A stretch of DNA of 64,000 nucleotides, taken from the NCBI GenBank assembly GCA_900472295.1, contig UCIA01000023.1:87399-151398 (forward strand). The letters are read 5' to 3'. Shown here in pieces: positions 1 to 64,000 of this stretch (the first letter of the stretch is position 1; the number at the start of each line of letters is the position of its first letter). The notes below the pieces were generated by a model. The model was not told the origin of the DNA and did no database searches. It worked only from the letters and a program-made list of their open reading frames with translations. The position numbers were made by a program, and so were the translations under genes. Origin of the DNA: Hyphomicrobiales bacterium (GTDB taxonomy: Bacteria > Pseudomonadota > Alphaproteobacteria > Rhizobiales > Rhizobiaceae).

Positions 1-15
1 GGGCAATGAGGGGCG

Positions 16-38
16 GCGCCAACCTTGAGAGTTGGCGC
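16..38. repeat. Short hairpin repeat (GTTGGCG family)
   Basis: Inverted arms GCGCCAAC (16-23) and GTTGGCGC (31-38) enclose a 7-base loop. It lies just beyond the stop of the DinB gene, so it could stabilise or end that transcript, but no U-tract follows. A related, weaker hairpin lies at 21714-21730, and a half-copy (GGTTGGCAGGACAG) follows the MarR gene near 4696, so this looks like a dispersed intergenic repeat. Confidence 0.5.
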
Positions 39-41
39 GCC

Positions 42-578
42 TCACAAGCCCAGCCGCGCGACCTCTTCCTTCCTCACCTTCAAATCATAGTCGAGCAAAA
101 ACTCGTCGAGCTGCGGTGGCGCGACCGAGCTGCCGGATAGCATCGCATGCACCTGGCCGCGATGATGGATGTCGTGCAGGAAGACGTGGGCAAGGATGTC
201 GCCGATCTTTTCCGGGATCATGCCGTCCTCGCGACGGTCGGTGATAACGCGGCGGTCGAGATCGTCCGTCGAAAGCCTCTCGCAAAAGGCGATCAGGCGC
301 CGGTCGGCCGCGACCTGGGCGGCAAACAGCGCCTGCGGTTCATCGAACGGCACGTAATCGTCAAAGGCGGCGGCGCCGACGCCGCCCTCTTCGAGAAAAT
401 CGAGATAGAGATGGTCGACCGCCAGAATGTGGTTGAGCGTCGCCTTGATCGAGGGGAAGAAGCTGGTGCGTTCGGCTGCGAATTCGCCGGGCTCGAGCTG
501 AATCACGGCGCGGTAGAGCCGGTCGTTCGACCAGAGGTTGTTGCCGGCCATGCGGCGCAGATGCTCGAGCAGAGTCAC
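42..578 (-). CDS. DinB family protein
   Basis: A 178-residue protein of the DinB/YfiT four-helix-bundle superfamily, whose members bind a divalent metal with three histidines and often act as thiol-dependent transferases or have no known role. Histidines at about residue 50 (LNHILAVDHLYLDF) and in HVFLHDIHHRGQ (about 133-144) fit the metal triad. Translation starts at GTG (576-578). The gene is last in the hmgA-led minus-strand series and begins 13 bases after the stop of the small membrane protein, with a 17-bp tandem duplication at the junction. Substrate unknown. Confidence 0.85.
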   Translation of the reverse strand: MTLLEHLRRMAGNNLWSNDRLYRAVIQLEPGEFAAERTSFFPSIKATLNHILAVDHLYLDFLEEGGVGAAAFDDYVPFDEPQALFAAQVAADRRLIAFCERLSTDDLDRRVITDRREDGMIPEKIGDILAHVFLHDIHHRGQVHAMLSGSSVAPPQLDEFLLDYDLKVRKEEVARLGL

Positions 579-602
579 GAGTTCAGCAGGGTCACGAGTT
601 CA
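569..602. repeat. 17-bp tandem duplication at a gene junction
   Basis: Two adjacent 17-bp copies, 569-585 and 586-602, differ at one base. Each contains, on the minus strand, a stop TGA overlapped by a GTG start (GTGA). The outer copy ends the upstream 98-residue protein and the inner copy starts DinB. Between them is a six-codon mini-frame, MTLLNS-stop. Confidence 0.8.
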
Positions 603-888
603 TTCGTCTGACCAAGCCAATGCCAGCCGCCATGACCGCAAAACCGGCAACAACGATCAGCAAAAGCCGGTTCATGCGCCTGCGCATGGCCTGTGTTTCC
701 GCATCGCGCGCCACATTGGTGTTGGTGATGGTGTGAAACATCATCGCGTTGCGCGGAAAGCCGCTGCGGTTGGTCAGGTCCGGCGAGCGCGCCTCGATGC
801 GATAGCTCAGCCGGATCGCCTGGATGAACACCACCAGGATGCCAAGCGCCCAGATGCCGCACAGCAGATAGAACGACTCGCCCGTCAT
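592..888 (-). CDS. Small membrane protein, unknown function
   Basis: A 98-residue protein with two predicted membrane segments, about residues 5-27 and 72-92, and a basic hydrophilic middle including RDAETQAMRRRMNR just before the second segment. I do not recognise a named family. It lies 12 bases downstream of the FAH-family gene and upstream of DinB on the same strand, so it is probably co-transcribed with the homogentisate genes, though nothing in it suggests a part in that pathway. Confidence 0.65.
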   Translation of the reverse strand: MTGESFYLLCGIWALGILVVFIQAIRLSYRIEARSPDLTNRSGFPRNAMMFHTITNTNVARDAETQAMRRRMNRLLLIVVAGFAVMAAGIGLVRRMNS

Positions 889-900
889 GCCACTATCCCC

Positions 901-1914
901 CTATCCCTGGTACTTCTCGACCTTCTGCTCGATGGCGCCGAAGATCGAATGGCCTGTCTTGTCCTTCATCTCGATGCGCACCGTGTCGCCGAAGCGCAGG
1001 AACGGCGTTTTGGGTTCGCCTGATTCGATGGTCTCGATCATGCGCAGTTCCGCGATGCAGGAATAGCCGGCGCCGCCCGCCGCGACCTGCTTGCCCGGCC
1101 CGCCATCCAGCTTGTTGGAGACGGTGCCGGAGCCGATGATGGTGCCGGCAACCAGCGGCCGTGTCTTCGCGGCATGAGCGATCAAAGCCGGGAAATCGAA
1201 GGTCATGTCGACACCGGCATTGGCGCGGCCGAACGGCTTGCCGTTAAGGTCGGCGAGCAGCGGCAGGCTGACCTTGCCGCCATCCCAGGCGTCGCCGAGT
1301 TCGTCCGGCGTCACCGCCACCGGCGAAAAGGCCGAGGACGGTTTTGATTGGAAGAAGCCGAAACCCTTGGCAAGTTCCGGCCCGGTCAGCGCGCGCAGCG
1401 TCACGTCATTGACCAGCATGACCAGCCGGATCGCGGCGCGAGCCTGGTCGAGACTGGCGCCCATCGGCACATCGTCGACGATGACGGCGACTTCCGCCTC
1501 CATGTCGATGCCGTAGGCTTCGTCAGCCATGCGGATCGGCTCGCGCGGCGCGATAAAGGAGTCCGAGCCGCCCTGGTAGATCAGCGGATCGGTCCAGAAG
1601 CTGGCCGGCATCTCGGCGCCGCGGGCTTTGCGCACCAGCTCGACATGGTTCACATAGGCCGAACCGTCCGCCCATTGATAGGCACGTGGCAGCGGCGAAT
1701 GGGCATCGTGCTCATGGAAGCGTGCCGACGGGACAGCGTTGTTCTCCAGCGATTCGGCGATGGTCGCCAGATGCGGCGAAACCCGCTGCCAGTCGTCGAG
1801 TGCCGCCTGCAGCGTGCGCGCCAGGAACGAGGCGTCGGTGAAGCGCGTCAGGTCGCGCGAGACGACGACGAGTTTTCCGTCGCGCGTCCCGTCCTTCAAT
1901 GTGGCAAGCTTCAT
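901..1914 (-). CDS. Fumarylacetoacetate hydrolase family protein
   Basis: A 337-residue FAH-fold enzyme. The metal-binding acidic cluster is visible at about residues 136-146 (GIDMEAEVAVI), and the C-terminal half has the typical GSGTVSNK and LRFGDTVRIEM strands. Placed behind homogentisate dioxygenase, it most likely performs the last step of tyrosine catabolism, cleaving fumarylacetoacetate (or maleylacetoacetate) to fumarate (or maleate) and acetoacetate; the family also holds decarboxylases and other hydrolases. Its start overlaps the stop of the MBL gene by four bases (ATGA), which suggests translational coupling. No maleylacetoacetate isomerase gene is in the window. Confidence 0.85.
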   Translation of the reverse strand: MKLATLKDGTRDGKLVVVSRDLTRFTDASFLARTLQAALDDWQRVSPHLATIAESLENNAVPSARFHEHDAHSPLPRAYQWADGSAYVNHVELVRKARGAEMPASFWTDPLIYQGGSDSFIAPREPIRMADEAYGIDMEAEVAVIVDDVPMGASLDQARAAIRLVMLVNDVTLRALTGPELAKGFGFFQSKPSSAFSPVAVTPDELGDAWDGGKVSLPLLADLNGKPFGRANAGVDMTFDFPALIAHAAKTRPLVAGTIIGSGTVSNKLDGGPGKQVAAGGAGYSCIAELRMIETIESGEPKTPFLRFGDTVRIEMKDKTGHSIFGAIEQKVEKYQG

Positions 1915-2798
1915 GCGGTTTCCTCTCCTGATGCGGCTTTGGCGCCGTCTAAGTTCACAACAAGGCCGTCGCGGGCAATCGTCAAGTCACCGGCCCACGA
2001 TTTCCTGACAGCGGCCTCCCAATCGGCCTCGCCGATCCCGGGATCGTCGGCCGGAATGAGATGGTTGAGCACCAGTCTCTTGACGCCGGCATCGCTGGCA
2101 ATACGCCCGGCCTCCTCGGCAAAGCTGTGGCTGGCGAGCAGATGTTCCTTCAGCCGCGCGCCATTGCCGGTCCTGGCAACCAGCCGCTCGATGCCTTGTT
2201 CCAGCATGGCTTCATGGACGAGGATGTCGGCATTTTTGGCAAAACCGGCGAGCGGCGGAAAGAAAGCTGTGTCGGCCGAGAAGACGATGCTTTTGCCGGC
2301 GTGGTCGAAGCGCAGCGCAAAACAGTCGGTCACCGGCGGATGATCGACGCGCAGCGCTAAAACCTTGAGACCGCGTTGCTCAAAAATCTCGCCCTCGCCG
2401 AATTCGACGATCGAAACCAGCTCGCGAATGTCCGGTCTGCCCTCGTCGACGATGCGGATCTCGATGTCGAACTCCATTGCCTGGCAGAAGCGCCGCCAAT
2501 AATGGCCGATGCCGGGCGGTCCGAGCAGCGTCACCGGCGTGGCGAGACCGGCCGTCCAGGCGGTGTGCAGCAACGGCCCGAGTTCCAGCACATGGTCGGA
2601 ATGCAGATGGGTGATGAAGATCAGGTCGAGCGCCTTCAGGCCGATGCCGGCATCGACCAGGCCGCGCGTGACGCCCAGCCCGCAATCGACGACGATGATT
2701 CGCCCGCCGAATTCCAGCAACGATGAACTCGGCCATGGCCCGCCCGGCCGCAATGCCGGGCCACCTTTCGAGCCGAGACACACCAGCCGGTCGCTCAT
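1911..2798 (-). CDS. MBL-fold metallo-hydrolase
   Basis: A 295-residue metallo-beta-lactamase-fold protein with the zinc motif HLHSDH at about residues 64-69, a metal-bridging Asp in SADTAF (about 174-179) and a late His in LNHLIP. Its layout resembles RNase Z-like and arylsulfatase-like hydrolases, which act on phosphodiesters, sulfates or thioesters, so the substrate cannot be read from the sequence. It lies between hmgA (10-base gap) and the FAH-family gene (4-base overlap), so an accessory role in aromatic catabolism is likely but unproven. Confidence 0.85.
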   Translation of the reverse strand: MSDRLVCLGSKGGPALRPGGPWPSSSLLEFGGRIIVVDCGLGVTRGLVDAGIGLKALDLIFITHLHSDHVLELGPLLHTAWTAGLATPVTLLGPPGIGHYWRRFCQAMEFDIEIRIVDEGRPDIRELVSIVEFGEGEIFEQRGLKVLALRVDHPPVTDCFALRFDHAGKSIVFSADTAFFPPLAGFAKNADILVHEAMLEQGIERLVARTGNGARLKEHLLASHSFAEEAGRIASDAGVKRLVLNHLIPADDPGIGEADWEAAVRKSWAGDLTIARDGLVVNLDGAKAASGEETA

Positions 2799-2808
2799 CG
2801 CACAGGCC

Positions 2809-4122
2809 TCAAGACCAGTCGCCCTCCGGCGTGCCGTTGAAGCGCTTCTTCAGATCGGTCCAGCAGTCGATGTAATTGTCCTGCCTTGTTTCAAGCTCGG
2901 CGCCGTAGCGGGTGAGCATTTGAGGGAATCGGGTCTCGAACATGAAGGCCATCGTATTGTCGAGCTTGACCGGTTTCAGCTCGACACGCGAGGCCTTTTC
3001 GAAGCCAGGCGCGTCGGGGCCGTGGGCCAGCATCAGATTGTGCAGGCTGATGCCGCCCGGGACAAAACCTTCCTCCTTGGCGTCGTACTGGCCGTGGATC
3101 AGGCCCATGAATTCGCTCATGATGTTGCGGTGATACCAGGGCGGCCGGAACGTGTCCTCCGCCACCAGCCAGCGCGGCGGGAAGATGACGAAATCGATGT
3201 TGGCGGTGCCTTCCTCGCCGCTCGGCGCCGTCAGCACGGTGAAGATCGATGGATCGGGGTGGTCGAACAGGATGGCGCCGACCGGAGAAAACGTCGCCAG
3301 ATCATATTTGTAGGGCGCGTAGTTGCCGTGCCAGGCGACGACGTCGAGCGGCGAATGGCCGATCTCGGTGACATGGAAATTGCCGCACCATTTCACCGTC
3401 AGCCGGCACGGCGCCTCCTTCTCCTCGAACCAGGCGCAAGGCGTCTTGAAGTCGCGCGGATTGGCCAGGCAGTTGGCGCCGATCGGGCCGCGGTCGGGCA
3501 GCGTCAGCTTGGCGCCGTAATTCTCGCAGACATAGCCGCGCACTTCGGCATCGACGAGTTCGACCTTGAACACCAGCCCGCGCGGCAACACGGCGATCTC
3601 GCCGGGGCGAAGCTTGATGACGCCCATCTCGGTGACGAAGCGCAAGGCGCCGACCTGGGGGACAATCAGCAACTCACCGTCGGCGTTGAAGAAATGGTCG
3701 TCGACCATCGAGCGGTTGGCGACATAGACATGCGCCGCCATGCCGCTTTGGCCTAGCACATCGCCGGCGGTGGTGATGGAGCGCATGCCGGCGATGAAAT
3801 CGGTCGGCTCCTTCGGCATCGGCACCGGGTTCCAACGGTATTGGCCGAGCGCCAGCTCGTGGTCGCCGACATTGGGAGCGGTCTTCCACAAGGGATAGTT
3901 TGCCGCCTTGAAGCGGCCGGTGTGTTTCACGCTCGGCCGGATGCGGTAGAGCCAGGAGCGCTCATTGGTGCCGCGCGGGGCGGTAAAGGGCGAGCCGGAA
4001 AGCTGTTCGGCATAGAGCCCGTAGGCCGGCCGCTGCGGCGAGTTCCGCCCCTGCGGCAGCGAGCCAGGCAAGGTTTCGGTCTCAAAATCATTGCCGAAGC
4101 CGGGCATATAGGAAAATTCCAT
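2809..4122 (-). CDS. hmgA: Homogentisate 1,2-dioxygenase
   Basis: A 437-residue protein of normal length for this non-haem Fe(II) ring-cleavage enzyme, which converts homogentisate to maleylacetoacetate in tyrosine and phenylalanine breakdown. The N-terminus [13 protein letters not shown] and the C-terminal iron-site region ([12 protein letters not shown], then HGQYD and [11 protein letters not shown] at about residues 328-372) are intact. It is the first gene of a minus-strand series with MBL and FAH-family genes and is divergent from a MarR regulator 129 bases away, which probably controls it. Confidence 0.97.
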
Positions 4123-4189
4123 CCGATCCTCCCTGATCCCGGTATCTTGAGCCGCCTGAACGCGACTACCGGCGTGTTGACCAAACTGG

Positions 4190-4217
4190 TTTCATTTGTA
4201 ACCATTGAAAATGTAAC
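4190..4217. promoter_or_regulatory. Candidate MarR operator between hmgA and its regulator
   Basis: The divergent intergenic region holds an inverted repeat TTTCA-N11-TGAAA (4190-4210) and two direct TGTAAC hexamers (4197-4202 and 4212-4217). It is more AT-rich than its surroundings. MarR proteins usually bind inverted repeats of about this size between themselves and their targets. Binding is inferred. Confidence 0.35.
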
Positions 4218-4251
4218 TATCAACGGCGAATGCCGCATCCACGGTGCGCAG

Positions 4252-4692
4252 ATGGAAATCCTCGAACTCGAAAGCTTCCTTCCATACCGGCTCTACCGGC
4301 TGGCCGACGCGGTCAGCCGCGAATTTTCAAAAATCTACCGTGATCGCCACGGCCTGACCCGCCCGGAATGGCGCACGCTTTCGGGGCTGGGCCAGCGCGG
4401 CACGATGACGGCGACGGCGCTCGGAGAACAGTCGGCCATGCACAAGACCAAGGTGTCGCGGGCGGTGGCCGAGCTTGAGCGACGACGCTGGCTGACGCGC
4501 ACGCCGGACGAGAACGACCGGCGTGTGGAGCACCTGGCACTGACCAAGGCCGGACTTGCCGCCTATCGCGAGATGGTGCCGCTGGCGAAGGCGTTTGAAA
4601 GGGAGTTGCTGGAGAGGCTGAGTGTGGAAGAGCGGGCGGCGATTGTGAATGGTGTGGCGGCGCTGGAGGGGGCGTTAGAGAGAAAGAACTGA
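4252..4692 (+). CDS. MarR family transcriptional regulator
   Basis: The ATG at 4252 gives 146 residues, the normal MarR size; the open frame extends far upstream but only across the hmgA 5' end. The winged helix-turn-helix is at about residues 35-95, with the recognition region SAMHKTKVSRAVAELERRRW and wing TPDENDRRVEH. MarR dimers typically repress divergent catabolic genes and release DNA on binding an aromatic ligand. Its position divergent from hmgA makes it the likely regulator of the homogentisate genes; the ligand is unknown. Confidence 0.9.
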   Translation: MEILELESFLPYRLYRLADAVSREFSKIYRDRHGLTRPEWRTLSGLGQRGTMTATALGEQSAMHKTKVSRAVAELERRRWLTRTPDENDRRVEHLALTKAGLAAYREMVPLAKAFERELLERLSVEERAAIVNGVAALEGALERKN

Positions 4693-4758
4693 CAGGTTGG
4701 CAGGACAGAGGGGGGTGCCTCGCGCCGATGTTTCCAGCGGATAGCGCTCAGCCTCGCC

Positions 4759-5793
4759 TCACCAATCCATCACCACCTTGCCGGAACTACCACTGCGCAT
4801 GGCATCAAACCCGGCCTGAAAATCATCAATCCCAATGCGATGCGTGATCAGGCCACTGACATCCAACGGCCCCTGCACCAGCGCGATCATCTTGTACCAA
4901 GTCTCGAACATCTCGCGGCCGTAGATGCCCTTGAGATGCAGCATCTTGAAGATGACCTTGTTCCAGTCGATCTCGAAACCGGTCGGCGCGATGCCGAGGA
5001 TGGCGATCTTGCCGCCATTGTTCATGGTGTCGATCATGTCGCGGAAGGCGGGCGCGGCGCCCGACATTTCGAGACCGACGTCAAAACCTTCGGTCATGCC
5101 CAGCGCCGGCATGACGTCGCGCAGCTTTTCCTTGGAGGCGTCGACGACATGCTGGACTCCGAGTTTCTTGGCCAGCGCCAGCCGCACCGGGTTGATATCG
5201 GTGATCACAACCTTTCGCGCACCGACGCATTGGGCAACGAGCGCACCCATGATGCCGATCGGCCCGGCGCCGGTGACCAGAACGTCCTCGCCGACCAGAT
5301 CGAAGGACAGAGCGGTATGGACGGCGTTGCCCAATGGATCGAAGATCGCGGCAATCTCGTCGGGCACGTCGTCGGGGATCGGCACGACATTGTGCTGCGG
5401 GATCGCCAGATATTCGCCAAAGGCGCCGGGACGGTTGACGCCGACGCCGAGCGTATTGCGGCAGAGGTGGCCGCGCCCGGCGCGGCAGTTGCGGCAATGG
5501 CCGCAGACGATGTGGCCTTCACCCGAGACACGCTGGCCAACCTTGTACTCGGTGACCGCAGCGCCGAAATCGGCGACCGTGCCGACAAATTCATGGCCGG
5601 TGACCATCGGCACCGGCACGGTCTTCTGCGCCCACTGGTCCCAATTGTAGATGTGCACGTCGGTGCCGCAGATCGCCGTCTTCTTGACCTTGATCAGCAC
5701 ATCGTTGGGCCCGATCTCCGGCACCGGCACCTCTTCCATCCAGATGCCAGGTTCGGCCTTGGCCTTCACCAGCGCCTTCATCATGTTCGACAT
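4759..5793 (-). CDS. tdh: L-threonine 3-dehydrogenase
   Basis: A 344-residue zinc-dependent medium-chain dehydrogenase that oxidises L-threonine to 2-amino-3-ketobutyrate with NAD+. Visible features are the catalytic zinc ligand in [11 protein letters not shown] (about 38-48), GHEFVG, the four-cysteine structural zinc loop [15 protein letters not shown] (about 97-111) and the Rossmann motif GAGPIGIMG. It lies 44 bases downstream of kbl on the same strand; together they form the two-step route from threonine to glycine and acetyl-CoA. Confidence 0.96.
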
Positions 5794-5837
5794 GCTTTTG
5801 TCCCTTGAATCCTTTGATCCGGAATCGCTTTTGGCGA

Positions 5838-7025
5838 TCAGGAAATGACGCCCAGTTCCTTGCCGACCGCCGCGAATGCCGCCACGGCGCGATCGATATC
5901 AACCGCCGAATGCGCCGCCGACATCTGCGTGCGGATGCGCGCCTGGCCCTTCGGCACCACCGGGAAGGAAAAGCCTATGACATAGATGCCGCGCTTCAGC
6001 ATGCGCGCCGCCATCTCCTGCGCCAGGCTGGCATCGCCCAGCATGACCGGAATGATCGGATGATCGGCGCCTGCCAGCGTGAAGCCGAGCTTGCCCATTT
6101 CGGACCTGAACCGCGCTGCGTTGGCATACAGGCGCTCGCGCAGCGCATCGCCATTGCGGATCATGTCGAAGACCTTGATCGAGGCGCCGGCAATCGCCGG
6201 CATCAGCGTGTTGGAAAAGAGGTAGGGCCGCGAGCGCTGGCGCAGCCAGTCTACCACCTGGCTTTTGCCCGAGGTGTAGCCGCCCGACGCGCCGCCCAAC
6301 GCCTTGCCGAGCGTGCCGGTGATGATATCCACCCTGCCCTCGACGCCGCAATGCTCGGCCGAGCCGCGGCCGTTTTTGCCGACGAAGCCGACGGCATGGC
6401 TGTCGTCGACCATCACCATGGCGTCGTATTTTTCCGCGAGATTGCAGACGCCTTTGAGATTGGCGATGATGCCGTCCATGGAAAACACGCCGTCGGTGGC
6501 GATCAGCCGGAAGCGGCAGTCCCTGGCTTCCTTCAGCCGCGCTTCCAGATCGGCCATATCGTTGTTGGCGTAGCGGAAACGCTTGGCCTTCGACAGCCTG
6601 ACGCCGTCGATGATCGAGGCGTGGTTGAGCGCATCGGAGATGATCGCGTCCTCCTCGCCAAGCAGCGTCTCGAACAGGCCGCCATTGGCGTCGAAGCAGG
6701 AGCCGTAAAGGATGGTGTCGTCCAGGCCGAGGAAAGCGGAAATCGTCGATTCCAACTGCTTGTGCTCTTCCTGCGTGCCGCAGATGAAGCGCACCGAAGC
6801 CATGCCGTAGCCATAGCGGTCGAGCGCGCCTTTGGCCGCTGTGCGCAATTCGGCGCTGTCGGCGAGGCCGAGATAGTTGTTGGCGCAGAAGTTCAGCACC
6901 TTTTCACCGCCGACCTCGATCTGCGCCGACTGCGTCGAGGTGATCACCCGCTCGGATTTATAGAGCCCGGCGGATTTCAGCCCTTGCAGTTCATTGTCGA
7001 TATGGGAGAGGAATGCCGCGCTCAT
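5838..7025 (-). CDS. kbl: Glycine C-acetyltransferase (2-amino-3-ketobutyrate CoA ligase)
   Basis: A 395-residue fold-type I PLP enzyme of the alpha-oxoamine synthase family. The PLP lysine lies in [13 protein letters not shown] (about residues 237-249), and the pocket motifs CANNYLGLA and [10 protein letters not shown] are present. It splits 2-amino-3-ketobutyrate with CoA into glycine and acetyl-CoA. Kbl is the first gene of the kbl-tdh pair, and the shared order and short gap support a single transcript. Related family members (BioF, HemA, SPT) are less likely because of the tdh neighbour. Confidence 0.96.
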
Positions 7026-7336
7026 GATCAGGTCCTATTGAGATTGGCGGCGACTGTCGCGCTTGGCCCGAGAAAAATCCACCGTAAAAGCGACCGCTTC
7101 GGTGGCGCGGCCACCTCAACCCTGACGCGAAACGATTTCATCGGCAGCACGCTGGGGTAGCAGGCGCGCAAATAAAGCCATGCCGGGAAAGAACGTGATA
7201 ACCATTTCGGCAGCTTTCGTTTGCTGCTGAAGCAACAGTTCCGCCGGCTTCCAAACCTGTTAACCCTTTCTAGCCAATGGTGTTCTCGCCACGAATCGGT
7301 GGCAGAAATCCGTTCGACCGAGGGGTCATCTAAAAT
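7026..7336. other. Divergent intergenic region kbl / GGDEF-EAL gene
   Basis: This 311-bp region must hold the promoters of the kbl-tdh operon (leftward) and of the GGDEF-EAL gene (rightward). A GAGGGG purine run at about 7319-7324 lies upstream of the rightward ATG at a somewhat long spacing. I found no convincing ORF, RNA gene or long repeat in it. Confidence 0.5.
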
Positions 7337-9403
7337 ATGTCGCAGCAGCCGGCGCAAACCGTCTCGGGCAAGCTCATCCTGCTGATCAAGACCGGCTACT
7401 GGCTGGCGCTGCTGATCATCGCGGCCATGGTCATAGCCTCCTTCATCCTTTTGCAGCAGATGATGGCGGCGCAACAGCACAACCACACACTGCTCGATAT
7501 CGTCAGCACCCAGAAGGCGCTGTCGCAGCGCATCGTCTTTTTGACCAGCGCAACCGGCTCCGCCGCGCGTGACAAGCAGCCGGCCCTGGTTGCCGCGCTG
7601 AAACAGGCAACCGCCGAGTTCGAGACGAACTACGACCTCCTGCTCGAACAGACGGGGGCCGATCCCCAGTCGCCGGCGCGATCCGACCCGAAGTCGATCG
7701 AGAGCGTGCTGTTCGCCAAGCCGTTCCACCTCGACTATTTCTCGGTCGGGCTTATCGCCAATGGCGAAAGGCTGATCTCGTCCTTCGAATCCCAGCTCTC
7801 GGGCACTGCCGCCTACAAGGGTGGCGGCGAGCGCGTCAATCTCGACGCCTCGGTGGCCAATGCGACGCTGTCGGGCTATGCCGCGCTCGGCCAACGCATC
7901 GCCGCCTTTGCCGACGAACGGTCGGACCAGTTGCTCAATCTCCACCGGACCTTGTTCTACGCCACCATCGGCGTCATCGTGCTGGTCGCGCTTTTCATCT
8001 TCCGGCCGATGTCGAAAGCGATCCTGCGCAAGACGCATGAGCTTGTCGACGCCCGCAACTCGATGGCCTTCATCGCCGTGCATGACGGGCTGACCGGCCT
8101 GCACAACCGCACCTTCCTGACCGATCACTTCGAAACGCTGATCAAGGGCGCGCATCGCCGGCGCGAGAGGCTGGCGGTGATCCAGCTCGACCTCGACCGT
8201 TTCAAGCAGATCAACGACACGCTCGGCCACGCTGCCGGCGACTATGTGCTGGTCGTCACCGCCCAGCGCATGCGCGATTCCTGCCGCGCGTCGGATCTGT
8301 GCGCACGCCTCGGCGGCGACGAATTCGTCATGATCCTCAACGGCGCCGGCGGCACCGAGGACATCAATATGCTGGCCCGGCGCATCCTCGAGCAGATCAA
8401 CGAGCCTATCACCTTCCAGGGCACGACCATCCTTCCCGGCGCCAGCGCCGGCATCGCCGTCTATCCCATCGACGCCGACAATGCAGAGGATCTGCTCGTC
8501 CACGCCGATCTCGCGCTCTACTCCGCCAAGAAGCTTGGCGGCGGCAGCTTCTCGTTCTTCTCGGAGGAGCTCAGGCGCGAGCTCGACCACCGCAAGCAGC
8601 TCGAGCACGACATCAAGGTCGCTATCTCGGAGCAAGCGTTCCAGGTCTATTTCCAGCCGCAGGTCTCGTTGACCAACGGCGCCATCAGCGGCATCGAGGC
8701 GCTGGTGCGCTGGAAGCATGCCGAACGCGGCATGATCGCGCCGGGCGAGTTCATTCCGGTCGCCGAAAAATGCGGTTTCATGCCAGAGATCGGCCGCATC
8801 GTCTTTACCAAGGCGATCGAGCAGGCCGCCGAATGGGATCGCGCCGGCATTGAATTCGGGCGGCTTGCCGTCAACGTGTCGGGCACCGAATTGCGCGAAC
8901 CGGACTTCGACCGCTTCCTGTTCGCGACGCTGGAGAAGTTCGGCCTGGCGCCGCAGAAGCTGTCGCTGGAGATCGTCGAATCCGTCATTCTCGACGACGA
9001 GAAGACCGGGATCGCGGCCAAGCTGCGCCACATCCGCGCCGCCGGCGTGCATCTCGAGCTCGACGATTTCGGCACCGGCTATGCCTCGCTCAGCCATGTC
9101 AATCCGAACGAGATCGACCGGCTGAAGATCGACCGTCGCTTTGTCCAGAACATCAACGAGAATGGCGACAACACCAAGATCGTGCGCGCCATTACCGAGC
9201 TGGCGCGCGGCCTCGGCATCTCGATCGTCGCCGAAGGTGCGGAGACCGAAGCCGAACTCGATTCGCTGATGGCGATCGGCTGCGACCAGGTGCAGGGCTA
9301 TTCCATCGCCTTCCCGATGCCGCAGGACAACGCCCGCGAATGGCTGCTGGCGCGCAGCCCGAAGAAAGCCAAGCTGAAAGTGCTGCAAGGCAGCCTGGCT
9401 TAG
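7337..9403 (+). CDS. Membrane-bound diguanylate cyclase/phosphodiesterase (GGDEF-EAL)
   Basis: A 688-residue protein with two membrane segments (about 16-38 and 207-226) flanking a roughly 165-residue periplasmic sensor region without a recognised motif. The GGDEF domain has the active-site signature RLGGDEF (about 321-327) and an allosteric I-site RxxD (RASD) five residues upstream. The EAL domain starts with IEALVRW (about 453) and keeps the substrate/metal motifs NVSGTEL, DDFGTGYAS (about 575) and EGAETEAE. Both cyclic-di-GMP synthesis and hydrolysis therefore look possible, and the net direction cannot be predicted. It stands alone between intergenic regions. Confidence 0.92.
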   Translation: MSQQPAQTVSGKLILLIKTGYWLALLIIAAMVIASFILLQQMMAAQQHNHTLLDIVSTQKALSQRIVFLTSATGSAARDKQPALVAALKQATAEFETNYDLLLEQTGADPQSPARSDPKSIESVLFAKPFHLDYFSVGLIANGERLISSFESQLSGTAAYKGGGERVNLDASVANATLSGYAALGQRIAAFADERSDQLLNLHRTLFYATIGVIVLVALFIFRPMSKAILRKTHELVDARNSMAFIAVHDGLTGLHNRTFLTDHFETLIKGAHRRRERLAVIQLDLDRFKQINDTLGHAAGDYVLVVTAQRMRDSCRASDLCARLGGDEFVMILNGAGGTEDINMLARRILEQINEPITFQGTTILPGASAGIAVYPIDADNAEDLLVHADLALYSAKKLGGGSFSFFSEELRRELDHRKQLEHDIKVAISEQAFQVYFQPQVSLTNGAISGIEALVRWKHAERGMIAPGEFIPVAEKCGFMPEIGRIVFTKAIEQAAEWDRAGIEFGRLAVNVSGTELREPDFDRFLFATLEKFGLAPQKLSLEIVESVILDDEKTGIAAKLRHIRAAGVHLELDDFGTGYASLSHVNPNEIDRLKIDRRFVQNINENGDNTKIVRAITELARGLGISIVAEGAETEAELDSLMAIGCDQVQGYSIAFPMPQDNAREWLLARSPKKAKLKVLQGSLA

Positions 9404-9680
9404 CGCGCCCAATCGACGGTCAATTTGGTCGGCGCGGCTTTCGCAGCCTGACTGCTGGTGCTGACCGTGCTTTGCATGGCGACCGCCCGGATGATTTGAG
9501 CCCTGCCGCGCGTTAACACCCCGGTTGAAGCATTCGCATCGCACGCCGCCCGGCTCCCGGTCAGCGGTGTGCGCGGCGCGCAGCTCGGACGGATGTGCAA
9601 GGTGGCTCTCCGCACAAAGGTTTGGCTGCGCGCCACCAACCTGATGGCGGCAGACTGGGCATCGCGCGGAAGCGCAGCCT
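9404..9680. other. Intergenic region downstream of GGDEF-EAL gene
   Basis: The gap between the convergent GGDEF-EAL and DUF6817-like genes is 378 bp in all. This left part shows no ORF with protein-like composition; a short minus-strand frame of 79 codons is arginine- and alanine-rich and looks non-coding. The right part is a repeat element, listed separately. Confidence 0.4.
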
Positions 9681-9782
9681 AAAGCGCGTCGCGCCTGAAC
9701 GGCCTCATGCGGCGCGCTTCAGGCTGTTGTTTTATGCATGTCGTTACCCCAAAGCCGCTGCGCACTTTTGGGCGACATGCAT
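9681..9782. repeat. Double-palindrome repeat, family A (full copy)
   Basis: Two palindromes lie in tandem. The first has arms AAGCGCG (9682-9688) and CGCGCTT (9713-9719). The second has perfect arms ATGCATGTCG (9734-9743) and CGACATGCAT (9773-9782), with inner pairing CCCAAA/TTTGGG. The second palindrome also occurs at 36918-36964 and 55946-55993. The last base of this copy is the first base of the reverse-strand stop codon of the next gene. Confidence 0.8.
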
Positions 9783-10519
9783 CAAAGCACCTCGACCGAT
9801 TCGCCACGCCGGTTGGCCCGGCGCAGTTTCAGGTATGTGCGCAGGTTCGGCACAATGCGAAAACCCTCCAGCTTGGTTTCCTGGAGCGGCGCGGCCCAGT
9901 CCATGTCCTCGTACCTGTTGCGATAGGCTTCGATGGCCTTGGCGAGATCCTCGCGGCCCAGTTGCCTGGCCAAGGCAGCGCAGGCGGCGATCCGCGACCG
10001 TAACGACTGGCCATATTTCGGAGCAAACGCCAGCCCGCCGTCGGCGAGGTCATCAAGTTCGTGGGCAAGCAGCAGAAACAGGAGATCCTCGTCTCCTGCC
10101 GGCACGCCATCGGCCGCAATGCGCTCGGGGTCTCCGGTCTCGAATTTCACGTCGATCAGGCGCGCAACAAGACGCTCAACCTCGACACCCACCTTTTGCT
10201 CCAGCCACTCGCGGTGGGCATCGCTTCGCGTGCTGGATTTTCCATCCGGATACTGGCCGCTGTCGTAGGAGGCATGAAACATCGCCGCCAGCACAAGATC
10301 CAAATTCTTGTCGAAATGCGCGACTGCGGACGCGGCGCCTACTGCATGGCAGATGAAAGGTCGCCCGGTCTTGCGATAGCGGCCATTGAACATGGCGCAA
10401 CAGACACGGTAGGCCTTCTGGACGTGGACAATATCGTCGACCGGATGGCCAAGCTCGTAAAGCTGCATATACAGCGCCGTGTTGGTCTGGCGCGGTACGA
10501 AAAGTTCTTCCCTGGTCAA
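9782..10519 (-). CDS. DUF6817-like (HD-related) protein
   Basis: A 245-residue cytoplasmic protein when started at TTG (10517-10519), which has a run of G (GGGGGG) about five bases upstream; the frame runs further up but over sequence without protein character. The pattern GRYRKTGRPFICHAVGA, then LAAMFHASYDSGQYPDG, resembles DUF6817, a domain distantly like the HD fold of nucleotide hydrolases, with the usual HD pair altered to HAS. No function is established. It lies downstream of a flavin oxidoreductase on the same strand, 169 bases away, probably without a shared role. Confidence 0.6.
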   Translation of the reverse strand: MTREELFVPRQTNTALYMQLYELGHPVDDIVHVQKAYRVCCAMFNGRYRKTGRPFICHAVGAASAVAHFDKNLDLVLAAMFHASYDSGQYPDGKSSTRSDAHREWLEQKVGVEVERLVARLIDVKFETGDPERIAADGVPAGDEDLLFLLLAHELDDLADGGLAFAPKYGQSLRSRIAACAALARQLGREDLAKAIEAYRNRYEDMDWAAPLQETKLEGFRIVPNLRTYLKLRRANRRGESVEVL

Positions 10520-10688
10520 ATCGGCCCCCCGACTTCGTTTGACTTGCCGTCGAGTTTTCGCAGGAAAGCGATCAGCTTCAGGATTCTTGTACAGGCCTCT
10601 TCGATGGAGTGAGCCTGCCGCCTTTAGCTGAAAATTACAAATATGATTGGAGAAGTCCAGTCTAAGGAGCCACGGCCGCAAGCGAGGC

Positions 10689-12734
10689 TCAGATTCTGAT
10701 GCCGAACCTGATGCCGTCATAGATGGCGGCGTGGATGTTGCGCGAGGCGACCGCGTCGCCGATGCGCAACAGCACGAAACCGCCTTGCGGGTTGCGCTCA
10801 GGAAAAATGTCGCCGCCGCCGACCAGCCGCTCGTAGTCGACCGCGCCGCCATTTTTCGACAGCGGCTTCAGCTGGAGATAGAGATCGTCGAGCGGGGCCG
10901 TGCCATGCTCGACCACCACCTGGTCGACCCGCCTTTCGCCGCGCCAGCCATCGGCGAAATCCGAAGCAAGTTCGGCAACCAGCTGATTGCCCTCGCGCCG
11001 CACCGAGCGCAGCCTGGTGTTGATGGTGATGGTGACGCCCTTCTCCTGGAACGCGCGCATATAGGGAACGTGGTTCATGCCGCCCATTTCCGGGGCGAAG
11101 AAGCGTTCGGGCGAAACCAGCTCCAGCTTTGACCCTGCATTGGCGATCAGCTCCGCCGCACCCATGCCCTGGTGGCCGCCATTGTCGTCGAAGAGCAGCA
11201 CGTTCTCCGCCGGCTTGACGCTGCCGGCCATGATGTCCCAGCTCGACGTCACGAGATTGTCGCCCGATGTCAGCGGCGGGTTTTGCGGCAGGCCGCCGGT
11301 GGCGATCACCACCACATCGGGCACTAGGCCCAGCACATCGTCCTGCTCGGCCCAGGTATCATAGCGGACCTCGACGCCGAGCCGGTCGAGTTCGGCCAGC
11401 CGCCAGTCGATGATGCCGATCAGCTCCTTGCGGCGCGGGTTCTGCGTCGCCAGCCGAACCTGGCCGCCGGCCTGGCCGGAGGCTTCGAGCACCGTGACCT
11501 GATGGCCGCGTTCGGCCATGACGCGGGCTGCTTCCAGCCCGCCGGCGCCGGCGCCGACGACGACGACTTTCCGCTTGGGCCCTTCGGTCTTGGCGATAAT
11601 ATGCGGAATCTCGGCCTCGCGGCCGGTCGCGGCATTGTGGACGCACAGCGCCTCGCCGCCCTCATAGATGCGGTCGAGGCAATAGGTGGCGCCGACGCAA
11701 GGGCGGATCTCGTGCTCGCGGCCTTCCATCACTTTCTTGATGATGTGCGGATCGGCGATATGCGCGCGGGTCATGCCGACCATGTCGAGTTTGCCCGTCG
11801 CGATGGCATGGCGCGCGGTGGCGACATCGGAAATCCGCGCCGCATGGAAGGTCGGGAATTTCGTCGCCGCCCTCACCTCGCCGGCGAAATCGAGATGCGG
11901 CGAAGAGCGCATGCCGGCCACCGGGATGACCTTGGTGAGCGCCGCGTCGCTCTCGATCGAGCCGCGGATAATGTTGAGGAAGTCCACCTTGCCCGAGTTG
12001 GCGAGCCGCTTCGCGATCTCGACGCCCTCCTCTTTCGACAGGCCTTTTTCAAAATCCTCGTCGGCGACCATGCGGATGCCGACGACGAATTTCTCGCCGA
12101 CCGCGGCGCGCACGGCATCCAGCACGAGATTGGTGAAGCGAAGCCGGTTGTCGAGCGAGCCGCCGAATTCGTCGTCGCGATGGTTGGTGGCCGGCGACCA
12201 GAACCCGTCCATCAGATGGCCGTAGGATTCGAACTCGATGCCGTCGAGCCCGGCGGCCTGGCAACGCTGCGCGGCGGACGCATAGTCGGCGACGATGCGC
12301 TCGATGTCCCAGTCCTCGATGGTTTTTGGGAAAGCGCGATGCGCCGGCTCGCGCACCGGCGATGCCGACAGAACCGGCAGCCAGTCGGCCTTGTTCCAGC
12401 CGGTGCGGCGGCCGAGATGGGTGATCTGGATCATCACCTTGCAGTCATGTTCGTGGCAGGCGTCCGCCAGTTCGGCCAGCCACGGCACGATGCGATCGTC
12501 ATAGACATGCAGATTGCCAAAGGCGGCGGGGCTGTCGCGCGAGACGATGGCCGAACCCGCCGTCATGGTCAGCGCCATGCCGCCCTTGGCCTTTTCGGCA
12601 TGGTAGAGCCGGTAGCGCTGCTTCGGCATGCCGTCCTCGGAATAGGCCGGCTCATGACTGGTCGACATGACCCGGTTCTTCAGCGTCAAGTGCTTGAGCT
12701 GATAGGGCTGGAGAAGCGGATCGTTGGAGGTCAT
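10689..12734 (-). CDS. NADH:flavin oxidoreductase, DgcA/FadH type
   Basis: A 681-residue multidomain flavoenzyme. An N-terminal Old Yellow Enzyme-type TIM barrel (about 1-365) carries FMN-site motifs such as THLGRR and [11 protein letters not shown]. Then comes a cysteine group [10 protein letters not shown]...C (about 347-365) expected to hold a 4Fe-4S cluster. The C-terminal half has a Rossmann FAD motif [14 protein letters not shown] (about 390). Related proteins reduce dienoyl-CoA or demethylate dimethylglycine, stachydrine or methylproline. The nearby MttB-like gene favours a demethylase role, but this gene is separated from that operon. Divergent from queF. Confidence 0.85.
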
Positions 12735-12795
12735 CGTCTTCCTGCTTTTTCAAACTGTGCTAATGAGCGCGGCAAAATTGAAAGAGATACCGCTC

Positions 12796-13257
12796 ATGAT
12801 CGACACCAAAACCCTCACCCAGCTCGGCGCTCACGTCGAGACGCCACAGAGCCCCGAAGCTGCGGTCCTGGAGACCGTGCCGTTCCAGCGCGGCGACGGA
12901 CCGCCGGCGATCGTGCGCTTCACCTGCCCGGAATTCACCTCGCTCTGCCCGGTCACCGGCCAACCGGATTTCGCCCATATCGTCATCGACTACGCACCCG
13001 ATGCGGCGCTGGTGGAATCGAAATCGCTGAAACTGTTCATGACCTCGTTTCGCAACCATGGCGCCTTCCATGAAGACTGCACCGTGATGATCGGCCGCCG
13101 CATTGTGGCGGCGACCAAACCGTTGTGGTTGCGCGTAGGCGGCTATTGGTATCCACGCGGCGGCATTCCGATCGATGTCTTCTGGCAAACCGGCGCGCCG
13201 CCCGAAGGCGCCTGGCTGCCCGACACCGGCGTTGCCCCTTATCGCGGCCGCGGCTGA
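12796..13257 (+). CDS. queF: NADPH-dependent 7-cyano-7-deazaguanine reductase
   Basis: The 153-residue short-type QueF reduces preQ0 to preQ1 in queuosine biosynthesis. The catalytic Cys is in [14 protein letters not shown] (about 54-60), and the NADPH-binding QueF motif is ESKSLKLF (about 75-82), followed by [12 protein letters not shown] chose the ATG at 12796, which follows a purine-rich AAAGAGA, rather than two in-frame upstream ATGs, because family members start at this point. No other queuosine gene is in the window. Confidence 0.95.
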
Positions 13258-13264
13258 ACGGGCA

Positions 13265-14139
13265 TCAGCCATTGTCGGCGCCCGTCCGGCATAGCTTTGC
13301 CGCCAGGAAAGGAAGCACTGCATCGCGGTAGCGCGGCTGGTCATAGCGCAGCAGGTCGACATGACCTGCGCCTTCGAACCAGACCAGCTCAGAGCCGGCG
13401 GCAGCGCTCTGCAAGGCCAGCACCTGGCCGCGATCGATGAAGGGATCGATGCTGCCTGCCATCAGCATCAGCGGCGCGCCGATCTTGCCGAGATGATCGA
13501 CCGGCCTGACGTCGTCGGCGCTCAAGCCGAGACGAACGGGCATCTGCGCCAAGAGCACGTCAGCCTGGAAGCCGCGCCAGAAGCTGAAGGGCATTCGCCA
13601 TGCCGTGGTCTCGCGCAACGTCGCGTAGAGCTGCTCCAGCACATAGGCATCGGCGGGCGCCTGCTGTGCTGCAAAAACAAACGCCGCTGCGCCCAATGAT
13701 GAGCCGACAGCACCAAGTTTCTGGCCGGGGAAACGTTGCCTGGCAAAGGCAATGATGCGGGAGGCATCCTGCCCTTCGGTATAACCGAAGCCCTGGGCAG
13801 TGCCGCCGCTTTCGCCGTGCCCGGACAGGTCGAACAGGACGACGGAGTAACCGGCGTCGAAGAGGAGTTTCGCTCTTTGAACCAAAGCCAGCCTGTTGGC
13901 CCCGCGCCATGCAGCAGGACGATGGCGCCGCAACTGCCCTTTCGATCGGCCACCCATCCGACCAGTTCGGGCGCATCGGCCTGGTCGAGCACGACGCGCT
14001 GGACGGGCAAGTCCGCCGGCTCCGCCAGCGCTTGCCGAGGCCCGCGGGCGATCGGCTTCGTACCGATATGCCAGTCGAAGACGCCGCCGGCAGCGACCAC
14101 ACCGACCAGCGCGAGCGCGAGCCAAACGCGAAGCCTCAT
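13265..14139 (-). pseudogene. Alpha/beta hydrolase, frameshifted
   Basis: The N-terminal part (signal-anchor segment, then GAIVLLHGAG) is in the frame starting at 14139. The rest, from ANRLALVQ to the end at 13265, is in another frame. Catalytic elements downstream are intact: nucleophile elbow GSSLGA, an Asp in SIDPFID and a His in GAGHVDLL. The frames join at a run of four C (13900-13903 on the plus strand), and one extra base there would restore an uninterrupted protein of about 291 residues in the serine-hydrolase family. It is either a recent single-base deletion or a homopolymer sequencing error. Confidence 0.85.
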
Positions 14140-14167
14140 TGACGATTACCCGGAAGCGGTCGGCTGC

Positions 14168-14776
14168 TCATTCGCACTGATACTGGCTGAGTGCCCATTC
14201 GCCGGTTACCGAGAGCAGATCCGATATCTTCCAGTCGCCGTCGACTTTCCTGAACTTCCATTCGAGGCGATGCGGGTTGCCGGCGACGACGAAGGCGACA
14301 ATGACCTTGGCCTGGTCGCCATTGATCGCTTCGAGCGTCTTCAGGCTCTTGTCGATCTCGGCCTTGTCATAGTCGGCATTGTCCAGCGCCATGTTGGGAT
14401 CGAGGCACTCGCCCTGCCCGGATTTGCGCAACGCATCGCTCTTGTCGAGAACGGTTTTTGCCGGATCGACGAAGTGGCTGCGCTGCGCCGGGTCAATCTC
14501 CAGCCCCACCTGATCGTAGAATGGCCGTACCACCGCCGTCGGTGATCCCGGCAGAATGGGAGCGGCCGGCGCGGCGTCGGCCGGCGACCATCCAACCGGT
14601 GGCGTTGCCGGCTCCACCGCAACCCCGGGCGGGTTTGCGGGCGGTATGCTGCCCGGCACTGTCTCGGCCGGAGCATTTGCGGGCGGCGGACCGAGCAAGC
14701 CCTGCGCCGAAGCGCCGTTCAGCCCTGCCGCCAGCATGGAAAAGGTCGACAACGCCAGAGCGAGACGACGCAGCAC
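14168..14776 (-). CDS. Secreted protein with proline-rich linker, unknown function
   Basis: A 202-residue protein with a signal peptide (cleavage near residue 24, after GASA). A proline/alanine-rich stretch follows to about residue 78, then a globular domain of about 120 residues. That domain matches the downstream-reading neighbour at 14781: both have an Asp-rich CLDxxxxLD segment, a K-S-LK-LE-INGD motif, a R-EW/VWxxxKxDGxWK motif and a C-terminal Cys. Likely periplasmic. No named family recognised with confidence. Four bases separate it from its paralogue. Confidence 0.7.
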   Translation of the reverse strand: MLRRLALALSTFSMLAAGLNGASAQGLLGPPPANAPAETVPGSIPPANPPGVAVEPATPPVGWSPADAAPAAPILPGSPTAVVRPFYDQVGLEIDPAQRSHFVDPAKTVLDKSDALRKSGQGECLDPNMALDNADYDKAEIDKSLKTLEAINGDQAKVIVAFVVAGNPHRLEWKFRKVDGDWKISDLLSVTGEWALSQYQCE

Positions 14777-14780
14777 GGCA

Positions 14781-15260
14781 TTACTCCGGCGCTTTATCGG
14801 GCATGCATTCCAACGCGCTCAGCGTCCAGTTGCTGGTCTTGGAGGTGATGTCGGCGACCTTCCATTTGCCGTCGATTTTCTTCAGCGACCAGACCATTTC
14901 ACGTTTGGAATCATCACCTTCAGCAAAAAGGCTGAAGGTGGCCGTGACCTCGGCCGTATCGCCATTGACGGTCTCGGCCAGCTTCAACGTCTTGGCAATG
15001 CTCTTCTGGTCGAAATCCTGGGCGTCGAGGCCTGGATCGAAGTCGAGGCAGGCGACTTCGTCGGGATTGTTCTTGACGGCCTTGTCGTTGAGGTCGAACA
15101 GCTTTGTCACCGGCTCGGTGAAGCGGTCGCGATATTGCTCGTCGCCCTCGAACTTCACTTCAGGCACATAGAAGAACTTTACGGCGTTGGAAGCCGGCCC
15201 GGCCGGTGCGGCGGCAGGCAAGGCAATCGAAAAGACAGCGGCCAGCACTATCGGTTTCAT
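14781..15260 (-). CDS. Secreted protein, paralogue of the adjacent gene
   Basis: Taking the ATG at 15260 gives 159 residues with a clear signal peptide (ALPAAAPA, cleavage near residue 20). The frame runs further upstream but over unrelated sequence. The mature part shares the KTLKLAETVNGDTAEV, SLKKIDGKWKVAD and SALEC pattern with the 202-residue neighbour but lacks its proline linker, so the two look like a tandem duplication that diverged. Both are probably co-transcribed. Function unknown. Confidence 0.75.
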   Translation of the reverse strand: MKPIVLAAVFSIALPAAAPAGPASNAVKFFYVPEVKFEGDEQYRDRFTEPVTKLFDLNDKAVKNNPDEVACLDFDPGLDAQDFDQKSIAKTLKLAETVNGDTAEVTATFSLFAEGDDSKREMVWSLKKIDGKWKVADITSKTSNWTLSALECMPDKAPE

Positions 15261-15396
15261 CAGGGATCTCCGGATTCGGCGGCAAGACGGGAATAGCAGA
15301 CATACTGCATATCGGCTTTTTTGCGGCTCATGAAGCCTCCGGGGTTCGTTGCCCCTGATATCGCGTCGTATGCCTGGCGCGCCTGGCGGCAGGAGC

Positions 15397-17379
15397 TCAA
15401 AGCCCAAGCGCCACCTTGCGTCCGTCATGAATGGCAAAGGCAGCCTGCCTCGAGGCCGTGCAATCGCCGATCGACGTGTGAACGATGCCGATCCTGTCGA
15501 GTTCGACGGACAGGCTGTCCTGCGCCATGCTGGTACTGGCAAACACCAAAGTGTCCGCCTCGATGTCCTGCTCGGCGCCATCGAGCAACGATGCTATTTT
15601 GGCCTTCATGCCATCCCAATGCATCACGGCGCTTTCGGTCACAAACCTGACCTTTAGTGCAGCGAGCGCGCGGCGCAGCGGCGCATCCACGGCCATGCGC
15701 TGAAGTTCCTTACCTATGAGGGCGTCAGGCGTGACGATGGTCACATCATGGCCGTCCTCGGCGAGTTTCCAGGCGGTCCCGCAGCCTTTCCAGTTGCCGC
15801 CATCGTCGAGGAAAAGCACGCGCTTGCCCGGCCTCACCTCTCTCGCCATCACGGCTTCGGCGGAGAAAACAGAACCACCGCCCGGAATGCTCTCCCATTG
15901 CGGCAGCGCCTTTTGGAATGCGCCGTCCGGCGGCATGGAGCCGGTCGCAACGATGACGTGATCTGCGCCTTCGCGTCCAATGTCCTCGGCTTCGACATAT
16001 TGACCATAGCGCACGTCGACCTGAAGCTGGCCAAGCTGACGCTGGTACCAGTCGATGAGATCGAGGATCTGCGCCCGGCGCGGCTGCAGGCCGGCAAGCC
16101 GGAATTGTCCGCCGAGCCGGTCGGACGCCTCGGCCAGCGTGACCCGATGTCCGCGCTCCGCCGCCACACGTGCCGCTTCGAGACCAGCAGGCCCGCCGCC
16201 GACGACAAACACGCGTTTGGGCATGGCGGCCGGCGTGAATCGGTCACCGCCCCATTCCCATTCGCGCCCCGCCGACGGGTTGATGACGCAGCTGATCCAG
16301 TAGTCGCGGCTGCGTCGGCCCCAGCACATCTGGTTGCAGGACAGGCAACCACGTATGTCCTCTTCTCGCCCTGCGGCGGCCTTGGCCGCCAGATGCGGAT
16401 CGGCGATCTGCCCGCGCACGATCGAGACGAGATCGGCGCGCCCTTCGCTCAGTACGCTTTCGGCGTTGTCCGGGGTGCGAATGTGGCTCTCGGCGGTAAT
16501 CAGCGCGTGGCGCACGGTCGACTTCAAAACCGCAGCCAGATCGGCGCCCAGCTTTTCCGGGTAGAGGAAAGTCGGCATGATCTTGTAGAAATCGAAATAA
16601 GAGCCCGACCCGCAGGTGACGTAGTCCATCAGATTGTCGCGATCGTGCAGGTCGATGATCTCGGCCAATGCCTCGCGCTTCAGCGTCACCTCGACTTCCG
16701 GCTCGTCATTGATGGCGAGACCGACGATGAAGTCGTCGCCACAGACCTTGCGGATGCGGCTCATCACCTCCCGGCTCATGCGGGTGCGGTTTTGCAGGCT
16801 GCCGCCCCATTGGTCGTCGCGTCGGTTCGACCACGGCGTCCAGAACTGATCGAGCATGGAATGATAGGCCGCCCAGACCTCGACACCGTCGAAACCGGCC
16901 TCGCGGCAGCGGCGCGCCGCCTGGACGAAGCCATCGATCGTCTCTTCGATCTGGCGCTCGGACATTCGGTGCGAGCCGTCTGAATCGTGATAGCTCGGCA
17001 GGCCCGACGGCGACCAGCCGGCATGGAAAGAGTTGTCCGCGTCGGCATGCTGGCCGACATGGTAGAGTTGCTGGATGGCGACGGCGCCGTTGCCTCGGAT
17101 CGCGTCAGTCACCTCTCGGAAATGCAGGATGACGCTGTCGTCCGAGGGGCGGAAATTTCCGCGCGTCAGAACCGCAGCCTGATGCACCGGCATCGGCTCG
17201 ACGACGATCATGCCGGCCCCGCCAATGGCGCGTTCGGCATAATAGCCGACATGGCGGGCCGTCGGCAGGCCGTCTTCAGCCATGTTGGCGGTATGGGCTC
17301 CGAACACGATCCGGTTGCGCAGCGTCTTGCCGCGCAAGCTCGCCGGTTCGAAAAGACGCTTGAAGACCCGCCCGGACAT
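15397..17379 (-). CDS. NADH:flavin oxidoreductase/demethylase with FeS and FAD domains
   Basis: A 660-residue protein with the same three-part plan as the enzyme at 10689: a TIM barrel with FMN motif LYHVGQHAD and WGGSLQNRTRMS, cysteines CLSCNQMC...C (about 334-353) for 4Fe-4S, then FVVGGGPAGLEAAR (about 390) and a second dinucleotide motif. The ATG at 17379 has GAGG five bases upstream and is preferred over a GTG at 17406. It ends the mttB-like / binding-protein series and is the likely oxidative demethylase of that pathway. Substrate unproven. Confidence 0.85.
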   Translation of the reverse strand: MSGRVFKRLFEPASLRGKTLRNRIVFGAHTANMAEDGLPTARHVGYYAERAIGGAGMIVVEPMPVHQAAVLTRGNFRPSDDSVILHFREVTDAIRGNGAVAIQQLYHVGQHADADNSFHAGWSPSGLPSYHDSDGSHRMSERQIEETIDGFVQAARRCREAGFDGVEVWAAYHSMLDQFWTPWSNRRDDQWGGSLQNRTRMSREVMSRIRKVCGDDFIVGLAINDEPEVEVTLKREALAEIIDLHDRDNLMDYVTCGSGSYFDFYKIMPTFLYPEKLGADLAAVLKSTVRHALITAESHIRTPDNAESVLSEGRADLVSIVRGQIADPHLAAKAAAGREEDIRGCLSCNQMCWGRRSRDYWISCVINPSAGREWEWGGDRFTPAAMPKRVFVVGGGPAGLEAARVAAERGHRVTLAEASDRLGGQFRLAGLQPRRAQILDLIDWYQRQLGQLQVDVRYGQYVEAEDIGREGADHVIVATGSMPPDGAFQKALPQWESIPGGGSVFSAEAVMAREVRPGKRVLFLDDGGNWKGCGTAWKLAEDGHDVTIVTPDALIGKELQRMAVDAPLRRALAALKVRFVTESAVMHWDGMKAKIASLLDGAEQDIEADTLVFASTSMAQDSLSVELDRIGIVHTSIGDCTASRQAAFAIHDGRKVALGL

Positions 17380-17444
17380 ATCCGCCTCTTCGGTTGCGGT
17401 CGGCACCTCGCGAGGATGCCGGCCTGCTGCCTATTTCCTTGATC

Positions 17445-19094
17445 TCAGCCGTCCAGCCAGACGTTTTGCAAATCCATCTCGAAGGTCTGGTGGACGCCGT
17501 AGTTCTTCACCTTCTTGTTGGTGTGGCTGTAGAGCTTTTGCCAGAAGGGCTGAATGATGACGCCGGAATCCTGCAGGATCTGCTCGACATCCTTCATCAC
17601 CTCGCGCCGCTTCTCCACGTCGACGAGCGACAGCGCCTGCTTGAGTTTGGCGTCGAAGTCCGGGTTGGAATAGGCCGATTCATTCCAGGCCTCGCCGGTG
17701 CGGTAGCCCAGAGCCAGCACCTGGACGCCGAGCGGACGCATGTACCAGATGGTCATCGAGTACGGATATTTCGTCCAGTCGTTCCAGAAGGTCGAGCCCG
17801 GCAGCACCGTGCGCTTCACCTTGATGCCGGCATCGCGCAGCTGGCCGGCGATGGCATCGCCGGTGCTCTTTTGCCAGTCGTCCTCAATGGTGATCAGCTC
17901 GTGCTCGAAATCGGCCTGACCGGCGTCCGCCATCAGCTTCTTGGCGCCGGCGGCATCGCGCTCCTTCTTGGGCAGCGCAAAATATTCCGGATGGATCGGG
18001 CTGACATGGTGGTTTTCGCCGACGGTGCCGCGACCATTATAGCCGAGCTGAAGGACCACATTGTTGTCCACCGCCATCTGCAGCGCGTTGCGCACACGCT
18101 GATCGTCATAGGGCTTGTGGGTGATGTTGGTGCGCGCAACCAGCGTGGTGGCGGTTGCGACTTCCGACTTCTGCAGGCCCATCTTGTCGAGGATGTCGAT
18201 GAAGTCGGACGGCGTTTCGAAATTGAGGTCGATCTCGCCGGAGTCGAAGGCGTTGATCGTGGCGTTGAAGTCGGTGCCGTAATCGGTGAACTCGACGCCA
18301 TCGAGCGGCGCTTCGCCGCCCCACCATTTGCCGTTCTCGCGCCGCTTGACCACCGCCTTCTGGCCGACATCGTAGGACACCAGTTCGAATGGTCCGGTAC
18401 CGATCGGCTTCTTGACCGGATCGGCGCCATCGGCGTCGAAACTGCGGTGGACGACGAGCGCGGGATAGTCGGTGAAGTTCGGGATCAGTGAAATGTCGGG
18501 CGCGCTGAGCGTCAGCTTGACGGTGTTGTCATCGACCTTGGTGATTGCGCCGTCACGCGCCTTGCCCGACTTTTCATCGATCAGCCCGCCGACGCGCGCG
18601 GCCATGGAATTGCCGGCCACGGCCTTCTCGCACCAGCGTGTGACATTGAAGACCACGTCGTCGGCGTTGAAGGCGTCGCCATTGTTCCATGTGATGCCCT
18701 TGCGCACATGCAGCGTGTATTCGGTGGCGTCGTCATTGACGTCCCAGCTTTCCAGCAACACCGGCTCGAAGGTGAATTCCTTGGTGTAGCGGACCAGCGG
18801 CTCCAGCCAGCAGCGCGAAATGTTGGCGAGTTCCACCCAGTCATAGGTGCGCGGATCTTTTTGAGCCTTCACCGACATCGATATGTGCAGCGTGCCGCCC
18901 TTCTTCGGCTCCTGAGCAAAAGCCTGCCCCGGCGCGGCAAGGCCGATCATGCTGTAGGCCAGCGCCGTCGATGCACCGAAGGCGCTGGCCAGCGCCAGGA
19001 ACTCGCGCCGGTCCACGCGGCCTGCCTGCGCCTCTTTGGCCATCGCCTCGATGGCGCCAGGCACGCGATCGCCATTGCTTCTGAACAGTGTCAT
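17445..19094 (-). CDS. ABC transporter substrate-binding protein, family 5 (peptide/nickel type)
   Basis: A 549-residue extracytoplasmic binding protein. The N-terminus carries a twin-arginine signal ([15 protein letters not shown], about residues 27-41), with export to the periplasm before [11 protein letters not shown]. The mature protein has the SBP_bac_5 features, including [15 protein letters not shown] and [12 protein letters not shown]. Family members bind oligopeptides, nickel, sugars or amines. It lies between the MttB-like gene (62-base gap) and the oxidoreductase (65-base gap), so it may capture the methylated amine. No permease or ATPase gene is nearby, so the transporter is incomplete here. 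Confidence 0.88.
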
Positions 19095-19156
19095 GTCTTC
19101 CTCCCTTGCGGTTCCCTTGGGGTTTTGCCCCTTATCAATTCACGCTGGTGTTCCTG

Positions 19157-20707
19157 TCAGCTGACGGTGTCGGGCAGCTTTTCTTCGCGCTGCGCGATAA
19201 AGTCCTTCAAGCCTTCGGCGATGCCCTCATCGAGCTTCGGCTCCTCATAGTCGGCGAGCATGTTGCGAGCCTTCTCGCGGCCGCGCGTGTCGTGGTCCTT
19301 CGCCCCTCCAGCATTCCATTGTTCGTAGGAATTGAAGTCCATGATGGTGGGCATGAAGAATGCCGACTCGTAGTGCTCAAGCGTGTGTTGGGTGCCGAGG
19401 AAATGGCCCTGCGGCCCGACTTCGCGGATCGCCGCCATGGCTTCCTTGAAGTCGTCGAACGGCAGGCCGCCGGCATATTTATACCAGCCGACAAGCTGTT
19501 CGCAGTCGGTGGCGAATTTTGAGTAGCCGCAGGTCAGCCCAGCCTCCAGCCAACCGGCGGAATGCCAGATGTAGTTGGCGCCGGCGAGGATGGCGGCGTG
19601 CATCAGCATGTTCGATTCGTAGCCGGCCTGGGCGTCGTTGAGCTTGGAGCCGACATGGAAGCCGGAGGTCCGCCACGGCAATCCGTATTTCCGCGCCAGC
19701 GCTCCCATCAGATACATCATCTGCGCGGCCTCCGGCGTGCCGCCCATCGGCGCGCCGGTCTTCATGTCGACGGTGACCATGAACTGGCCGTAGATCTGCG
19801 GCGAACCAGGGCGCAGCAGCTGCGTGAAGGCGACGCCGGCCAACGCTTCGGCATTGACCTGCGCCACCGCGCCGACGGCCGAGGCGGACGTCGAGGCGCC
19901 GCAGAGCGCAAAGGGCGCCAGGATCAGCGGCTGGTTGCTGCGCGCATAGACCTTCATCGCGTCCAGCATGGTCGCATCCCACACCAGCGGTGAATTGCAG
20001 TTGGTGATCGACACCAGCACCGGATTGTCGCGGACGAACTCCTCGCCGAAGACGATGCCGGCCATCGCCATCGTGTCCTCGGCGCGTTCCTTCGACGTGA
20101 CGATGCCCATGAACGGCTTGTCTGAATGCTTCAGCGCCGAATGGATGATGTGCAGATGCCGCTTGGGCACGGCGATTTCCATCGGCTCGCAGATGACCGA
20201 GCTCGACGAGTGCAGCGCCGGCGCCATGTAGGCGAGCTTGTGGAAATTGTTGAGGTCTTCAAGCGTGCCGTAGCGCCTGTTGTTGTCGAGGTCACGCACA
20301 TAGGGCGCGCCATACATCGGCACGAAGATGGAATTCTTGCCGCCGACGCGGACAGTGCGTTCGGGATTGCGCGCATTGAGGGCGAATTCGGAAGGGACCT
20401 TCGAGACCAGCTCCATCAACAGGCCGCGGTCGATGCGGACGCGTGTCTCGGACACATCGGCGCCCGCCGCCTTCCACATGGCGATGGCTTCATCGTCGCG
20501 GAACTCGCAACCGACCTCTTCCAGGATGGCGAGCGATTCCTGGTGGATCAGCTCCACCGCCTCATCCGGGACCATCTGATAGGTGGGGATCTCGCGGACC
20601 AGCGTCGGGAAGGAGGCGACGGGTGCGCTCCGCAGCGCCTTGCGTCCAAGGCGACCGCCGCCGCGACGGTGGGTCTGCTCGGTCAGTTCAGCGGCCGGTG
20701 CGTTCAT
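19157..20707 (-). CDS. Trimethylamine methyltransferase (MttB) family protein
   Basis: A 516-residue MttB-superfamily protein when started at the ATG at 20707, which has AGGGAG five bases upstream. The frame has no internal amber codon, so it is a non-pyrrolysine member. Such members include glycine betaine:corrinoid methyltransferase, so the likely reaction is transfer of a methyl group from a quaternary amine to a cobalamin protein. No corrinoid protein gene is adjacent. It leads a series with a Tat-exported binding protein and a flavin demethylase and is divergent from a LysR gene, which suggests an inducible pathway for a betaine-like compound. Confidence 0.88.
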   Translation of the reverse strand: MNAPAAELTEQTHRRGGGRLGRKALRSAPVASFPTLVREIPTYQMVPDEAVELIHQESLAILEEVGCEFRDDEAIAMWKAAGADVSETRVRIDRGLLMELVSKVPSEFALNARNPERTVRVGGKNSIFVPMYGAPYVRDLDNNRRYGTLEDLNNFHKLAYMAPALHSSSSVICEPMEIAVPKRHLHIIHSALKHSDKPFMGIVTSKERAEDTMAMAGIVFGEEFVRDNPVLVSITNCNSPLVWDATMLDAMKVYARSNQPLILAPFALCGASTSASAVGAVAQVNAEALAGVAFTQLLRPGSPQIYGQFMVTVDMKTGAPMGGTPEAAQMMYLMGALARKYGLPWRTSGFHVGSKLNDAQAGYESNMLMHAAILAGANYIWHSAGWLEAGLTCGYSKFATDCEQLVGWYKYAGGLPFDDFKEAMAAIREVGPQGHFLGTQHTLEHYESAFFMPTIMDFNSYEQWNAGGAKDHDTRGREKARNMLADYEEPKLDEGIAEGLKDFIAQREEKLPDTVS

Positions 20708-20785
20708 GGAGGCTCCCTTGCGTCTGTCCAGCCAAGTTAGCGACACGAAATATGCCTGTGACGCTGGAAAATCCTGATCTCTTGT

Positions 20786-20800
20786 ATAAGCTCCGCTTAT
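20786..20800. promoter_or_regulatory. Palindrome over the LysR start codon
   Basis: A perfect inverted repeat ATAAGC-TCC-GCTTAT includes the first two bases of the LysR ATG (20799). It lies in the 91-bp divergent region between the MttB-like gene and the LysR gene. Placed so, a bound regulator would block its own gene and could act on the mttB promoter. Inferred from position and symmetry only. Confidence 0.4.
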
Positions 20801-21701
20801 GCGAAGCCTGCGCCACCTCCTGCCCTCGGCCGGCAGCCTGATCGTCTTCGAGGCGGCGGGCCGGCTGTCGAGCTTCACCGCCGCGGGCCGAGAGCTCGGC
20901 ATGACGCAGGCTGCCGTCTCCTATGCCGTGCGCGGGCTGGAAGAACAGCTCGGTGCCCAGCTGTTTCAGCGCCGTCACCGCCAGGTGGTTTTGACCGAGG
21001 CGGGCGAGCGTTTCCATGCCGACGTCTCGCTGGGCCTGTCCCATATCCGCAAATCGGCGGAGGATCTGCGCCTGCAGGCGACCGGCGGCCATGTCACGCT
21101 GGCGGCATCGACCGCCTTCGGCTCGTTCTGGATGATGCCGCGCCTGCAGCAGTTCCGCGACGAACTGCCGGGCATAGACCTGCGCATCCAGACAGCCGAC
21201 CGTGACCTCGACATCATCGCCGAAGGCATTCCGCTGGCCGTGCGTGGCGGCGAACCGCGCAACTGGGCCGACTATCATTCGCTGCCGCTCGCCGACGAGG
21301 AGATCTTCCCGGTCGTTGGCGCCAGCTATCTCGCGAAGTTCGGCATGCCTGGGAGCGTCCAGGAATTGGCCACGCATCGCCTGATCCATCTCGAGGAGCC
21401 CTACCGCGAGGCGGCGAGCTGGGACGAATGGTTCCAGTCGGCGGGGGGAAGCCTCGACAACACCGCGCGCGGCCTGCGCATCAACGATTACGGCCTGGTG
21501 ATCCAGGGCGTCATGGAGGGCCAAGGCATCGCGCTCGGCTGGCGGCATCTGGCCGAGCGGTTGCTGGCGACAGGGCTGCTGGTGCCGGTGACGGATCATG
21601 TGCTGAAGACCGGCAAGGCGTTCTATGTGGTGTGGCCGAAGAACCGGGAATTGAGCGAGAATGCGCGGAAAGTGAGGGATTGGCTGGCGGCGCAGGCGTG
21701 A
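20799..21701 (+). CDS. LysR family transcriptional regulator (GcvA-like)
   Basis: A 300-residue LysR protein with an N-terminal winged helix-turn-helix (about 8-67; [18 protein letters not shown]) and a C-terminal periplasmic-binding-like effector domain (from about 90). The start [21 protein letters not shown] and domain organisation resemble the GcvA branch. It is divergent from the MttB-like gene with 91 bases between them, so it likely controls that operon in response to its substrate or a product. A palindrome covers its own start codon. Confidence 0.92.
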
Positions 21702-21711
21702 GTTGGCCTGG

Positions 21712-21732
21712 CGCAACCCTCTTGAGGTTGGC
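21712..21732. repeat. Hairpin repeat (GTTGGCG family), second copy
   Basis: Arms CAACC (21714-21718) and GGTTG (21726-21730) enclose a seven-base loop inside GCGCAACC...GGTTGGCG, similar to the hairpin at 16-38. It lies just after the LysR stop and 59 bases before mutL, where it might end the LysR transcript. No U-tract. Confidence 0.4.
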
Positions 21733-21790
21733 GGGACAGCATCCCATTGAAGCCTTCCGCACACCCTTCGAATCCGCCTATAGTACCGCC

Positions 21791-23632
21791 ATGCCCATTC
21801 GCCAGCTTTCCGAAACGATGATCAACCAGATCGCCGCCGGCGAAGTCATCGAGCGTCCGGCGAGTGTGGTGAAGGAGCTGGTCGAGAACGCGCTCGATGC
21901 CGGCGCATCGCGCGTCGAGATCGTCACTGCCGGTGGTGGGCTCAACATGATCCGCGTCACCGATGACGGCTCGGGCATTCCCGAACCGGAGCTGGCGCTG
22001 GCGATCGCGCGCCATTGCACTTCCAAGCTTTCCGAAAACATTCACGACATCCGCTCGCTCGGCTTTCGTGGCGAAGCGCTGCCGTCGATCGGTTCGGTGT
22101 CGCGGCTGTCGATCCGCTCGCGCACGGCATCGGGCGACGCAGCCGCCGAGATCGGCATTGAAGGCGGCCGGGTTTCGGCCATCAAGCCGGCGGCCGCCAA
22201 CCGCGGCACCACGGTCGAGGTGCGCGACCTTTTCTTCGCGACACCCGCCCGGCTCAAATTCATGAAGGGCGAGCGCGCCGAAAGCTCGGCCACCAGCGAT
22301 GTGATCAAGCGCATCGCCATCGCCTTTCCCGCTGTGCGCTTTACGCTGGCCGGCTCGGACCGTTCGACGCTGGAATTGCCAGCCACCGAAGCCAGCGCGG
22401 ATGGCAGCCTGCGCCGCGTCGCCCAGGTGATGGGCGCCGAGTTCCCCGCCAATTCCATTGCCATCGATGCCAGCCGTGACGGCGTGCATCTGACAGGCCA
22501 TGTCTCGATCCCGTCCTTCACCCGCGCCAATGCGCTGCAGCAATATGCCTATGTCAACGGAAGGCCGGTGCGCGACAAGCTGATTGCCGGCGCGATCCGC
22601 GGTGCCTTCGCCGATGTGCTGCCGCGCGACCGGCATGCGGTGACCGTGCTGTTCCTGACGCTCGATCCGGCAACCGTCGACGTCAACGTCCACCCGGCCA
22701 AGGCCGATGTGCGCTTTCGCGATCCCGGTCTGGTGCGCGGGCTGATCGTCGGCGCCATCCGCGAGGCGCTGGCCAATGCCGGTATCCGCGCCGCCACCAG
22801 CGGCGCTGCCGGCATGATGGCGGCGTTCCGGCCGGGCTCCTATGCCGATGCCAGCCCGGCCAACGGCCATCGTAGCTATGACGCTGCCTATCGCGCCTCG
22901 GGCTTTGCCGGTTTCGACCGCTCGCCGCAGCGGCCGCTGGATATGGGATTTGACGGCTTCCGCGAAAACGATCAGGCGGCGTTCGATGCCGGGCCGCTTG
23001 CCAGCGCCGACGCGCGGGCCGGTACGGCCGAGCCGGCCGAGACGCTGCTTGGCACGGCGCTCGGTGCGGCGCGCGCGCAGGTGCACGAGAACTACATCGT
23101 CTCCCAGACCAGGGATTCGCTCGTCATCGTCGACCAGCATGCGGCGCATGAGCGGCTGGTCTATGAGGCCCTGAAGAACGCACTGCATTCCCGCGCCGTG
23201 CCGTCGCAAATGCTGCTCTTGCCGGAGATCGTCGACCTGCCGGAAGAGGACGCCGAGCGGCTGGCCCTGCATTCCGAGACGCTGGCCCGCTTCGGCCTCG
23301 GCATAGAGCGCTTCGGCCCAGGCGCGGTGGCGGTGCGCGAGACGCCCTCGATGCTGGGCGAAACCAATGTCCAGCAACTGGTGCGCGACCTTGCCGACGA
23401 GATCGCCGACAACGACACGGTCGAGACGCTGAAGGAGAGGCTGGACAAGATCGCCGCGACCATGGCCTGCCACGGCTCGGTGCGCTCCGGCCGCCTGCTC
23501 AAGCCTGAGGAGATGAACGCGCTGCTGCGCCAGATGGAGGCGACTCCGGGATCCGGCACCTGCAACCACGGCCGCCCGACCTATATCGAGCTCAAGCTCG
23601 CCGATATCGAGCGGCTGTTCGGGCGTCGATGA
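21791..23632 (+). CDS. mutL: DNA mismatch repair protein MutL
   Basis: A 613-residue protein from the ATG at 21791. The N-terminal GHKL ATPase shows [26 protein letters not shown] and [13 protein letters not shown] (about 1-100). The C-terminal dimerisation domain carries [12 protein letters not shown] (about 448-459), which fits the endonuclease motif DQHA-X2-E-X4-E, plus ACHGSVRSG and CNHGRP metal-site motifs. This is therefore the nicking type of MutL found in bacteria without MutH. It couples MutS mismatch recognition to strand incision. The gene overlaps no neighbour and is followed three bases later by a DUF1905 gene. Confidence 0.97.
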
Positions 23633-23635
23633 GCT

Positions 23636-23950
23636 GTGATCGACGAGGAGACGATCCGGTTCCAGTTCGAAACTGAAGTGATCCACTGGCGGGGCCCGTC
23701 GCCATACTTCTTCGCGCCAATCCCGGACGAGCATGGCGAAGAGATCAAAAAGGTGGCGAAGTTCGCGACCTATGGCTGGGGGGTGATCCCTGTCGAGGTG
23801 ACCATTGACGACTTCATGTTCGGCACATCGCTGTTTCCCAAGGACGGAAGCTACCTCTTGCCCTTGAAGGATGCGGTCCGGCGCAAATGCAATCTGACCG
23901 CAGGCGATTCGATTTCCGCCTCCATCGCGATACACCTTCGCGGACGGTAA
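23636..23950 (+). CDS. DUF1905 domain-containing protein
   Basis: A 104-residue protein starting at GTG (23636), three bases after the mutL stop. The family pattern is clear: an early WRGPSPYFF, a YGWGVIPVEVTI segment and the conserved SLFPKDGSYLLPLKDAVRRK (about residues 63-83). DUF1905 proteins are small predicted beta-barrels without a proven function. The close spacing indicates translation from the mutL message, but there is no reason to assign a repair role. Confidence 0.85.
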   Translation: MIDEETIRFQFETEVIHWRGPSPYFFAPIPDEHGEEIKKVAKFATYGWGVIPVEVTIDDFMFGTSLFPKDGSYLLPLKDAVRRKCNLTAGDSISASIAIHLRGR

Positions 23951-23977
23951 CGACGCCGCCTGTTGACGGGAGTAGCC

Positions 23978-24739
23978 TCACTTCTTCAGGCGGTATTTCC
24001 TGGCCTTGCGGTCGAACACATAGTCCTCCTCATACCCGGCGCGGCCATCGCGAAAACTCACGGATATAATGTCCTTGCCGCGTTCCGTACGCTTCTGCAC
24101 GTTCCAATAGATCGACGTCATCAGCATGCCGCCATTGCAATAGTCGTCCTCGCTGACGAACTTGATGGTCTGCACCACCTTTTTGCGCTTCTTGTTGATG
24201 ACCAGCATCGTCTTCATGCAGATCTGGTCGTCGGTTTTCGTGTAGACCCCGGCGAACCTGTCGGTCGCAGTTTGCGCCCAGAACGGAATTTCGACGTTGC
24301 CGTCGACCACCCCCTCCCCGGTATCGTCGAAGCCCGCAACCTTCTTGAGATTGATCGGAAATTTGTCGGCGCCCTTGTTCCAGCTTCCCGTCAGGACGCC
24401 GTCGCCGAGTTCGAGTGCAAATGGGCATCCGGTGACGTCAAAAGGCGTTTTGGAGCCTTGCACGATGACACGCTGGAAGTCCTTGTCATCGGCAATCTCG
24501 CAGAGCGCGATACTGGTGCCGTTGGCTTTGCCATAGAGCGCGATCGGGCTTTGCTTGGCGTCGTAAAAGAGGCTGCCCTGGATCGTGAGGCCGTTGCCGA
24601 AGGTGTAGGTCTGCAAAGAGAGATGGACCGGGTTGGGTCCGATGGATCCCTCGTAGTTCTCCACGTGATACCAACCCGCAATGGCTTTGCCGCTGAGCAG
24701 CAGCAAGCAAAAAACGGCCGATACGAACTGCCTGACCAT
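23978..24739 (-). CDS. Secreted protein of unknown function
   Basis: A 253-residue protein with a signal peptide (about 1-22, ending GKAIAG). The mature part is rich in beta-strand-like segments with four or more cysteines (CEIADD, TGCPFAL, DQICMKT, DDYCNGG), which may form disulfides in the periplasm, and ends in the basic tail RKARKYRLKK. I recognise no named family. It is convergent with the DUF1905 gene (27-base gap) and stands alone. Confidence 0.65.
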   Translation of the reverse strand: MVRQFVSAVFCLLLLSGKAIAGWYHVENYEGSIGPNPVHLSLQTYTFGNGLTIQGSLFYDAKQSPIALYGKANGTSIALCEIADDKDFQRVIVQGSKTPFDVTGCPFALELGDGVLTGSWNKGADKFPINLKKVAGFDDTGEGVVDGNVEIPFWAQTATDRFAGVYTKTDDQICMKTMLVINKKRKKVVQTIKFVSEDDYCNGGMLMTSIYWNVQKRTERGKDIISVSFRDGRAGYEEDYVFDRKARKYRLKK

Positions 24740-24882
24740 CCCGACCCCCCGGTGAATTCAGATCACCATAGCCACCCGGTCGGGTCCTGTCAGCATCGCA
24801 GCGACGGTCGGCTGTTTCATGGGGCCGGGAAATTCCGGCGCGGCTCTCCCTTTGATTCGGGAAAAGGTTCCAACCCGCTGAT

Positions 24883-25776
24883 CTAGCGCTTCAAATTCAC
24901 CACGATGACGCCGCCGAGCGCCAGCGCGCCGCCGAGGAGACCGAGCAACGTCGGCACTTCACCCAGCCAGAAGAAGCCGATCAGGGCCGACATGGGCGAG
25001 ACCAGATAGAGGAAGTTCGAGGCACGCGCCGCCGGGAGGCGCGACAGAGCGGTTGCCCAGGCGGCATAGGCAATCAGGCTGGGCACGATGCCGAGAAAGA
25101 TCACGGCGCCGATCCCAGCCGTATTGGCAACCGCTGCCTGTGCAAAGCCGCTTGGCAGACAGGGTGCCAGGCAAAGTGCGCCAAGGATCATGTTCGAGGC
25201 AGCGATGGTCAGCGGGTGATGGCGGGCAAACAGCGGCTTCTGGACGATGGTGTTGACCGCCGAGCACAGCGCGGAGCCGAGAACCAAAAGCGCGCCGGTG
25301 TCGAAACTCAAGCCATTGCCGTCGGCGACCGCAATGATGCCGATGCCGGCGAAAGAAATCGCCGTGCCGAACCAGGCCCACGTCGAGAAACGCTCGCCCA
25401 GCAATGCCATTGCCATGATGGCGGTGAAGATCGGGCTGACATTGATGATGAAGCCGGCGGCGCCGGCCGACACGGTCAGTTCGCCGTAGTTGAGCATGAC
25501 GGTGTAGAGCGCGACGAAGATGGCGCCGCCAAAGACGAGGCGCCACACTTCGTCAAGCCTCGGCAGCGCCGGGCGCTTGACGGCAAGGAAGATCGCCGCC
25601 GGCACTGCGGCAATGGCAAAGCGCAGCGCACCGAGTTCCAGCGGGCCGAAGGCGGCGAGGCCGGCGCGGATCGCGGGAAAGGCCGACGCCCAACCGACCA
25701 CCGTCAGCGCCACGGCGATGGCTGCCGTTGTGTCTATCCGCTGTGTCTGATTCGATGTGCCGGTCACTGCGCTCAT
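24883..25776 (-). CDS. DMT superfamily (EamA) transporter
   Basis: A 297-residue integral membrane protein with ten predicted membrane segments in two EamA repeats (about 15-145 and 155-290). Starts further upstream (25803, 25839) exist, but the ATG at 25776 has GAGGA at a good distance and leaves the usual short cytoplasmic lead. EamA proteins export amino acids or other metabolites, and the substrate cannot be read here. It is divergent from a LysR gene, 91 bases away, which likely controls it. Confidence 0.88.
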
Positions 25777-25867
25777 CCCACTGTCCTCGCGTTTTTCGGT
25801 CATGAACCGCAGAAAGCGCCTTTTGGGCGCCGTTGACAAACGATCAAATCGAGGATCACCTGTGACT

Positions 25868-26794
25868 ATGGATCACAGCTCAGACACAATGGTGCCGCTC
25901 GAGACGCTGCGCGCCTTCGATGCGGCGGCGCGAACGGGGAGCTTTTCGGCCGCGGCGGAAAAGCTCAACATCACCCATGGCGCCGTCAGCCGGCAGATCG
26001 CCAAGCTGGAGGACTGGCTCGGCCTGAAAGTGTTCGACCGCGGCGCGCGCGGCGTCTCGCTGACCATCGAGGGCAACCGCCTGCATCTGCGCACGGCGGA
26101 AGCCTTTGCGCTGATCTCCACCCATTCCGACCGCTGGGTCGAACCGCGCGGCACCGCCGTGGTGCGACTGACCTCGATCCCCTCGGTCAGCGGGCTGTGG
26201 TTGATGCCGCGCATGGCGGCGCTGGAGAACCATCCGTCCAAGCTGCGCATCGTGCTGGATGTCGACATCCGCCAAGCCGACCTTGCCGACGAAGGCATCG
26301 ACCTGTCGATCCGCTGCGGCCGCGGCGGCATTCCGGGCCGAATCTCGGTGAAACTGTTTGAGGAACATGTCTTCCCGGTCGCCTCGCAAAGCCTTGCCGG
26401 CGAGATCGGGCGTGGTGACCCGGCCCGGCTGCTCAAATTTCCGCTGATCAACGATTCCGACGCTTCCGGCTGGCGCGCCTGGTTTGCCGCGCAAGGCATG
26501 GATTATCGCCCGCGCCCGCAGGACCGCCGCTTCGAGGACTATAATCTGGTACTCGACGCAGCCGCGCATGGGCTGGGCATCGCGCTGGCGCGACCGCCTC
26601 TGACCGTGGATCAGCTGAAGTCGGGCCGTGTCGTCGCCGTCGATGAGCGCACCGCGCTCAACCCGGTATCTTACTGGCTCGACCGGCCGCTGGGGCGGCC
26701 GCGCACCGCCGCCGCCGAACTTTCCCGCCGCATCGCTGTTGAAGCGGGGCTGCCTATGGAAAAGATGGAAGCGTTCCTGGAAGCAGAGGGCTAG
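25868..26794 (+). CDS. LysR family transcriptional regulator (GcvA-like)
   Basis: A 308-residue LysR protein from the ATG at 25868 (a GTG two codons earlier is also possible). The helix-turn-helix is at about 10-68 ([20 protein letters not shown]), followed by [11 protein letters not shown] and an effector-binding domain. The divergent DMT exporter is its probable target, a common arrangement for LysR-controlled efflux of a small metabolite. It belongs to the same branch as the LysR at 20799, but the two are clearly different genes. Confidence 0.92.
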
Positions 26795-26810
26795 CGGCGA
26801 TCGTCCGGCG

Positions 26811-27440
26811 TCAGCGAAGCACCAGCAGGACAAACCCGATAATTGCCATGGCCAGAAACCCGGCCGCCAGCGCCATCAGGCCGACACGCATCTGTTTGCG
26901 GCTTTCGGGCTGGACTGCGTCATTCGACCGAGACGCCGCCTGCCCTCGCTTCGCCGCGGTGGCGGTGCCGGGGCGCAGCGGTGAAGCTGCAGGGGCGAAA
27001 AGCGCAAGCCATGGCAGGCCTGTAGGTTTTGCCGCGCCGCCATCATCGGCCTTTGCCAGCGGCATCGCCTGACCGTGCTGCGCGTCATCGTTGGCTGGCG
27101 GTGCCTTGACGGCAGCAGTCCTCGCCGGTGCGGCCTCGCCAGATACCTCGCCGTCGGGTTCGGCAAGCGCCAGATAGGCCTGCAGGACCTCAGCGGAACC
27201 CGTCTGCTGCCCCTTTGCGGCCGTGGACAACAGCGCTTGCAGCGCCGGCACCGCTGCCGGCGGCAAAGGCGCGCCGGATGGCGCCGACGGCTGGACCAGC
27301 GCCTTGATCAGCGCCGTTTTGGCCGGATCGGCCTTCGCCGACGGCACCGCCGCCAACATCATGGCCTCGCGCAACAGCGCGGTCAGGCGGGCGGATGAGA
27401 TGTCCATGCCGGTCACCATGGGAATGGTTTGGGCCGACAA
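26811..27440 (-). CDS. Tail-anchored alanine/proline-rich protein, unknown function
   Basis: A 209-residue protein made of an Ala/Pro-rich, low-complexity cytoplasmic part and one C-terminal membrane helix (about 186-207, LMALAAGFLAMAIIGFVLLV), preceded by SRKQMR. Such tail anchors place the N-terminal part in the cytoplasm. Alternative in-frame ATGs at about residues 8 and 12 could be the true start. No family recognised. Codon third-position bias supports coding. Confidence 0.6.
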   Translation of the reverse strand: MSAQTIPMVTGMDISSARLTALLREAMMLAAVPSAKADPAKTALIKALVQPSAPSGAPLPPAAVPALQALLSTAAKGQQTGSAEVLQAYLALAEPDGEVSGEAAPARTAAVKAPPANDDAQHGQAMPLAKADDGGAAKPTGLPWLALFAPAASPLRPGTATAAKRGQAASRSNDAVQPESRKQMRVGLMALAAGFLAMAIIGFVLLVLR

Positions 27441-27535
27441 TAGCGCCTCTGCATTGCGTCAAGCTTGACCTTGCCGGCAATTTATGGCGATGAAATCAGC
27501 ATGAAGTCAGTCTCAGCCCTCTTTGGCACCACCCC

Positions 27536-27769
27536 ATGATGAACCGCTTCGAAGGCCCCGGCGGCAAGGAAGCCCGTATCCGCTATCTCGACGGCGACTT
27601 CCAGGTCACCAGCCCGGGCGCATTCGTGCGCTGCGCGGTGACCGGCGAAAGCATTCCGCTGGATGAGCTCAAATATTGGAGCGTCGCCAGGCAGGAGCCT
27701 TACGTCAGCGCCACCGCCTCGCTGCGCCGCGAGATCGAAACGCATCCCGAGCTTCGCAGCCGGCGCTGA
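27536..27769 (+). CDS. DUF2093 domain-containing protein
   Basis: A 77-residue protein matching DUF2093, a family mainly of alphaproteobacteria: an N-terminal FEGPGGKEARIRYLDGDFQV and the conserved RCAVTGESIPLDELKYWSVARQ (split here as RCAVTGESIPL and LKYWSVARQE, about 35-58). Function unknown. The first or second of two adjacent ATG codons is the start. It is convergent with lpxK, a gene order typical of the Hyphomicrobiales. Confidence 0.85.
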   Translation: MMNRFEGPGGKEARIRYLDGDFQVTSPGAFVRCAVTGESIPLDELKYWSVARQEPYVSATASLRREIETHPELRSRR

Positions 27770-27782
27770 AGGCTTTTCCGTT

Positions 27783-27833
27783 CGTCCCTAGGGTCTGCGC
27801 TCCGCTTCGCGTCGCTACGCCCTAGGATGACGA
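27783..27833. repeat. Palindromic repeat between convergent genes
   Basis: Arms CCTAGGG (27787-27793) and CCCTAGG (27820-27826) lie within outer CGTC / GACG bases, with a loop rich in GCG and CGC. It sits between the ends of the DUF2093 gene and lpxK, so it may serve as a two-way transcription end or mRNA stabiliser. The wording resembles a repeat common in Mesorhizobium intergenic regions (from memory, not checked). Confidence 0.5.
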
Positions 27834-27862
27834 GGTTGCGGGCCAGCCGGCGATAACAACGA

Positions 27863-28891
27863 TCAGCCCCGCAGCCTGCGCTGGCGCCAGGCGTCCAGCG
27901 TCTCGTCGATGATGCGCTCCGGCACGGTGTCGAGCTCGAACGTAGCGTCGATCTCCAGCACGTCGAGCTGAGCAAGGAAATCCGCCGGGGCAGCGCCATG
28001 GCGCAGCCGGGCGGCGTCCTTGGCGGTGGTGGCGAGGCCCAGTCCTTCACGCTGCGCGATTGCCGCAAGTTCGGCAAGTTCGTCGGCGGCATAAAAATGA
28101 TGGTCCGGAAACGACCGTGTCAGCGCCACTTCCGCGCCTGTGCCGCGCAGCGTGTCGAAGAACTTTTCGGGATGGCCTATGCCGGAAAAGGCGAGGAACC
28201 GCCGGCCGGCGAAGCGTTCCTTGGCCGCGGGCTCGGCATGCGCCTCGAAGATCGGCCGGCCCGCGCGCGCCGCCTGGCGCACGACCTGGTCGGCGGCGGT
28301 GCCCTCGCCCATCTTCAACAGCCCATCCGTGAACACCAGTTGATCGACGATCTTGGCTCTCAGCGGCCCGCCGGGAATGACGCGGCCGTTGCCGATGCCG
28401 TAGCGGGCGTCGACGACGACCAGCGCATAATCGATATGGATCCGCGCGCTCTGAAAACCGTCATCCATGATCAGGAAGTCGCAGCCATGCGCTTCCATGA
28501 GCAGTTTGGCGCCGGCGGCGCGATTGGGGCTCACCGCAACCGGCGCATGCTCAGCCAGAAGCAGCGGCTCGTCGCCGACATGCTTGGCGGCGTCATGATG
28601 GGCATCGACAACATGCGGCTGCGCGAACGAACCGCCATGACCGCGCGACAGGAAGCCGGGGTTGAGCTGCATGCGTTTGGCTTGCCTGGCCAGGGCGATC
28701 GCGACCGGCGTCTTGCCGCTGCCGCCGACGGTGAAGTTGCCGACGCAAAGCACTGGCGCGTCGATCTTTTCCCGTACCGCCCGATGCATGCGGCGGCCGG
28801 CGACCATGCCATAGACCGCCGACAACGGCGACAACGCAAAAACCCGCCAGTCCGGCGCTTCCCACCAGAAAGGTGGTGCTTCCGAGGCCAC
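27863..28891 (-). CDS. lpxK: Tetraacyldisaccharide 4'-kinase
   Basis: A 342-residue inner-membrane kinase that phosphorylates the 4' position of the lipid A disaccharide. An N-terminal hydrophobic segment (about 15-33) precedes the P-loop VGNFTVGGSGKTP (about 51-63); the second motif DDGFQ (about 141) is intact. GTG start at 28891, immediately after the waaA stop (TAG 28893-28895), which indicates coupled translation. Last gene of the pmbA-cysQ-DUF4170-DUF374-waaA-lpxK operon. Confidence 0.96.
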   Translation of the reverse strand: MASEAPPFWWEAPDWRVFALSPLSAVYGMVAGRRMHRAVREKIDAPVLCVGNFTVGGSGKTPVAIALARQAKRMQLNPGFLSRGHGGSFAQPHVVDAHHDAAKHVGDEPLLLAEHAPVAVSPNRAAGAKLLMEAHGCDFLIMDDGFQSARIHIDYALVVVDARYGIGNGRVIPGGPLRAKIVDQLVFTDGLLKMGEGTAADQVVRQAARAGRPIFEAHAEPAAKERFAGRRFLAFSGIGHPEKFFDTLRGTGAEVALTRSFPDHHFYAADELAELAAIAQREGLGLATTAKDAARLRHGAAPADFLAQLDVLEIDATFELDTVPERIIDETLDAWRQRRLRG

Positions 28892-28892
28892 C

Positions 28893-30209
28893 CTAGCGCC
28901 CGTCGGCGCCCTTCAGGCGCGACTTGACGATCAGCGGCTGGATAAAGGGCTCGAGCGATTTCAGCGTGTGCGCCAGTGCACCGCGCATCTGGTCGACCGT
29001 GGCGGCACCGGCGGCCATCATCTCATGGCGCGCCACTTCGTTCGACAACAGGAAATTGACGGCGCCGGCCAGCATGTCGCGGTCGCGCACCAGCTTGGCG
29101 CCGCCGCTGTCGAGCAGGCGCTGATAGGCTTCACGAAAATTCTGGACGTTGCGGCCGGCCAGCACTGCTGTGTCGAGCATGGCCGGCTCCAGCGGGTTTT
29201 GGCCGCCTTCCGAGGTCAGCGAGCGGCCGACAAAGGCGATTTCCGTCAGCCGGAGATAGAGCCCCATTTCGCCCATTGTATCGCCAAGCAGAATATCGGT
29301 GTCGGCGGTGATCCGATCACCCTTGCTGCGCCGCGCCAGCTTCAGGCCCATGCCGGAAATCTGCGCGGCAAGCGCTTCGGCGCGGTCGGGATGGCGTGGA
29401 ACGATGATGGTCAGCAGGCCCTGATGGCGTTTGTGGAGCGTGGCGTGGACTTCCGCCGCAACCACCTCCTCGCCGTCATGGGTCGAGATCGCAGCCCAGG
29501 TCGGGCGGCCGGCGATCTGGCGCTTGAGCGTCGCCAGAGCGCGTTCGTCGACCGGCGGCGGCAAGGTGTCGACCTTGAGATTGCCGGACACGGTGACCGG
29601 CCGGGCGCCCAGTGCACGAAAACGCTCGCCGTCGACATCCGACTGGGCAACGACATGGGCGAGGTTCTCGAACAGCGCCTCGGCGATGTTGGCGCGCTTC
29701 TTCCAGGATTTGAACGAGCGATCGGACAGCCGGCCGTTGACCAGCACCTGCGGCACACGGCGGGCGCCAAGCTCGAGGATGGTCATCGGCCAGATCTCGG
29801 ATTCGGCGATGATCGCCAGGTCCGGCCGCCAGTGGTCGAGGAAGCGGCTGACCGCCGGCTTGAGGTCGAGCGGCACATATTGGTGGATGATACGGTCGCC
29901 GAGCCGTTCGTCGGCGACCTGCGCCGAGGTTACGGTGCCTGTCGTCAGCACGATGTTGACGCCGTAGTCGAGGATGCTTTGCACCAGCGGCACGACCGCC
30001 AACGTCTCGCCGACGCTTGCCGCGTGGATCCAGATCACCGGACCTTCAGGCCGCGGTCGCCCGGCGACGCCGTAGCGCTCGCGGCTGCGGCTGCGGTCTT
30101 CCTTGCCTTGCGAGGTGCGCCAGGCGACATAAGGCCCGATCAGCGGATAGACGGCCGCACCCGCGAAGCGGTAAGCGCCCAGGAAGGCACGCGCCCAGCC
30201 CACGCTCAT
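28893..30209 (-). CDS. waaA: 3-deoxy-D-manno-octulosonic acid (Kdo) transferase
   Basis: A 438-residue GT30 glycosyltransferase that adds Kdo from CMP-Kdo to lipid IVA at the inner membrane. An N-terminal hydrophobic anchor is followed by the catalytic HAASVGE (about 61-67), AESEIWP (about 132) and the C-terminal nucleotide-binding GGQNPLEPA (about 330). Its start overlaps the DUF374 gene's stop by four bases. Whether one or two Kdo units are added cannot be told from sequence. Confidence 0.96.
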   Translation of the reverse strand: MSVGWARAFLGAYRFAGAAVYPLIGPYVAWRTSQGKEDRSRSRERYGVAGRPRPEGPVIWIHAASVGETLAVVPLVQSILDYGVNIVLTTGTVTSAQVADERLGDRIIHQYVPLDLKPAVSRFLDHWRPDLAIIAESEIWPMTILELGARRVPQVLVNGRLSDRSFKSWKKRANIAEALFENLAHVVAQSDVDGERFRALGARPVTVSGNLKVDTLPPPVDERALATLKRQIAGRPTWAAISTHDGEEVVAAEVHATLHKRHQGLLTIIVPRHPDRAEALAAQISGMGLKLARRSKGDRITADTDILLGDTMGEMGLYLRLTEIAFVGRSLTSEGGQNPLEPAMLDTAVLAGRNVQNFREAYQRLLDSGGAKLVRDRDMLAGAVNFLLSNEVARHEMMAAGAATVDQMRGALAHTLKSLEPFIQPLIVKSRLKGADGR

Positions 30210-30997
30210 GGCTTGTTGTCCACGAGGCGGTAGACCTCGGCGGTTGCGGCATTGAGCGCGGCCGTGACTTCCAGGCGCTTGCGCTCCATTTCGGATTCGT
30301 CGGCATCCGCCGCCACATAAATCGGCGTGCCGATGGTCACAGCGGAACGGCCGAATGGCAGGTTGATGGTGGTTTTGTCCCAGCTCTTTTCCAGCACCTT
30401 GCGACGGCTGGTGGCGATGGCGACCGGCAGCAGCGGCCGACCCGAGAGGCGCGCCAGAAGTACGATGCCAAGCCCTGCGTCGCGCGGCGTGCCATGGGGA
30501 ATGTCTGCGATCATGGCAACGTTCTTGCCGGCGGTGAGCGACTTTTTGAGGGCGATGAGCGCCTTGGCGCCGCCCTTGTCGAGATGCTTCGTGCTTTCAC
30601 GCCCGCCGGAACCGCGCACGGCCTCGATGCCGAACTTCTCCAGCATCAGCGCATTGAGCTCCGCATCGGCGCTGCGCGACACCATGGCGACCAGCGGCTT
30701 GCGCTTGGGATAATAGGCCGGGGTCAGCAAGTGCTGACCGTGCCAAAGCGCGATGATACCGGGTTCGAACTCCGAATAGTCACCGCCCGAAAAACGTGCC
30801 GATCCGGCGACCAGCGGGCTGGTCATGCGAACCAGCCGCACGTACTGGGCGAGCAGGCTGGCAATGGCGTTCTTGACGAATCGCGACTGTGCCAGCGGTT
30901 CGCGAATCTTGCGCCAGAAAGCCTTGGTCGTACGATTGCGGCCCCTACCCGTGGGCGCGGCTTCCTTCGCTGGCCCTTTCGCCAGATCATGCTCCAT
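30206..30997 (-). CDS. DUF374 lysophospholipid acyltransferase family protein
   Basis: A 263-residue protein when started at ATG 30997; the longer frame upstream is not protein-like. DUF374 belongs to the LPLAT acyltransferase superfamily. Motifs visible are ALWHGQHLL (about 82-90), VRGSGGRES (about 120) and IADIPHGTPR (about 150), in place of the classic HX4D. Placed between DUF4170 and waaA in a lipid A operon, it may acylate a lipid A precursor or another envelope lipid, but the substrate is not established. Confidence 0.85.
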   Translation of the reverse strand: MEHDLAKGPAKEAAPTGRGRNRTTKAFWRKIREPLAQSRFVKNAIASLLAQYVRLVRMTSPLVAGSARFSGGDYSEFEPGIIALWHGQHLLTPAYYPKRKPLVAMVSRSADAELNALMLEKFGIEAVRGSGGRESTKHLDKGGAKALIALKKSLTAGKNVAMIADIPHGTPRDAGLGIVLLARLSGRPLLPVAIATSRRKVLEKSWDKTTINLPFGRSAVTIGTPIYVAADADESEMERKRLEVTAALNAATAEVYRLVDNKP

Positions 30998-31002
30998 CGC
31001 TG

Positions 31003-31248
31003 TCAACTGCCGGCCTTGCTTTCGGGGTCGAGCAGCCGGTGCAGATGAACGACGAAATAGCGCATATGGGCATTGTCCACGCTGGCTTGCGCCTTGGCCT
31101 TCCACGCAGTGTGCGCGGTTTGATAGTCCGGATAGACGCCGACGATGTCGAGCGCGTCGAGATCGCGGAACTCGGTGCCGCCCAGCGTCTTCAGCTCGCC
31201 GCCGAACACCAGGTGCAAAAGCTGTTTCTTTCCGTCTTCCGCGGCCAT
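31003..31248 (-). CDS. DUF4170 domain-containing protein
   Basis: An 81-residue protein with the DUF4170 pattern: KQLLHLVFGGEL, VGVYPDYQTAHTAWKAKAQ and MRYFVVHLHRLLDPE. Family of unknown function, found mostly in alphaproteobacteria beside cysQ/pmbA and lipid A genes, as here. It lies six bases upstream of the DUF374 start, so the two are probably translated together. Confidence 0.88.
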   Translation of the reverse strand: MAAEDGKKQLLHLVFGGELKTLGGTEFRDLDALDIVGVYPDYQTAHTAWKAKAQASVDNAHMRYFVVHLHRLLDPESKAGS

Positions 31249-31316
31249 TTCGGTCCTTCACATATTGTGAGTTTGTGACAGGTCTAGACCAAAGCTGTCG
31301 ACTTTGGAACCTTCGA

Positions 31317-32123
31317 TCACGCTTCCGTACCGGCAATGACGCCGGCAAGCACGGTCAACAGTTCGCCGCTGCCGGCGACCAGCGCCCCATGACGGATGAT
31401 CTCGCCGGCATAAAGCGGCGCGCGGCCTTGCCCGTCGAGCAGAGCGCCGCCGGCCTCGCGCAAAATGAGATCGGCGGCGGCGATGTCCCAGTCATGTGCA
31501 TTGGGTTTGACGAAGGTGGCGTCCAGCGTGCCGTTGGCGACCATCGCCAGACGGTAGGCGAGCGAAGGAATGTGCGCCGCGCGGTGCACCCGGCGCAGCC
31601 ATTCGACTGGCATAAGGTCGATCAGCTGTTTCAGCCCGCCGATCTCGATCGTGTTGGCCGGCTGGCGCACGGCAATCGGCTTGCCGTTGCGGAATGCGCC
31701 CTGGCCGGGCAGCGCCCAATAGGTTTCGCCCTTGGCCGGACATTCGAGCACGCCGGCGAGCGTGCGGCCGTTCTCGACCACGGCGACGCTGACGCACCAG
31801 GAGCGCAGGCCTTCAAGGAAGCCGCGCGTGCCGTCAATGGGATCGACGACAAAGGTGCGGCGTGCCTGCAGCCGCGCCGGATTATCGGTGGTTTCCTCCG
31901 ACAGCCAGCCATAGTCCGGCCGCGCCGCAAGCAGGGTTTCACGCAGATAGGCGTCCGCCGCATGGTCGGCCTCGCTGACCGGTGAGGTGCCGCCCTTCAT
32001 CCACACTTGCGGATTTTTACCGAAATAGCGCATGGCGATGGCGCCCGCCTCACGGGCGGCGTCGCGCAGCAAATCGAGGTCTTCCGAGCCTCCGGCTGAT
32101 ATGGCCGGGTCACGCACCGGCAA
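31317..32123 (-). CDS. cysQ: 3'(2'),5'-bisphosphate nucleotidase / inositol monophosphatase family
   Basis: A 268-residue Mg2+-dependent phosphatase of the IMPase fold. Metal-site motifs are SEETTDN (about 75), DPIDGTRGFLEG (about 94-105) and WDIAAADLILREAGG (about 210). The DPIDGTRGF form suits CysQ, which hydrolyses 3'-phosphoadenosine 5'-phosphate made in sulfate assimilation, but an inositol-phosphate role cannot be excluded. Its start overlaps the pmbA end by 14 bases. Confidence 0.85.
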   Translation of the reverse strand: MPVRDPAISAGGSEDLDLLRDAAREAGAIAMRYFGKNPQVWMKGGTSPVSEADHAADAYLRETLLAARPDYGWLSEETTDNPARLQARRTFVVDPIDGTRGFLEGLRSWCVSVAVVENGRTLAGVLECPAKGETYWALPGQGAFRNGKPIAVRQPANTIEIGGLKQLIDLMPVEWLRRVHRAAHIPSLAYRLAMVANGTLDATFVKPNAHDWDIAAADLILREAGGALLDGQGRAPLYAGEIIRHGALVAGSGELLTVLAGVIAGTEA

Positions 32124-33453
32124 GGGTCATGCCTTCGATCAGCAGTGTCGGGGCGGCGGTGCCGAAATTGCGATCGAGGTCGCTCGCCGGCACCATGTTG
32201 AGGAACATCGTCTTCAAATTGGAGGCGATGGTCACCTCCGCCACCGGGTAGGCAAGCTCGCCATTGTCGATCCAGAAGCCCGACGCGCCACGGCTGTATT
32301 CGCCGGTCACCATGTCGACGCCCTGGCCGAACACTTCGGTGACGTAAAAGCCTGATTTCAACGACCTGATCAGCTCTTCCGGCGTCCTTTCGCCCGGCTC
32401 GATGGCCAGATTGGTCGATGACGGCGATACGGAAGAGCCGCCGCGCGCGCCGCGCCCATTGGTGGTCAGCCCCAGTTCCCGCGCGGCCGATGTCGACAGG
32501 AACCAGTGGTTCAAAACGCCGTTTTCAACCATCAGCAGCTTTTCGCCTTCGACGCCTTCACCGTCAAATGGGCGCGAGGCCTGGCCGCGGCGCTTGAGCG
32601 GCTCGTCGGTGACGGTGATAGCAGCCGAGGCGACCTGCTTGCCCATCATCTCGCGCAGAAAACTGGTCTTGCGCGCCACCGAGGCGCCGTTGATGGCGCC
32701 GGCCAGATGGCCGGCAATGCCGCGCGCGACGCGCGGGTCAAACACCACGTTGACCGGACCGGTCGCCGCCTTGCGGGCGCCGAGACGGCGCACGGCGCGC
32801 TCACCGGCCTTGCGGCCGATCAGTTCCGGCGCGTCGAGATCGGAAAAATGCTGGTGCGAGGAGTATTCGTAGTCGCGCTCCATGCCGGTGCCCTCTCCGG
32901 CAATCACGCTGGCCGAGCGCGAAAAGCGCGAAGCGACATAGTGGCCGACGAAGCCGTTCGACGTCGCAAGCACCAGACCGCCGAGACCCGCGCTTGCGCC
33001 GCTGCCGGCCGAATTGGTGACGCCCTTGACGGCAAGGGCTGCTTCCTCGGCGGCCAGGGCTGCTTCCTTCAACTGGTCGGCCGAAACCTCGGTGGCGTCG
33101 AACAGATCGAGGTCGCGCGGCTTTTTGACCAAAAGGGCCGGATCGGCGAGCCCCTGATAGGGATCTTCGGGCGAGACTTTGGCCATCGCCACGGCGCGCT
33201 CGGCCAGTGCCTTGGGGTCGGATGCCGCCGTCGCCGAGACGCTCGCCACGCGGTTGCCTACGAAGACGCGCAGCGAGACATCGTCGCCTTCGGACGCCTC
33301 GGTGTTCTCGACCTTGCCCAACCGCACCGACACTCCGATCGAGCGGCCGCGCACGGCAACCGCATCGGCGGCGTCGGCGCCGGCCCGTTTGGCGGCCTCG
33401 ACCAGGGCCGCGACGCGGTCGGTCAATTTCGCGGCCTCTGATGTATCGGTCAT
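32110..33453 (-). CDS. pmbA: TldD/PmbA family metalloprotease subunit (TldE)
   Basis: A 447-residue protein from the ATG at 33453 (a second ATG two codons upstream is possible), which is the usual PmbA length. TldD and PmbA form a heterodimeric protease that degrades unfolded or modified peptides. The typical PmbA C-terminus is present (FYVTEVFGQGVDMVTGEYSRGASGFWI), without a zinc motif, which lies in the TldD partner. No tldD gene is in the window. It is the first gene of the lipid A operon. Confidence 0.93.
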   Translation of the reverse strand: MTDTSEAAKLTDRVAALVEAAKRAGADAADAVAVRGRSIGVSVRLGKVENTEASEGDDVSLRVFVGNRVASVSATAASDPKALAERAVAMAKVSPEDPYQGLADPALLVKKPRDLDLFDATEVSADQLKEAALAAEEAALAVKGVTNSAGSGASAGLGGLVLATSNGFVGHYVASRFSRSASVIAGEGTGMERDYEYSSHQHFSDLDAPELIGRKAGERAVRRLGARKAATGPVNVVFDPRVARGIAGHLAGAINGASVARKTSFLREMMGKQVASAAITVTDEPLKRRGQASRPFDGEGVEGEKLLMVENGVLNHWFLSTSAARELGLTTNGRGARGGSSVSPSSTNLAIEPGERTPEELIRSLKSGFYVTEVFGQGVDMVTGEYSRGASGFWIDNGELAYPVAEVTIASNLKTMFLNMVPASDLDRNFGTAAPTLLIEGMTLAGA

Positions 33454-33624
33454 GCGCATGGTCCTGGCTCGGAGCCGCCCTGGGGCGATAGCGGCTGTTG
33501 CACCATCTATTGTCCCAATGCGGCTAGTGCAATGGCGTACGGGCAATTGTGCCGCTGCGGCATAGCGCCCAACAGGATTGCGAAAGCGCTTTCTCGACAA
33601 CGGCCCTTTCCACCGCGCGCAGGG

Positions 33625-34671
33625 TCAAGGGGCCGCGACCGGCGTCCAGATCACGTCGTCGATCCTGCTCGCCCCCGTCGCCAGCATCACCAGCCGGTCG
33701 AAGCCGAGCGCCGAACCGCTGGCTTGCGGCATGATGGCGAGGGCGGCGAGAAAATCCTCGTCCAGCGGATAGCGCTCGCCGTAGACGCGTTCCTTCTCGT
33801 CCATCTCGGCGGCGAAGCGCCGACGTTGCTCGGCGGCGTCAGTGAGCTCGCCGAAAGCGTTGGCGAGTTCGACGCCGCAGCAATAGAGCTCGAAGCGCTC
33901 GGCAACGCGTGGGTCATCGGCGCTTGGCCGGGCGAGTGCTGCCTCCGAGATCGGATAGCCGTAGAGGATGGTCGCCCGCCCCTGCCCCAGCACCGGCTCG
34001 ACCTTTTCGACCATCACGCGGCTGAACAGGTCGGCCCAATTGTCATCGTCGGCCGTGCGAAGGCCGGCTTTGACCAGAGCGTCATGAAGCGCATCGCGGT
34101 CCGTGCTGCCATCGGCGGCCACGGTGGCGAGCAGGTCGATGCCGGCATGGCGCTGAAACGCTTCGGCGACGCTTACACGCTCCGGCTCGGCGAACGGATC
34201 GGCCTCGCGGCCGCGAAAGCGGAAGCTTTTGGCCCCTGCCCGCTCGGCCGCGAGCTTCAGCAGCTCGGCGCAATCGGCCATCAGGCTCTCATAGGTTTCG
34301 CCGACCCGGTACCATTCGAGCATGGTGAATTCCGGGTGGTGCAACGGGCCGCGCTCGCGGTTGCGCCAGACGGCACCCAGGCTGAAGATGCGCCGTTCGC
34401 CGGCGGCAAGCAGCTTCTTGCAGGCGAATTCCGGCGAGGTGTGGAGATAAAGCGGCCGGCGTGCGCCATCAGAACCGATCGCCTCGGTGGCGAAGGCCGA
34501 GAGATGCGCCTCATTGCCGGGCGATATCTGCAGCGCCGCCGTCTCGACCTCGATGAAATCGCGGCGCGCGAACCAGTCGCGCATGGCGGCCGCGATGCCG
34601 TTGCGCGCCATCAGCCGCGGCCGGCGGTCGGCGTGAACATGTGGCGTCCACCAGGGCGAAGCCTCAGTCAT
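33625..34671 (-). CDS. epmA: EF-P lysine lysyltransferase EpmA
   Basis: A 348-residue class II lysyl-tRNA-synthetase paralogue without the N-terminal anticodon-binding domain; the ATG at 34671 is preferred over 34686. Class II motifs are visible: RNGIAAAMRDWFARRDFIEVET (motif 1 area; shown in part as RDWFARRDFIEVET), RNRERGPLHHPEFTMLEWY (motif 2) and ALGFDRLVML (motif 3). EpmA attaches beta-lysine to Lys34 of EF-P. It is divergent from efp, 129 bases away, which makes this assignment firm. Confidence 0.95.
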   Translation of the reverse strand: MTEASPWWTPHVHADRRPRLMARNGIAAAMRDWFARRDFIEVETAALQISPGNEAHLSAFATEAIGSDGARRPLYLHTSPEFACKKLLAAGERRIFSLGAVWRNRERGPLHHPEFTMLEWYRVGETYESLMADCAELLKLAAERAGAKSFRFRGREADPFAEPERVSVAEAFQRHAGIDLLATVAADGSTDRDALHDALVKAGLRTADDDNWADLFSRVMVEKVEPVLGQGRATILYGYPISEAALARPSADDPRVAERFELYCCGVELANAFGELTDAAEQRRRFAAEMDEKERVYGERYPLDEDFLAALAIMPQASGSALGFDRLVMLATGASRIDDVIWTPVAAP

Positions 34672-34800
34672 GAGTTTGCCGGGCAACGGAATCGCTGACA
34701 GGGCTGGCGGTTCGGGCCAAGATGCGCTACGGCGAGCGCTCTCGCAGCCGATTTGCGCCGAACGATCGTTTCAGGCCAACGAAGTCTAGGATTGAAAACC

Positions 34801-35370
34801 GTGGTGAAGGTCATCGCCAGTTCGCTCCGTAAAGGCAATGTCGTCGACAAGGACGGCAAGCTTTACGTGATCCTCTTTGCCGAAAACATCCACCCTGGCA
34901 AGGGCACGCCGGTCACCCAGCTCGACATGCGCCGCATCTCCGACGGGGTGAAGGTTTCGGAGCGCTACCGCACCACCGAACAGGTCGAGCGCGCCTATGT
35001 CGAGGACCGCGAGCACACCTTCCTCTACGCCGATGGCGAAGGCTATCACTTCATGAACCCGGAGAGCTACGACCAGGTCGCGGTGCCGGAAAGCGTCGTC
35101 GGCGACATGGCGCCTTATCTGCTCGAAGGCATGGCGGTGCAGGTCTCGCAGTTCAATGGCGTCGCCATTGCCCTGGTGCTGCCGCAGCGCGCCACTTTCG
35201 AAGTGGTCGAGACGGAGCCGACGACCAAGGGCCAGACGGCGTCGTCGTCCTACAAGCCGGCCGTGCTGTCCAACGGCGTGCGCACGCTGGTGCCGCCGCA
35301 CATCGCGCCGGGCACCCGCGTGGTGGTGATGACGGCTGACGGGGCTTACGTGGAACGGGCGAAGGACTGA
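34801..35370 (+). CDS. efp: Elongation factor P
   Basis: A 189-residue protein from GTG 34801, which gives the canonical N-terminus [14 protein letters not shown]; an upstream in-frame start would add sixteen atypical residues. The modification site is Lys34 in [12 protein letters not shown] helps ribosomes through polyproline stretches. The OB domains and C-terminal [12 protein letters not shown] are present. Divergent epmA modifies it; the beta-lysine-forming EpmB is not in the window, so its gene must lie elsewhere if beta-lysylation is used. Confidence 0.97.
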
Positions 35371-35457
35371 GGCACAAGCCTCAGCCGTCGTCAGTCCCTT
35401 GCCCGGTACTAATCCCCGACATTGCCTTCTGCGGCCGCTGGCTCGATAGTCCTGCCG

Positions 35458-36918
35458 ATGTGGCACACCGTGGTGACCTACTGGCCTGTGATCCTCGTGA
35501 TCATTCCGATGCTGATGGCGGCCATCGGCATCGTCCACGCCATCATGACCAAGGAAGACGTCCGCGCCGCCACCGGCTGGGTCGGCGTGATGCTGTTGTC
35601 GCCTTTCCTTGGCGCCATCATCTACGCCATTGCCGGTATCAATCGCATCCGCCGCGCGACGATCAGCGCCATGCGGCCCGCCGCCGGTGAAGTCGAGACC
35701 GCCAGGCACGACCGCGACATTGCGCTGGAAGCCCTCATCTCAGCTGAATTCGGCCAGCGCTTTGCCGGCCTGAAGATATTGGGCGACAGGGTGGCGCGGC
35801 GCGGCCTGCTTTCGGGAAACGCAATCACCATCCTGCGAACGGGCGATGATGCTTACGCAGCCATGTGTGGGGCGATCGACGGCGCACAGCGCAGCATCCT
35901 GCTTGAGACCTACATCTTCGACAATGACGAGGTCGGGCAGCGTTTCGTCGATTGTCTTACCGGCGCGGTCCGCCGCGGCGTCACTGTGCGCGTGCTGGTT
36001 GATGCCGTCGGCGTGCGCTATTCCGTGCCCAGCATCCTCAGGCCTCTGCGGGAAGCCGGGGTGAGCGTCGACCTCTTCAACGGCAACATCGTCATGGGGC
36101 TGAGACTTCCCTATGCGAATTTGCGGACGCACAGAAAAGTCCTGATCGTCGACGGTGCGGTGGCATTCACGGGAGGCATGAACATCCGCAAGGGTTTCTC
36201 GGCCGAATTCGCCGGCACGACCAGCTCGGCGGACACGCATTTCCAGGTCAGCGGACCGGTCGTGGCCGACCTGTTTGCGGTTGCCGCCGAGGACTGGCGC
36301 TTTGCCGGCAACGAGGCCCTTACCGGGGATGTCTGGCACGTGGAAAAACCCTCCCCGCCTCCCGGTCAACCGATCCTGGTGCGGGCCGTGGCGTCGGGGC
36401 CGGACGCCAGTGTCGAAACCAACCAGAAATTGCTGATGGGGGCGTTTTCCGTCGCCCGCAAATCGATCCGCATCATGTCGCCCTATTTCCTGCCCGACCG
36501 GGAGTTTGTCAGCGCGCTGGTGACGGCGGCCCGGCGCGGCGTCGAGATCGACATCGTCGTGCCGGCGGTCAACAACCTCTTCCTGGTCGGCCGCGCCATG
36601 ACGGCGCAATACGACCAGGTGCTGAAGCACTATTGCCGGGTGTGGCGCCATGAAGGGCCGTTCGACCATTCGAAGCTGCTGTCGGTCGATGGCGTCTGGG
36701 CCTATGTCGGCTCCTCCAACCTCGACGCCCGGTCGCTCAGGCTGAATTTCGAGATCGACCTGGAGGTGCTGGATGCCGGCTTTGCCGCCGAGATCGAAGC
36801 GCGCATCGCATCGGCAATCGCTTCGGCCAAACCCGTCACCCTGGCAACTCTGAAAGCGCGGCCATTTGTCATCCGCGTCTTTGACCGGTTGCTATGGCTG
36901 GGATCGCCCTATCTCTAA
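35458..36918 (+). CDS. cls: Cardiolipin synthase (phospholipase D family)
   Basis: A 486-residue membrane protein from the ATG at 35458 (a TTG 12 codons upstream is less likely). Two N-terminal membrane segments (about 5-28 and 40-60) precede two PLD catalytic HKD motifs: HRKVLIVD (about 225) and HSKLLSVD (about 402), each followed by the GG/GS NLD element. It condenses two phosphatidylglycerols, or exchanges PG with another phospholipid, to make cardiolipin. Followed by a YbhP-like gene, a pairing that recalls the E. coli clsB (ybhO) / ybhP pair. A family A repeat overlaps its stop codon by one base. Confidence 0.93.
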   Translation: MWHTVVTYWPVILVIIPMLMAAIGIVHAIMTKEDVRAATGWVGVMLLSPFLGAIIYAIAGINRIRRATISAMRPAAGEVETARHDRDIALEALISAEFGQRFAGLKILGDRVARRGLLSGNAITILRTGDDAYAAMCGAIDGAQRSILLETYIFDNDEVGQRFVDCLTGAVRRGVTVRVLVDAVGVRYSVPSILRPLREAGVSVDLFNGNIVMGLRLPYANLRTHRKVLIVDGAVAFTGGMNIRKGFSAEFAGTTSSADTHFQVSGPVVADLFAVAAEDWRFAGNEALTGDVWHVEKPSPPPGQPILVRAVASGPDASVETNQKLLMGAFSVARKSIRIMSPYFLPDREFVSALVTAARRGVEIDIVVPAVNNLFLVGRAMTAQYDQVLKHYCRVWRHEGPFDHSKLLSVDGVWAYVGSSNLDARSLRLNFEIDLEVLDAGFAAEIEARIASAIASAKPVTLATLKARPFVIRVFDRLLWLGSPYL

Positions 36919-36964
36919 TGCATATCGCCTGGAAGTGGTCCGGTTTTGAGACAACGATATGCAT
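36918..36964. repeat. Palindromic repeat, family A
   Basis: Arms ATGCATATCG (36918-36927) and CGATATGCAT (36955-36964) match perfectly. The middle, read on the other strand, has CAAAACCGGACCACTT as in the copy at 55946. The first base is the last A of the cls stop codon TAA. It lies between cls and the next gene on the same strand, where it may protect or end the cls message. Confidence 0.8.
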
Positions 36965-36999
36965 AAGACAACGAATCAGGACATCGAATAGCAGGCCTA

Positions 37000-37800
37000 A
37001 TGGACACTAACGGACGCAGCCTCCCCGAAACCGTGCTCCTGTCGATCCGCGGCAGGAAAGCGCGCAAGGCGAACGCCACGCCGCGCAAGCTGGTTGACGG
37101 CGCCCAGATGGTGGTCGCCTCCTACAACGTCCACAAATGCATCGGCACCGACCGCAGGTTCGACCCCGAACGGACCGCCCGCGTCATCAGGGAGATCGCT
37201 CCCGACGTCATTGCCTTGCAGGAGGCCGACAGCCGGTTCGGCGACCGCGCCGGGCTGCTCGACCTTGCCCGGATCGAACACGAAACCGGGCTGGTGCCGG
37301 TTCCGGTTTCAGGAAACGGCAAGGGCCATGGCTGGCGCGGCAACGTGCTTCTGTTCAAACGCGGCACGGTGCGCGACGTCCATCAGATCAAGCTGCCGGG
37401 GCTGGAGCCGCGCGGCGCGCTGGTGGCCGAGATCGACCTCGACGAAAAGCGGTCGCTGCGCGTCATTGCCGCGCATCTGGGCCTGTTGCGCCGCTCGCGC
37501 TCCGAGCAGGCCCGCGTCGTGCTCGACATTATGAGCAGCCAGGATGAACGGCCGACCTTGCTGCTCGGCGACCTCAACGAATGGCGGCTAGGCACCCGCT
37601 CGGCGCTGAACACGCTGCACGCCACCTTCGGCTTCACGCCGCCGGCCGTGCCCACCTTCCCCTCCGGCCTGCCGGTGCTGGCACTCGACCGCATCATGGC
37701 CAACCGGCACGGCATGGTCTCATCGGTGGAAGCCCACGACACGCCGCTGTCGCGCGTTGCGTCCGATCATTTGCCGTTGACGGCGTATGTGAGTTTGTAG
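37000..37800 (+). CDS. Endonuclease/exonuclease/phosphatase family protein (YbhP-like)
   Basis: A 266-residue cytoplasmic EEP-fold phosphodiesterase. Active-site motifs are SYNVHKCIGTD (about 41-51), QEAD (about 72), LLGDLNEWR (about 187-195) and the late SDHLPLTAYV (about 255), which supply the metal ligands and catalytic His. Substrates in this fold range from DNA to inositol phosphates and phospholipid head groups. Its position 36 bases after the cls-linked repeat suggests a lipid-related or cls-linked role, as with E. coli YbhP. Unproven. Confidence 0.85.
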   Translation: MDTNGRSLPETVLLSIRGRKARKANATPRKLVDGAQMVVASYNVHKCIGTDRRFDPERTARVIREIAPDVIALQEADSRFGDRAGLLDLARIEHETGLVPVPVSGNGKGHGWRGNVLLFKRGTVRDVHQIKLPGLEPRGALVAEIDLDEKRSLRVIAAHLGLLRRSRSEQARVVLDIMSSQDERPTLLLGDLNEWRLGTRSALNTLHATFGFTPPAVPTFPSGLPVLALDRIMANRHGMVSSVEAHDTPLSRVASDHLPLTAYVSL

Positions 37801-38004
37801 CGTATTGATATTGGGGATAGACGGGCGCCAAGGGGTTGTGGGCGACGCGATCGACGAGGTTCTTCACTGCGCATAGCGGTTGTTGAAGAGCAGATATTTA
37901 TGTCGCTTTGGGGCCGAAAGCAGGCCGTCCGATATCCGACTGCACCCGGAGACAGGCTGCCGTTTACCTTGTGGCCCTATAACAAACGTTGGAGCACTGT
38001 TGAA

Positions 38005-38799
38005 TTACCGCGTCAGACGTGCGCTCTGGTGAGGAGTTGCAATGCCGCAGACAAGCTCAGATTCGTGCCTTAGCCCGCACGCCTCCACCATTCGGCGGGA
38101 TGGTAAGTTCGTTGGTGAGATAAGCTCGTAGACGTGGGTCGCGTTGAGATCGCGGAATACGCTGACAATCATACGCGCGTTGACATAGCTGCCCAGCCCT
38201 TTACCCCGCTGCGCTTCCGCCACCGCAACAAGCCCGCCCCAAGCATATTGGTGATAAGGGCTGAAGGAGTTGTGTGGCAGGTAGCCGTGAGCCGCCGCCA
38301 CTACAGTGCCGTCCTTTTCACCAATCGTCACAGTGGATGCGGGGCCCACGCCGCCCGTCAGCATTGAGCCTGAGAACGGCACCACGCCCGCATCATTCAT
38401 AAGGGTCTGAATTCTAGCCGTGTCCTCACCCTGTGGGTCGGCCGGCCGCTCAAGCTCCCTGAATTCGGCCGGTAGACCATGTGACAGGATTGCCTCCGAA
38501 GCCGCCAGAGCGGAACGGCGATCAGCGAGGAAAACGTCCCATCTATCGAAGCGGAAACCCTGCGCTTCTAGATGGGACTTTAGCTTGTCCGCATTACTGG
38601 ATGGGATAAGACGGAAGCCGCAGACGCCGTCGCGATCGAGAAATTCAGCAATCCGTGCCCAGCCCAGCCGCTCGGGGTCGTCGCAGCCCATGGTACGCCC
38701 TGTCTGGCAGGCACCGGCTGTTACGTTGATGAACTCAGCACTCGCCTCCGCCTGGGCCTGCAGGCGCTGCTGTATCGGCGTGCCGAAATAGCCTGTCAT
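38005..38799 (-). CDS. GNAT family N-acetyltransferase
   Basis: A 264-residue protein from the ATG at 38799, which has GGAGGGA nine bases upstream; codons above that are not protein-like. The C-terminal half has the GNAT fold with the acetyl-CoA loop QRGKGLGSYVNARM (motif A, about 205-218) and PSRRMVEACGLRHE (motif B). The N-terminal half (about 1-120) may be a second, degenerate GNAT-like domain. Substrate unknown. It is divergent from the synthetase operon, with 660 bases between. Codon use is somewhat less GC-biased than in the flanking genes. Confidence 0.8.
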   Translation of the reverse strand: MTGYFGTPIQQRLQAQAEASAEFINVTAGACQTGRTMGCDDPERLGWARIAEFLDRDGVCGFRLIPSSNADKLKSHLEAQGFRFDRWDVFLADRRSALAASEAILSHGLPAEFRELERPADPQGEDTARIQTLMNDAGVVPFSGSMLTGGVGPASTVTIGEKDGTVVAAAHGYLPHNSFSPYHQYAWGGLVAVAEAQRGKGLGSYVNARMIVSVFRDLNATHVYELISPTNLPSRRMVEACGLRHESELVCGIATPHQSARLTR

Positions 38800-39459
38800 G
38801 ATTGATCCCTCCGAGGGGTTCAACCTACCCAGAGAGAAATAACTTGCCAAGCAGCCGTCGCCAGAACGATAGCGGTCGCATAGCAAACATGCGGAGCCAT
38901 TCGCATGGCCACGGTGGCCTCAGCCGTCCCGTCGGTTCGGCAATTGGCACGGCCACCGGTTTCATCACGTTGTATTGTGTCCGATCTAATCGGACACGTT
39001 ATGGTCCACGAGCTAGGATTGCATCGAAATTTGCAATCAACGAGTCGGCGATGCGGTCGAGGCGGCAGGAGTTGTCACCTTTGGCGACGGTGCAGCCCTC
39101 ATCGCGGGCCAGATTACTGAATGGCGGCTTTAGCACCATAGAATCGTGGCGCGAATGACTGACTTGAGCCGCAAAGCGGTTCTCCTGCTTCAGAGCCAGT
39201 AAGGGGCGCTTCAGCATTCCCTCCTCAAGGCCGAACAAGACGGATCCCCGCCCAGACACACTCCAGAAACAAAATTCAACAGTTCGGAAAAACCGGCGAA
39301 AAGATCGGGTGGCATAAGCTTCCGCGGTCGGGATTGCGGGTTCTTCCTTTTTGGAAGCGTCGGTCCTCCATCAACAAATCGCAGCGGCGGCAGGGCAAAA
39401 CATCCCTGATCGAGCGGCGGCATGAACAGCCGGGCGTTGCCCGGCCAGGACGAGAGAGT
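38800..39459. other. Long intergenic region upstream of the synthetase operon
   Basis: This 660-bp stretch contains a 21-bp palindrome at 38977-38997 but no ORF I trust. A minus-strand frame of 86 codons (38999-39259) and plus-strand frames from 38802 and 39334 are short and resemble nothing I know. It must carry the promoters for the leftward GNAT gene and the rightward synthetase operon. Base composition is mixed, and decayed coding sequence is possible. Confidence 0.45.
38977..38997. promoter_or_regulatory. Palindromic candidate operator
   Basis: GTGTCCGA-TCTAA-TCGGACAC, with perfect 8-bp arms and a 5-bp centre. The length suits a dimeric repressor. It lies about 180 bases upstream of the GNAT start and 460 bases upstream of the synthetase start. 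The regulator is unknown. It could also be the end of a lost mobile element, but no partner repeat was seen. Confidence 0.4.
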
Positions 39460-42400
39460 ATGGACATGGACTACGATATCGCCGGACTGGACAGCGACAC
39501 GGCAACGCCGATCGGCCAAACCGACTTGGCAAGTGCGCTGGCAAGGATCGCTCACCGCCCGCTAAGGGACGGCCAGGTCCTGACGGGCGCCGACTTCGCC
39601 CGGCATGGCCACCAGCCGGGTGAGCGGCTCGATACGGTTTTCGAGCAGCTCGCCATAACCTTCGCCGCGTTGCCGGCGGTGATCTCCGACGGGCGTGTCT
39701 GGACGTATCAGGAGCTGAACGACCGTGCCAACCAGTTCGCCCGCATGCTGATCAAGCACGGCGTGCGGCCGGGCCACCGGGTCGGGCTCATTCTCGACCG
39801 GTCGGCGGAGACTTATGTCGCGTTGCTGGCGGTGATGAAGGCGGGCGCTGCCTTCGTGCCGCTGGCCACCGCGTTTCCTCAAGAGCGGATGGCGCTGATC
39901 ATCGAAGACGCCGGCGTCAGCATGATCGTCACCATCGCTGCCTATGCGTCGCGCGCCGGTCAACTGGCCGTTCCGCATGTGCTGATCGACAGCGCCGCCG
40001 CCGAAATCTCCGCACAGTCGCCCGCGCCGCTGAAGCCGCAGGCGAAGACGACCGACGACATTTGCTACATCCTCTATACCTCGGGCACCACCGGCAAGCC
40101 CAAGGGCGTGGTCATCACGCACCAGAGTTTCGTCAACTTCATCCACGTCGCCGCCGCCTCCTACGGCTACCGGCCGGGCGACCGGGTCTACCAGGGCATG
40201 ACCATTGCCTTCGACTTTTCCTCCGAAGAGATCTGGGTGCCGTTCGTCGCCGGCGCGACGGTCGTGCCCGCACCTGGCCAGATGCCGCTGGTGGGCGAGG
40301 AACTGGCGGATTTCCTGCGCCTTCATGACATCACCTGCATCGCCTGCAGCCCGACCTTGCTGTCGTCGATGACGTCAGACGTGCCCAGCCTGCGCACGCT
40401 TTTGGTGGGCGGCGAGGCCTGCCCGCACAATCTGGTGGTGCGCTGGTCGAAGCCGGGGCGCCAAATCCTCAACACCTATGGCCCGACCGAGGCGACCGTC
40501 ACCGCGACGATGGGGGCGCTGACCCCTGACGCTCCGGTGACCATCGGCGCGCCGCTGCCGACCTACTCGATCGTCATTCTCGACGCCTCGCTGCCGCAGC
40601 TTGCCGAGCCGGGCGAACTGGGCGAGATCGGCATTGCCGGTATCGGGCTCGCCGTCGGCTATCTCAACCGTCCCGACCTGACCGAGCAGAAATTCATCGC
40701 CGATTTCATCGGCCTGCCGAACAACCCGTCGCAGCGCATCTACCGCACCGGCGACCTTGGCCGGATCAACGATCAGGGCGAGATCGAGTATGCCGGGCGC
40801 ATCGACACGCAGGTGAAGATCCGGGGATATCGCATCGAGCTCGGCGAGATCGAGGCGGTGCTGCTCGACCAGCCCGAGATCGCGCAGGCCGCCGTCACCA
40901 CCTGGGAGATCGAACCCGGCCGCGTCGAGCTCGTCGCCTATTACGCGCTTAAGAGCGGTGTAGCGGCGATTTCCCGAGGGGATCTCGCCCAGACGATGAA
41001 GCGGCGGCTGCCGGACTATATGGTGCCCGCCTATCTGGAGGAACTGCCTGCCATCCCGATGACAGTCTCCAACAAGGTGGATTTGCGCCAGCTGCCGAAG
41101 CCGACGAGCGTCCGGCTTTCGGCCGACCGCGCCATGGTGGCACCCAGCAATGACGACGAGCGTTTCCTGGCCGAAGCACTGGCCACGGTGCTGAAATTCG
41201 ACGCGGTGTCGGTCGAGGACCACTTCTTCGACGACCTCGGCGCCAACTCTTTGCTGATGGCGCATTTCTGTGCGCGTGTGCGCACCAGGAAGGAATGGGC
41301 GACGACGTCGATGCGCGACATCTATCTCTTTCCGACCGTCGCGCGCCTCGCCCAACATCTTGGTGTGGCGCAGGAGTTGACGACCGCAACCAACGAGCCG
41401 GTTCTCACCCGCCGGGCCTCGAACTTTGCCTACTGGACCTGCGGCGCGGCGCAGCTTTCGTTCTACGGTCTCTACAGCTACGTGGCACTGTGGGCGATCA
41501 ATGGCGGCCTCAACTGGATGTATGACGCGCTCGACGATCCGCTGCAGCTTTATATCAGGTGCGTGGCGCTCTCGGCCGCCGTGTTCTTCGGCATGTCGGG
41601 CTTTGCCGTCCTTGCGAAGTGGGTGCTGATCGGCCGCTGGAAGGCCGAGGCGTTTCCGATCTGGGGCGTGCGCTACTTCCGCTTCTGGGTGGTCAAGACG
41701 TTGATCCGCACCGCACCCGTCGTGCTGTTTCGCGGCAGCCCGCTTTACAGCCTCTATCTGCAGCTGCTCGGCACCAAACTGGGCAAAAACGCCGTCATCG
41801 AATCGAAATCCGTGCCCGTCTGCACGGATCTCATTTCGATCGGCGACAACACCATCCTGCGCAAGGAATCGATGATCCTCGGCTTCCGGGCGCAGTCCGG
41901 CTATATCCATACCGGGCCGCTGACCATCGGCCGCGATGCCTTTGTCGGCGTCGGCTCCACGCTCGACATCGACACCCGGATCGGCGACGGCGCCCAGCTC
42001 GGCCATTCGTCCTCGCTGCATCGCGGCCAAAGCATCCCGGACGGCGAGCACTGGCATGGATCGCCAGCGGTGCCGACCAGCGCGGACTATTGCAAGGTGC
42101 GCAACGTCAATCCTTACCAGGTCCGGCGCTTCCTCTATGAGGCGCTGCAGCTGATCGGCCTGTTTGGCGTTGTCACCCCGCTGCCGCTGCTGTTCCACAG
42201 CTACTGGGAATATGTCGGTGACGACTATCAGGAGACGATCGGCCTTGTCGCCATCGGCACCACGGTCACGCTGTTCGGCTATATCGCGGCGGCCTTCCTG
42301 GCGGCGACGCTGGTGCCGCGCCTGACGAGCCTGATCTTGAAGCCTGGCCGCACCTACACGCTTTACGGTTTCCGCTACTGGCTGCAGACCGTCGCCGAAT

Positions 42401-43563
42401 TCGCCAGCAATTCCCGCGTGCTCGGGCTCTTGGCCGGCGACAGCTCGGCGATCGTGCACTACATGCGCGCCATTGGCTGGAACCTGAACAGAGTGGTGCA
42501 GACCGGTTCCAATTTCGGCTCCAACCAGCAGCACGAAAACCCGCTTCTGTGCGAGATCGGCACCGAGACCATGGTGTCGGACGGGCTGTTCATGATCAAC
42601 ATGCACAAGTCGGCTTCCGCCTTCCGGCTCGAGCCGACGCGCATTGGCGAGCGCAACTATCTCGGCAACAACATCTACTATCCGCCGGACGGCCGCACCG
42701 GCGACAATGTCCTGCTCGGCACCAAGGTGATGATCCCCATCGACGGTCCGGTGCGCGAGGATGTCGGCCTTCTCGGTTCGCCTGCCTTTGAAATCCCGCG
42801 CATGGTGAACCGCGACAAGGAGCTCATCGCCGGCGTCAACGAGGCGGACCGGCGCCAGCGCATCCCGTTCAAGAACCGGCACAATCTGGTGACGATCCTG
42901 CTGTTCCTGGCAACGCAATGGGTCATGCTGTTCGCCACGCTGGCGATCTGGGACCGGGCGCTGAACTATTATACCGAATGGGCGGAGGTCGCTCTGTTCG
43001 CCGCCGTGCTCTTGACCTCGGCGATCACCATTCCGTTCTACATACTGGTCGAGCGGGCAAGCATCGGTTTCCGGCGCCTGAAGCCGCAGATGACGACGAT
43101 CTACGACGTCGCCTTCTGGCGCCACGAACGCCACTGGAAGCTGGCGGATTCGCCGATCGTGCGGCTGTTCGCCGGCACGCCGTTCCGGCCGATGATCCTG
43201 CGTATGCTCGGCGTCAAGGTCGGCAAGCGGGTCTATGATGGCGGCAGCAATTTGACCGAGCGTTCGCTGGTCGAGATCGGCGACGACGTCACGCTCAACG
43301 AGGGCTGCGTCATCCAAGCCCATTCGCTGGAAGAAGGTGCGTTCAAGTCCGACTTCATCCGCATCGGCGATGGCTGCACGCTCGGACCGTCCGCCTTTGT
43401 CCACTATGGCGTGGTGATGGGCAAAGGCTCGATGGTCGATGCCGACTCCTTCGTGATGAAGGGCGAGGAGCTGGAGCCCAACTCGATCTGGCGGGGCAAC
43501 CCGGCCAAGCTGCACCGGTTCGTCGAGCCGGTCACGGACGATGGTTCCAGGGCATCGGCTTGA
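39460..43563 (+). CDS. Pls/PosA-type single-module nonribosomal peptide synthetase
   Basis: A 1367-residue protein from ATG 39460. An adenylation domain (about 55-560) shows YTSGTTGKPKG (about 206), NTYGPTEATV, YRTGDLGRI and KIRGYRIELGEIE. A carrier domain has the phosphopantetheine Ser597 in LGANSLL. Then come six membrane segments (near 657, 697, 893, 930, 1142 and 1180) that frame three hexapeptide-like soluble domains C1-C3. There is no condensation or thioesterase domain. This is the plan of epsilon-poly-lysine synthetase Pls, in which the C domains join monomers through isopeptide bonds. The Asp of AFDFSSEE fits an alpha-amino acid. The product is unknown; the adjacent PPTase would activate the carrier. 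Confidence 0.88.
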   Translation: MDMDYDIAGLDSDTATPIGQTDLASALARIAHRPLRDGQVLTGADFARHGHQPGERLDTVFEQLAITFAALPAVISDGRVWTYQELNDRANQFARMLIKHGVRPGHRVGLILDRSAETYVALLAVMKAGAAFVPLATAFPQERMALIIEDAGVSMIVTIAAYASRAGQLAVPHVLIDSAAAEISAQSPAPLKPQAKTTDDICYILYTSGTTGKPKGVVITHQSFVNFIHVAAASYGYRPGDRVYQGMTIAFDFSSEEIWVPFVAGATVVPAPGQMPLVGEELADFLRLHDITCIACSPTLLSSMTSDVPSLRTLLVGGEACPHNLVVRWSKPGRQILNTYGPTEATVTATMGALTPDAPVTIGAPLPTYSIVILDASLPQLAEPGELGEIGIAGIGLAVGYLNRPDLTEQKFIADFIGLPNNPSQRIYRTGDLGRINDQGEIEYAGRIDTQVKIRGYRIELGEIEAVLLDQPEIAQAAVTTWEIEPGRVELVAYYALKSGVAAISRGDLAQTMKRRLPDYMVPAYLEELPAIPMTVSNKVDLRQLPKPTSVRLSADRAMVAPSNDDERFLAEALATVLKFDAVSVEDHFFDDLGANSLLMAHFCARVRTRKEWATTSMRDIYLFPTVARLAQHLGVAQELTTATNEPVLTRRASNFAYWTCGAAQLSFYGLYSYVALWAINGGLNWMYDALDDPLQLYIRCVALSAAVFFGMSGFAVLAKWVLIGRWKAEAFPIWGVRYFRFWVVKTLIRTAPVVLFRGSPLYSLYLQLLGTKLGKNAVIESKSVPVCTDLISIGDNTILRKESMILGFRAQSGYIHTGPLTIGRDAFVGVGSTLDIDTRIGDGAQLGHSSSLHRGQSIPDGEHWHGSPAVPTSADYCKVRNVNPYQVRRFLYEALQLIGLFGVVTPLPLLFHSYWEYVGDDYQETIGLVAIGTTVTLFGYIAAAFLAATLVPRLTSLILKPGRTYTLYGFRYWLQTVAEFASNSRVLGLLAGDSSAIVHYMRAIGWNLNRVVQTGSNFGSNQQHENPLLCEIGTETMVSDGLFMINMHKSASAFRLEPTRIGERNYLGNNIYYPPDGRTGDNVLLGTKVMIPIDGPVREDVGLLGSPAFEIPRMVNRDKELIAGVNEADRRQRIPFKNRHNLVTILLFLATQWVMLFATLAIWDRALNYYTEWAEVALFAAVLLTSAITIPFYILVERASIGFRRLKPQMTTIYDVAFWRHERHWKLADSPIVRLFAGTPFRPMILRMLGVKVGKRVYDGGSNLTERSLVEIGDDVTLNEGCVIQAHSLEEGAFKSDFIRIGDGCTLGPSAFVHYGVVMGKGSMVDADSFVMKGEELEPNSIWRGNPAKLHRFVEPVTDDGSRASA

Positions 43564-44021
43564 CCAGCGCAGACATCCGTCTTGTCTCGGTGACCGCGGC
43601 CAACCGAGCCCTGGTCGCGGCGCTGGAACTGGCCCCGGACCAGATGGATTTCGTCGCCGGCAATGCGGAGTCGTTGGACGAAGCCTAAACGGACGCAGAC
43701 GCACGGCCACGCGTCGTCATGGCTGGCGATCGCATCGTCGGTTTCCTGATGTACGAGGCGCCGCAGGATGACGATGAGGCGCGGATCTACCGCTTCATGA
43801 TCGATCGCGCCGATCAGGGCCGAGGCTACGGCAAGGCCGCGTTGCGTGAAGTGCTGGATGAAATCATCGGGCTCGGCAACATCAGGCACGTATCGATCTG
43901 CTACGAACCTGGGAATGAAGCGGCGCGCCACCTCTATCGCGCTGCCGGTTTCGTCGAAGAAGGGCTAGACGAGGACGGGGAAATGATCGCCGACCTCGCT
44001 TTGCCGGGCGACCAGCCATGA
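43560..44021 (+). pseudogene. GNAT acetyltransferase with an in-frame stop codon
   Basis: From TTG 43560, which overlaps the synthetase stop (TTGA), the frame reads an N-terminal GNAT segment (TSADIRLVSVTAANRALV...NAESLDEA), then TAA at 43686-43688, then TDADARPRVVMAGDRIVGFLMYEA and the acetyl-CoA loop DQGRGYGKAAL. Reading the stop as an aromatic codon would give a typical 153-residue GNAT protein. Either the gene is inactivated, or a 100-residue C-terminal part is made from ATG 43719. It overlaps the PPTase start by four bases, so the operon frame is otherwise kept. A GNAT here could modify the amino-acid product. Confidence 0.8.
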
Positions 44022-44686
44022 CACAGCCGCTCGACGTTGACGCCAGCCTGTCAGCGCAGCTGAAGGCAGCAATGGTCGCCATGGCGCCGATCGGCGTTCG
44101 GGTCGGTTGCCGCACGATACGCGAAGGCGATGAGAACCATCTGCTGCCGCAGGAAGCACGCTCCATCCCCTCACGCCAGCCGATGATGCGGCGGGCGAGC
44201 GGCGCGGCGCGGTGGATCGCGCGCGGGCTGCTTGCGGATATGGGCTTGAACGACGTGGCTGTTCTGCGCGGCTCGTCCGGTGCGCCGGTATGGCCTCATG
44301 GAATAACGGGTTCGCTGGCTCACGATGACGACATGGCCGTGGCGGCAATCGCGCCGCTCTCGCACATCGCCTCGCTTGGCATCGATGTCGAGCCCGCCCT
44401 GCCCTTGCCCGACGACGTCTTGGCGCTCGTTGCAATGCCCGCTGACCGGACCGACACAACCGACCGGCATCTTGCCGGTCGCATCCTCTTCTCGGCCAAG
44501 GAAGCTGTCTACAAGGCCGCCTACCCGCTTGATCGCGAAGTGCTGGGCTATGAGGACATCACCGTCGATCTCAACGCAGGCACAGCTACGACGAACACGG
44601 GCCGCAGAGCGAGACTGGTATACTGCGTTGCGCCGCGTGTGGTCGTTCTGGCGTTTGTCGATGGCGACGGAGGCTCGTCCCTGTAA
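44018..44686 (+). CDS. 4'-phosphopantetheinyl transferase (EntD/Sfp type)
   Basis: A 222-residue PPTase. Core motifs are TGSLAHDDDMAVAAI (about 97-111), LGIDVEPA (about 121) with the Mg2+ ligands, and FSAKEAVYKAAYPL (about 159). It transfers phosphopantetheine from CoA to carrier-domain serines. Located directly behind the synthetase and overlapping the broken GNAT gene by four bases (ATGA), it is very likely the activator of the synthetase carrier domain. Confidence 0.93.
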   Translation: MTQPLDVDASLSAQLKAAMVAMAPIGVRVGCRTIREGDENHLLPQEARSIPSRQPMMRRASGAARWIARGLLADMGLNDVAVLRGSSGAPVWPHGITGSLAHDDDMAVAAIAPLSHIASLGIDVEPALPLPDDVLALVAMPADRTDTTDRHLAGRILFSAKEAVYKAAYPLDREVLGYEDITVDLNAGTATTNTGRRARLVYCVAPRVVVLAFVDGDGGSSL

Positions 44687-44699
44687 GTGCGGTTCCGCC

Positions 44700-45578
44700 T
44701 CACCCGGCGGCGCGCTTGCCGCGTTTGCTCTTGCCGGCCCTCGCTTCCACCGCCTTCTCGATCTGCCGCTTGAGCTCGTCCTTGATCTCGACGGTCTCGG
44801 CCATCAGCGTGTCGATCTTCATGAAATCGAGCACGCGGTATTTCGACACCGGCGGGCGGATCAATATGTCTGGAGGGCACTGCTTCAGCTTGTTGGCGAT
44901 GATCGACTGCATCATCAATTGCGTGGCGCCGAACATCAGGTCGACGGTGGTCGGGTGCTTGCGTTCGGCTTCGCTCGGCGCGCCGACGACGTCGATGGCA
45001 ATGATGATGTCGGCAGCGTTTTCGATCAGGTCGAACGGCACCGGATTGTAGATGCCGCCGTCGATCAGCACGCGGTCGTCACGCGTCACCGGGCGGAACA
45101 CGGCGGGAATGGCCGCCGAGGCGGCGAGCGCCGAATGCAGGTCGCCCTCGTCGAAGACGGCCAGGCTGTGGCCGAAATAGTCGGTCGCCGTCACCTTGAG
45201 CGGGATCTTCAGCTCGGCGAAGGTTTCGGGAATGGCTTCGGGCAGGAAGGCCTTCAGGATGCGCTCGATGTTGAACTGGCTGACGCGGATGCCGCCCTGC
45301 ATGGCCTCGGCGATGGTGCCCGGCCGCGAGCGCCACATGCGCGCCGCCACCTCGGCGCGGCGGCTGAGGATCGAGCGCGCATAGTCCTCGATCTCCTTGC
45401 CGCTCATGCCCGATGCCATGCCGGCGCCCATGATGGCGCCGATCGAGGAGCCGGCGATGGCCACCGGCTTGATGCCGAGCTCGTCCAGCGCCTCGACAAT
45501 GTGGATGTGGGCCAGGCCGCGGGCGCCGCCGCCGCCAAAGGCAACGCCGAAGGTGGGACCCGAGGTGGAGTTGGTCAT
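44700..45578 (-). CDS. Patatin-like phospholipase family protein
   Basis: A 292-residue serine hydrolase of the RssA/YchK type. The oxyanion loop FGGGGARGLAHI (about 13-24), nucleophile GSSIGAIMGA (about 43-52) and Asp dyad DGGIYNPVP (about 170-178) are present; the C-terminus is lysine/arginine-rich. It likely hydrolyses acyl esters of phospholipids. No signal peptide is seen, so it is cytoplasmic or membrane-associated. Its start overlaps the M16 peptidase stop by four bases, so it is the last gene of a three-gene minus-strand operon. Confidence 0.9.
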   Translation of the reverse strand: MTNSTSGPTFGVAFGGGGARGLAHIHIVEALDELGIKPVAIAGSSIGAIMGAGMASGMSGKEIEDYARSILSRRAEVAARMWRSRPGTIAEAMQGGIRVSQFNIERILKAFLPEAIPETFAELKIPLKVTATDYFGHSLAVFDEGDLHSALAASAAIPAVFRPVTRDDRVLIDGGIYNPVPFDLIENAADIIIAIDVVGAPSEAERKHPTTVDLMFGATQLMMQSIIANKLKQCPPDILIRPPVSKYRVLDFMKIDTLMAETVEIKDELKRQIEKAVEARAGKSKRGKRAAG

Positions 45579-46951
45579 TTGGCCTCCAGCTTCGGGCCGA
45601 TGCTCATGATCGCAGGGGCCGGCGTCAGCAGCTTCTTCGCCGCCGCCTTGACCTGGTCGAGCGTCACGCCGTTGATCAGTGCCGCGCGGCGCTGCACATA
45701 GTCGATGCCGAGATTGTCGAGCTGCAATTCCACCAGGGTCGCGGCGATGGCGCTGGAAGAATCCAGATTGCTGATGGCATAGGAGCCGACCATGTATTTC
45801 TTGGTCGCATCCAGTTCGGCCTCGGTTGGTCCCTCCTCGGCCATCTTCTTCACCACGTCCTTGACGATGCCCAGCGTCTCAGCCGCGCGGTCCGAACGCG
45901 TCGCGGTGGTGATGATCAGCGCGTTGGAATGCTGGTGGTCGACCAGATTGGAATCGATGCTGTAGGCCAGGCCGCGCTTTTCGCGCACTTCGTCATAGAG
46001 GCGCGAGGTGAAGGTACCGCCACCGAGAATCTGGTTCATCAGCACCGCGGGGAAGAAATCCGGCGCATCGCGTTTCACGCCGGGATAGGCAAACTGCAGC
46101 GATGTCTGCGGCAGGTCGTAGTCGACCTCGAGCTGCTGGCCAAGCTTCAGTTCGGTATCGGCAACCGGTTGCAGCAGCTGCTTTTCCGGCAGATCGCCGA
46201 AGACTTCATCGAGCTTCTGTTTCAGCGTCGCAGCGTCGATATCGCCGACCACCGCGACATGCAGGCCGCTGCGGGCGAAATTGGCCTTGTGGAAGGCGGC
46301 GAGATCGGCCGCCGTGATGGTGGCAATACTGTCCTTGGTGCCCTGGTCGGGCCTGGAATAGGGATGGTCGCCATAGATGGCGCGCAGCCATTTGGTTTGG
46401 GCGACCGTGTTGGGGTCGCGCTCGCTGGCGATGATGCCGGACAGGATCTGGGCGCGGATACGGTCGATCGGCGCTTGGTCGAAACGCGGGCTGGTGACCG
46501 CCAGCCTGAGCAGGTCGAATGCCGCATCCTTCTGTTCGGCCAACATGCGCATCGCGCCATAGGTGCCGTCGCGCGCCGCGTCGAAGCCCATTTCGGCGCC
46601 GGCATCGTCAAGCCTGGTCTGGAAGGCTTCGCTGTCGAGATCGCCGGCGCCCTCGTCGAACAGTCCGGTCATCAGATTGACCAGCCCTTCGCGCCCCGCC
46701 GGATCCTGCGTCGAGCCGCCATCGAAGACGAAGCGGATGGCGATGATCGGAATGGAGTGATCCTCGACCAGCCAGGCGTTGATGCCCTTTGGCGAGGTTA
46801 CCTGCTGGATGTCCGTCGCACGCGCAGCCAGCGCCGGCAGGACGAGGAAAAGGATGGAGAGGAACAGGGTAGCAAGCGCGCGCAGGGCGGCGATGCGCCT
46901 TCGAGCAATCGCATCAGGCCAATGATCGCCAAGGTCAGCGCCGCCCCTCAT
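45575..46951 (-). CDS. M16 family peptidase-like protein lacking the zinc motif
   Basis: A 458-residue protein from ATG 46951 with a long basic lead and signal sequence (hydrophobic about 27-42, ending LAARA). The M16 fold is clear, but at the place of HXXEH it has LMTGLFDEG (about 96), so it should not bind zinc. It pairs with the adjacent active M16 gene, as do inactive/active subunits in processing peptidases. The ATG lies inside a repeat element and no other standard start exists between it and the signal sequence. Confidence 0.82.
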   Translation of the reverse strand: MRGGADLGDHWPDAIARRRIAALRALATLFLSILFLVLPALAARATDIQQVTSPKGINAWLVEDHSIPIIAIRFVFDGGSTQDPAGREGLVNLMTGLFDEGAGDLDSEAFQTRLDDAGAEMGFDAARDGTYGAMRMLAEQKDAAFDLLRLAVTSPRFDQAPIDRIRAQILSGIIASERDPNTVAQTKWLRAIYGDHPYSRPDQGTKDSIATITAADLAAFHKANFARSGLHVAVVGDIDAATLKQKLDEVFGDLPEKQLLQPVADTELKLGQQLEVDYDLPQTSLQFAYPGVKRDAPDFFPAVLMNQILGGGTFTSRLYDEVREKRGLAYSIDSNLVDHQHSNALIITTATRSDRAAETLGIVKDVVKKMAEEGPTEAELDATKKYMVGSYAISNLDSSSAIAATLVELQLDNLGIDYVQRRAALINGVTLDQVKAAAKKLLTPAPAIMSIGPKLEAK

Positions 46952-47117
46952 CGCCCTGCCGGGCACTTCTCCCCGTATAGTGACGGGGAGAAGGGGGCTG
47001 GGCACGACGCTGGCACTCTTCTTACGGCGCTGATGGTCGGCGAAATCGGCGATGACAGCGCCCCTCTCCCCGTCACTATACGGGGAGAGGATGCCGGCAG
47101 GCAGGTGAGGGGCAGCG
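46938..47117. repeat. Inverted pair of dispersed repeat units
   Basis: Two similar units face each other between the M16 genes. Each has a hairpin: TTCTCCCCGT-6-ACGGGGAGAA (46967-46992) and CTCTCCCCGT-6-ACGGGGAGAG (47064-47089). Each also has an outer GCCCCTCA...CTGCCGG segment in opposite orientation. The left unit contains the start codon of the downstream gene. A long cruciform or mRNA hairpin is possible. Confidence 0.75.
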
Positions 47118-47139
47118 CCAACGCTCAATCTTGTCATCA

Positions 47140-48507
47140 TCAATTCCCCGCCTGTTGCTGCGGCAAGAGATAGCCGGTGGTCGAACGGTCGAGCAGCAAA
47201 TAGCGAGCGGCGGCGGCCTTGATCTCGTCGGCGGTGACCTTGCGGATGCGGTCCGGCCATTCCTGGATGTCCTTGACATTGCCGCCGGTGGCGAGTTGTG
47301 AACCGTAGAGATTGGCCATCTCGTCCTGCTTGTCGCGGGCGAAGATCATCGCCCTGACATAGCGGGCCTTGGCCTTGTCCAGTTCCTCGGCGGTGACGCC
47401 GTCCTTGGAGATACGGGCGATCTCGGCGTCGACACCTGCTTCGACGTCGCTCAGCTTGGCGTCGCCGCGCGGCGCGCCATAGACGGTGAAATTGGTGGCA
47501 TCGAGCATCGACCCCTGAAAGAAGGCGCCGGCCGAAGCGGCAATGCCTTGCTTGACCACAAGCTGCTGGTAGAGGCGGCTGCGGACGCCGCCGCCAAGAA
47601 TCTCGGCCAGGAGGTCGAGCGCCTCGGCCTCGCCGGGCTTTGCCGTGTGATAGGACGGGACCACCCATTGCGTCGAAAAACTCGGCACCGAAACGCGCGC
47701 GTCGGTCAGCGTCACCGTGCGCTTGGTGTTCTGCTCGGGCTCGACCGGACGGATGCGCGGCGGCAGGTCCGGACCGCGCGCGACCTTGCCATAGGTTTTC
47801 TCGGCCAGCGCCTTCACAGCATCCGGCTCGACATCGCCGGCCACGATCAGCACGGCGTTGTTGGGGCGGTAGTATTTGTCATAGAAGGCGACGGCGTCGG
47901 TGCGGTTCAGCTGCTCCATCTCCTGCATCCAGCCGATCACCGGAATGCGGTAGGGCTGGCTCTGCCAAAGCGTGGCGTCGACTTCCTCGTCGAGCACGGC
48001 CTGCGGGTTGCTGTCGATGCGCGAGCGGCGCTCTTCCAGGATCACGTCGCGCTCGGTCTTGATGACCTCGTCGGTGAGGATGAGGTTGCGCATGCGATCG
48101 GCTTCGAAGCTCATCATCTCACCGAGCGCCGACGGCGCCACCGTCTCGTGGAAGGCGGTGTAGTCATAGGAGGTGAAGGCGTTGTTCGAGCCGCCGATGG
48201 CCGATATGGCGCGGTCGAACTCGCCGGCGGCATGATTGGTCGTGGCCTTGAACATCAGGTGTTCGAAGAAGTGCGCGATGCCGGATTTGCCGGGCGGCTC
48301 GTCGGCACTGCCGATCTTGTACCACACCATATGGGTGACGATCGGGGCGCGGTGATCGGGGATGACCACCACTTCCATACCGTTGTTGAGCAGGAAGTTC
48401 GCCACCTTGCCGTCATCGGCGGCAAGTGCCGGCGGTCCACTCGCCACAATGACCAGTGCGCCGGTGAGAAGCGCCGCGCGAAGCCGTCTGGTGCTCGATG
48501 TCATCAA
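47140..48507 (-). CDS. M16 family zinc peptidase
   Basis: A 455-residue protein with a signal peptide (about 1-30, ending ALAADD). The zinc motif HFFEH (HXXEH) is at about residues 80-84, and the downstream acidic ligand is in [12 protein letters not shown] (about 155). It belongs to the pitrilysin/processing-peptidase family and would act in the periplasm on small peptides or unfolded proteins. First gene of a minus-strand operon with the zinc-less partner and patatin. 188 bases containing a repeat pair separate it from the partner. Confidence 0.93.
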
Positions 48508-48599
48508 ATGCTCCGGTTCGGTTGCGCGACGATAGGCAAGCTTATCTACCGAGGCAAAGTGAATTGTTCGTCATTTTGAAGGCGCCAACCGCGCCGCCC

Positions 48600-49154
48600 T
48601 CACCCAGCCTCGATGAACCGGATCACCGTCTCGCCGTAGTTGCGCTCATCGACCACCGCGAATCCCGGTCCAACCTCGAACGGCGCTGAAGCCGCTTCCT
48701 CGACCACGCAGAGCGCGCCGGGCAGCAGCCAGCCGCCATCCCTGGCCGAGCGCAAGGCGCGTTCACCGAGGCCTTTGCCATAGGGCGGATCGGCGAAGAC
48801 CAGGCCAAAGGCCGCGAGCGTGCCGGCCTCGCCCAGGGCGCTTGCGTCGCGGCGAAAGATCTTGGTGCGGCCGGTGAGGCCGAAGGCTTCGACATTGGTG
48901 CGGATCAGGCCGCGGCCTTCAGCCGATTCCTCGATGAAGACGCCATAGGAAGCGCCGCGCGACAGCGCTTCGAGGCCGAGAGCGCCGGTGCCGGCGAACA
49001 GGTCGAGCACGCGCGCGCCCTCGAGCTTGTCGGCAAAGCGGTGCGCCAGCACGTTGAAGACGGCCTCGCGGGCGCGGTCGGTCGTAGGGCGGATGGCATG
49101 GTCGCGTGGCGTCGCCAACGGACGCCCGCGAAATTCACCACCAACGATTCTCAT
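48600..49154 (-). CDS. rsmD: 16S rRNA (guanine(966)-N(2))-methyltransferase
   Basis: A 184-residue SAM-dependent methyltransferase. N-terminal RIVGGEFRGRPLATP is typical of RsmD, as are the SAM loop LDLFAGTGALGLEALSRGA (about 49-67) and catalytic FADPPYGKGL (about 122-131). It methylates G966 of 16S rRNA during 30S assembly. Its start overlaps the pseudouridine synthase gene by four bases, so the two rRNA-modification genes are coupled. Confidence 0.95.
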   Translation of the reverse strand: MRIVGGEFRGRPLATPRDHAIRPTTDRAREAVFNVLAHRFADKLEGARVLDLFAGTGALGLEALSRGASYGVFIEESAEGRGLIRTNVEAFGLTGRTKIFRRDASALGEAGTLAAFGLVFADPPYGKGLGERALRSARDGGWLLPGALCVVEEAASAPFEVGPGFAVVDERNYGETVIRFIEAG

Positions 49155-51307
49155 CTGGTGCGAGGACCCTTGGGACCGCGCGGAGCACCACCATCCGGAC
49201 GCTCGCCGCGCGGCTTGCCGAACGGCTTGGCGCCAGCGGGCTTGCCGTAGGCCGGCTTGCCATAGGCCGGCTTGAACGATGCCTTGCGCGCCTTGGCATC
49301 GGCCGCCTTGGCGGCATCGGCTTCCGCCCTGCCCTTGCCGATCGGGCGTGCGCCCGGCGCCATCCAGACATTGGCCTTGCGCTGGCCCGGCGGCTCGATC
49401 GGCTTCTGCTCGCGCTCGGGCTTCTTGCCGCCACGCGGCTTGTCGCCGAAGCCACCACGCGGCTTATCGCCGAAGCCTGCACGCGGTTTGTCGCCGAAAT
49501 CGCCACGCGGCTTTTCGCGGAACTCGCTGCGTGGCTTTTCACGAAACTCGCTGCGCTCGGGCCGTGCGCCTCTTTCGGGACTGGTCGACAACTTGCCAAG
49601 CGCTTCGTCGCGGCTGCCTTCCCGGCGCTTGCGGTTTTTGATCAGACCGCCCTCGCCGATCGGCCGATGGTCGCCCTCGCGGGTGACTTTCGGCCGTTCC
49701 GGCTCAACTTCGCGCTCGCGCCGCACCGGCTGGTTGGAAAACGGCCTGGTGATCTCGGCGTCGAAATTGGCGCCGGATTCCTCGATCAGCCGCTCGCCGA
49801 GCTGGTCGCGCAACACACGGCCCTTGATCTCCAGCACGTGGCCTTCGGCAAGATCCTCGAGCTGGAACGGCCCATAGGAAATGCGGATCAGCCGCGTCAC
49901 GTCGAGGCCAAGCGAACCGAGAATGTTCTTCACTTCGCGGTTCTTGCCTTCGCGCAGGCCGATCGTCAGCCAGGCGTTGGAGCCTTGCTCACGGTCGAGC
50001 GTCGCCTCGATGGCGCCGTAGAAGACGCCATCGACGGCAATGCCTTCGCGCAAGGCGGCGAGCGCGCTTTCCTCGACCTTGCCATGGACGCGCACGCGGT
50101 AGCGCCTGAGCCAGCCGGTGGCCGGCAGTTCGAGCACGCGCGACAGACCGCCATCATTGGTGAGCAGCAAAAGGCCCTCGGTGTTGATGTCGAGGCGGCC
50201 GATGGTCATCAGCCTGGGCAGGTCGGCCGGCAGCACGTCGAACACGGTCTTGCGGCCCTCTGGGTCGCGGTTGGTGGAGACGACGCCGGCGGGCTTGTGG
50301 AACAGGAACAGCCTTGTGCGCTCGATCGGCGGGATTTCCATGCCGTCGAGATGGATGATGTCGCCTGGCATGACGTTAAACGCCGGCGAGGTCAGCGCGC
50401 GGCCATTGACCTTGACGCGGCCGGCCGCGATCAGCTCCTCGGCATCGCGGCGCGAGGCAAGGCCGGCACGCGCCAGCCGCTTGGCGATGCGCTCGCCGGC
50501 CTCTTCCGCCTCGGCTGCACGCGGGCGCGGCTTGAAACCACCGCCCGATGCTCCTTGCGGACGGTCGCTGCCGAAATCGCGCTTGGGGCGATCAGCAAAG
50601 TCACGCTTGGGGCGATCGCTGAAATCGGGCTTTGGCCGATCGCCGAAATCGCGCTTTGGCCCGAAATCCCGCTTTGGCCGGTCGAAACGCTTTTCGCCTT
50701 CGGCGGCCACCGGGTGATCGCCACGCGGTGCGTAAGGCTTGCGCGGTCCTTCGCGCTTCTCATAAGGCTTGCCTTCAGGGCGTGGCCCCTTGCTGAACGG
50801 CCGATCGCTGCTCTTGAAGTCGCGCTTCGACCGCTCGCCATCGGCAGCCATCGGCCGGTCACCGCGCGGCGCGTAAGGCTTGCGCGGCCCTTCACGCTTT
50901 TCATACGGCTTGCGTTCACCCTCGACCGCCATCGGGCGATCGCCACGCGGCGCGTAGGGTTTGCGTGGCCCTTCGCGCTTTTCATACGGCTTGCGCTCGC
51001 CCTCGGCCGCCATCGGCCGATCGCCGCGCGGCGCGTAAGGCTTGCGCGGCCCTTCACGCTTTTCGAAAGGCTTGCCTTCCGGGCGCGAACCCTTGCTGAA
51101 CGGCCGGTCGCCGCTCTTGAAGTCGCGCTTGGGCCTTTCGCCTTCAGCTGTTGCCGGCCGAGCGCCACGGGGTGAATAGGGTTTCTTGGCCCCAAAGGAA
51201 GGCTTGCCACCTTTGCCGGCGGCGCCGTCGCGGCGCGGCCCCGCGGCTCTAGGGCCGCTTTTGCCCGGGCCTTTGTGGCGCGGAGATTTCTTGTCGTTGT
51301 CGTCCAT
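49151..51307 (-). CDS. rluB: 23S rRNA pseudouridine synthase (RluB type) with long repetitive arms
   Basis: A 718-residue protein from ATG 51307. The catalytic core (about 265-520) has an S4 domain (RIAKRLARAGLASRRDAEEL) and an RsuA/RluB synthase domain with the catalytic Asp in GRLDINTEGLLLL (about 370). On both sides are highly charged, Gly/Pro/Arg/Lys-rich disordered arms: residues 1-260 with four near-identical repeats, and about 530-718 with repeated FGDKPRG/FREKPR units. Such arms likely bind RNA or ribosomes. Usual RluB proteins are about 290 residues, so most of the length is arm. RluB rather than another RsuA-family member is inferred. Confidence 0.88.
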   Translation of the reverse strand: MDDNDKKSPRHKGPGKSGPRAAGPRRDGAAGKGGKPSFGAKKPYSPRGARPATAEGERPKRDFKSGDRPFSKGSRPEGKPFEKREGPRKPYAPRGDRPMAAEGERKPYEKREGPRKPYAPRGDRPMAVEGERKPYEKREGPRKPYAPRGDRPMAADGERSKRDFKSSDRPFSKGPRPEGKPYEKREGPRKPYAPRGDHPVAAEGEKRFDRPKRDFGPKRDFGDRPKPDFSDRPKRDFADRPKRDFGSDRPQGASGGGFKPRPRAAEAEEAGERIAKRLARAGLASRRDAEELIAAGRVKVNGRALTSPAFNVMPGDIIHLDGMEIPPIERTRLFLFHKPAGVVSTNRDPEGRKTVFDVLPADLPRLMTIGRLDINTEGLLLLTNDGGLSRVLELPATGWLRRYRVRVHGKVEESALAALREGIAVDGVFYGAIEATLDREQGSNAWLTIGLREGKNREVKNILGSLGLDVTRLIRISYGPFQLEDLAEGHVLEIKGRVLRDQLGERLIEESGANFDAEITRPFSNQPVRREREVEPERPKVTREGDHRPIGEGGLIKNRKRREGSRDEALGKLSTSPERGARPERSEFREKPRSEFREKPRGDFGDKPRAGFGDKPRGGFGDKPRGGKKPEREQKPIEPPGQRKANVWMAPGARPIGKGRAEADAAKAADAKARKASFKPAYGKPAYGKPAGAKPFGKPRGERPDGGAPRGPKGPRTR
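50709..51075. repeat. Coding tandem repeats in the pseudouridine synthase N-arm
   Basis: Four copies of a unit coding for KP(F/Y)EKREGPRKPYAPRGD then P(M/V)A. The first three follow one another directly; the third and fourth are parted by a spacer containing RDFKSSDRPFSKG, which also occurs once before the first copy. Copies differ mainly at silent sites and so may recombine. Confidence 0.85.
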
Positions 51308-51350
51308 GTGGCCTTTGTCCGTTTGCGCTGCTACAGCGTGGCGCATCCCT

Positions 51351-51475
51351 AGGGGTGATGCCGAACGACATCATGCCCTATCTCTCGATCTAGAGACGGC
51401 GCGCAACGAACGCTATAGCACTTTGATTTGGCGCATGATCATTTCCGAAAATCTGTTCCGATACTCGGGTTGACG
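51351..51475. repeat. Degenerate repeat, family B
   Basis: TGATGCCGAACGACATCATGC (shown in part) followed by CTATCTCTCGATCTAGAGACGG matches the element at 60923, but the centre of the hairpin (about 22 bases) is missing. The right end, GCGCATGATCATTTCCGAAAA...TCGGGTTGACGCGCT, carries further decayed repeat-like sequence. It lies between the divergent pseudouridine synthase and tadA genes. Confidence 0.55.
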
Positions 51476-51531
51476 CGCTCCATAACAGGATCACCGCCAA
51501 GTGGCGAGGAGATAATCGGAATGGAAACCGC

Positions 51532-51984
51532 TTGAAGCGGCCGGATTTCATGGCGCTGGCGCTGAAAGAAGCGCAAGCCGCTGCCTTGCGCGGCGAAGTT
51601 CCGGTTGGCGCCGTCATCGCCAGCGGCGACACGGTTGTGGCGTCAGCCGGCAACCGCACCCGCGAGCTTGCCGATCCGACGGCGCATGCCGAAATGCTGG
51701 CGATCCGCGCGGCCTGCCAAACGCTCGCCAGCGAGCGGCTGACCGGCCACGACCTCTATGTGACGCTGGAGCCCTGCGCCATGTGCGCCGGCGCCATTTC
51801 CTTCGCCAGGCTGCGCCGGCTCTATTTCGGCGCGGCCGACGAGAAGGGCGGCGCGGTGGTCAACGGCGTGCGCTTCTTCGCCTCGCCGACCTGCCACCAT
51901 GCGCCCGATGTCTATCCTCAAATTGCCGAGGCCGACGCGGCGCTGCTGCTTAGGGAATTCTTCAGGGAAAGGCGCGAGCCTTAA
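51532..51984 (+). CDS. tadA: tRNA-specific adenosine deaminase
   Basis: A 150-residue cytidine-deaminase-fold enzyme that converts A34 to inosine in tRNA-Arg(ACG). Zinc motifs are THAEM-type AHAEM (about 51-55) and PCAMCAGA (about 81-88). The chosen start is TTG 51532, preceded by GGAATGGAAA; the first ATG (51550) would remove six residues. It is divergent from the pseudouridine synthase gene, another RNA-modifying enzyme. Confidence 0.94.
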   Translation: MKRPDFMALALKEAQAAALRGEVPVGAVIASGDTVVASAGNRTRELADPTAHAEMLAIRAACQTLASERLTGHDLYVTLEPCAMCAGAISFARLRRLYFGAADEKGGAVVNGVRFFASPTCHHAPDVYPQIAEADAALLLREFFRERREP

Positions 51985-51985
51985 G

Positions 51986-52005
51986 GCCTTCAAGCTCCTG
52001 AAGGC
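51986..52005. terminator. Hairpin between convergent tadA and lipoprotein genes
   Basis: GCCTTCA-AGCTCC-TGAAGGC is a perfect 7-bp stem with a 6-base loop, two bases after the tadA stop. It is followed on the plus strand by GCGCTTTCT, a weak U-tract, and on the minus strand by TTAAGG. It may end both convergent transcripts. Confidence 0.45.
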
Positions 52006-52012
52006 GCGCTTT

Positions 52013-52696
52013 CTACCAGGAGGGCAGCCAGTCGAAGAGCCCGCCGCTCTTGCCCTTGGCGGCCGCCTCCTTCTTGAGGCGGCGTTCCTTCTTGTATTCA
52101 TCCTCGCCGATGTCGCCCTGCGGCGCGGTGTCAGCCGCTGCGCGATAGGCCAGAGGCGGCTCGCTCAGATATCTGCGGCTGTTGGGATCGCCCTGCTTTT
52201 GCTCTGCCATGCGGCGCTGGATCTCGGCGGCGCGACCCTTGTCCGAATCCTCTGGTGACCAGCGCGGTGGGTGGCTCGAGGCCGAATCGGCCATTGCCTT
52301 CTTCACCGCTACCGGATCGGTCTGCACGTCATCAACGATCCCCGACTGATAGGACGGATCGTCCTGGTGGGCAGTGGCGTCGGCACGCAGGCGGGCGCGG
52401 CGCTGCTCGGGCGATTCGGGCCAATCGGCGCTCGCCGTCTCGATGCTTTCCTGCGGCGCCGGCAGCGCTTCCTTCTGCCCCGGCGCCGGCTTCACCAGCT
52501 CCGGGCGAGGCTTGTAGTCAATCTGTTCCTTGCGCTTGGGCGTGACCGCGAAAGCACCGGACAGGTCGCCGACAAGTTGCTCGCCCGCGGTCTTGTCGGT
52601 GCCATAGGTGGGCGACCCCATGCAGCCGGCCAGAGCGAGACTGGACGCGACTAACGGCGCCAGCAGCGCAATGCGCGCATACGTTTTCTCGGTCAT
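52013..52696 (-). CDS. Predicted lipoprotein, unknown function
   Basis: A 227-residue protein from ATG 52696. The signal has a clear lipobox LALAGC, so Cys near residue 24 should be lipidated and the protein membrane-tethered in the periplasm. The mature part is hydrophilic, rich in Pro, Ala, Lys and Glu, with likely helical charged stretches (EQRRARLRADA, EDEYKKERRLKKEA) and a terminal GGLFDWLPSW. Probably extended or disordered. Upstream in-frame codons are not protein-like. It lies downstream of ileS on the same strand, 202 bases away. Confidence 0.75.
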   Translation of the reverse strand: MTEKTYARIALLAPLVASSLALAGCMGSPTYGTDKTAGEQLVGDLSGAFAVTPKRKEQIDYKPRPELVKPAPGQKEALPAPQESIETASADWPESPEQRRARLRADATAHQDDPSYQSGIVDDVQTDPVAVKKAMADSASSHPPRWSPEDSDKGRAAEIQRRMAEQKQGDPNSRRYLSEPPLAYRAAADTAPQGDIGEDEYKKERRLKKEAAAKGKSGGLFDWLPSW

Positions 52697-52898
52697 GCCA
52701 AAAAGTCCCACTCTAGACAGCCTCTCGATCGTCACCGGGCCAAGGTCCGGTCCCCATCGTCCATGCTCTTGCGACGGAATTCCGGCGACAATTTGTCTTC
52801 CGGAGTTTCGCGTGTTTACCTCAACCACTCGTTAAGGGCAACGCGCGGGCGGTTTTCACCCGCCCGGCGTGGCTTTTGTGCACCGGCTTGCGAGCGCT

Positions 52899-55886
52899 TT
52901 ACAAACGCCCCAAAGCCTTGAGTTCATGCAGCACCGCGGCATCCCTGGCCGAAACATCGGGGAATTCGGCATCCTGCCCGACATCGGCCGTATAGCGCCA
53001 CGAGCGCGCGCATTTGACCAGGCCACGGTCCTCGGCCTTCTCGACCGCCACGGCGACGCCTTTGACGTCGTCGAGCGTAAAGGCACCTTCCGGCGCCTTG
53101 CCATGGGCGATGACGAGATCGCTGGTGATCGCCATTTCGGCCATGTCGACATCGGCGATCGCTGTTTCGAGCGCGGCATCGTCAAGGGTGACGACCGGCA
53201 CCGCTTCCAGCGATGCACCGATGACCTTCTGGGCCCGCGCGATCTCAAGCGCGCCGGTGACGACGCGGCGAACCTGCCGCACCTTGCGCCATTTTTCCGC
53301 CAGCGCCTCGTTCTTCCAGTTTTCCGGGATTTCCGGGAACTGGTCGAGATGCAGCGACACCGCGTCGGGATGACGGTCGAGCCAGGCTTCTTCCGTGGTG
53401 AAGGGCAGCATCGGCGCCAGCCATTTCACCAGGCAGTCGAAAAGGTGACGCACGACCTGCACCGAGGCCTTGCGTTTCAGGCTGGCAGGCCCTTCGCAAT
53501 AGAGCGCGTCCTTCCTGATGTCGAAATAGAAGGCCGACAGCTCGACCACCATGAAATCGATCAAAGTGCGGGTGATGCGCTTGAACTCGAACGCGTCGTA
53601 GCCCGAGAGCACGATCTCATCGAGCTCCGCCAACCGGTGCAGCATCAGCCGTTCCAGCTCCGGCATCTGTTCGAGCGGCACCTCCTCGCCATCGTCATGG
53701 GCGAGCGTGCCCAGCATCCAGCGGATGGTGTTGCGGAGTTTGCGATAGGCGTCGATGTTGGTCTGCAGCACGTTCTTGCCGAGCCGCTGGTCTTCCCAAT
53801 AGTCCGTCGTCACCACCCACAGCCGCAGAATATCGGCGCCGGACTGCTTGATGACGTCCTGCGGCACGACGGTGTTGCCGAGCGACTTCGACATCTTTCG
53901 CCCTTCCTCATCCATGGTGAAGCCATGGGTGACGACGGTTTCGTAAGGTGCCCTGCCCCTGGTGCCGCAGCTTTCGAGCAGCGAGGAGTGAAACCAGCCG
54001 CGGTGCTGGTCGGAGCCTTCGAGATAGACGTCGGCCGGCCATTTCAGGTCCGGACGGTCCTCGAGCGTGAAGACATGCGTCGAGCCCGAATCGAACCAGA
54101 CGTCGAGGATGTCCATCACCTGCTTCCATTTGGAGGCATCGTGATTGCCGAGGAAACGTTCCTTGGCGCCGGCCGCAAACCAGGCGTCGGCGCCTTCTTC
54201 TTCGAAAGCGTCCATGATGCGCTGGTTGACGGCCTCGTCCTTCAGCACATTGCCGTCCTCGTCGGCGAAGACCGCGATCGGCACGCCCCAGGCGCGCTGG
54301 CGCGACAGCACCCAGTCCGGGCGCTCCTCGATCATGGCGCGGATGCGGTTCTGGCCGGCCGCCGGCACGAAGCGTGTGTCGTCGATGGCCTTCAGCGCGC
54401 GGCTGCGCAGCGTCGTGCCGTCGCCAAGGTCCTTGTCCATATAGACGAACCATTGCGGCGTGTTGCGGAAGATGATCGGCTTCTTCGAGCGCCATGAGTG
54501 CGGATAGCTGTGCTTCAGCCGGCCGCGCGCGAACAGCGCGTTGCGTTTGATCAGCTCGTCGATGACGGCCTGGTTGGCATTGCCCTTCTTGCCGTTGTCG
54601 TCGATGACACGCGCGGCGCCGCCTTCGCGGTCCGGACCGAAGCCCGGCGCATCTCTGGTGAAGAAGCCGGCATCGTCGACGGTGAACGGGATGGCGGGGT
54701 CGATGCCGCGCTGGCGCAAATCCGACGCGGCCCCCATCCAAGCATCAAAGTCCTCACGGCCGTGGCCGGGCGCGGTATGGACGAAACCGGTGCCGGCATC
54801 GTCGGTGACGTGGTCGCCGGCAAGCATCGGCACGGCGAATTCATAGCCGCCGCCAAAACCCTTGAAGGGATGCGAAAGCGTAAGACTTCCAAGCTCTTCG
54901 GCTGAAACGCTGCGGAGCCGATTCAAGGTGACCTTGGCCTTCGCGGACGACTCGTCGGCCAGCGCATCAGCAAAGATGAGCTTTTCACCAGGCTGCGGGC
55001 CGAACGCGTTCTCCGCGGCCGTGACCTCGTAGAGGCCATAGCCGACACGCGGCGAATAGTTGACGGCGCGGTTGCCGGGGATGGTCCAGGGCGTCGTCGT
55101 CCAGATGACGACGTGCGCCTCCAAGAGATCCTGCGAAGCTTCAGTGACGGCTGGGCTTAGTTTCGCGAGTTTCCCATCCATGATGTTGGTGGCATAGCGT
55201 GCAAGGCTCGCAACCGGAAACTTCACCCAGATCGTGTCGGACTCGTAGTCATGGTACTCGATCTCGGCTTCGGCCAATGCGGTGCGTTCGACCACGCTCC
55301 ACATCACCGGCTTGGAGCCGCGATAGAGCTGTCCCGACATGGCGAACTTCAAGAGTTCACCAGCGATGCGCGACTCTGCATGGAAAGCCATCGTCGTGTA
55401 GGGGTTCTTGAAGTCGCCGACGACGCCAAGGCGCTGGAACTCGCCACCCTGGACCGAGATCCAGTTCGCGGCGAAGTCGCGGCATTCCTTGCGGAATTCG
55501 TTGACCGGCACCTCGTCCTTGTTCTTGCCCCTGGCGCGGTACTGTTCCTCGATCTTCCATTCGATCGGCAGGCCGTGGCAGTCCCAGCCCGGCACGTAAT
55601 TCGAGTCGTAGCCGCGCATCTGGAACGAGCGAGTGATGACGTCCTTGAGGATCTTGTTCAGCGCATGGCCGATATGGATGTTGCCGTTGGCGTAGGGCGG
55701 GCCGTCATGCAGCACGTATTTTTCGCGGCCGGCGGCACTTTCGCGCAGCTTGCGGTAGAGGTCCATATCCTGCCAGCGCTTGACCAGCAGCGGCTCCTTT
55801 TCGGGCAAGCCGGCACGCATCGGGAAATCCGTCTGCGGCAGATAAAGCGTCTTGGAATAGTCGATCGTTTCAACAGTGTCGGTCAT
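52899..55886 (-). CDS. ileS: Isoleucine-tRNA ligase
   Basis: A 995-residue class I synthetase from ATG 55886; the upstream extension to 55976 runs through a repeat and is excluded. Catalytic motifs are HIGHALNK (about 72-79) and [10 protein letters not shown] (about 660). A CP1 editing domain lies between them ([13 protein letters not shown], about 270). The C-terminal anticodon-binding region ends without the four-cysteine zinc cluster of longer bacterial IleS proteins. Charges tRNA-Ile; essential. Confidence 0.97.
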
Positions 55887-55945
55887 CGGTCTGCCATATG
55901 CATTGCCCGGCGGGCGTAGAGGCTCGGGCGTGAAGTCTTTGGTTG

Positions 55946-55993
55946 ACGCATATCGTTTTCCCAAAACCGGACCCACTTTTGGGCGATATGCGT
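55946..55993. repeat. Palindromic repeat, family A
   Basis: Perfect arms ACGCATATCG (55946-55955) and CGATATGCGT (55984-55993), with inner CCCAAAA / TTTTGGG pairing. It lies 60 bases upstream of the ileS start codon on the minus strand, so it would be within or just before the ileS leader. Same family as 9734-9782 and 36918-36964. Confidence 0.8.
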
Positions 55994-56167
55994 TGATGTT
56001 CTGGAAACAGCGCGAGGGCGCGCGCGAAACTCCCGGCGGCTCCGGTGGCGCTCAGGCCACCCGGAACACCGGGCCTGTAATTCGTATCGCGATCGCGAAA
56101 AGGCGCGAAAAGCTGGTCATGCCGGGCTTTTAGCCGAAGCCACGACAGGAATAAAGCGCGGAATTGC

Positions 56168-56965
56168 CTACATTGAAAAGTTGAAACGGTAGCTGGTCGA
56201 GACGCCGACCGTGAACTGGTCGCGCTGGCCGCGCTCCTTGACCAGGCTGGAATCGGCGGCCGGGCCCATCAGGCGCGAATATTCGCCAAACAGGCTGGCG
56301 GTCATCGGCTCCGTCACCTTCCAGGTGATGGCGCCGCCGAGGCCGGTCGATTTCAGGCCGCCGCCGGGATGATATTCGCTAAGACCCGATGCCACGGCTT
56401 CCGTGGCATTGACGCCATAATAGGAGTCGAAATAGCCCGACGAGGCGAAGGATACGCGCGGGCCGCCCGAAATCCTGACCGTCGGCGTCACATCGTAGAA
56501 GGCATCGGCGGCGATGTCGGCGACAAAGCCGTTGTGGGCACGAATGCCGTGGCGCAGTTCGGCGCGGGCGCGCAGCCAGTCCGTCGGGTAAAATTCGAAG
56601 AAGCCGCCGATCTCGCCGCCCCAGCGCACCGGATCGAGGCCTTTCAGCTCATCGTCGCTGTCGCGGGAAAACAGGATTTTTCCGGTCAGGCCGGCGCGAA
56701 CGCCGCCATCGTCGACCAGTGCCAGCGATATGTTGTCGTTGCGTGAGGTGAAACGGGCGGCAGGCCCGACCTTGCCCAGGGAAATGATCGGCGCGGCGCT
56801 GAACAGAAGGCTGTTGGAGCCCTCGAATTTCGGTGCGACCATGCCGGTGGCGCCAAGCGTCAGATACCAGTCGCCGTGGAACCAGCTCCCCTCGTCGGCT
56901 TCGGCGGCGGAAGCACCCAGCAAGGCGGCAGTCAGAACCAGCGGAATCGCCCGGACAATACGCAT
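56168..56965 (-). CDS. MipA/OmpV family outer membrane protein
   Basis: A 265-residue protein from ATG 56965 with a signal peptide (about 1-22, ending AEADEGS). The mature protein has alternating amphipathic strands and ends in an aromatic beta-signal YRFNFSM, as expected for an outer membrane barrel. The MipA/OmpV pattern is visible in YLTLGATGMVAPKFEGS near the N-terminus. E. coli MipA scaffolds murein enzymes; other members take part in drug or stress response. The exact role is unknown. The frame upstream of 56965 is not protein-like. Confidence 0.85.
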   Translation of the reverse strand: MRIVRAIPLVLTAALLGASAAEADEGSWFHGDWYLTLGATGMVAPKFEGSNSLLFSAAPIISLGKVGPAARFTSRNDNISLALVDDGGVRAGLTGKILFSRDSDDELKGLDPVRWGGEIGGFFEFYPTDWLRARAELRHGIRAHNGFVADIAADAFYDVTPTVRISGGPRVSFASSGYFDSYYGVNATEAVASGLSEYHPGGGLKSTGLGGAITWKVTEPMTASLFGEYSRLMGPAADSSLVKERGQRDQFTVGVSTSYRFNFSM

Positions 56966-57282
56966 CGTTACCCCATACGCGAAACACACCGGCACAACCA
57001 CCCGGCATCGTTCAAGCCATGGCGCCAGTTCGGTAAAATTTGACTTAATGTCCGTAACATCGGTGGTCGACTGAGGCGCACAATCGCATCCGCCAGGAGT
57101 CAGAAGCGGCAACGCAGGGCCTATGGGTTATGGGTCAAGCATATACGCCCACCTTGATGTCAAGCCGATGCGCAGAGATGCCACGCCATTCGTCTGCGCG
57201 AATATTTCTTCTATATTGACAACTGAACCAGTATCGTGGTGTAATTTAGTTTAGGATAATATATTTTTGCTCGGAGGGATCC
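56966..57282. other. Divergent intergenic region, AT-rich right half
   Basis: This 317-bp region separates the MipA-like gene from the lipoprotein gene. The right half, about 57170-57280, is markedly AT-rich for this genome and holds a near-consensus promoter. No ORF or RNA gene was seen. Confidence 0.5.
57216..57245 (+). promoter_or_regulatory. Near-consensus housekeeping promoter
   Basis: TTGACA (57216-57221) and TGTAAT (57240-57245) are parted by 18 bases, in an AT-rich stretch 38 bases before the TTG start of the lipoprotein gene. This matches both boxes at 11 of 12 positions, which is unusually strong for an alphaproteobacterial gene. Transcription start not determined. Confidence 0.55.
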
Positions 57283-58401
57283 TTGCGTCAGTGGAAAACG
57301 CTGCGGTGTGCCGTATTTTGTTTTGCTGTCCTTCCAGGTTTATCTGGCTGTGCTGGACGGCCGACGACACAACAGGTGACGCCTCTTGACACGAGCCATA
57401 TCGCGGAAGCGATCCGGTGCGAGATGCGCGATGCCTTCATTACGCTGTTGCATGACGCGATAATACGTGACGGTTACAATAAGGAGGAAGCCGCGAAGCT
57501 GACCCGGCAATATTTCTTCAATGCGGCACCTGCAGTCCCTCTGCCAAACGATCAGAACATCTGGATATGGAGAGCGAGGAACGAATCCGATTCTCTCCTA
57601 AAGTTCCTCACCTCTGGATACTTGAATTTGCCGGTCAAAGATCCAGAGATTAAGTACGTCGTCGAGACCTATTCGAAAGCGTTCATTGCCTACAAGTTCG
57701 TTTTTGACATGACGCAGACTGACCATCTGGAAGCGAATCTGGACCTTATGAGCATCGTCACCCGTGGCGCAGTCAAGACATCGGTTGGCGGGTCTTTTAA
57801 CGGAAAACGTCGGGCGACGCGCGAGTTCGTGTTGGCTGATCGGGTGGATTGGCTGCTAACGGAGCTGCCGACGATTCGGAAATGCAATCAGATCAGGCGG
57901 GAGCAGCACGGAGAACGGCCGGCAAATGGGGCGTACCCGATTGCCGGAAAGCTCAATCTCATCGAGGTTGTCAGAAACTTCGTCGCGGCAAACCAGACCA
58001 ACAATCTGATCGGTCAATTGTCGGATGCCGATCTACTCGTCGCATCCAGCAAGCCGCCTCTGCCGACCATGAGCGAGACTATGATATTCACCACGACGCT
58101 CAAAGGCGGCATCGCGCCCACGCTGGAATTGAGCGACCCGACGCACAGTACGGGGGTCAAGGGAGGGCTTCTGGACGCGCACCGAGAGAGGCTTGACGTC
58201 CACAGCCTCACGCTGGTCATGCAACTGCCTGACCTGAAAGGACCGACGGTAGCGCACGCGCGAAGCGAAGCGGAAAGAAAAGCGGATCAGAGCCTGTATG
58301 GCCAGCAGGCAAATGACAGCGCGCACGAATTGAACCGCCTTGAGGATAATCGCAGCAGGAAATTGCGAGGCGATATCATAGACCTCATTGCGCCAGAATA
58401 G
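57283..58401 (+). CDS. Predicted lipoprotein, unknown function, atypical composition
   Basis: A 372-residue protein starting at TTG 57283, with GGAGGGAT just upstream. A signal with lipobox LSGC (Cys about residue 23) predicts a lipid anchor. The mature part contains the segments HIAEAIRCEMRDAFITLL, an ANLDLMSIVTRGAVKTSVGG core and MIFTTTLKGGIAPTLELS, and a charged C-terminus. This recalls lipoproteins of unknown role in Bradyrhizobium and relatives, but I cannot name a family. Codon use is visibly less GC-biased than in its neighbours, so it may be horizontally acquired. Followed 34 bases later by a small basic protein. Confidence 0.7.
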   Translation: MRQWKTLRCAVFCFAVLPGLSGCAGRPTTQQVTPLDTSHIAEAIRCEMRDAFITLLHDAIIRDGYNKEEAAKLTRQYFFNAAPAVPLPNDQNIWIWRARNESDSLLKFLTSGYLNLPVKDPEIKYVVETYSKAFIAYKFVFDMTQTDHLEANLDLMSIVTRGAVKTSVGGSFNGKRRATREFVLADRVDWLLTELPTIRKCNQIRREQHGERPANGAYPIAGKLNLIEVVRNFVAANQTNNLIGQLSDADLLVASSKPPLPTMSETMIFTTTLKGGIAPTLELSDPTHSTGVKGGLLDAHRERLDVHSLTLVMQLPDLKGPTVAHARSEAERKADQSLYGQQANDSAHELNRLEDNRSRKLRGDIIDLIAPE

Positions 58402-58435
58402 TCCGTTGCAGAAACGTTCACCGGAGGCAGTTGGA

Positions 58436-58756
58436 ATGGCAATGACACCCAAATCACCGACCGAAAAACGCGCGAGCAAGACAGCCGCAAAACCTCAACG
58501 CGACAAAACGCTTCCCATCAGAGGAATATTCTTGCGCGTTCGCGCGATAATCGAGCAGGGGCGTGTCGAAGAGTTCTTTGAAGCTTGCGACGAGGCTGGA
58601 TTTAAGGGCCTCAAGGGGCCGCCCGGGCTCGTGGAATTTACCCACAATTTCATAGCTGACGGCTCGCTGGAACACACCGATCAGAAAGGCAAAGGTGTCG
58701 CGAAGGTTGACCGTTTCACCAAAGCCGTCGTGGCCGTTTCGCCTATCGATTGCTGA
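58436..58756 (+). CDS. Small basic protein, unknown function
   Basis: A 106-residue protein from ATG 58436, with GGAGG in the leader; an in-frame start at 58388 would overlap the lipoprotein gene. The N-terminus is lysine-rich (TEKRASKTAAKPQRDK), followed by LRVRAIIEQGRVEEFFEACDEAG and GLVEFTHNFIADGS. Cytoplasmic. Probably co-transcribed with the lipoprotein gene and shares its lower GC bias. No family recognised. Confidence 0.6.
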   Translation: MAMTPKSPTEKRASKTAAKPQRDKTLPIRGIFLRVRAIIEQGRVEEFFEACDEAGFKGLKGPPGLVEFTHNFIADGSLEHTDQKGKGVAKVDRFTKAVVAVSPIDC

Positions 58757-58947
58757 TGGCCTGAATACAGGCACTTGGTTTTGCGATTGCGCTTTCTGTC
58801 CTAAGCGGCCTTGCTCCAGGCGCAGCTCTGTTCCCGCCAATCCGCAGGCGGGTTCGCTGTGTCCTCCCCTCCGCTGGACGGGGAATGTCATTGGGATTAC
58901 CTTCATCTCCAGCATGAAACGCGGCCAATTCCTGAGGAGATGAAGCC

Positions 58948-59502
58948 ATGACCTTGCAAGGCGATGCCCTGAAGGACGCGATCAGCAGGACGCGAGACAA
59001 ATGGGGGTGGTTCGTCGCGCTCGGCGTGCTGCTGCTCATTTTCGGCGGCATTGCCTTCGGCAATCTGTTCATTGCCACCGTCGCCTCGGTCTATGTCGTG
59101 GGATGGCTGATGCTGATGGCCGGCATCATCGAGATCGTGCATGCCTTCGGCGTGAAAAGCTGGAGCCGCTTCTTCTACTGGCTGCTCAGCGGCCTGCTTT
59201 ATGCCGTTGCCGGTTTCTTTGCCTTCGACAATCCGCTGCTGGCATCGACGGTGCTGACCTTGCTGCTGGCAGTGGCGCTGGTCGCTTCTGGCGCGCTCAG
59301 GGCCTGGGTCGGCTATAGCCACCGGCCGGAAAATGGCTGGGGCTGGGTCGTCGCGGCGGGGCTGATCAGCGTGCTGGCGGGCCTGACCATCGCCATGGGC
59401 TGGCCGGTCAACAGCCTGTGGGTGCTCGGCCTGTTCCTGGCCATCGACCTGATCTTCCAGGGCTGGACATTCATCGCCGTTGGAATGGCGTTGAAAAAGT
59501 GA
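58948..59502 (+). CDS. HdeD family membrane protein
   Basis: A 184-residue protein with six predicted membrane segments in three hairpin pairs, beginning near residue 22 (WFVALGVLLLIFGGIAFG). Matches the HdeD/DUF308 family, named for acid-resistance HdeD of E. coli but usually of unknown role. The start ATG has AGGAG ten bases upstream. Stands alone. Confidence 0.88.
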   Translation: MTLQGDALKDAISRTRDKWGWFVALGVLLLIFGGIAFGNLFIATVASVYVVGWLMLMAGIIEIVHAFGVKSWSRFFYWLLSGLLYAVAGFFAFDNPLLASTVLTLLLAVALVASGALRAWVGYSHRPENGWGWVVAAGLISVLAGLTIAMGWPVNSLWVLGLFLAIDLIFQGWTFIAVGMALKK

Positions 59503-59519
59503 GGGTGTTGAAAAAATAA

Positions 59520-59846
59520 TCAGGAGAGGTTGAGCAGAGTCACCGAGATCAGCGCCAGCGCGATCCCGACATACTGCAGCGACGAAACCTCTTCCTTGAA
59601 AAACACGGCGCCGACCAGCACGGCGCCCGCCACGACGATGGTGTTGACCAGCGCTCCGGTGACAGCGAGGCTCTGGCGCGTGTTGATAAAGGCGAATGCC
59701 CAGTAGGAGAGCGGCGCCAGCAACATGACGTATGTCATACTGCGACTGCTGCCCGTCTTGCCCCAGTGCGCGCTCAGCCCATCGCACAGGATGAAAAGGG
59801 CGGCGCAGACGATCACAATGCTCCAGACGAACAGATCGATCTTCAT
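59520..59846 (-). CDS. Small multidrug-resistance/EamA-like membrane protein
   Basis: A 108-residue protein from ATG 59846 with four membrane segments. The size and the C-terminal VVAGAVLVGAVFFKEEVSS-YVGIALALISVTLL pattern are those of half-size EamA/SMR transporters, which act as dimers. Substrate unknown. The preceding open frame offers a second ATG five codons earlier. Located between HdeD (convergent) and ribF. Confidence 0.7.
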   Translation of the reverse strand: MKIDLFVWSIVIVCAALFILCDGLSAHWGKTGSSRSMTYVMLLAPLSYWAFAFINTRQSLAVTGALVNTIVVAGAVLVGAVFFKEEVSSLQYVGIALALISVTLLNLS

Positions 59847-59927
59847 CGGGGGACGTTGCACGGTATATTAGCAAGTCACGATGAACTGCTTCACAGTCGG
59901 CAGCGTTTCGCAGATGTCGCCGGACAG

Positions 59928-60911
59928 TCAAAAGGCGATCGCGCTGTCCAGCTCCGAAAGGGGACTGACGCCTTCCAGCAGCGCCCGCGCCTCCGCCTCG
60001 TCGCGCTTGATCTGCGCCACCAACGCGTCGAGCCCGTCGAACTTCCACTCGGGGCGCAGGAAGCCGAAGAACGAGACCTCGCAAATCTCGCCATAGAGAT
60101 CGCCGGAAAAATCGAAGACGAAGGTTTCCAGCAGCGGTGCGCCATTGTCGTCGACGGTCGGGCGCCGGCCGAAGCTGGCGACCCCGTCATGCAGTGTGCC
60201 GTCGGCGCGGCGGAAGCGGACGGCATAAATCCCTTCCTTGAGATCAGCTTCGGGCGAAAGCCTCATGTTGGCCGTCGGGTAGCCCAGCGTGCGACCGAGC
60301 TGCTGGCCGCCGATCACTTCGCTCTCGACGGTGAAGCGATAGCCAAGCAGGCCGGCGGCTTCAGTGACCTCGCCCTCACCCAGCAATGCGCGGATGCGGC
60401 TCGACGACACCACTTCGGCGCCCTCGTCGCGAAAGGCGTCGACCAGGGTGACGCCGAAACCGTGGCGCTCGCCGGCCGCCATCAGAAAGGCCGGGCCGCC
60501 TTGCCGGTCCTTGCCGAAGTGGAAATCGAAGCCGGTGACGGCGTGCGTAATGCCGAGGTTTGTCTCCAGCACGTCGGTCACGAAAGCCTCGGCCGACAAG
60601 GCGGCAAAAGCCCGCGTGAAAGGCTGTTCGACGAGTGCCGCAAAGCCCAGATGCGACAACAGCCGCGCCTTCATCGGCGGCGGCGTCAGCACGAACAGCG
60701 GCATATCGGGCCGGAACACTTTTCGCGGATGCGGCTCGAAACTCAGCACCAGCGCCGGCACGCCGCGCCGCCTGGCTTCGGCGAGCGCGCGTTCGAGCAC
60801 CGCCTGGTGGCCGCGATGAACACCGTCGAAATTGCCGATCGCCACCACGCCGCCGCGCAAATGCGCAGGCAGCGGCGCGGTCGCGGAAATATGTTCGAAG
60901 GCTGCGCTCAT
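59928..60911 (-). CDS. ribF: Bifunctional riboflavin kinase / FAD synthetase
   Basis: A 327-residue enzyme. The N-terminal FAD synthetase domain (about 1-185) has GNFDGVHRGHQAVL (about 27-40), and the C-terminal riboflavin kinase domain (about 190-320) has GRTLGYPTANM (about 205-215). It makes FMN and FAD from riboflavin, needed by the many flavoenzymes in this window. Normal length; start ATG at 60911. Confidence 0.96.
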   Translation of the reverse strand: MSAAFEHISATAPLPAHLRGGVVAIGNFDGVHRGHQAVLERALAEARRRGVPALVLSFEPHPRKVFRPDMPLFVLTPPPMKARLLSHLGFAALVEQPFTRAFAALSAEAFVTDVLETNLGITHAVTGFDFHFGKDRQGGPAFLMAAGERHGFGVTLVDAFRDEGAEVVSSSRIRALLGEGEVTEAAGLLGYRFTVESEVIGGQQLGRTLGYPTANMRLSPEADLKEGIYAVRFRRADGTLHDGVASFGRRPTVDDNGAPLLETFVFDFSGDLYGEICEVSFFGFLRPEWKFDGLDALVAQIKRDEAEARALLEGVSPLSELDSAIAF

Positions 60912-60922
60912 GGAGGCGACCC

Positions 60923-61039
60923 TAGAGCATGATGCCGAAAAGTGTAATGCGGTTTTCGGACGACATCATGCTCTATCTCCTTGATTTAGAGACGGATTCA
61001 GATTTCGGGTCGACACGACCTGAAATCATCCGGCTCTAG
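60923..61039. repeat. Double-palindrome repeat, family B (full copy)
   Basis: The first hairpin has arms TAGAGCATGATG (60923-60934) and CATCATGCTCTA (60964-60975) with inner CCGAAAA / TTTTCGG. The second has GATTTCGGGT (61001-61010) and ACCTGAAATC (61018-61027), with one mismatch. The element ends in CATCCGGCTCTAGC, which contains the TAG (61036-61038, minus strand) that stops the HAD gene. A degenerate copy lies at 51351. It resembles a repeat very common in Mesorhizobium (from memory). Confidence 0.8.
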
Positions 61040-61896
61040 CGCAGTCTCGGAATGACAGCGACCGGCCGGTAGCCGTGCTTTTCCAGAAAGGCCGCGAGCC
61101 TCGCCGGATCGGGCTGCAGCGGATCGCCATAGTCGCGCGCGTGGATGCCGCCCGAGACGTAGAGCACGTCGATCCCATTGTCGGCGGCCCCTTTGACGTC
61201 CGTCATCATGCCGTCGCCGATGGCGAGCAGCTCGGAGCGCTCCACCGAGCGGCCGAGCAGTTGGGCGACCTCCCGCATTGCGGCGTCATAGACCGGCGCA
61301 TAGGGTTTTCCGGCGATCAGGGTGCGGCCGCCGAGCTGGCCATAATCGCGGGCCAATGCGCCCGCGCACCAGATCATGCGCTCGCCGCGCTCGACCACGA
61401 TGTCGGGGTTGGCGCAGATGAAAGGCAGGTTCCTGGCCCGCAGCCGGCGTAAAAGGTCGGCGTAGTCCTGCGGCGTTTCGACCTCGTCGTCGAACAGCCC
61501 GGTGCAGACCACACTGGTCGCCTCGAACTCCTCGACGAGCTCGACGTCGAGACCGTCATAGAGCGTGAAGTCGCGGTCGGCGCCGATATGGAAGATTTTG
61601 CGCGGACCCTCGGCGATGAGGTCGCGGGTCACATCGCCTGACGTGACGACGCGGTCATAGGCGGCGGCGGGAACGCCAATCGCATTCATCTGCACCACCA
61701 CATCGGCATTGCGGCGCGGCGAATTGGTGATCAGGACGACCGGAAGTTTCGCCGCCCGCGCGGTTTCCAGCGCCAGCGCTGCTGCCGGAAAATGCCATTC
61801 GCCATTGTGGATAACGCCCCAGACATCACACAGGATGGCCGAATAGGCGCCCGACAAATCCGCGAGCGAGCCAATGATGTCAGGCGAATCCGCCAT
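61036..61896 (-). CDS. TIGR01459-type HAD-superfamily hydrolase
   Basis: A 286-residue HAD phosphatase, subfamily IIA. The nucleophile Asp is in LCDVWGVIHNGEW (about 18-30). Motif II is ITNSPRRN (about 56-63), and motifs III/IV are GKPYAPVYDA and IGDGMMTDVKGA (about 225-236). Likely acts on a small phosphate ester such as a nucleotide or sugar phosphate. Its last codons and stop lie in the family B repeat, so the repeat sets the C-terminus. Directly upstream of ribF on the same strand, 124 bases away. Confidence 0.88.
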   Translation of the reverse strand: MADSPDIIGSLADLSGAYSAILCDVWGVIHNGEWHFPAAALALETARAAKLPVVLITNSPRRNADVVVQMNAIGVPAAAYDRVVTSGDVTRDLIAEGPRKIFHIGADRDFTLYDGLDVELVEEFEATSVVCTGLFDDEVETPQDYADLLRRLRARNLPFICANPDIVVERGERMIWCAGALARDYGQLGGRTLIAGKPYAPVYDAAMREVAQLLGRSVERSELLAIGDGMMTDVKGAADNGIDVLYVSGGIHARDYGDPLQPDPARLAAFLEKHGYRPVAVIPRLR

Positions 61897-62232
61897 GCCG
61901 TTTTCCTGAAGTGAGGATCGTTGCGAGGGCCGCAGCCGACGGTCCGCCGCAGCCGGTCCCGCATTAACCGAAGCGTTTCATCCTGTCACCAGCTTTCGGC
62001 ATCTTGCGACGCCACTGCCGGACGAACCCGGCGGCCGCCGTAACGGGCAGAACCCACCCTTCGCCAAACTCCGGCCACGCGGAAATCCGTCCAGCCGCAG
62101 GCGGCAAAGCCGTGTGGTTAACCAGCGTTGAAAAGGCAGGTCGATCTTGGAGGCATTTCAGCAACATGAAATTTAACGATTTATGGGCATGGTCGCGCCG
62201 ACATATGGATCCTAGCAGGGGTGCTGAAGGCA
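61897..62232. other. Divergent intergenic region HAD / TadG-like gene
   Basis: This 336-bp region must hold the promoters of the leftward HAD gene and the rightward TadG-like gene. The right part (about 62150-62232) is AT-richer, with AACATGAAATTTAACGATTTATGG. No ORF or RNA gene stands out. Confidence 0.45.
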
Positions 62233-64000
62233 ATGATCCGAAAATTCTGCCGCGACATACGCGGCAACTATGCCCTTATAACCGTTATCACCATGATACC
62301 CTTAATGGGCGGCTTGGCGTTGGCTGTCGACTATACCGACCTGCTGCGCCAAAAACAGAACGTGCTGAACGCACTGGATGCCGCCGGCATTGCCACCGCA
62401 CTTAAGATCGTTTCCGGCGCGAGCGACGACGCGACCAAGACCTATGCGAAGGATTTCTTCGAGACCAATCTCACAAGCGTCGATCCGGCCGATGCCGCCC
62501 TGACGGTGACGCTGCCCAACAACAACACAGGTGGCGGCACGCTAAAGATGTGCGCCACTTTGACGTACCACCCCTATTTCCTGCCGGCGGCGGCCATGCT
62601 GATCGGAAGAACGTCCACCGATGTCAAAGTCTCGGCTTGCTCCGAGATCCGTCTGAAGAACACGCTGGAGGTGGCGCTGGTGCTCGACAATTCCGGTTCG
62701 ATGACCCAACTGGGGCATGGCTCGAACGAGGTGCGGTTCACCTTGCTCAAGAAAGCCGCCAAGCAGCTGGTCGATCAGCTGGCTGGCCAGGCACAGACGA
62801 TGAAACAGGTCTCCAAGCCGGTCCAGTTCAGCCTTGTCCCCTTTGCAGCCTCCGTCAATGTCGGCCCGGCAAACAAAGACGAAGCGTGGATGGACACGAC
62901 AGGCGTTTCGCCCCTCGACCAGGAAAACCTCGATTGGTCGACGCTTACCTCGGCTAACTCCCCGAACCAGTGGGCGCAGAAGTCCGGCAACTACTATTAT
63001 GCAAAAGGCACAGCCTGGGATGCGACGCAGCTGAACCAGGTGCTGACGCGCTTTTCGATCTACAAATGGATGAAACGCATTTCATCGTGCACCAAAAACT
63101 CGAGCAACGTCTGCACGTCCAACATAGTTTACGCACCGATCGCTACCTGGGGCGGCTGCGTCGAATCGCGTCCCTATCCTTACAACATACAGGATACGGC
63201 CGCCTCGACCTCGACACCGGCCACGATGTTCGTGCCGATGTTCGCGCCTGACGAGACCGACAATACCGAGAGCAAGAACGGCCACCTTCTCCCCGCAAAC
63301 AACAACTGGCATGCCGACATAACGACGAGCACCAACAACGCGACGCGCCAGAAGTATATGCCGAAATATTTCAACGCCGGCGTCGGCAACAAGGTGACGC
63401 CGGCCTACGGTTCCAATGCCGGGCCGAACGCCAGCTGCAGCACGACCGCGATCACGCCGCTGAAGGATGTATCACTCGCTGCCGGGGCGACTGCCGTCAA
63501 GAAGGCCATCGACGACATGGTCGCTCTCGGTGCCACCAACGTGCCAGAAGGAATGGCCTGGGGCTGGAGAACCCTTTCGCACGCGGCGCCGTTCACCGAC
63601 GGCCGGCCCGAAGCCGAAAAGGGCAACGACAAGGTGCTGATCGTGCTCACCGACGGCGCCAACACTTACTACACGCCAGACAGTGTGAGCGCTCAGAACT
63701 ACTCGGGCACCGACTACCAGTGGGGTGGCAACGACCTCGCCGGTAGCAAGGCCCTCTATTCGTCTCTCGGCTACCTCGCCTATCCCGGCCAGACCAAGCC
63801 CTTCGGCAGTGCCTACACTTATGGCCGCCCGTTCTTGGGCACCAGCAGCGACGTCAGCAAAAGCGACTATTCCAATCCCAACTACTCCAAGGCGATGAAC
63901 GAGCACTTCGCCACACTCTGCAACAATGCAAAGACGGCCGGCGTGATCGTCATGACGATCGCGCTTGACCTCGACGCGAGCAAGACCGCCGAGGCGGCAC
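62233..64000 (+). CDS. TadG-like pilus protein with von Willebrand domain (partial)
   Basis: A 589-residue N-terminal part, cut by the window end. The start region has a Flp/TadE-like signal anchor (IRGNYALITVITMIPLMGG, about 9-27), then a von Willebrand A domain with the MIDAS motif LVLDNSGSM (about 152-160) interrupted by a long Asn/Ser/Thr-rich insert, and a late strand VLIVLTDGAN (about 469). Such proteins belong to the Tad pilus and surface system and are exported to the periplasm or cell surface. The ATG at 62233 was chosen by the signal anchor. No other tad gene is in the window. Confidence 0.8.
   Translation, partial: MIRKFCRDIRGNYALITVITMIPLMGGLALAVDYTDLLRQKQNVLNALDAAGIATALKIVSGASDDATKTYAKDFFETNLTSVDPADAALTVTLPNNNTGGGTLKMCATLTYHPYFLPAAAMLIGRTSTDVKVSACSEIRLKNTLEVALVLDNSGSMTQLGHGSNEVRFTLLKKAAKQLVDQLAGQAQTMKQVSKPVQFSLVPFAASVNVGPANKDEAWMDTTGVSPLDQENLDWSTLTSANSPNQWAQKSGNYYYAKGTAWDATQLNQVLTRFSIYKWMKRISSCTKNSSNVCTSNIVYAPIATWGGCVESRPYPYNIQDTAASTSTPATMFVPMFAPDETDNTESKNGHLLPANNNWHADITTSTNNATRQKYMPKYFNAGVGNKVTPAYGSNAGPNASCSTTAITPLKDVSLAAGATAVKKAIDDMVALGATNVPEGMAWGWRTLSHAAPFTDGRPEAEKGNDKVLIVLTDGANTYYTPDSVSAQNYSGTDYQWGGNDLAGSKALYSSLGYLAYPGQTKPFGSAYTYGRPFLGTSSDVSKSDYSNPNYSKAMNEHFATLCNNAKTAGVIVMTIALDLDASKTAEAA

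Follow-up and report, generated by a model that had tools for sequence, protein, structure and literature searches.

The window analyzed here, a stretch of 64,000 nucleotides from a draft genome of the Hyphomicrobiales (6,448,763 bases in 78 contigs), contains a three-gene cassette encoding a synthetase of the Pls/PosA family, a GNAT acetyltransferase and a 4'-phosphopantetheinyl transferase (PPTase) (Table 1). Its main enzyme very probably builds a positively charged polymer from units of a single basic amino acid. Taking the whole mechanism proposed below together, we consider it probable that the product is a cationic isopeptide homopolymer, most likely of a short diamino acid. The nearest named matches of the synthetase are from Mesorhizobium, with identity up to 91%.

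Table 1. Features of the pls-GNAT-PPTase cassette, in positions of the window
Feature	Position	Strand	Evidence
pls-type synthetase (P0001), 1367 aa	39460..43563	+	ORF; domain and family profiles; many relatives align from query residue 1; dN/dS 0.13-0.17
adenylation domain, residues 69-539	39664..41076	+	domain profiles; pocket code DFEALGTVTK
carrier domain, residues 569-634, phosphopantetheine Ser = S597	41164..41361	+	PP-binding profile; conserved Ser
membrane polymerization domain, residues 660-1349, three helix-pair and beta-helix units	41437..43506	+	TIGR02353, profile search, AlphaFold2 model, Foldseek
GNAT acetyltransferase gene, polyamine-acetyltransferase-like, interrupted here	43560..44021	+	domain profiles; open relatives
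in-frame TAA within GNAT gene	43686..43688	+	absent at that place from 61/61 aligned loci
4'-phosphopantetheinyl transferase (PPTase)	44018..44686	+	4PPT_N and ACPS domains

Domain architecture of the synthetase

By the sequence tests that we ran the synthetase classifies as a member of the Pls/PosA family, as proposed in an earlier note on this DNA: with TIGR02353, the NRPS_term_dom model of the Pls/PosA terminal domain, it gives 939 bits, about twice the cut-off of 423.1, in a match covering positions 1-695 of 695, and it is the only protein of the genome to match this model above the cut-off. Together with the AMP-binding, AMP-binding_C and PP-binding domains recovered by the domain profile search, this match bears out the single adenylation-carrier-membrane plan that the note had described. 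No condensation or thioesterase domain was matched in the synthetase by the same search. Of the 74 aligned rows, 73 have a serine at the carrier residue S597 and the other has a gap. In pairwise comparisons with seven relatives pls gives dN/dS values of 0.13-0.17 and the PPTase gene 0.16-0.25, and both look constrained. An antisense ORF of 1111 codons (40375-43710) overlies pls and was taken as a high-GC artefact.

An AlphaFold2 model of residues 655-1367, built from 36 sequences (mean pLDDT 72.5, pTM 0.78), shows a long helix pair followed by a beta-rich unit three times over, the third unit, a beta-helix, being of low confidence. Five of the six helices coincide with hydropathy peaks, a signal that is weak by itself, as stretches 118-139 and 144-163 of the soluble adenylation domain also exceed the threshold. 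A profile search and Foldseek gave weak but consistent matches of this domain to hexapeptide beta-helix acyltransferases, with the beta-helix units matching O- and N-acetyltransferases, and the model published for PosA (PMC10522769) agrees with the helix-pair/beta-helix arrangement seen here. Of the three tandem C domains that the note had reported, the threefold repetition is thus real, but a condensation identity is not, for no condensation family was matched and the units resemble the hexapeptide acyltransferases instead; "C domain" is a term of Pls nomenclature and does not denote the NRPS condensation fold.

Gene order and surroundings of the cassette

The genes are tightly packed, with four-base overlaps between pls and GNAT (TTGA at 43560) and between GNAT and PPTase (ATGA at 44018). 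The PPTase gene does belong to the operon, as the note had it, and carries both domains expected of an enzyme of the Sfp/PptT type, but the overlap that the note had placed between it and the following gene is with the preceding GNAT gene; the next gene, a patatin-like one at 44700-45578, lies on the opposite strand and does not overlap it. In NCBIfam the PPTase matches Npt, PptT and EntD, each time below the cut-off of the model. The genome has two PF01648 matches, namely the cassette PPTase and a protein on contig C63 that looks, by eye, like the short holo-ACP-synthase type. As there are six carrier-domain matches in the genome, Pls among them, the cassette PPTase could also serve other carriers.

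A domain search of the flanking genes inspected found no exporter, in agreement with the note. Upstream of pls, a second GNAT-fold gene lies on the minus strand at 38005-38886; a search of the 73 named synthetase loci that we collected gave no match to it. About 4 kb before the cassette there is a gene for EF-P and, at 33625-35370, a class-II tRNA-synthetase-like gene of the lysyl type, which we take to be EpmA-like. Scans for promoters (0 sites against 1.0 in shuffles) and terminators (6 against 3.7) were uninformative.

Conservation and mobility of the cassette

Of the 73 named loci, 70 have a synthetase with a DFEA..TK pocket code and three (L077, L080 and L081) do not. Among these 70 relatives an open full-length GNAT gene is present in 54, a PPTase gene just downstream in 63 (those of L040 and L057 resting on a partial profile match) and both in 50. 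The 16 loci without an open GNAT include two, L045 and L065, with less than 700 bases of flank, and L018, which retains a remnant; the seven without a PPTase include L045, L065 and L021, all with such short flanks, L021 and L045 having a partial PPTase match. GNAT begins at most 250 nt after pls in 61 loci from several genera, a count in which some genomes appear twice and one gene is a remnant. A further 13 regions of the same clade show PPTase in 12 cases and GNAT in 10. The three genes form a cassette; nevertheless, GNAT is not needed for synthesis, because an open copy is missing from 16 of the 70 relatives.

Beyond this clade, the Methylibium locus L077 has the PPTase and lacks GNAT. With the cassette's own profiles neither gene was found in another 22 Pls regions (L152-L173), for 20 of which the code was read. 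None of 12 regions with the code DLEDLGTVVK or DLEDIGSVVK shows either gene by these profiles, and a plasmid region shows neither. Because the clade itself supplied the sequences for the profiles, distant PPTases may escape them; the flank of L173 extends only 1.2 kb downstream; and some of the genomes behind the regions added to the named loci, in-clade or not, appear to be the same as named ones. Mesorhizobium comanense has two pls copies on separate contigs (L018 and L026), of which L018, with its GNAT remnant, lacks the PPTase. A Rhodococcus erythropolis plasmid (L132:9968-16019) encodes a Pls with the code DFEYLGTVTK; the genes after it are annotated as BPL-N-domain and heparan-glucosaminide-acetyltransferase-domain proteins, the latter being another acetyltransferase-type gene beside a Pls, and neither was matched by any NCBIfam model.

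Pls is found in 68 of the 119 genus genomes sampled, in 12 of 151 genomes taken from the family and in 27 of 398 taken from the phylum, the source genome being counted each time. The patatin-like neighbor is a hydrolase-type gene, contrary to the note's statement that no hydrolase gene is adjacent, yet in eight of eight genus genomes examined it stands, in kept order with a pair of M16 peptidase genes and two others, presumably rsmD and rluB, with no cassette in the fetched region; six of these eight carry Pls elsewhere. The cassette is thus found at different sites, GNAT staying with pls, and in one Phyllobacterium and one Shinella strain pls is on a plasmid. Flanking repeats and odd base composition were sought as traces of mobility, and nothing convincing emerged.

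The adenylation pocket

The ten code positions were placed on the synthetase at residues 252, 253, 256, 295, 315, 317, 339, 347, 348 and 539 and read across an alignment of 113 sequences, made up of the window and 112 loci (of 113 loci taken, one gave no row). DFEALGTVTK is present in the window and 74 loci, DFEAMGTVTK in 10 and DFEALGTITK in one. The numbering is sound, for these columns also recover the codes published for PosA (DMEHNGTVSK, four loci) and for a Bdellovibrionales enzyme (DSECYGGVTK, one locus). In 14 loci they give DLEDLGTVVK or DLEDIGSVVK, close to the code published for rhizobia and Methylobacterium, which further supports the placement. In the rows of three actinobacterial loci (L080, L133 and L134) the domain is missing or badly aligned at the code positions; there the match to pls starts only at about the carrier domain. 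In L134 pls is preceded by an AMP-binding gene that has a partial adenylation match, and some 2.5 kb downstream there is an SbnA-like gene whose 237.8 bits fall short of the cut-off of 349.95.

Code positions 1 and 3 are occupied by D252 and E256, which along with T339 and T348 align with Asp217, Glu221, Thr304 and Ser313 of PosA, where the Asp and Glu bind the two substrate amines with assistance from the Thr and Ser (PMC10522769). The acidic pair would fit a diamino acid. The note's tentative suggestion that these residues suit a basic amino acid is therefore supported. At position 2 the enzyme has F253. A Phe here has been reported for the DAP and DAB (PDAP/PDAB) synthetases, against Met in ornithine and Ala in lysine enzymes, and the larger residue has been argued to shorten the pocket (PMC10522769). 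It points to a short diamino acid of the DAP/DAB type, a monomer predicted from the pocket only.

Monomer supply

The DAB transaminase (Dat) model scores above its cut-off in three of 21 genomes, the source genome not being among them (best match there 264 against 401.6 bits), and the SbnA model in none of the 21; the best SbnA-model match in the source genome carries CBS domains and was set aside. The expected DAB or DAP would thus come without a recognized source at the cut-offs of these two models. A PF00202 aminotransferase encoded upstream of pls in the Rhizobium loci L045, L046 and L053 has 30-31% identity to a Dat and was dropped as a candidate; that of L046 sits behind genes for a glutamine synthetase and an N-formylglutamate amidohydrolase. 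In L061 a PF00202 aminotransferase gene is some 7 kb from pls, and Dat used as a query found no match in the other loci searched.

The acetyltransferase

The GNAT gene had been correctly recognized as a member of the operon, but it is not intact: an in-frame TAA, missed by the earlier note, cuts the frame and leaves open a 100-codon C-terminal half from the ATG at 43719. None of the 61 aligned loci has a stop at this position. Since the remaining part of the gene shows dN/dS values of 0.13-0.22, the interruption would be either recent or an assembly error.

The intact relative from L009 matches the spermine/spermidine acetyltransferases 9dsb and 2fl4 over its full length (E about 1e-13), and a profile of 19 GNAT relatives matches them with E 5.8e-22 (9dsb, positions 2-143 of 147) and 7.3e-22 (2fl4, 3-143 of 147). 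With a structural model (pLDDT 89.8) as the query, Foldseek places SpeG and the 9dsb/2fl4 entries at ranks 1-3 and 5, with RimI and GNATs of other function close behind; identity in this comparison is 29% to both 2fl4 and 9dsb. The best NCBIfam matches are below cut-off (RimI 42 of 86 bits, EctA 29 of 121 bits) and include no polyamine enzyme. By these comparisons the nearest solved relatives of the cassette GNAT appear to be the spermine/spermidine acetyltransferases. Unlike 2fl4, 9dsb and SpeG, it adjoins a polymer synthetase, and it is broken in the window strain.

Proposed mechanism and alternatives

To the gene content, domain plan, pocket residues, conservation and cassette behavior observed here we add activation, polymerization and isopeptide linkage by analogy with the characterized relatives, and synthesis of a homopolymer from the family; the identity of the monomer, the role of GNAT and the biological purpose we only infer. 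The PPTase would add phosphopantetheine to S597 of the carrier. The adenylation domain would then activate one diamino acid, most likely 2,4-diaminobutyrate (DAB) or 2,3-diaminopropionate (DAP), and load it on the carrier, whereupon the membrane-embedded domain with its three beta-helix units would link the carboxyl to the side-chain amine of the next residue, repeatedly. A polymer of variable length would be released at or through the inner membrane. GNAT might acetylate free amines of the polymer or of the monomer, limiting charge or protecting the producer, in which case the window strain with its interrupted gene would make an unacetylated product.

The monomer could differ while the enzyme remains of the same kind. 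Ornithine and lysine are common metabolites, and the failure to find a dedicated DAB or DAP source at model cut-offs speaks for one of these two; we nevertheless regard this as rather unlikely in view of the Phe at code position 2, where ornithine and lysine enzymes have Met and Ala (PMC10522769). Another candidate is beta-lysine supplied by a neighboring lysine 2,3-aminomutase, as in the epsilon-poly-beta-lysine of Streptoalloteichus, for a KamA-family gene is present in the pls flank of 28 of the 70 named loci (that of L024 with Radical_SAM and LAM_C domains). We rejected it on distribution, KamA being absent from four of 19 Pls-bearing genomes and present in one of two without Pls. Moreover, the single KamA gene of the source genome is on another contig, in a region (L187) without any cassette gene. 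KamA has a role in EF-P modification, and with EF-P and the lysyl-tRNA-synthetase-like gene in the window this single KamA could serve that pathway. The published code for this substrate, DGESISVVNK, also differs from DFEALGTVTK, and altogether beta-lysine is hardly credible as the monomer.

Returning to the proposed homopolymer, one may ask whether a polymer is made at all. The likeness of the beta-helix units to O- and N-acetyltransferases and the lack of a linked exporter would also suit a membrane aminoacyltransferase that moves the activated amino acid to a lipid or envelope glycan acceptor; this appears quite improbable, as the full-length members for which PMC10522769 and PMC4668381 describe a product are polymerizing enzymes. 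As for GNAT, a separate polyamine or small-molecule acetyltransferase that merely hitchhikes in the operon, unrelated to the polymer, is a possibility to be taken seriously, though we do not favor it: an open gene is wanting in 16 of 70 relatives, it is broken here while pls is constrained, and no family model names its substrate. Against this, GNAT lies within 250 nt of pls in the 61 loci noted above (duplicates and one remnant included), across several genera, and it remains with pls where the cassette occupies different sites.

Relationship to known systems and implications

PosA, the delta-poly-L-ornithine synthetase of Acinetobacter baumannii (PMC10522769), shares with the cassette synthetase the adenylation-carrier-membrane plan with beta-helices, the Asp at code position 1 and the Glu at position 3; it differs in its code (DMEHNGTVSK against DFEALGTVTK) and is described as a single-gene operon, against the three-gene cassette here. 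In our tree, which has no anchor of tested product and long branches that meet, and was used only for the distance between PosA-coded loci and this clade, the former lie on a separate deep branch far from the latter. Compared by description, the PDAP synthetase of Streptomyces albulus PD-1 (PMC4668381) and the gamma-poly-DAB synthetases (PMC8117764) share the Phe at position 2 and the family plan. In S. albulus PD-1 L-DAP is made by cysteine-synthase-like and ornithine-cyclodeaminase-like proteins (PMC4668381), and a figure legend gives dat and ask as part of the gene context of such synthetases (PMC4668381/PMC8117764); no such supply genes were found here at the cut-offs of the SbnA and Dat models.

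The earlier note regarded a rhizobial poly-amino acid of this kind as new. Pls homologues from rhizobia and Methylobacterium have in fact been published (PMC10522769), so that family and host group are the same, but their code, DLEDIGTV(T/V/I)K, and their branch of the tree differ from those of the cassette synthetase. In the literature searched we found no report of a rhizobial pls-GNAT-PPTase operon, although Supplementary Table 2 of PMC10522769 might list the clade. In the literature examined, the producers of cationic homopolymers are actinomycetes, Acinetobacter and a fungus (PMC7179176), and no N-acetylated homopolymer is among the polymers that PMC10522769 lists. This raises the speculative, and on present showing unlikely, possibility that Mesorhizobium and its relatives share a transferable cassette for a short-chain poly-DAB or poly-DAP isopeptide whose charge is set by a dedicated acetyltransferase of the polyamine type, that is, an N-acetylated homopolymer, with strains varying in charge through loss of the acetyltransferase. 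If the cassette does produce a cationic homopolymer, acetylated or not, the presence of Pls in over half of the genus genomes sampled (68/119) would mean that this polymer is widespread among legume symbionts and their soil relatives, in whose rhizosphere habitat polycations with antifungal or surface-binding action could play a part, and the linked acetyltransferase would offer a direct handle on how a producer tolerates its own polycation.
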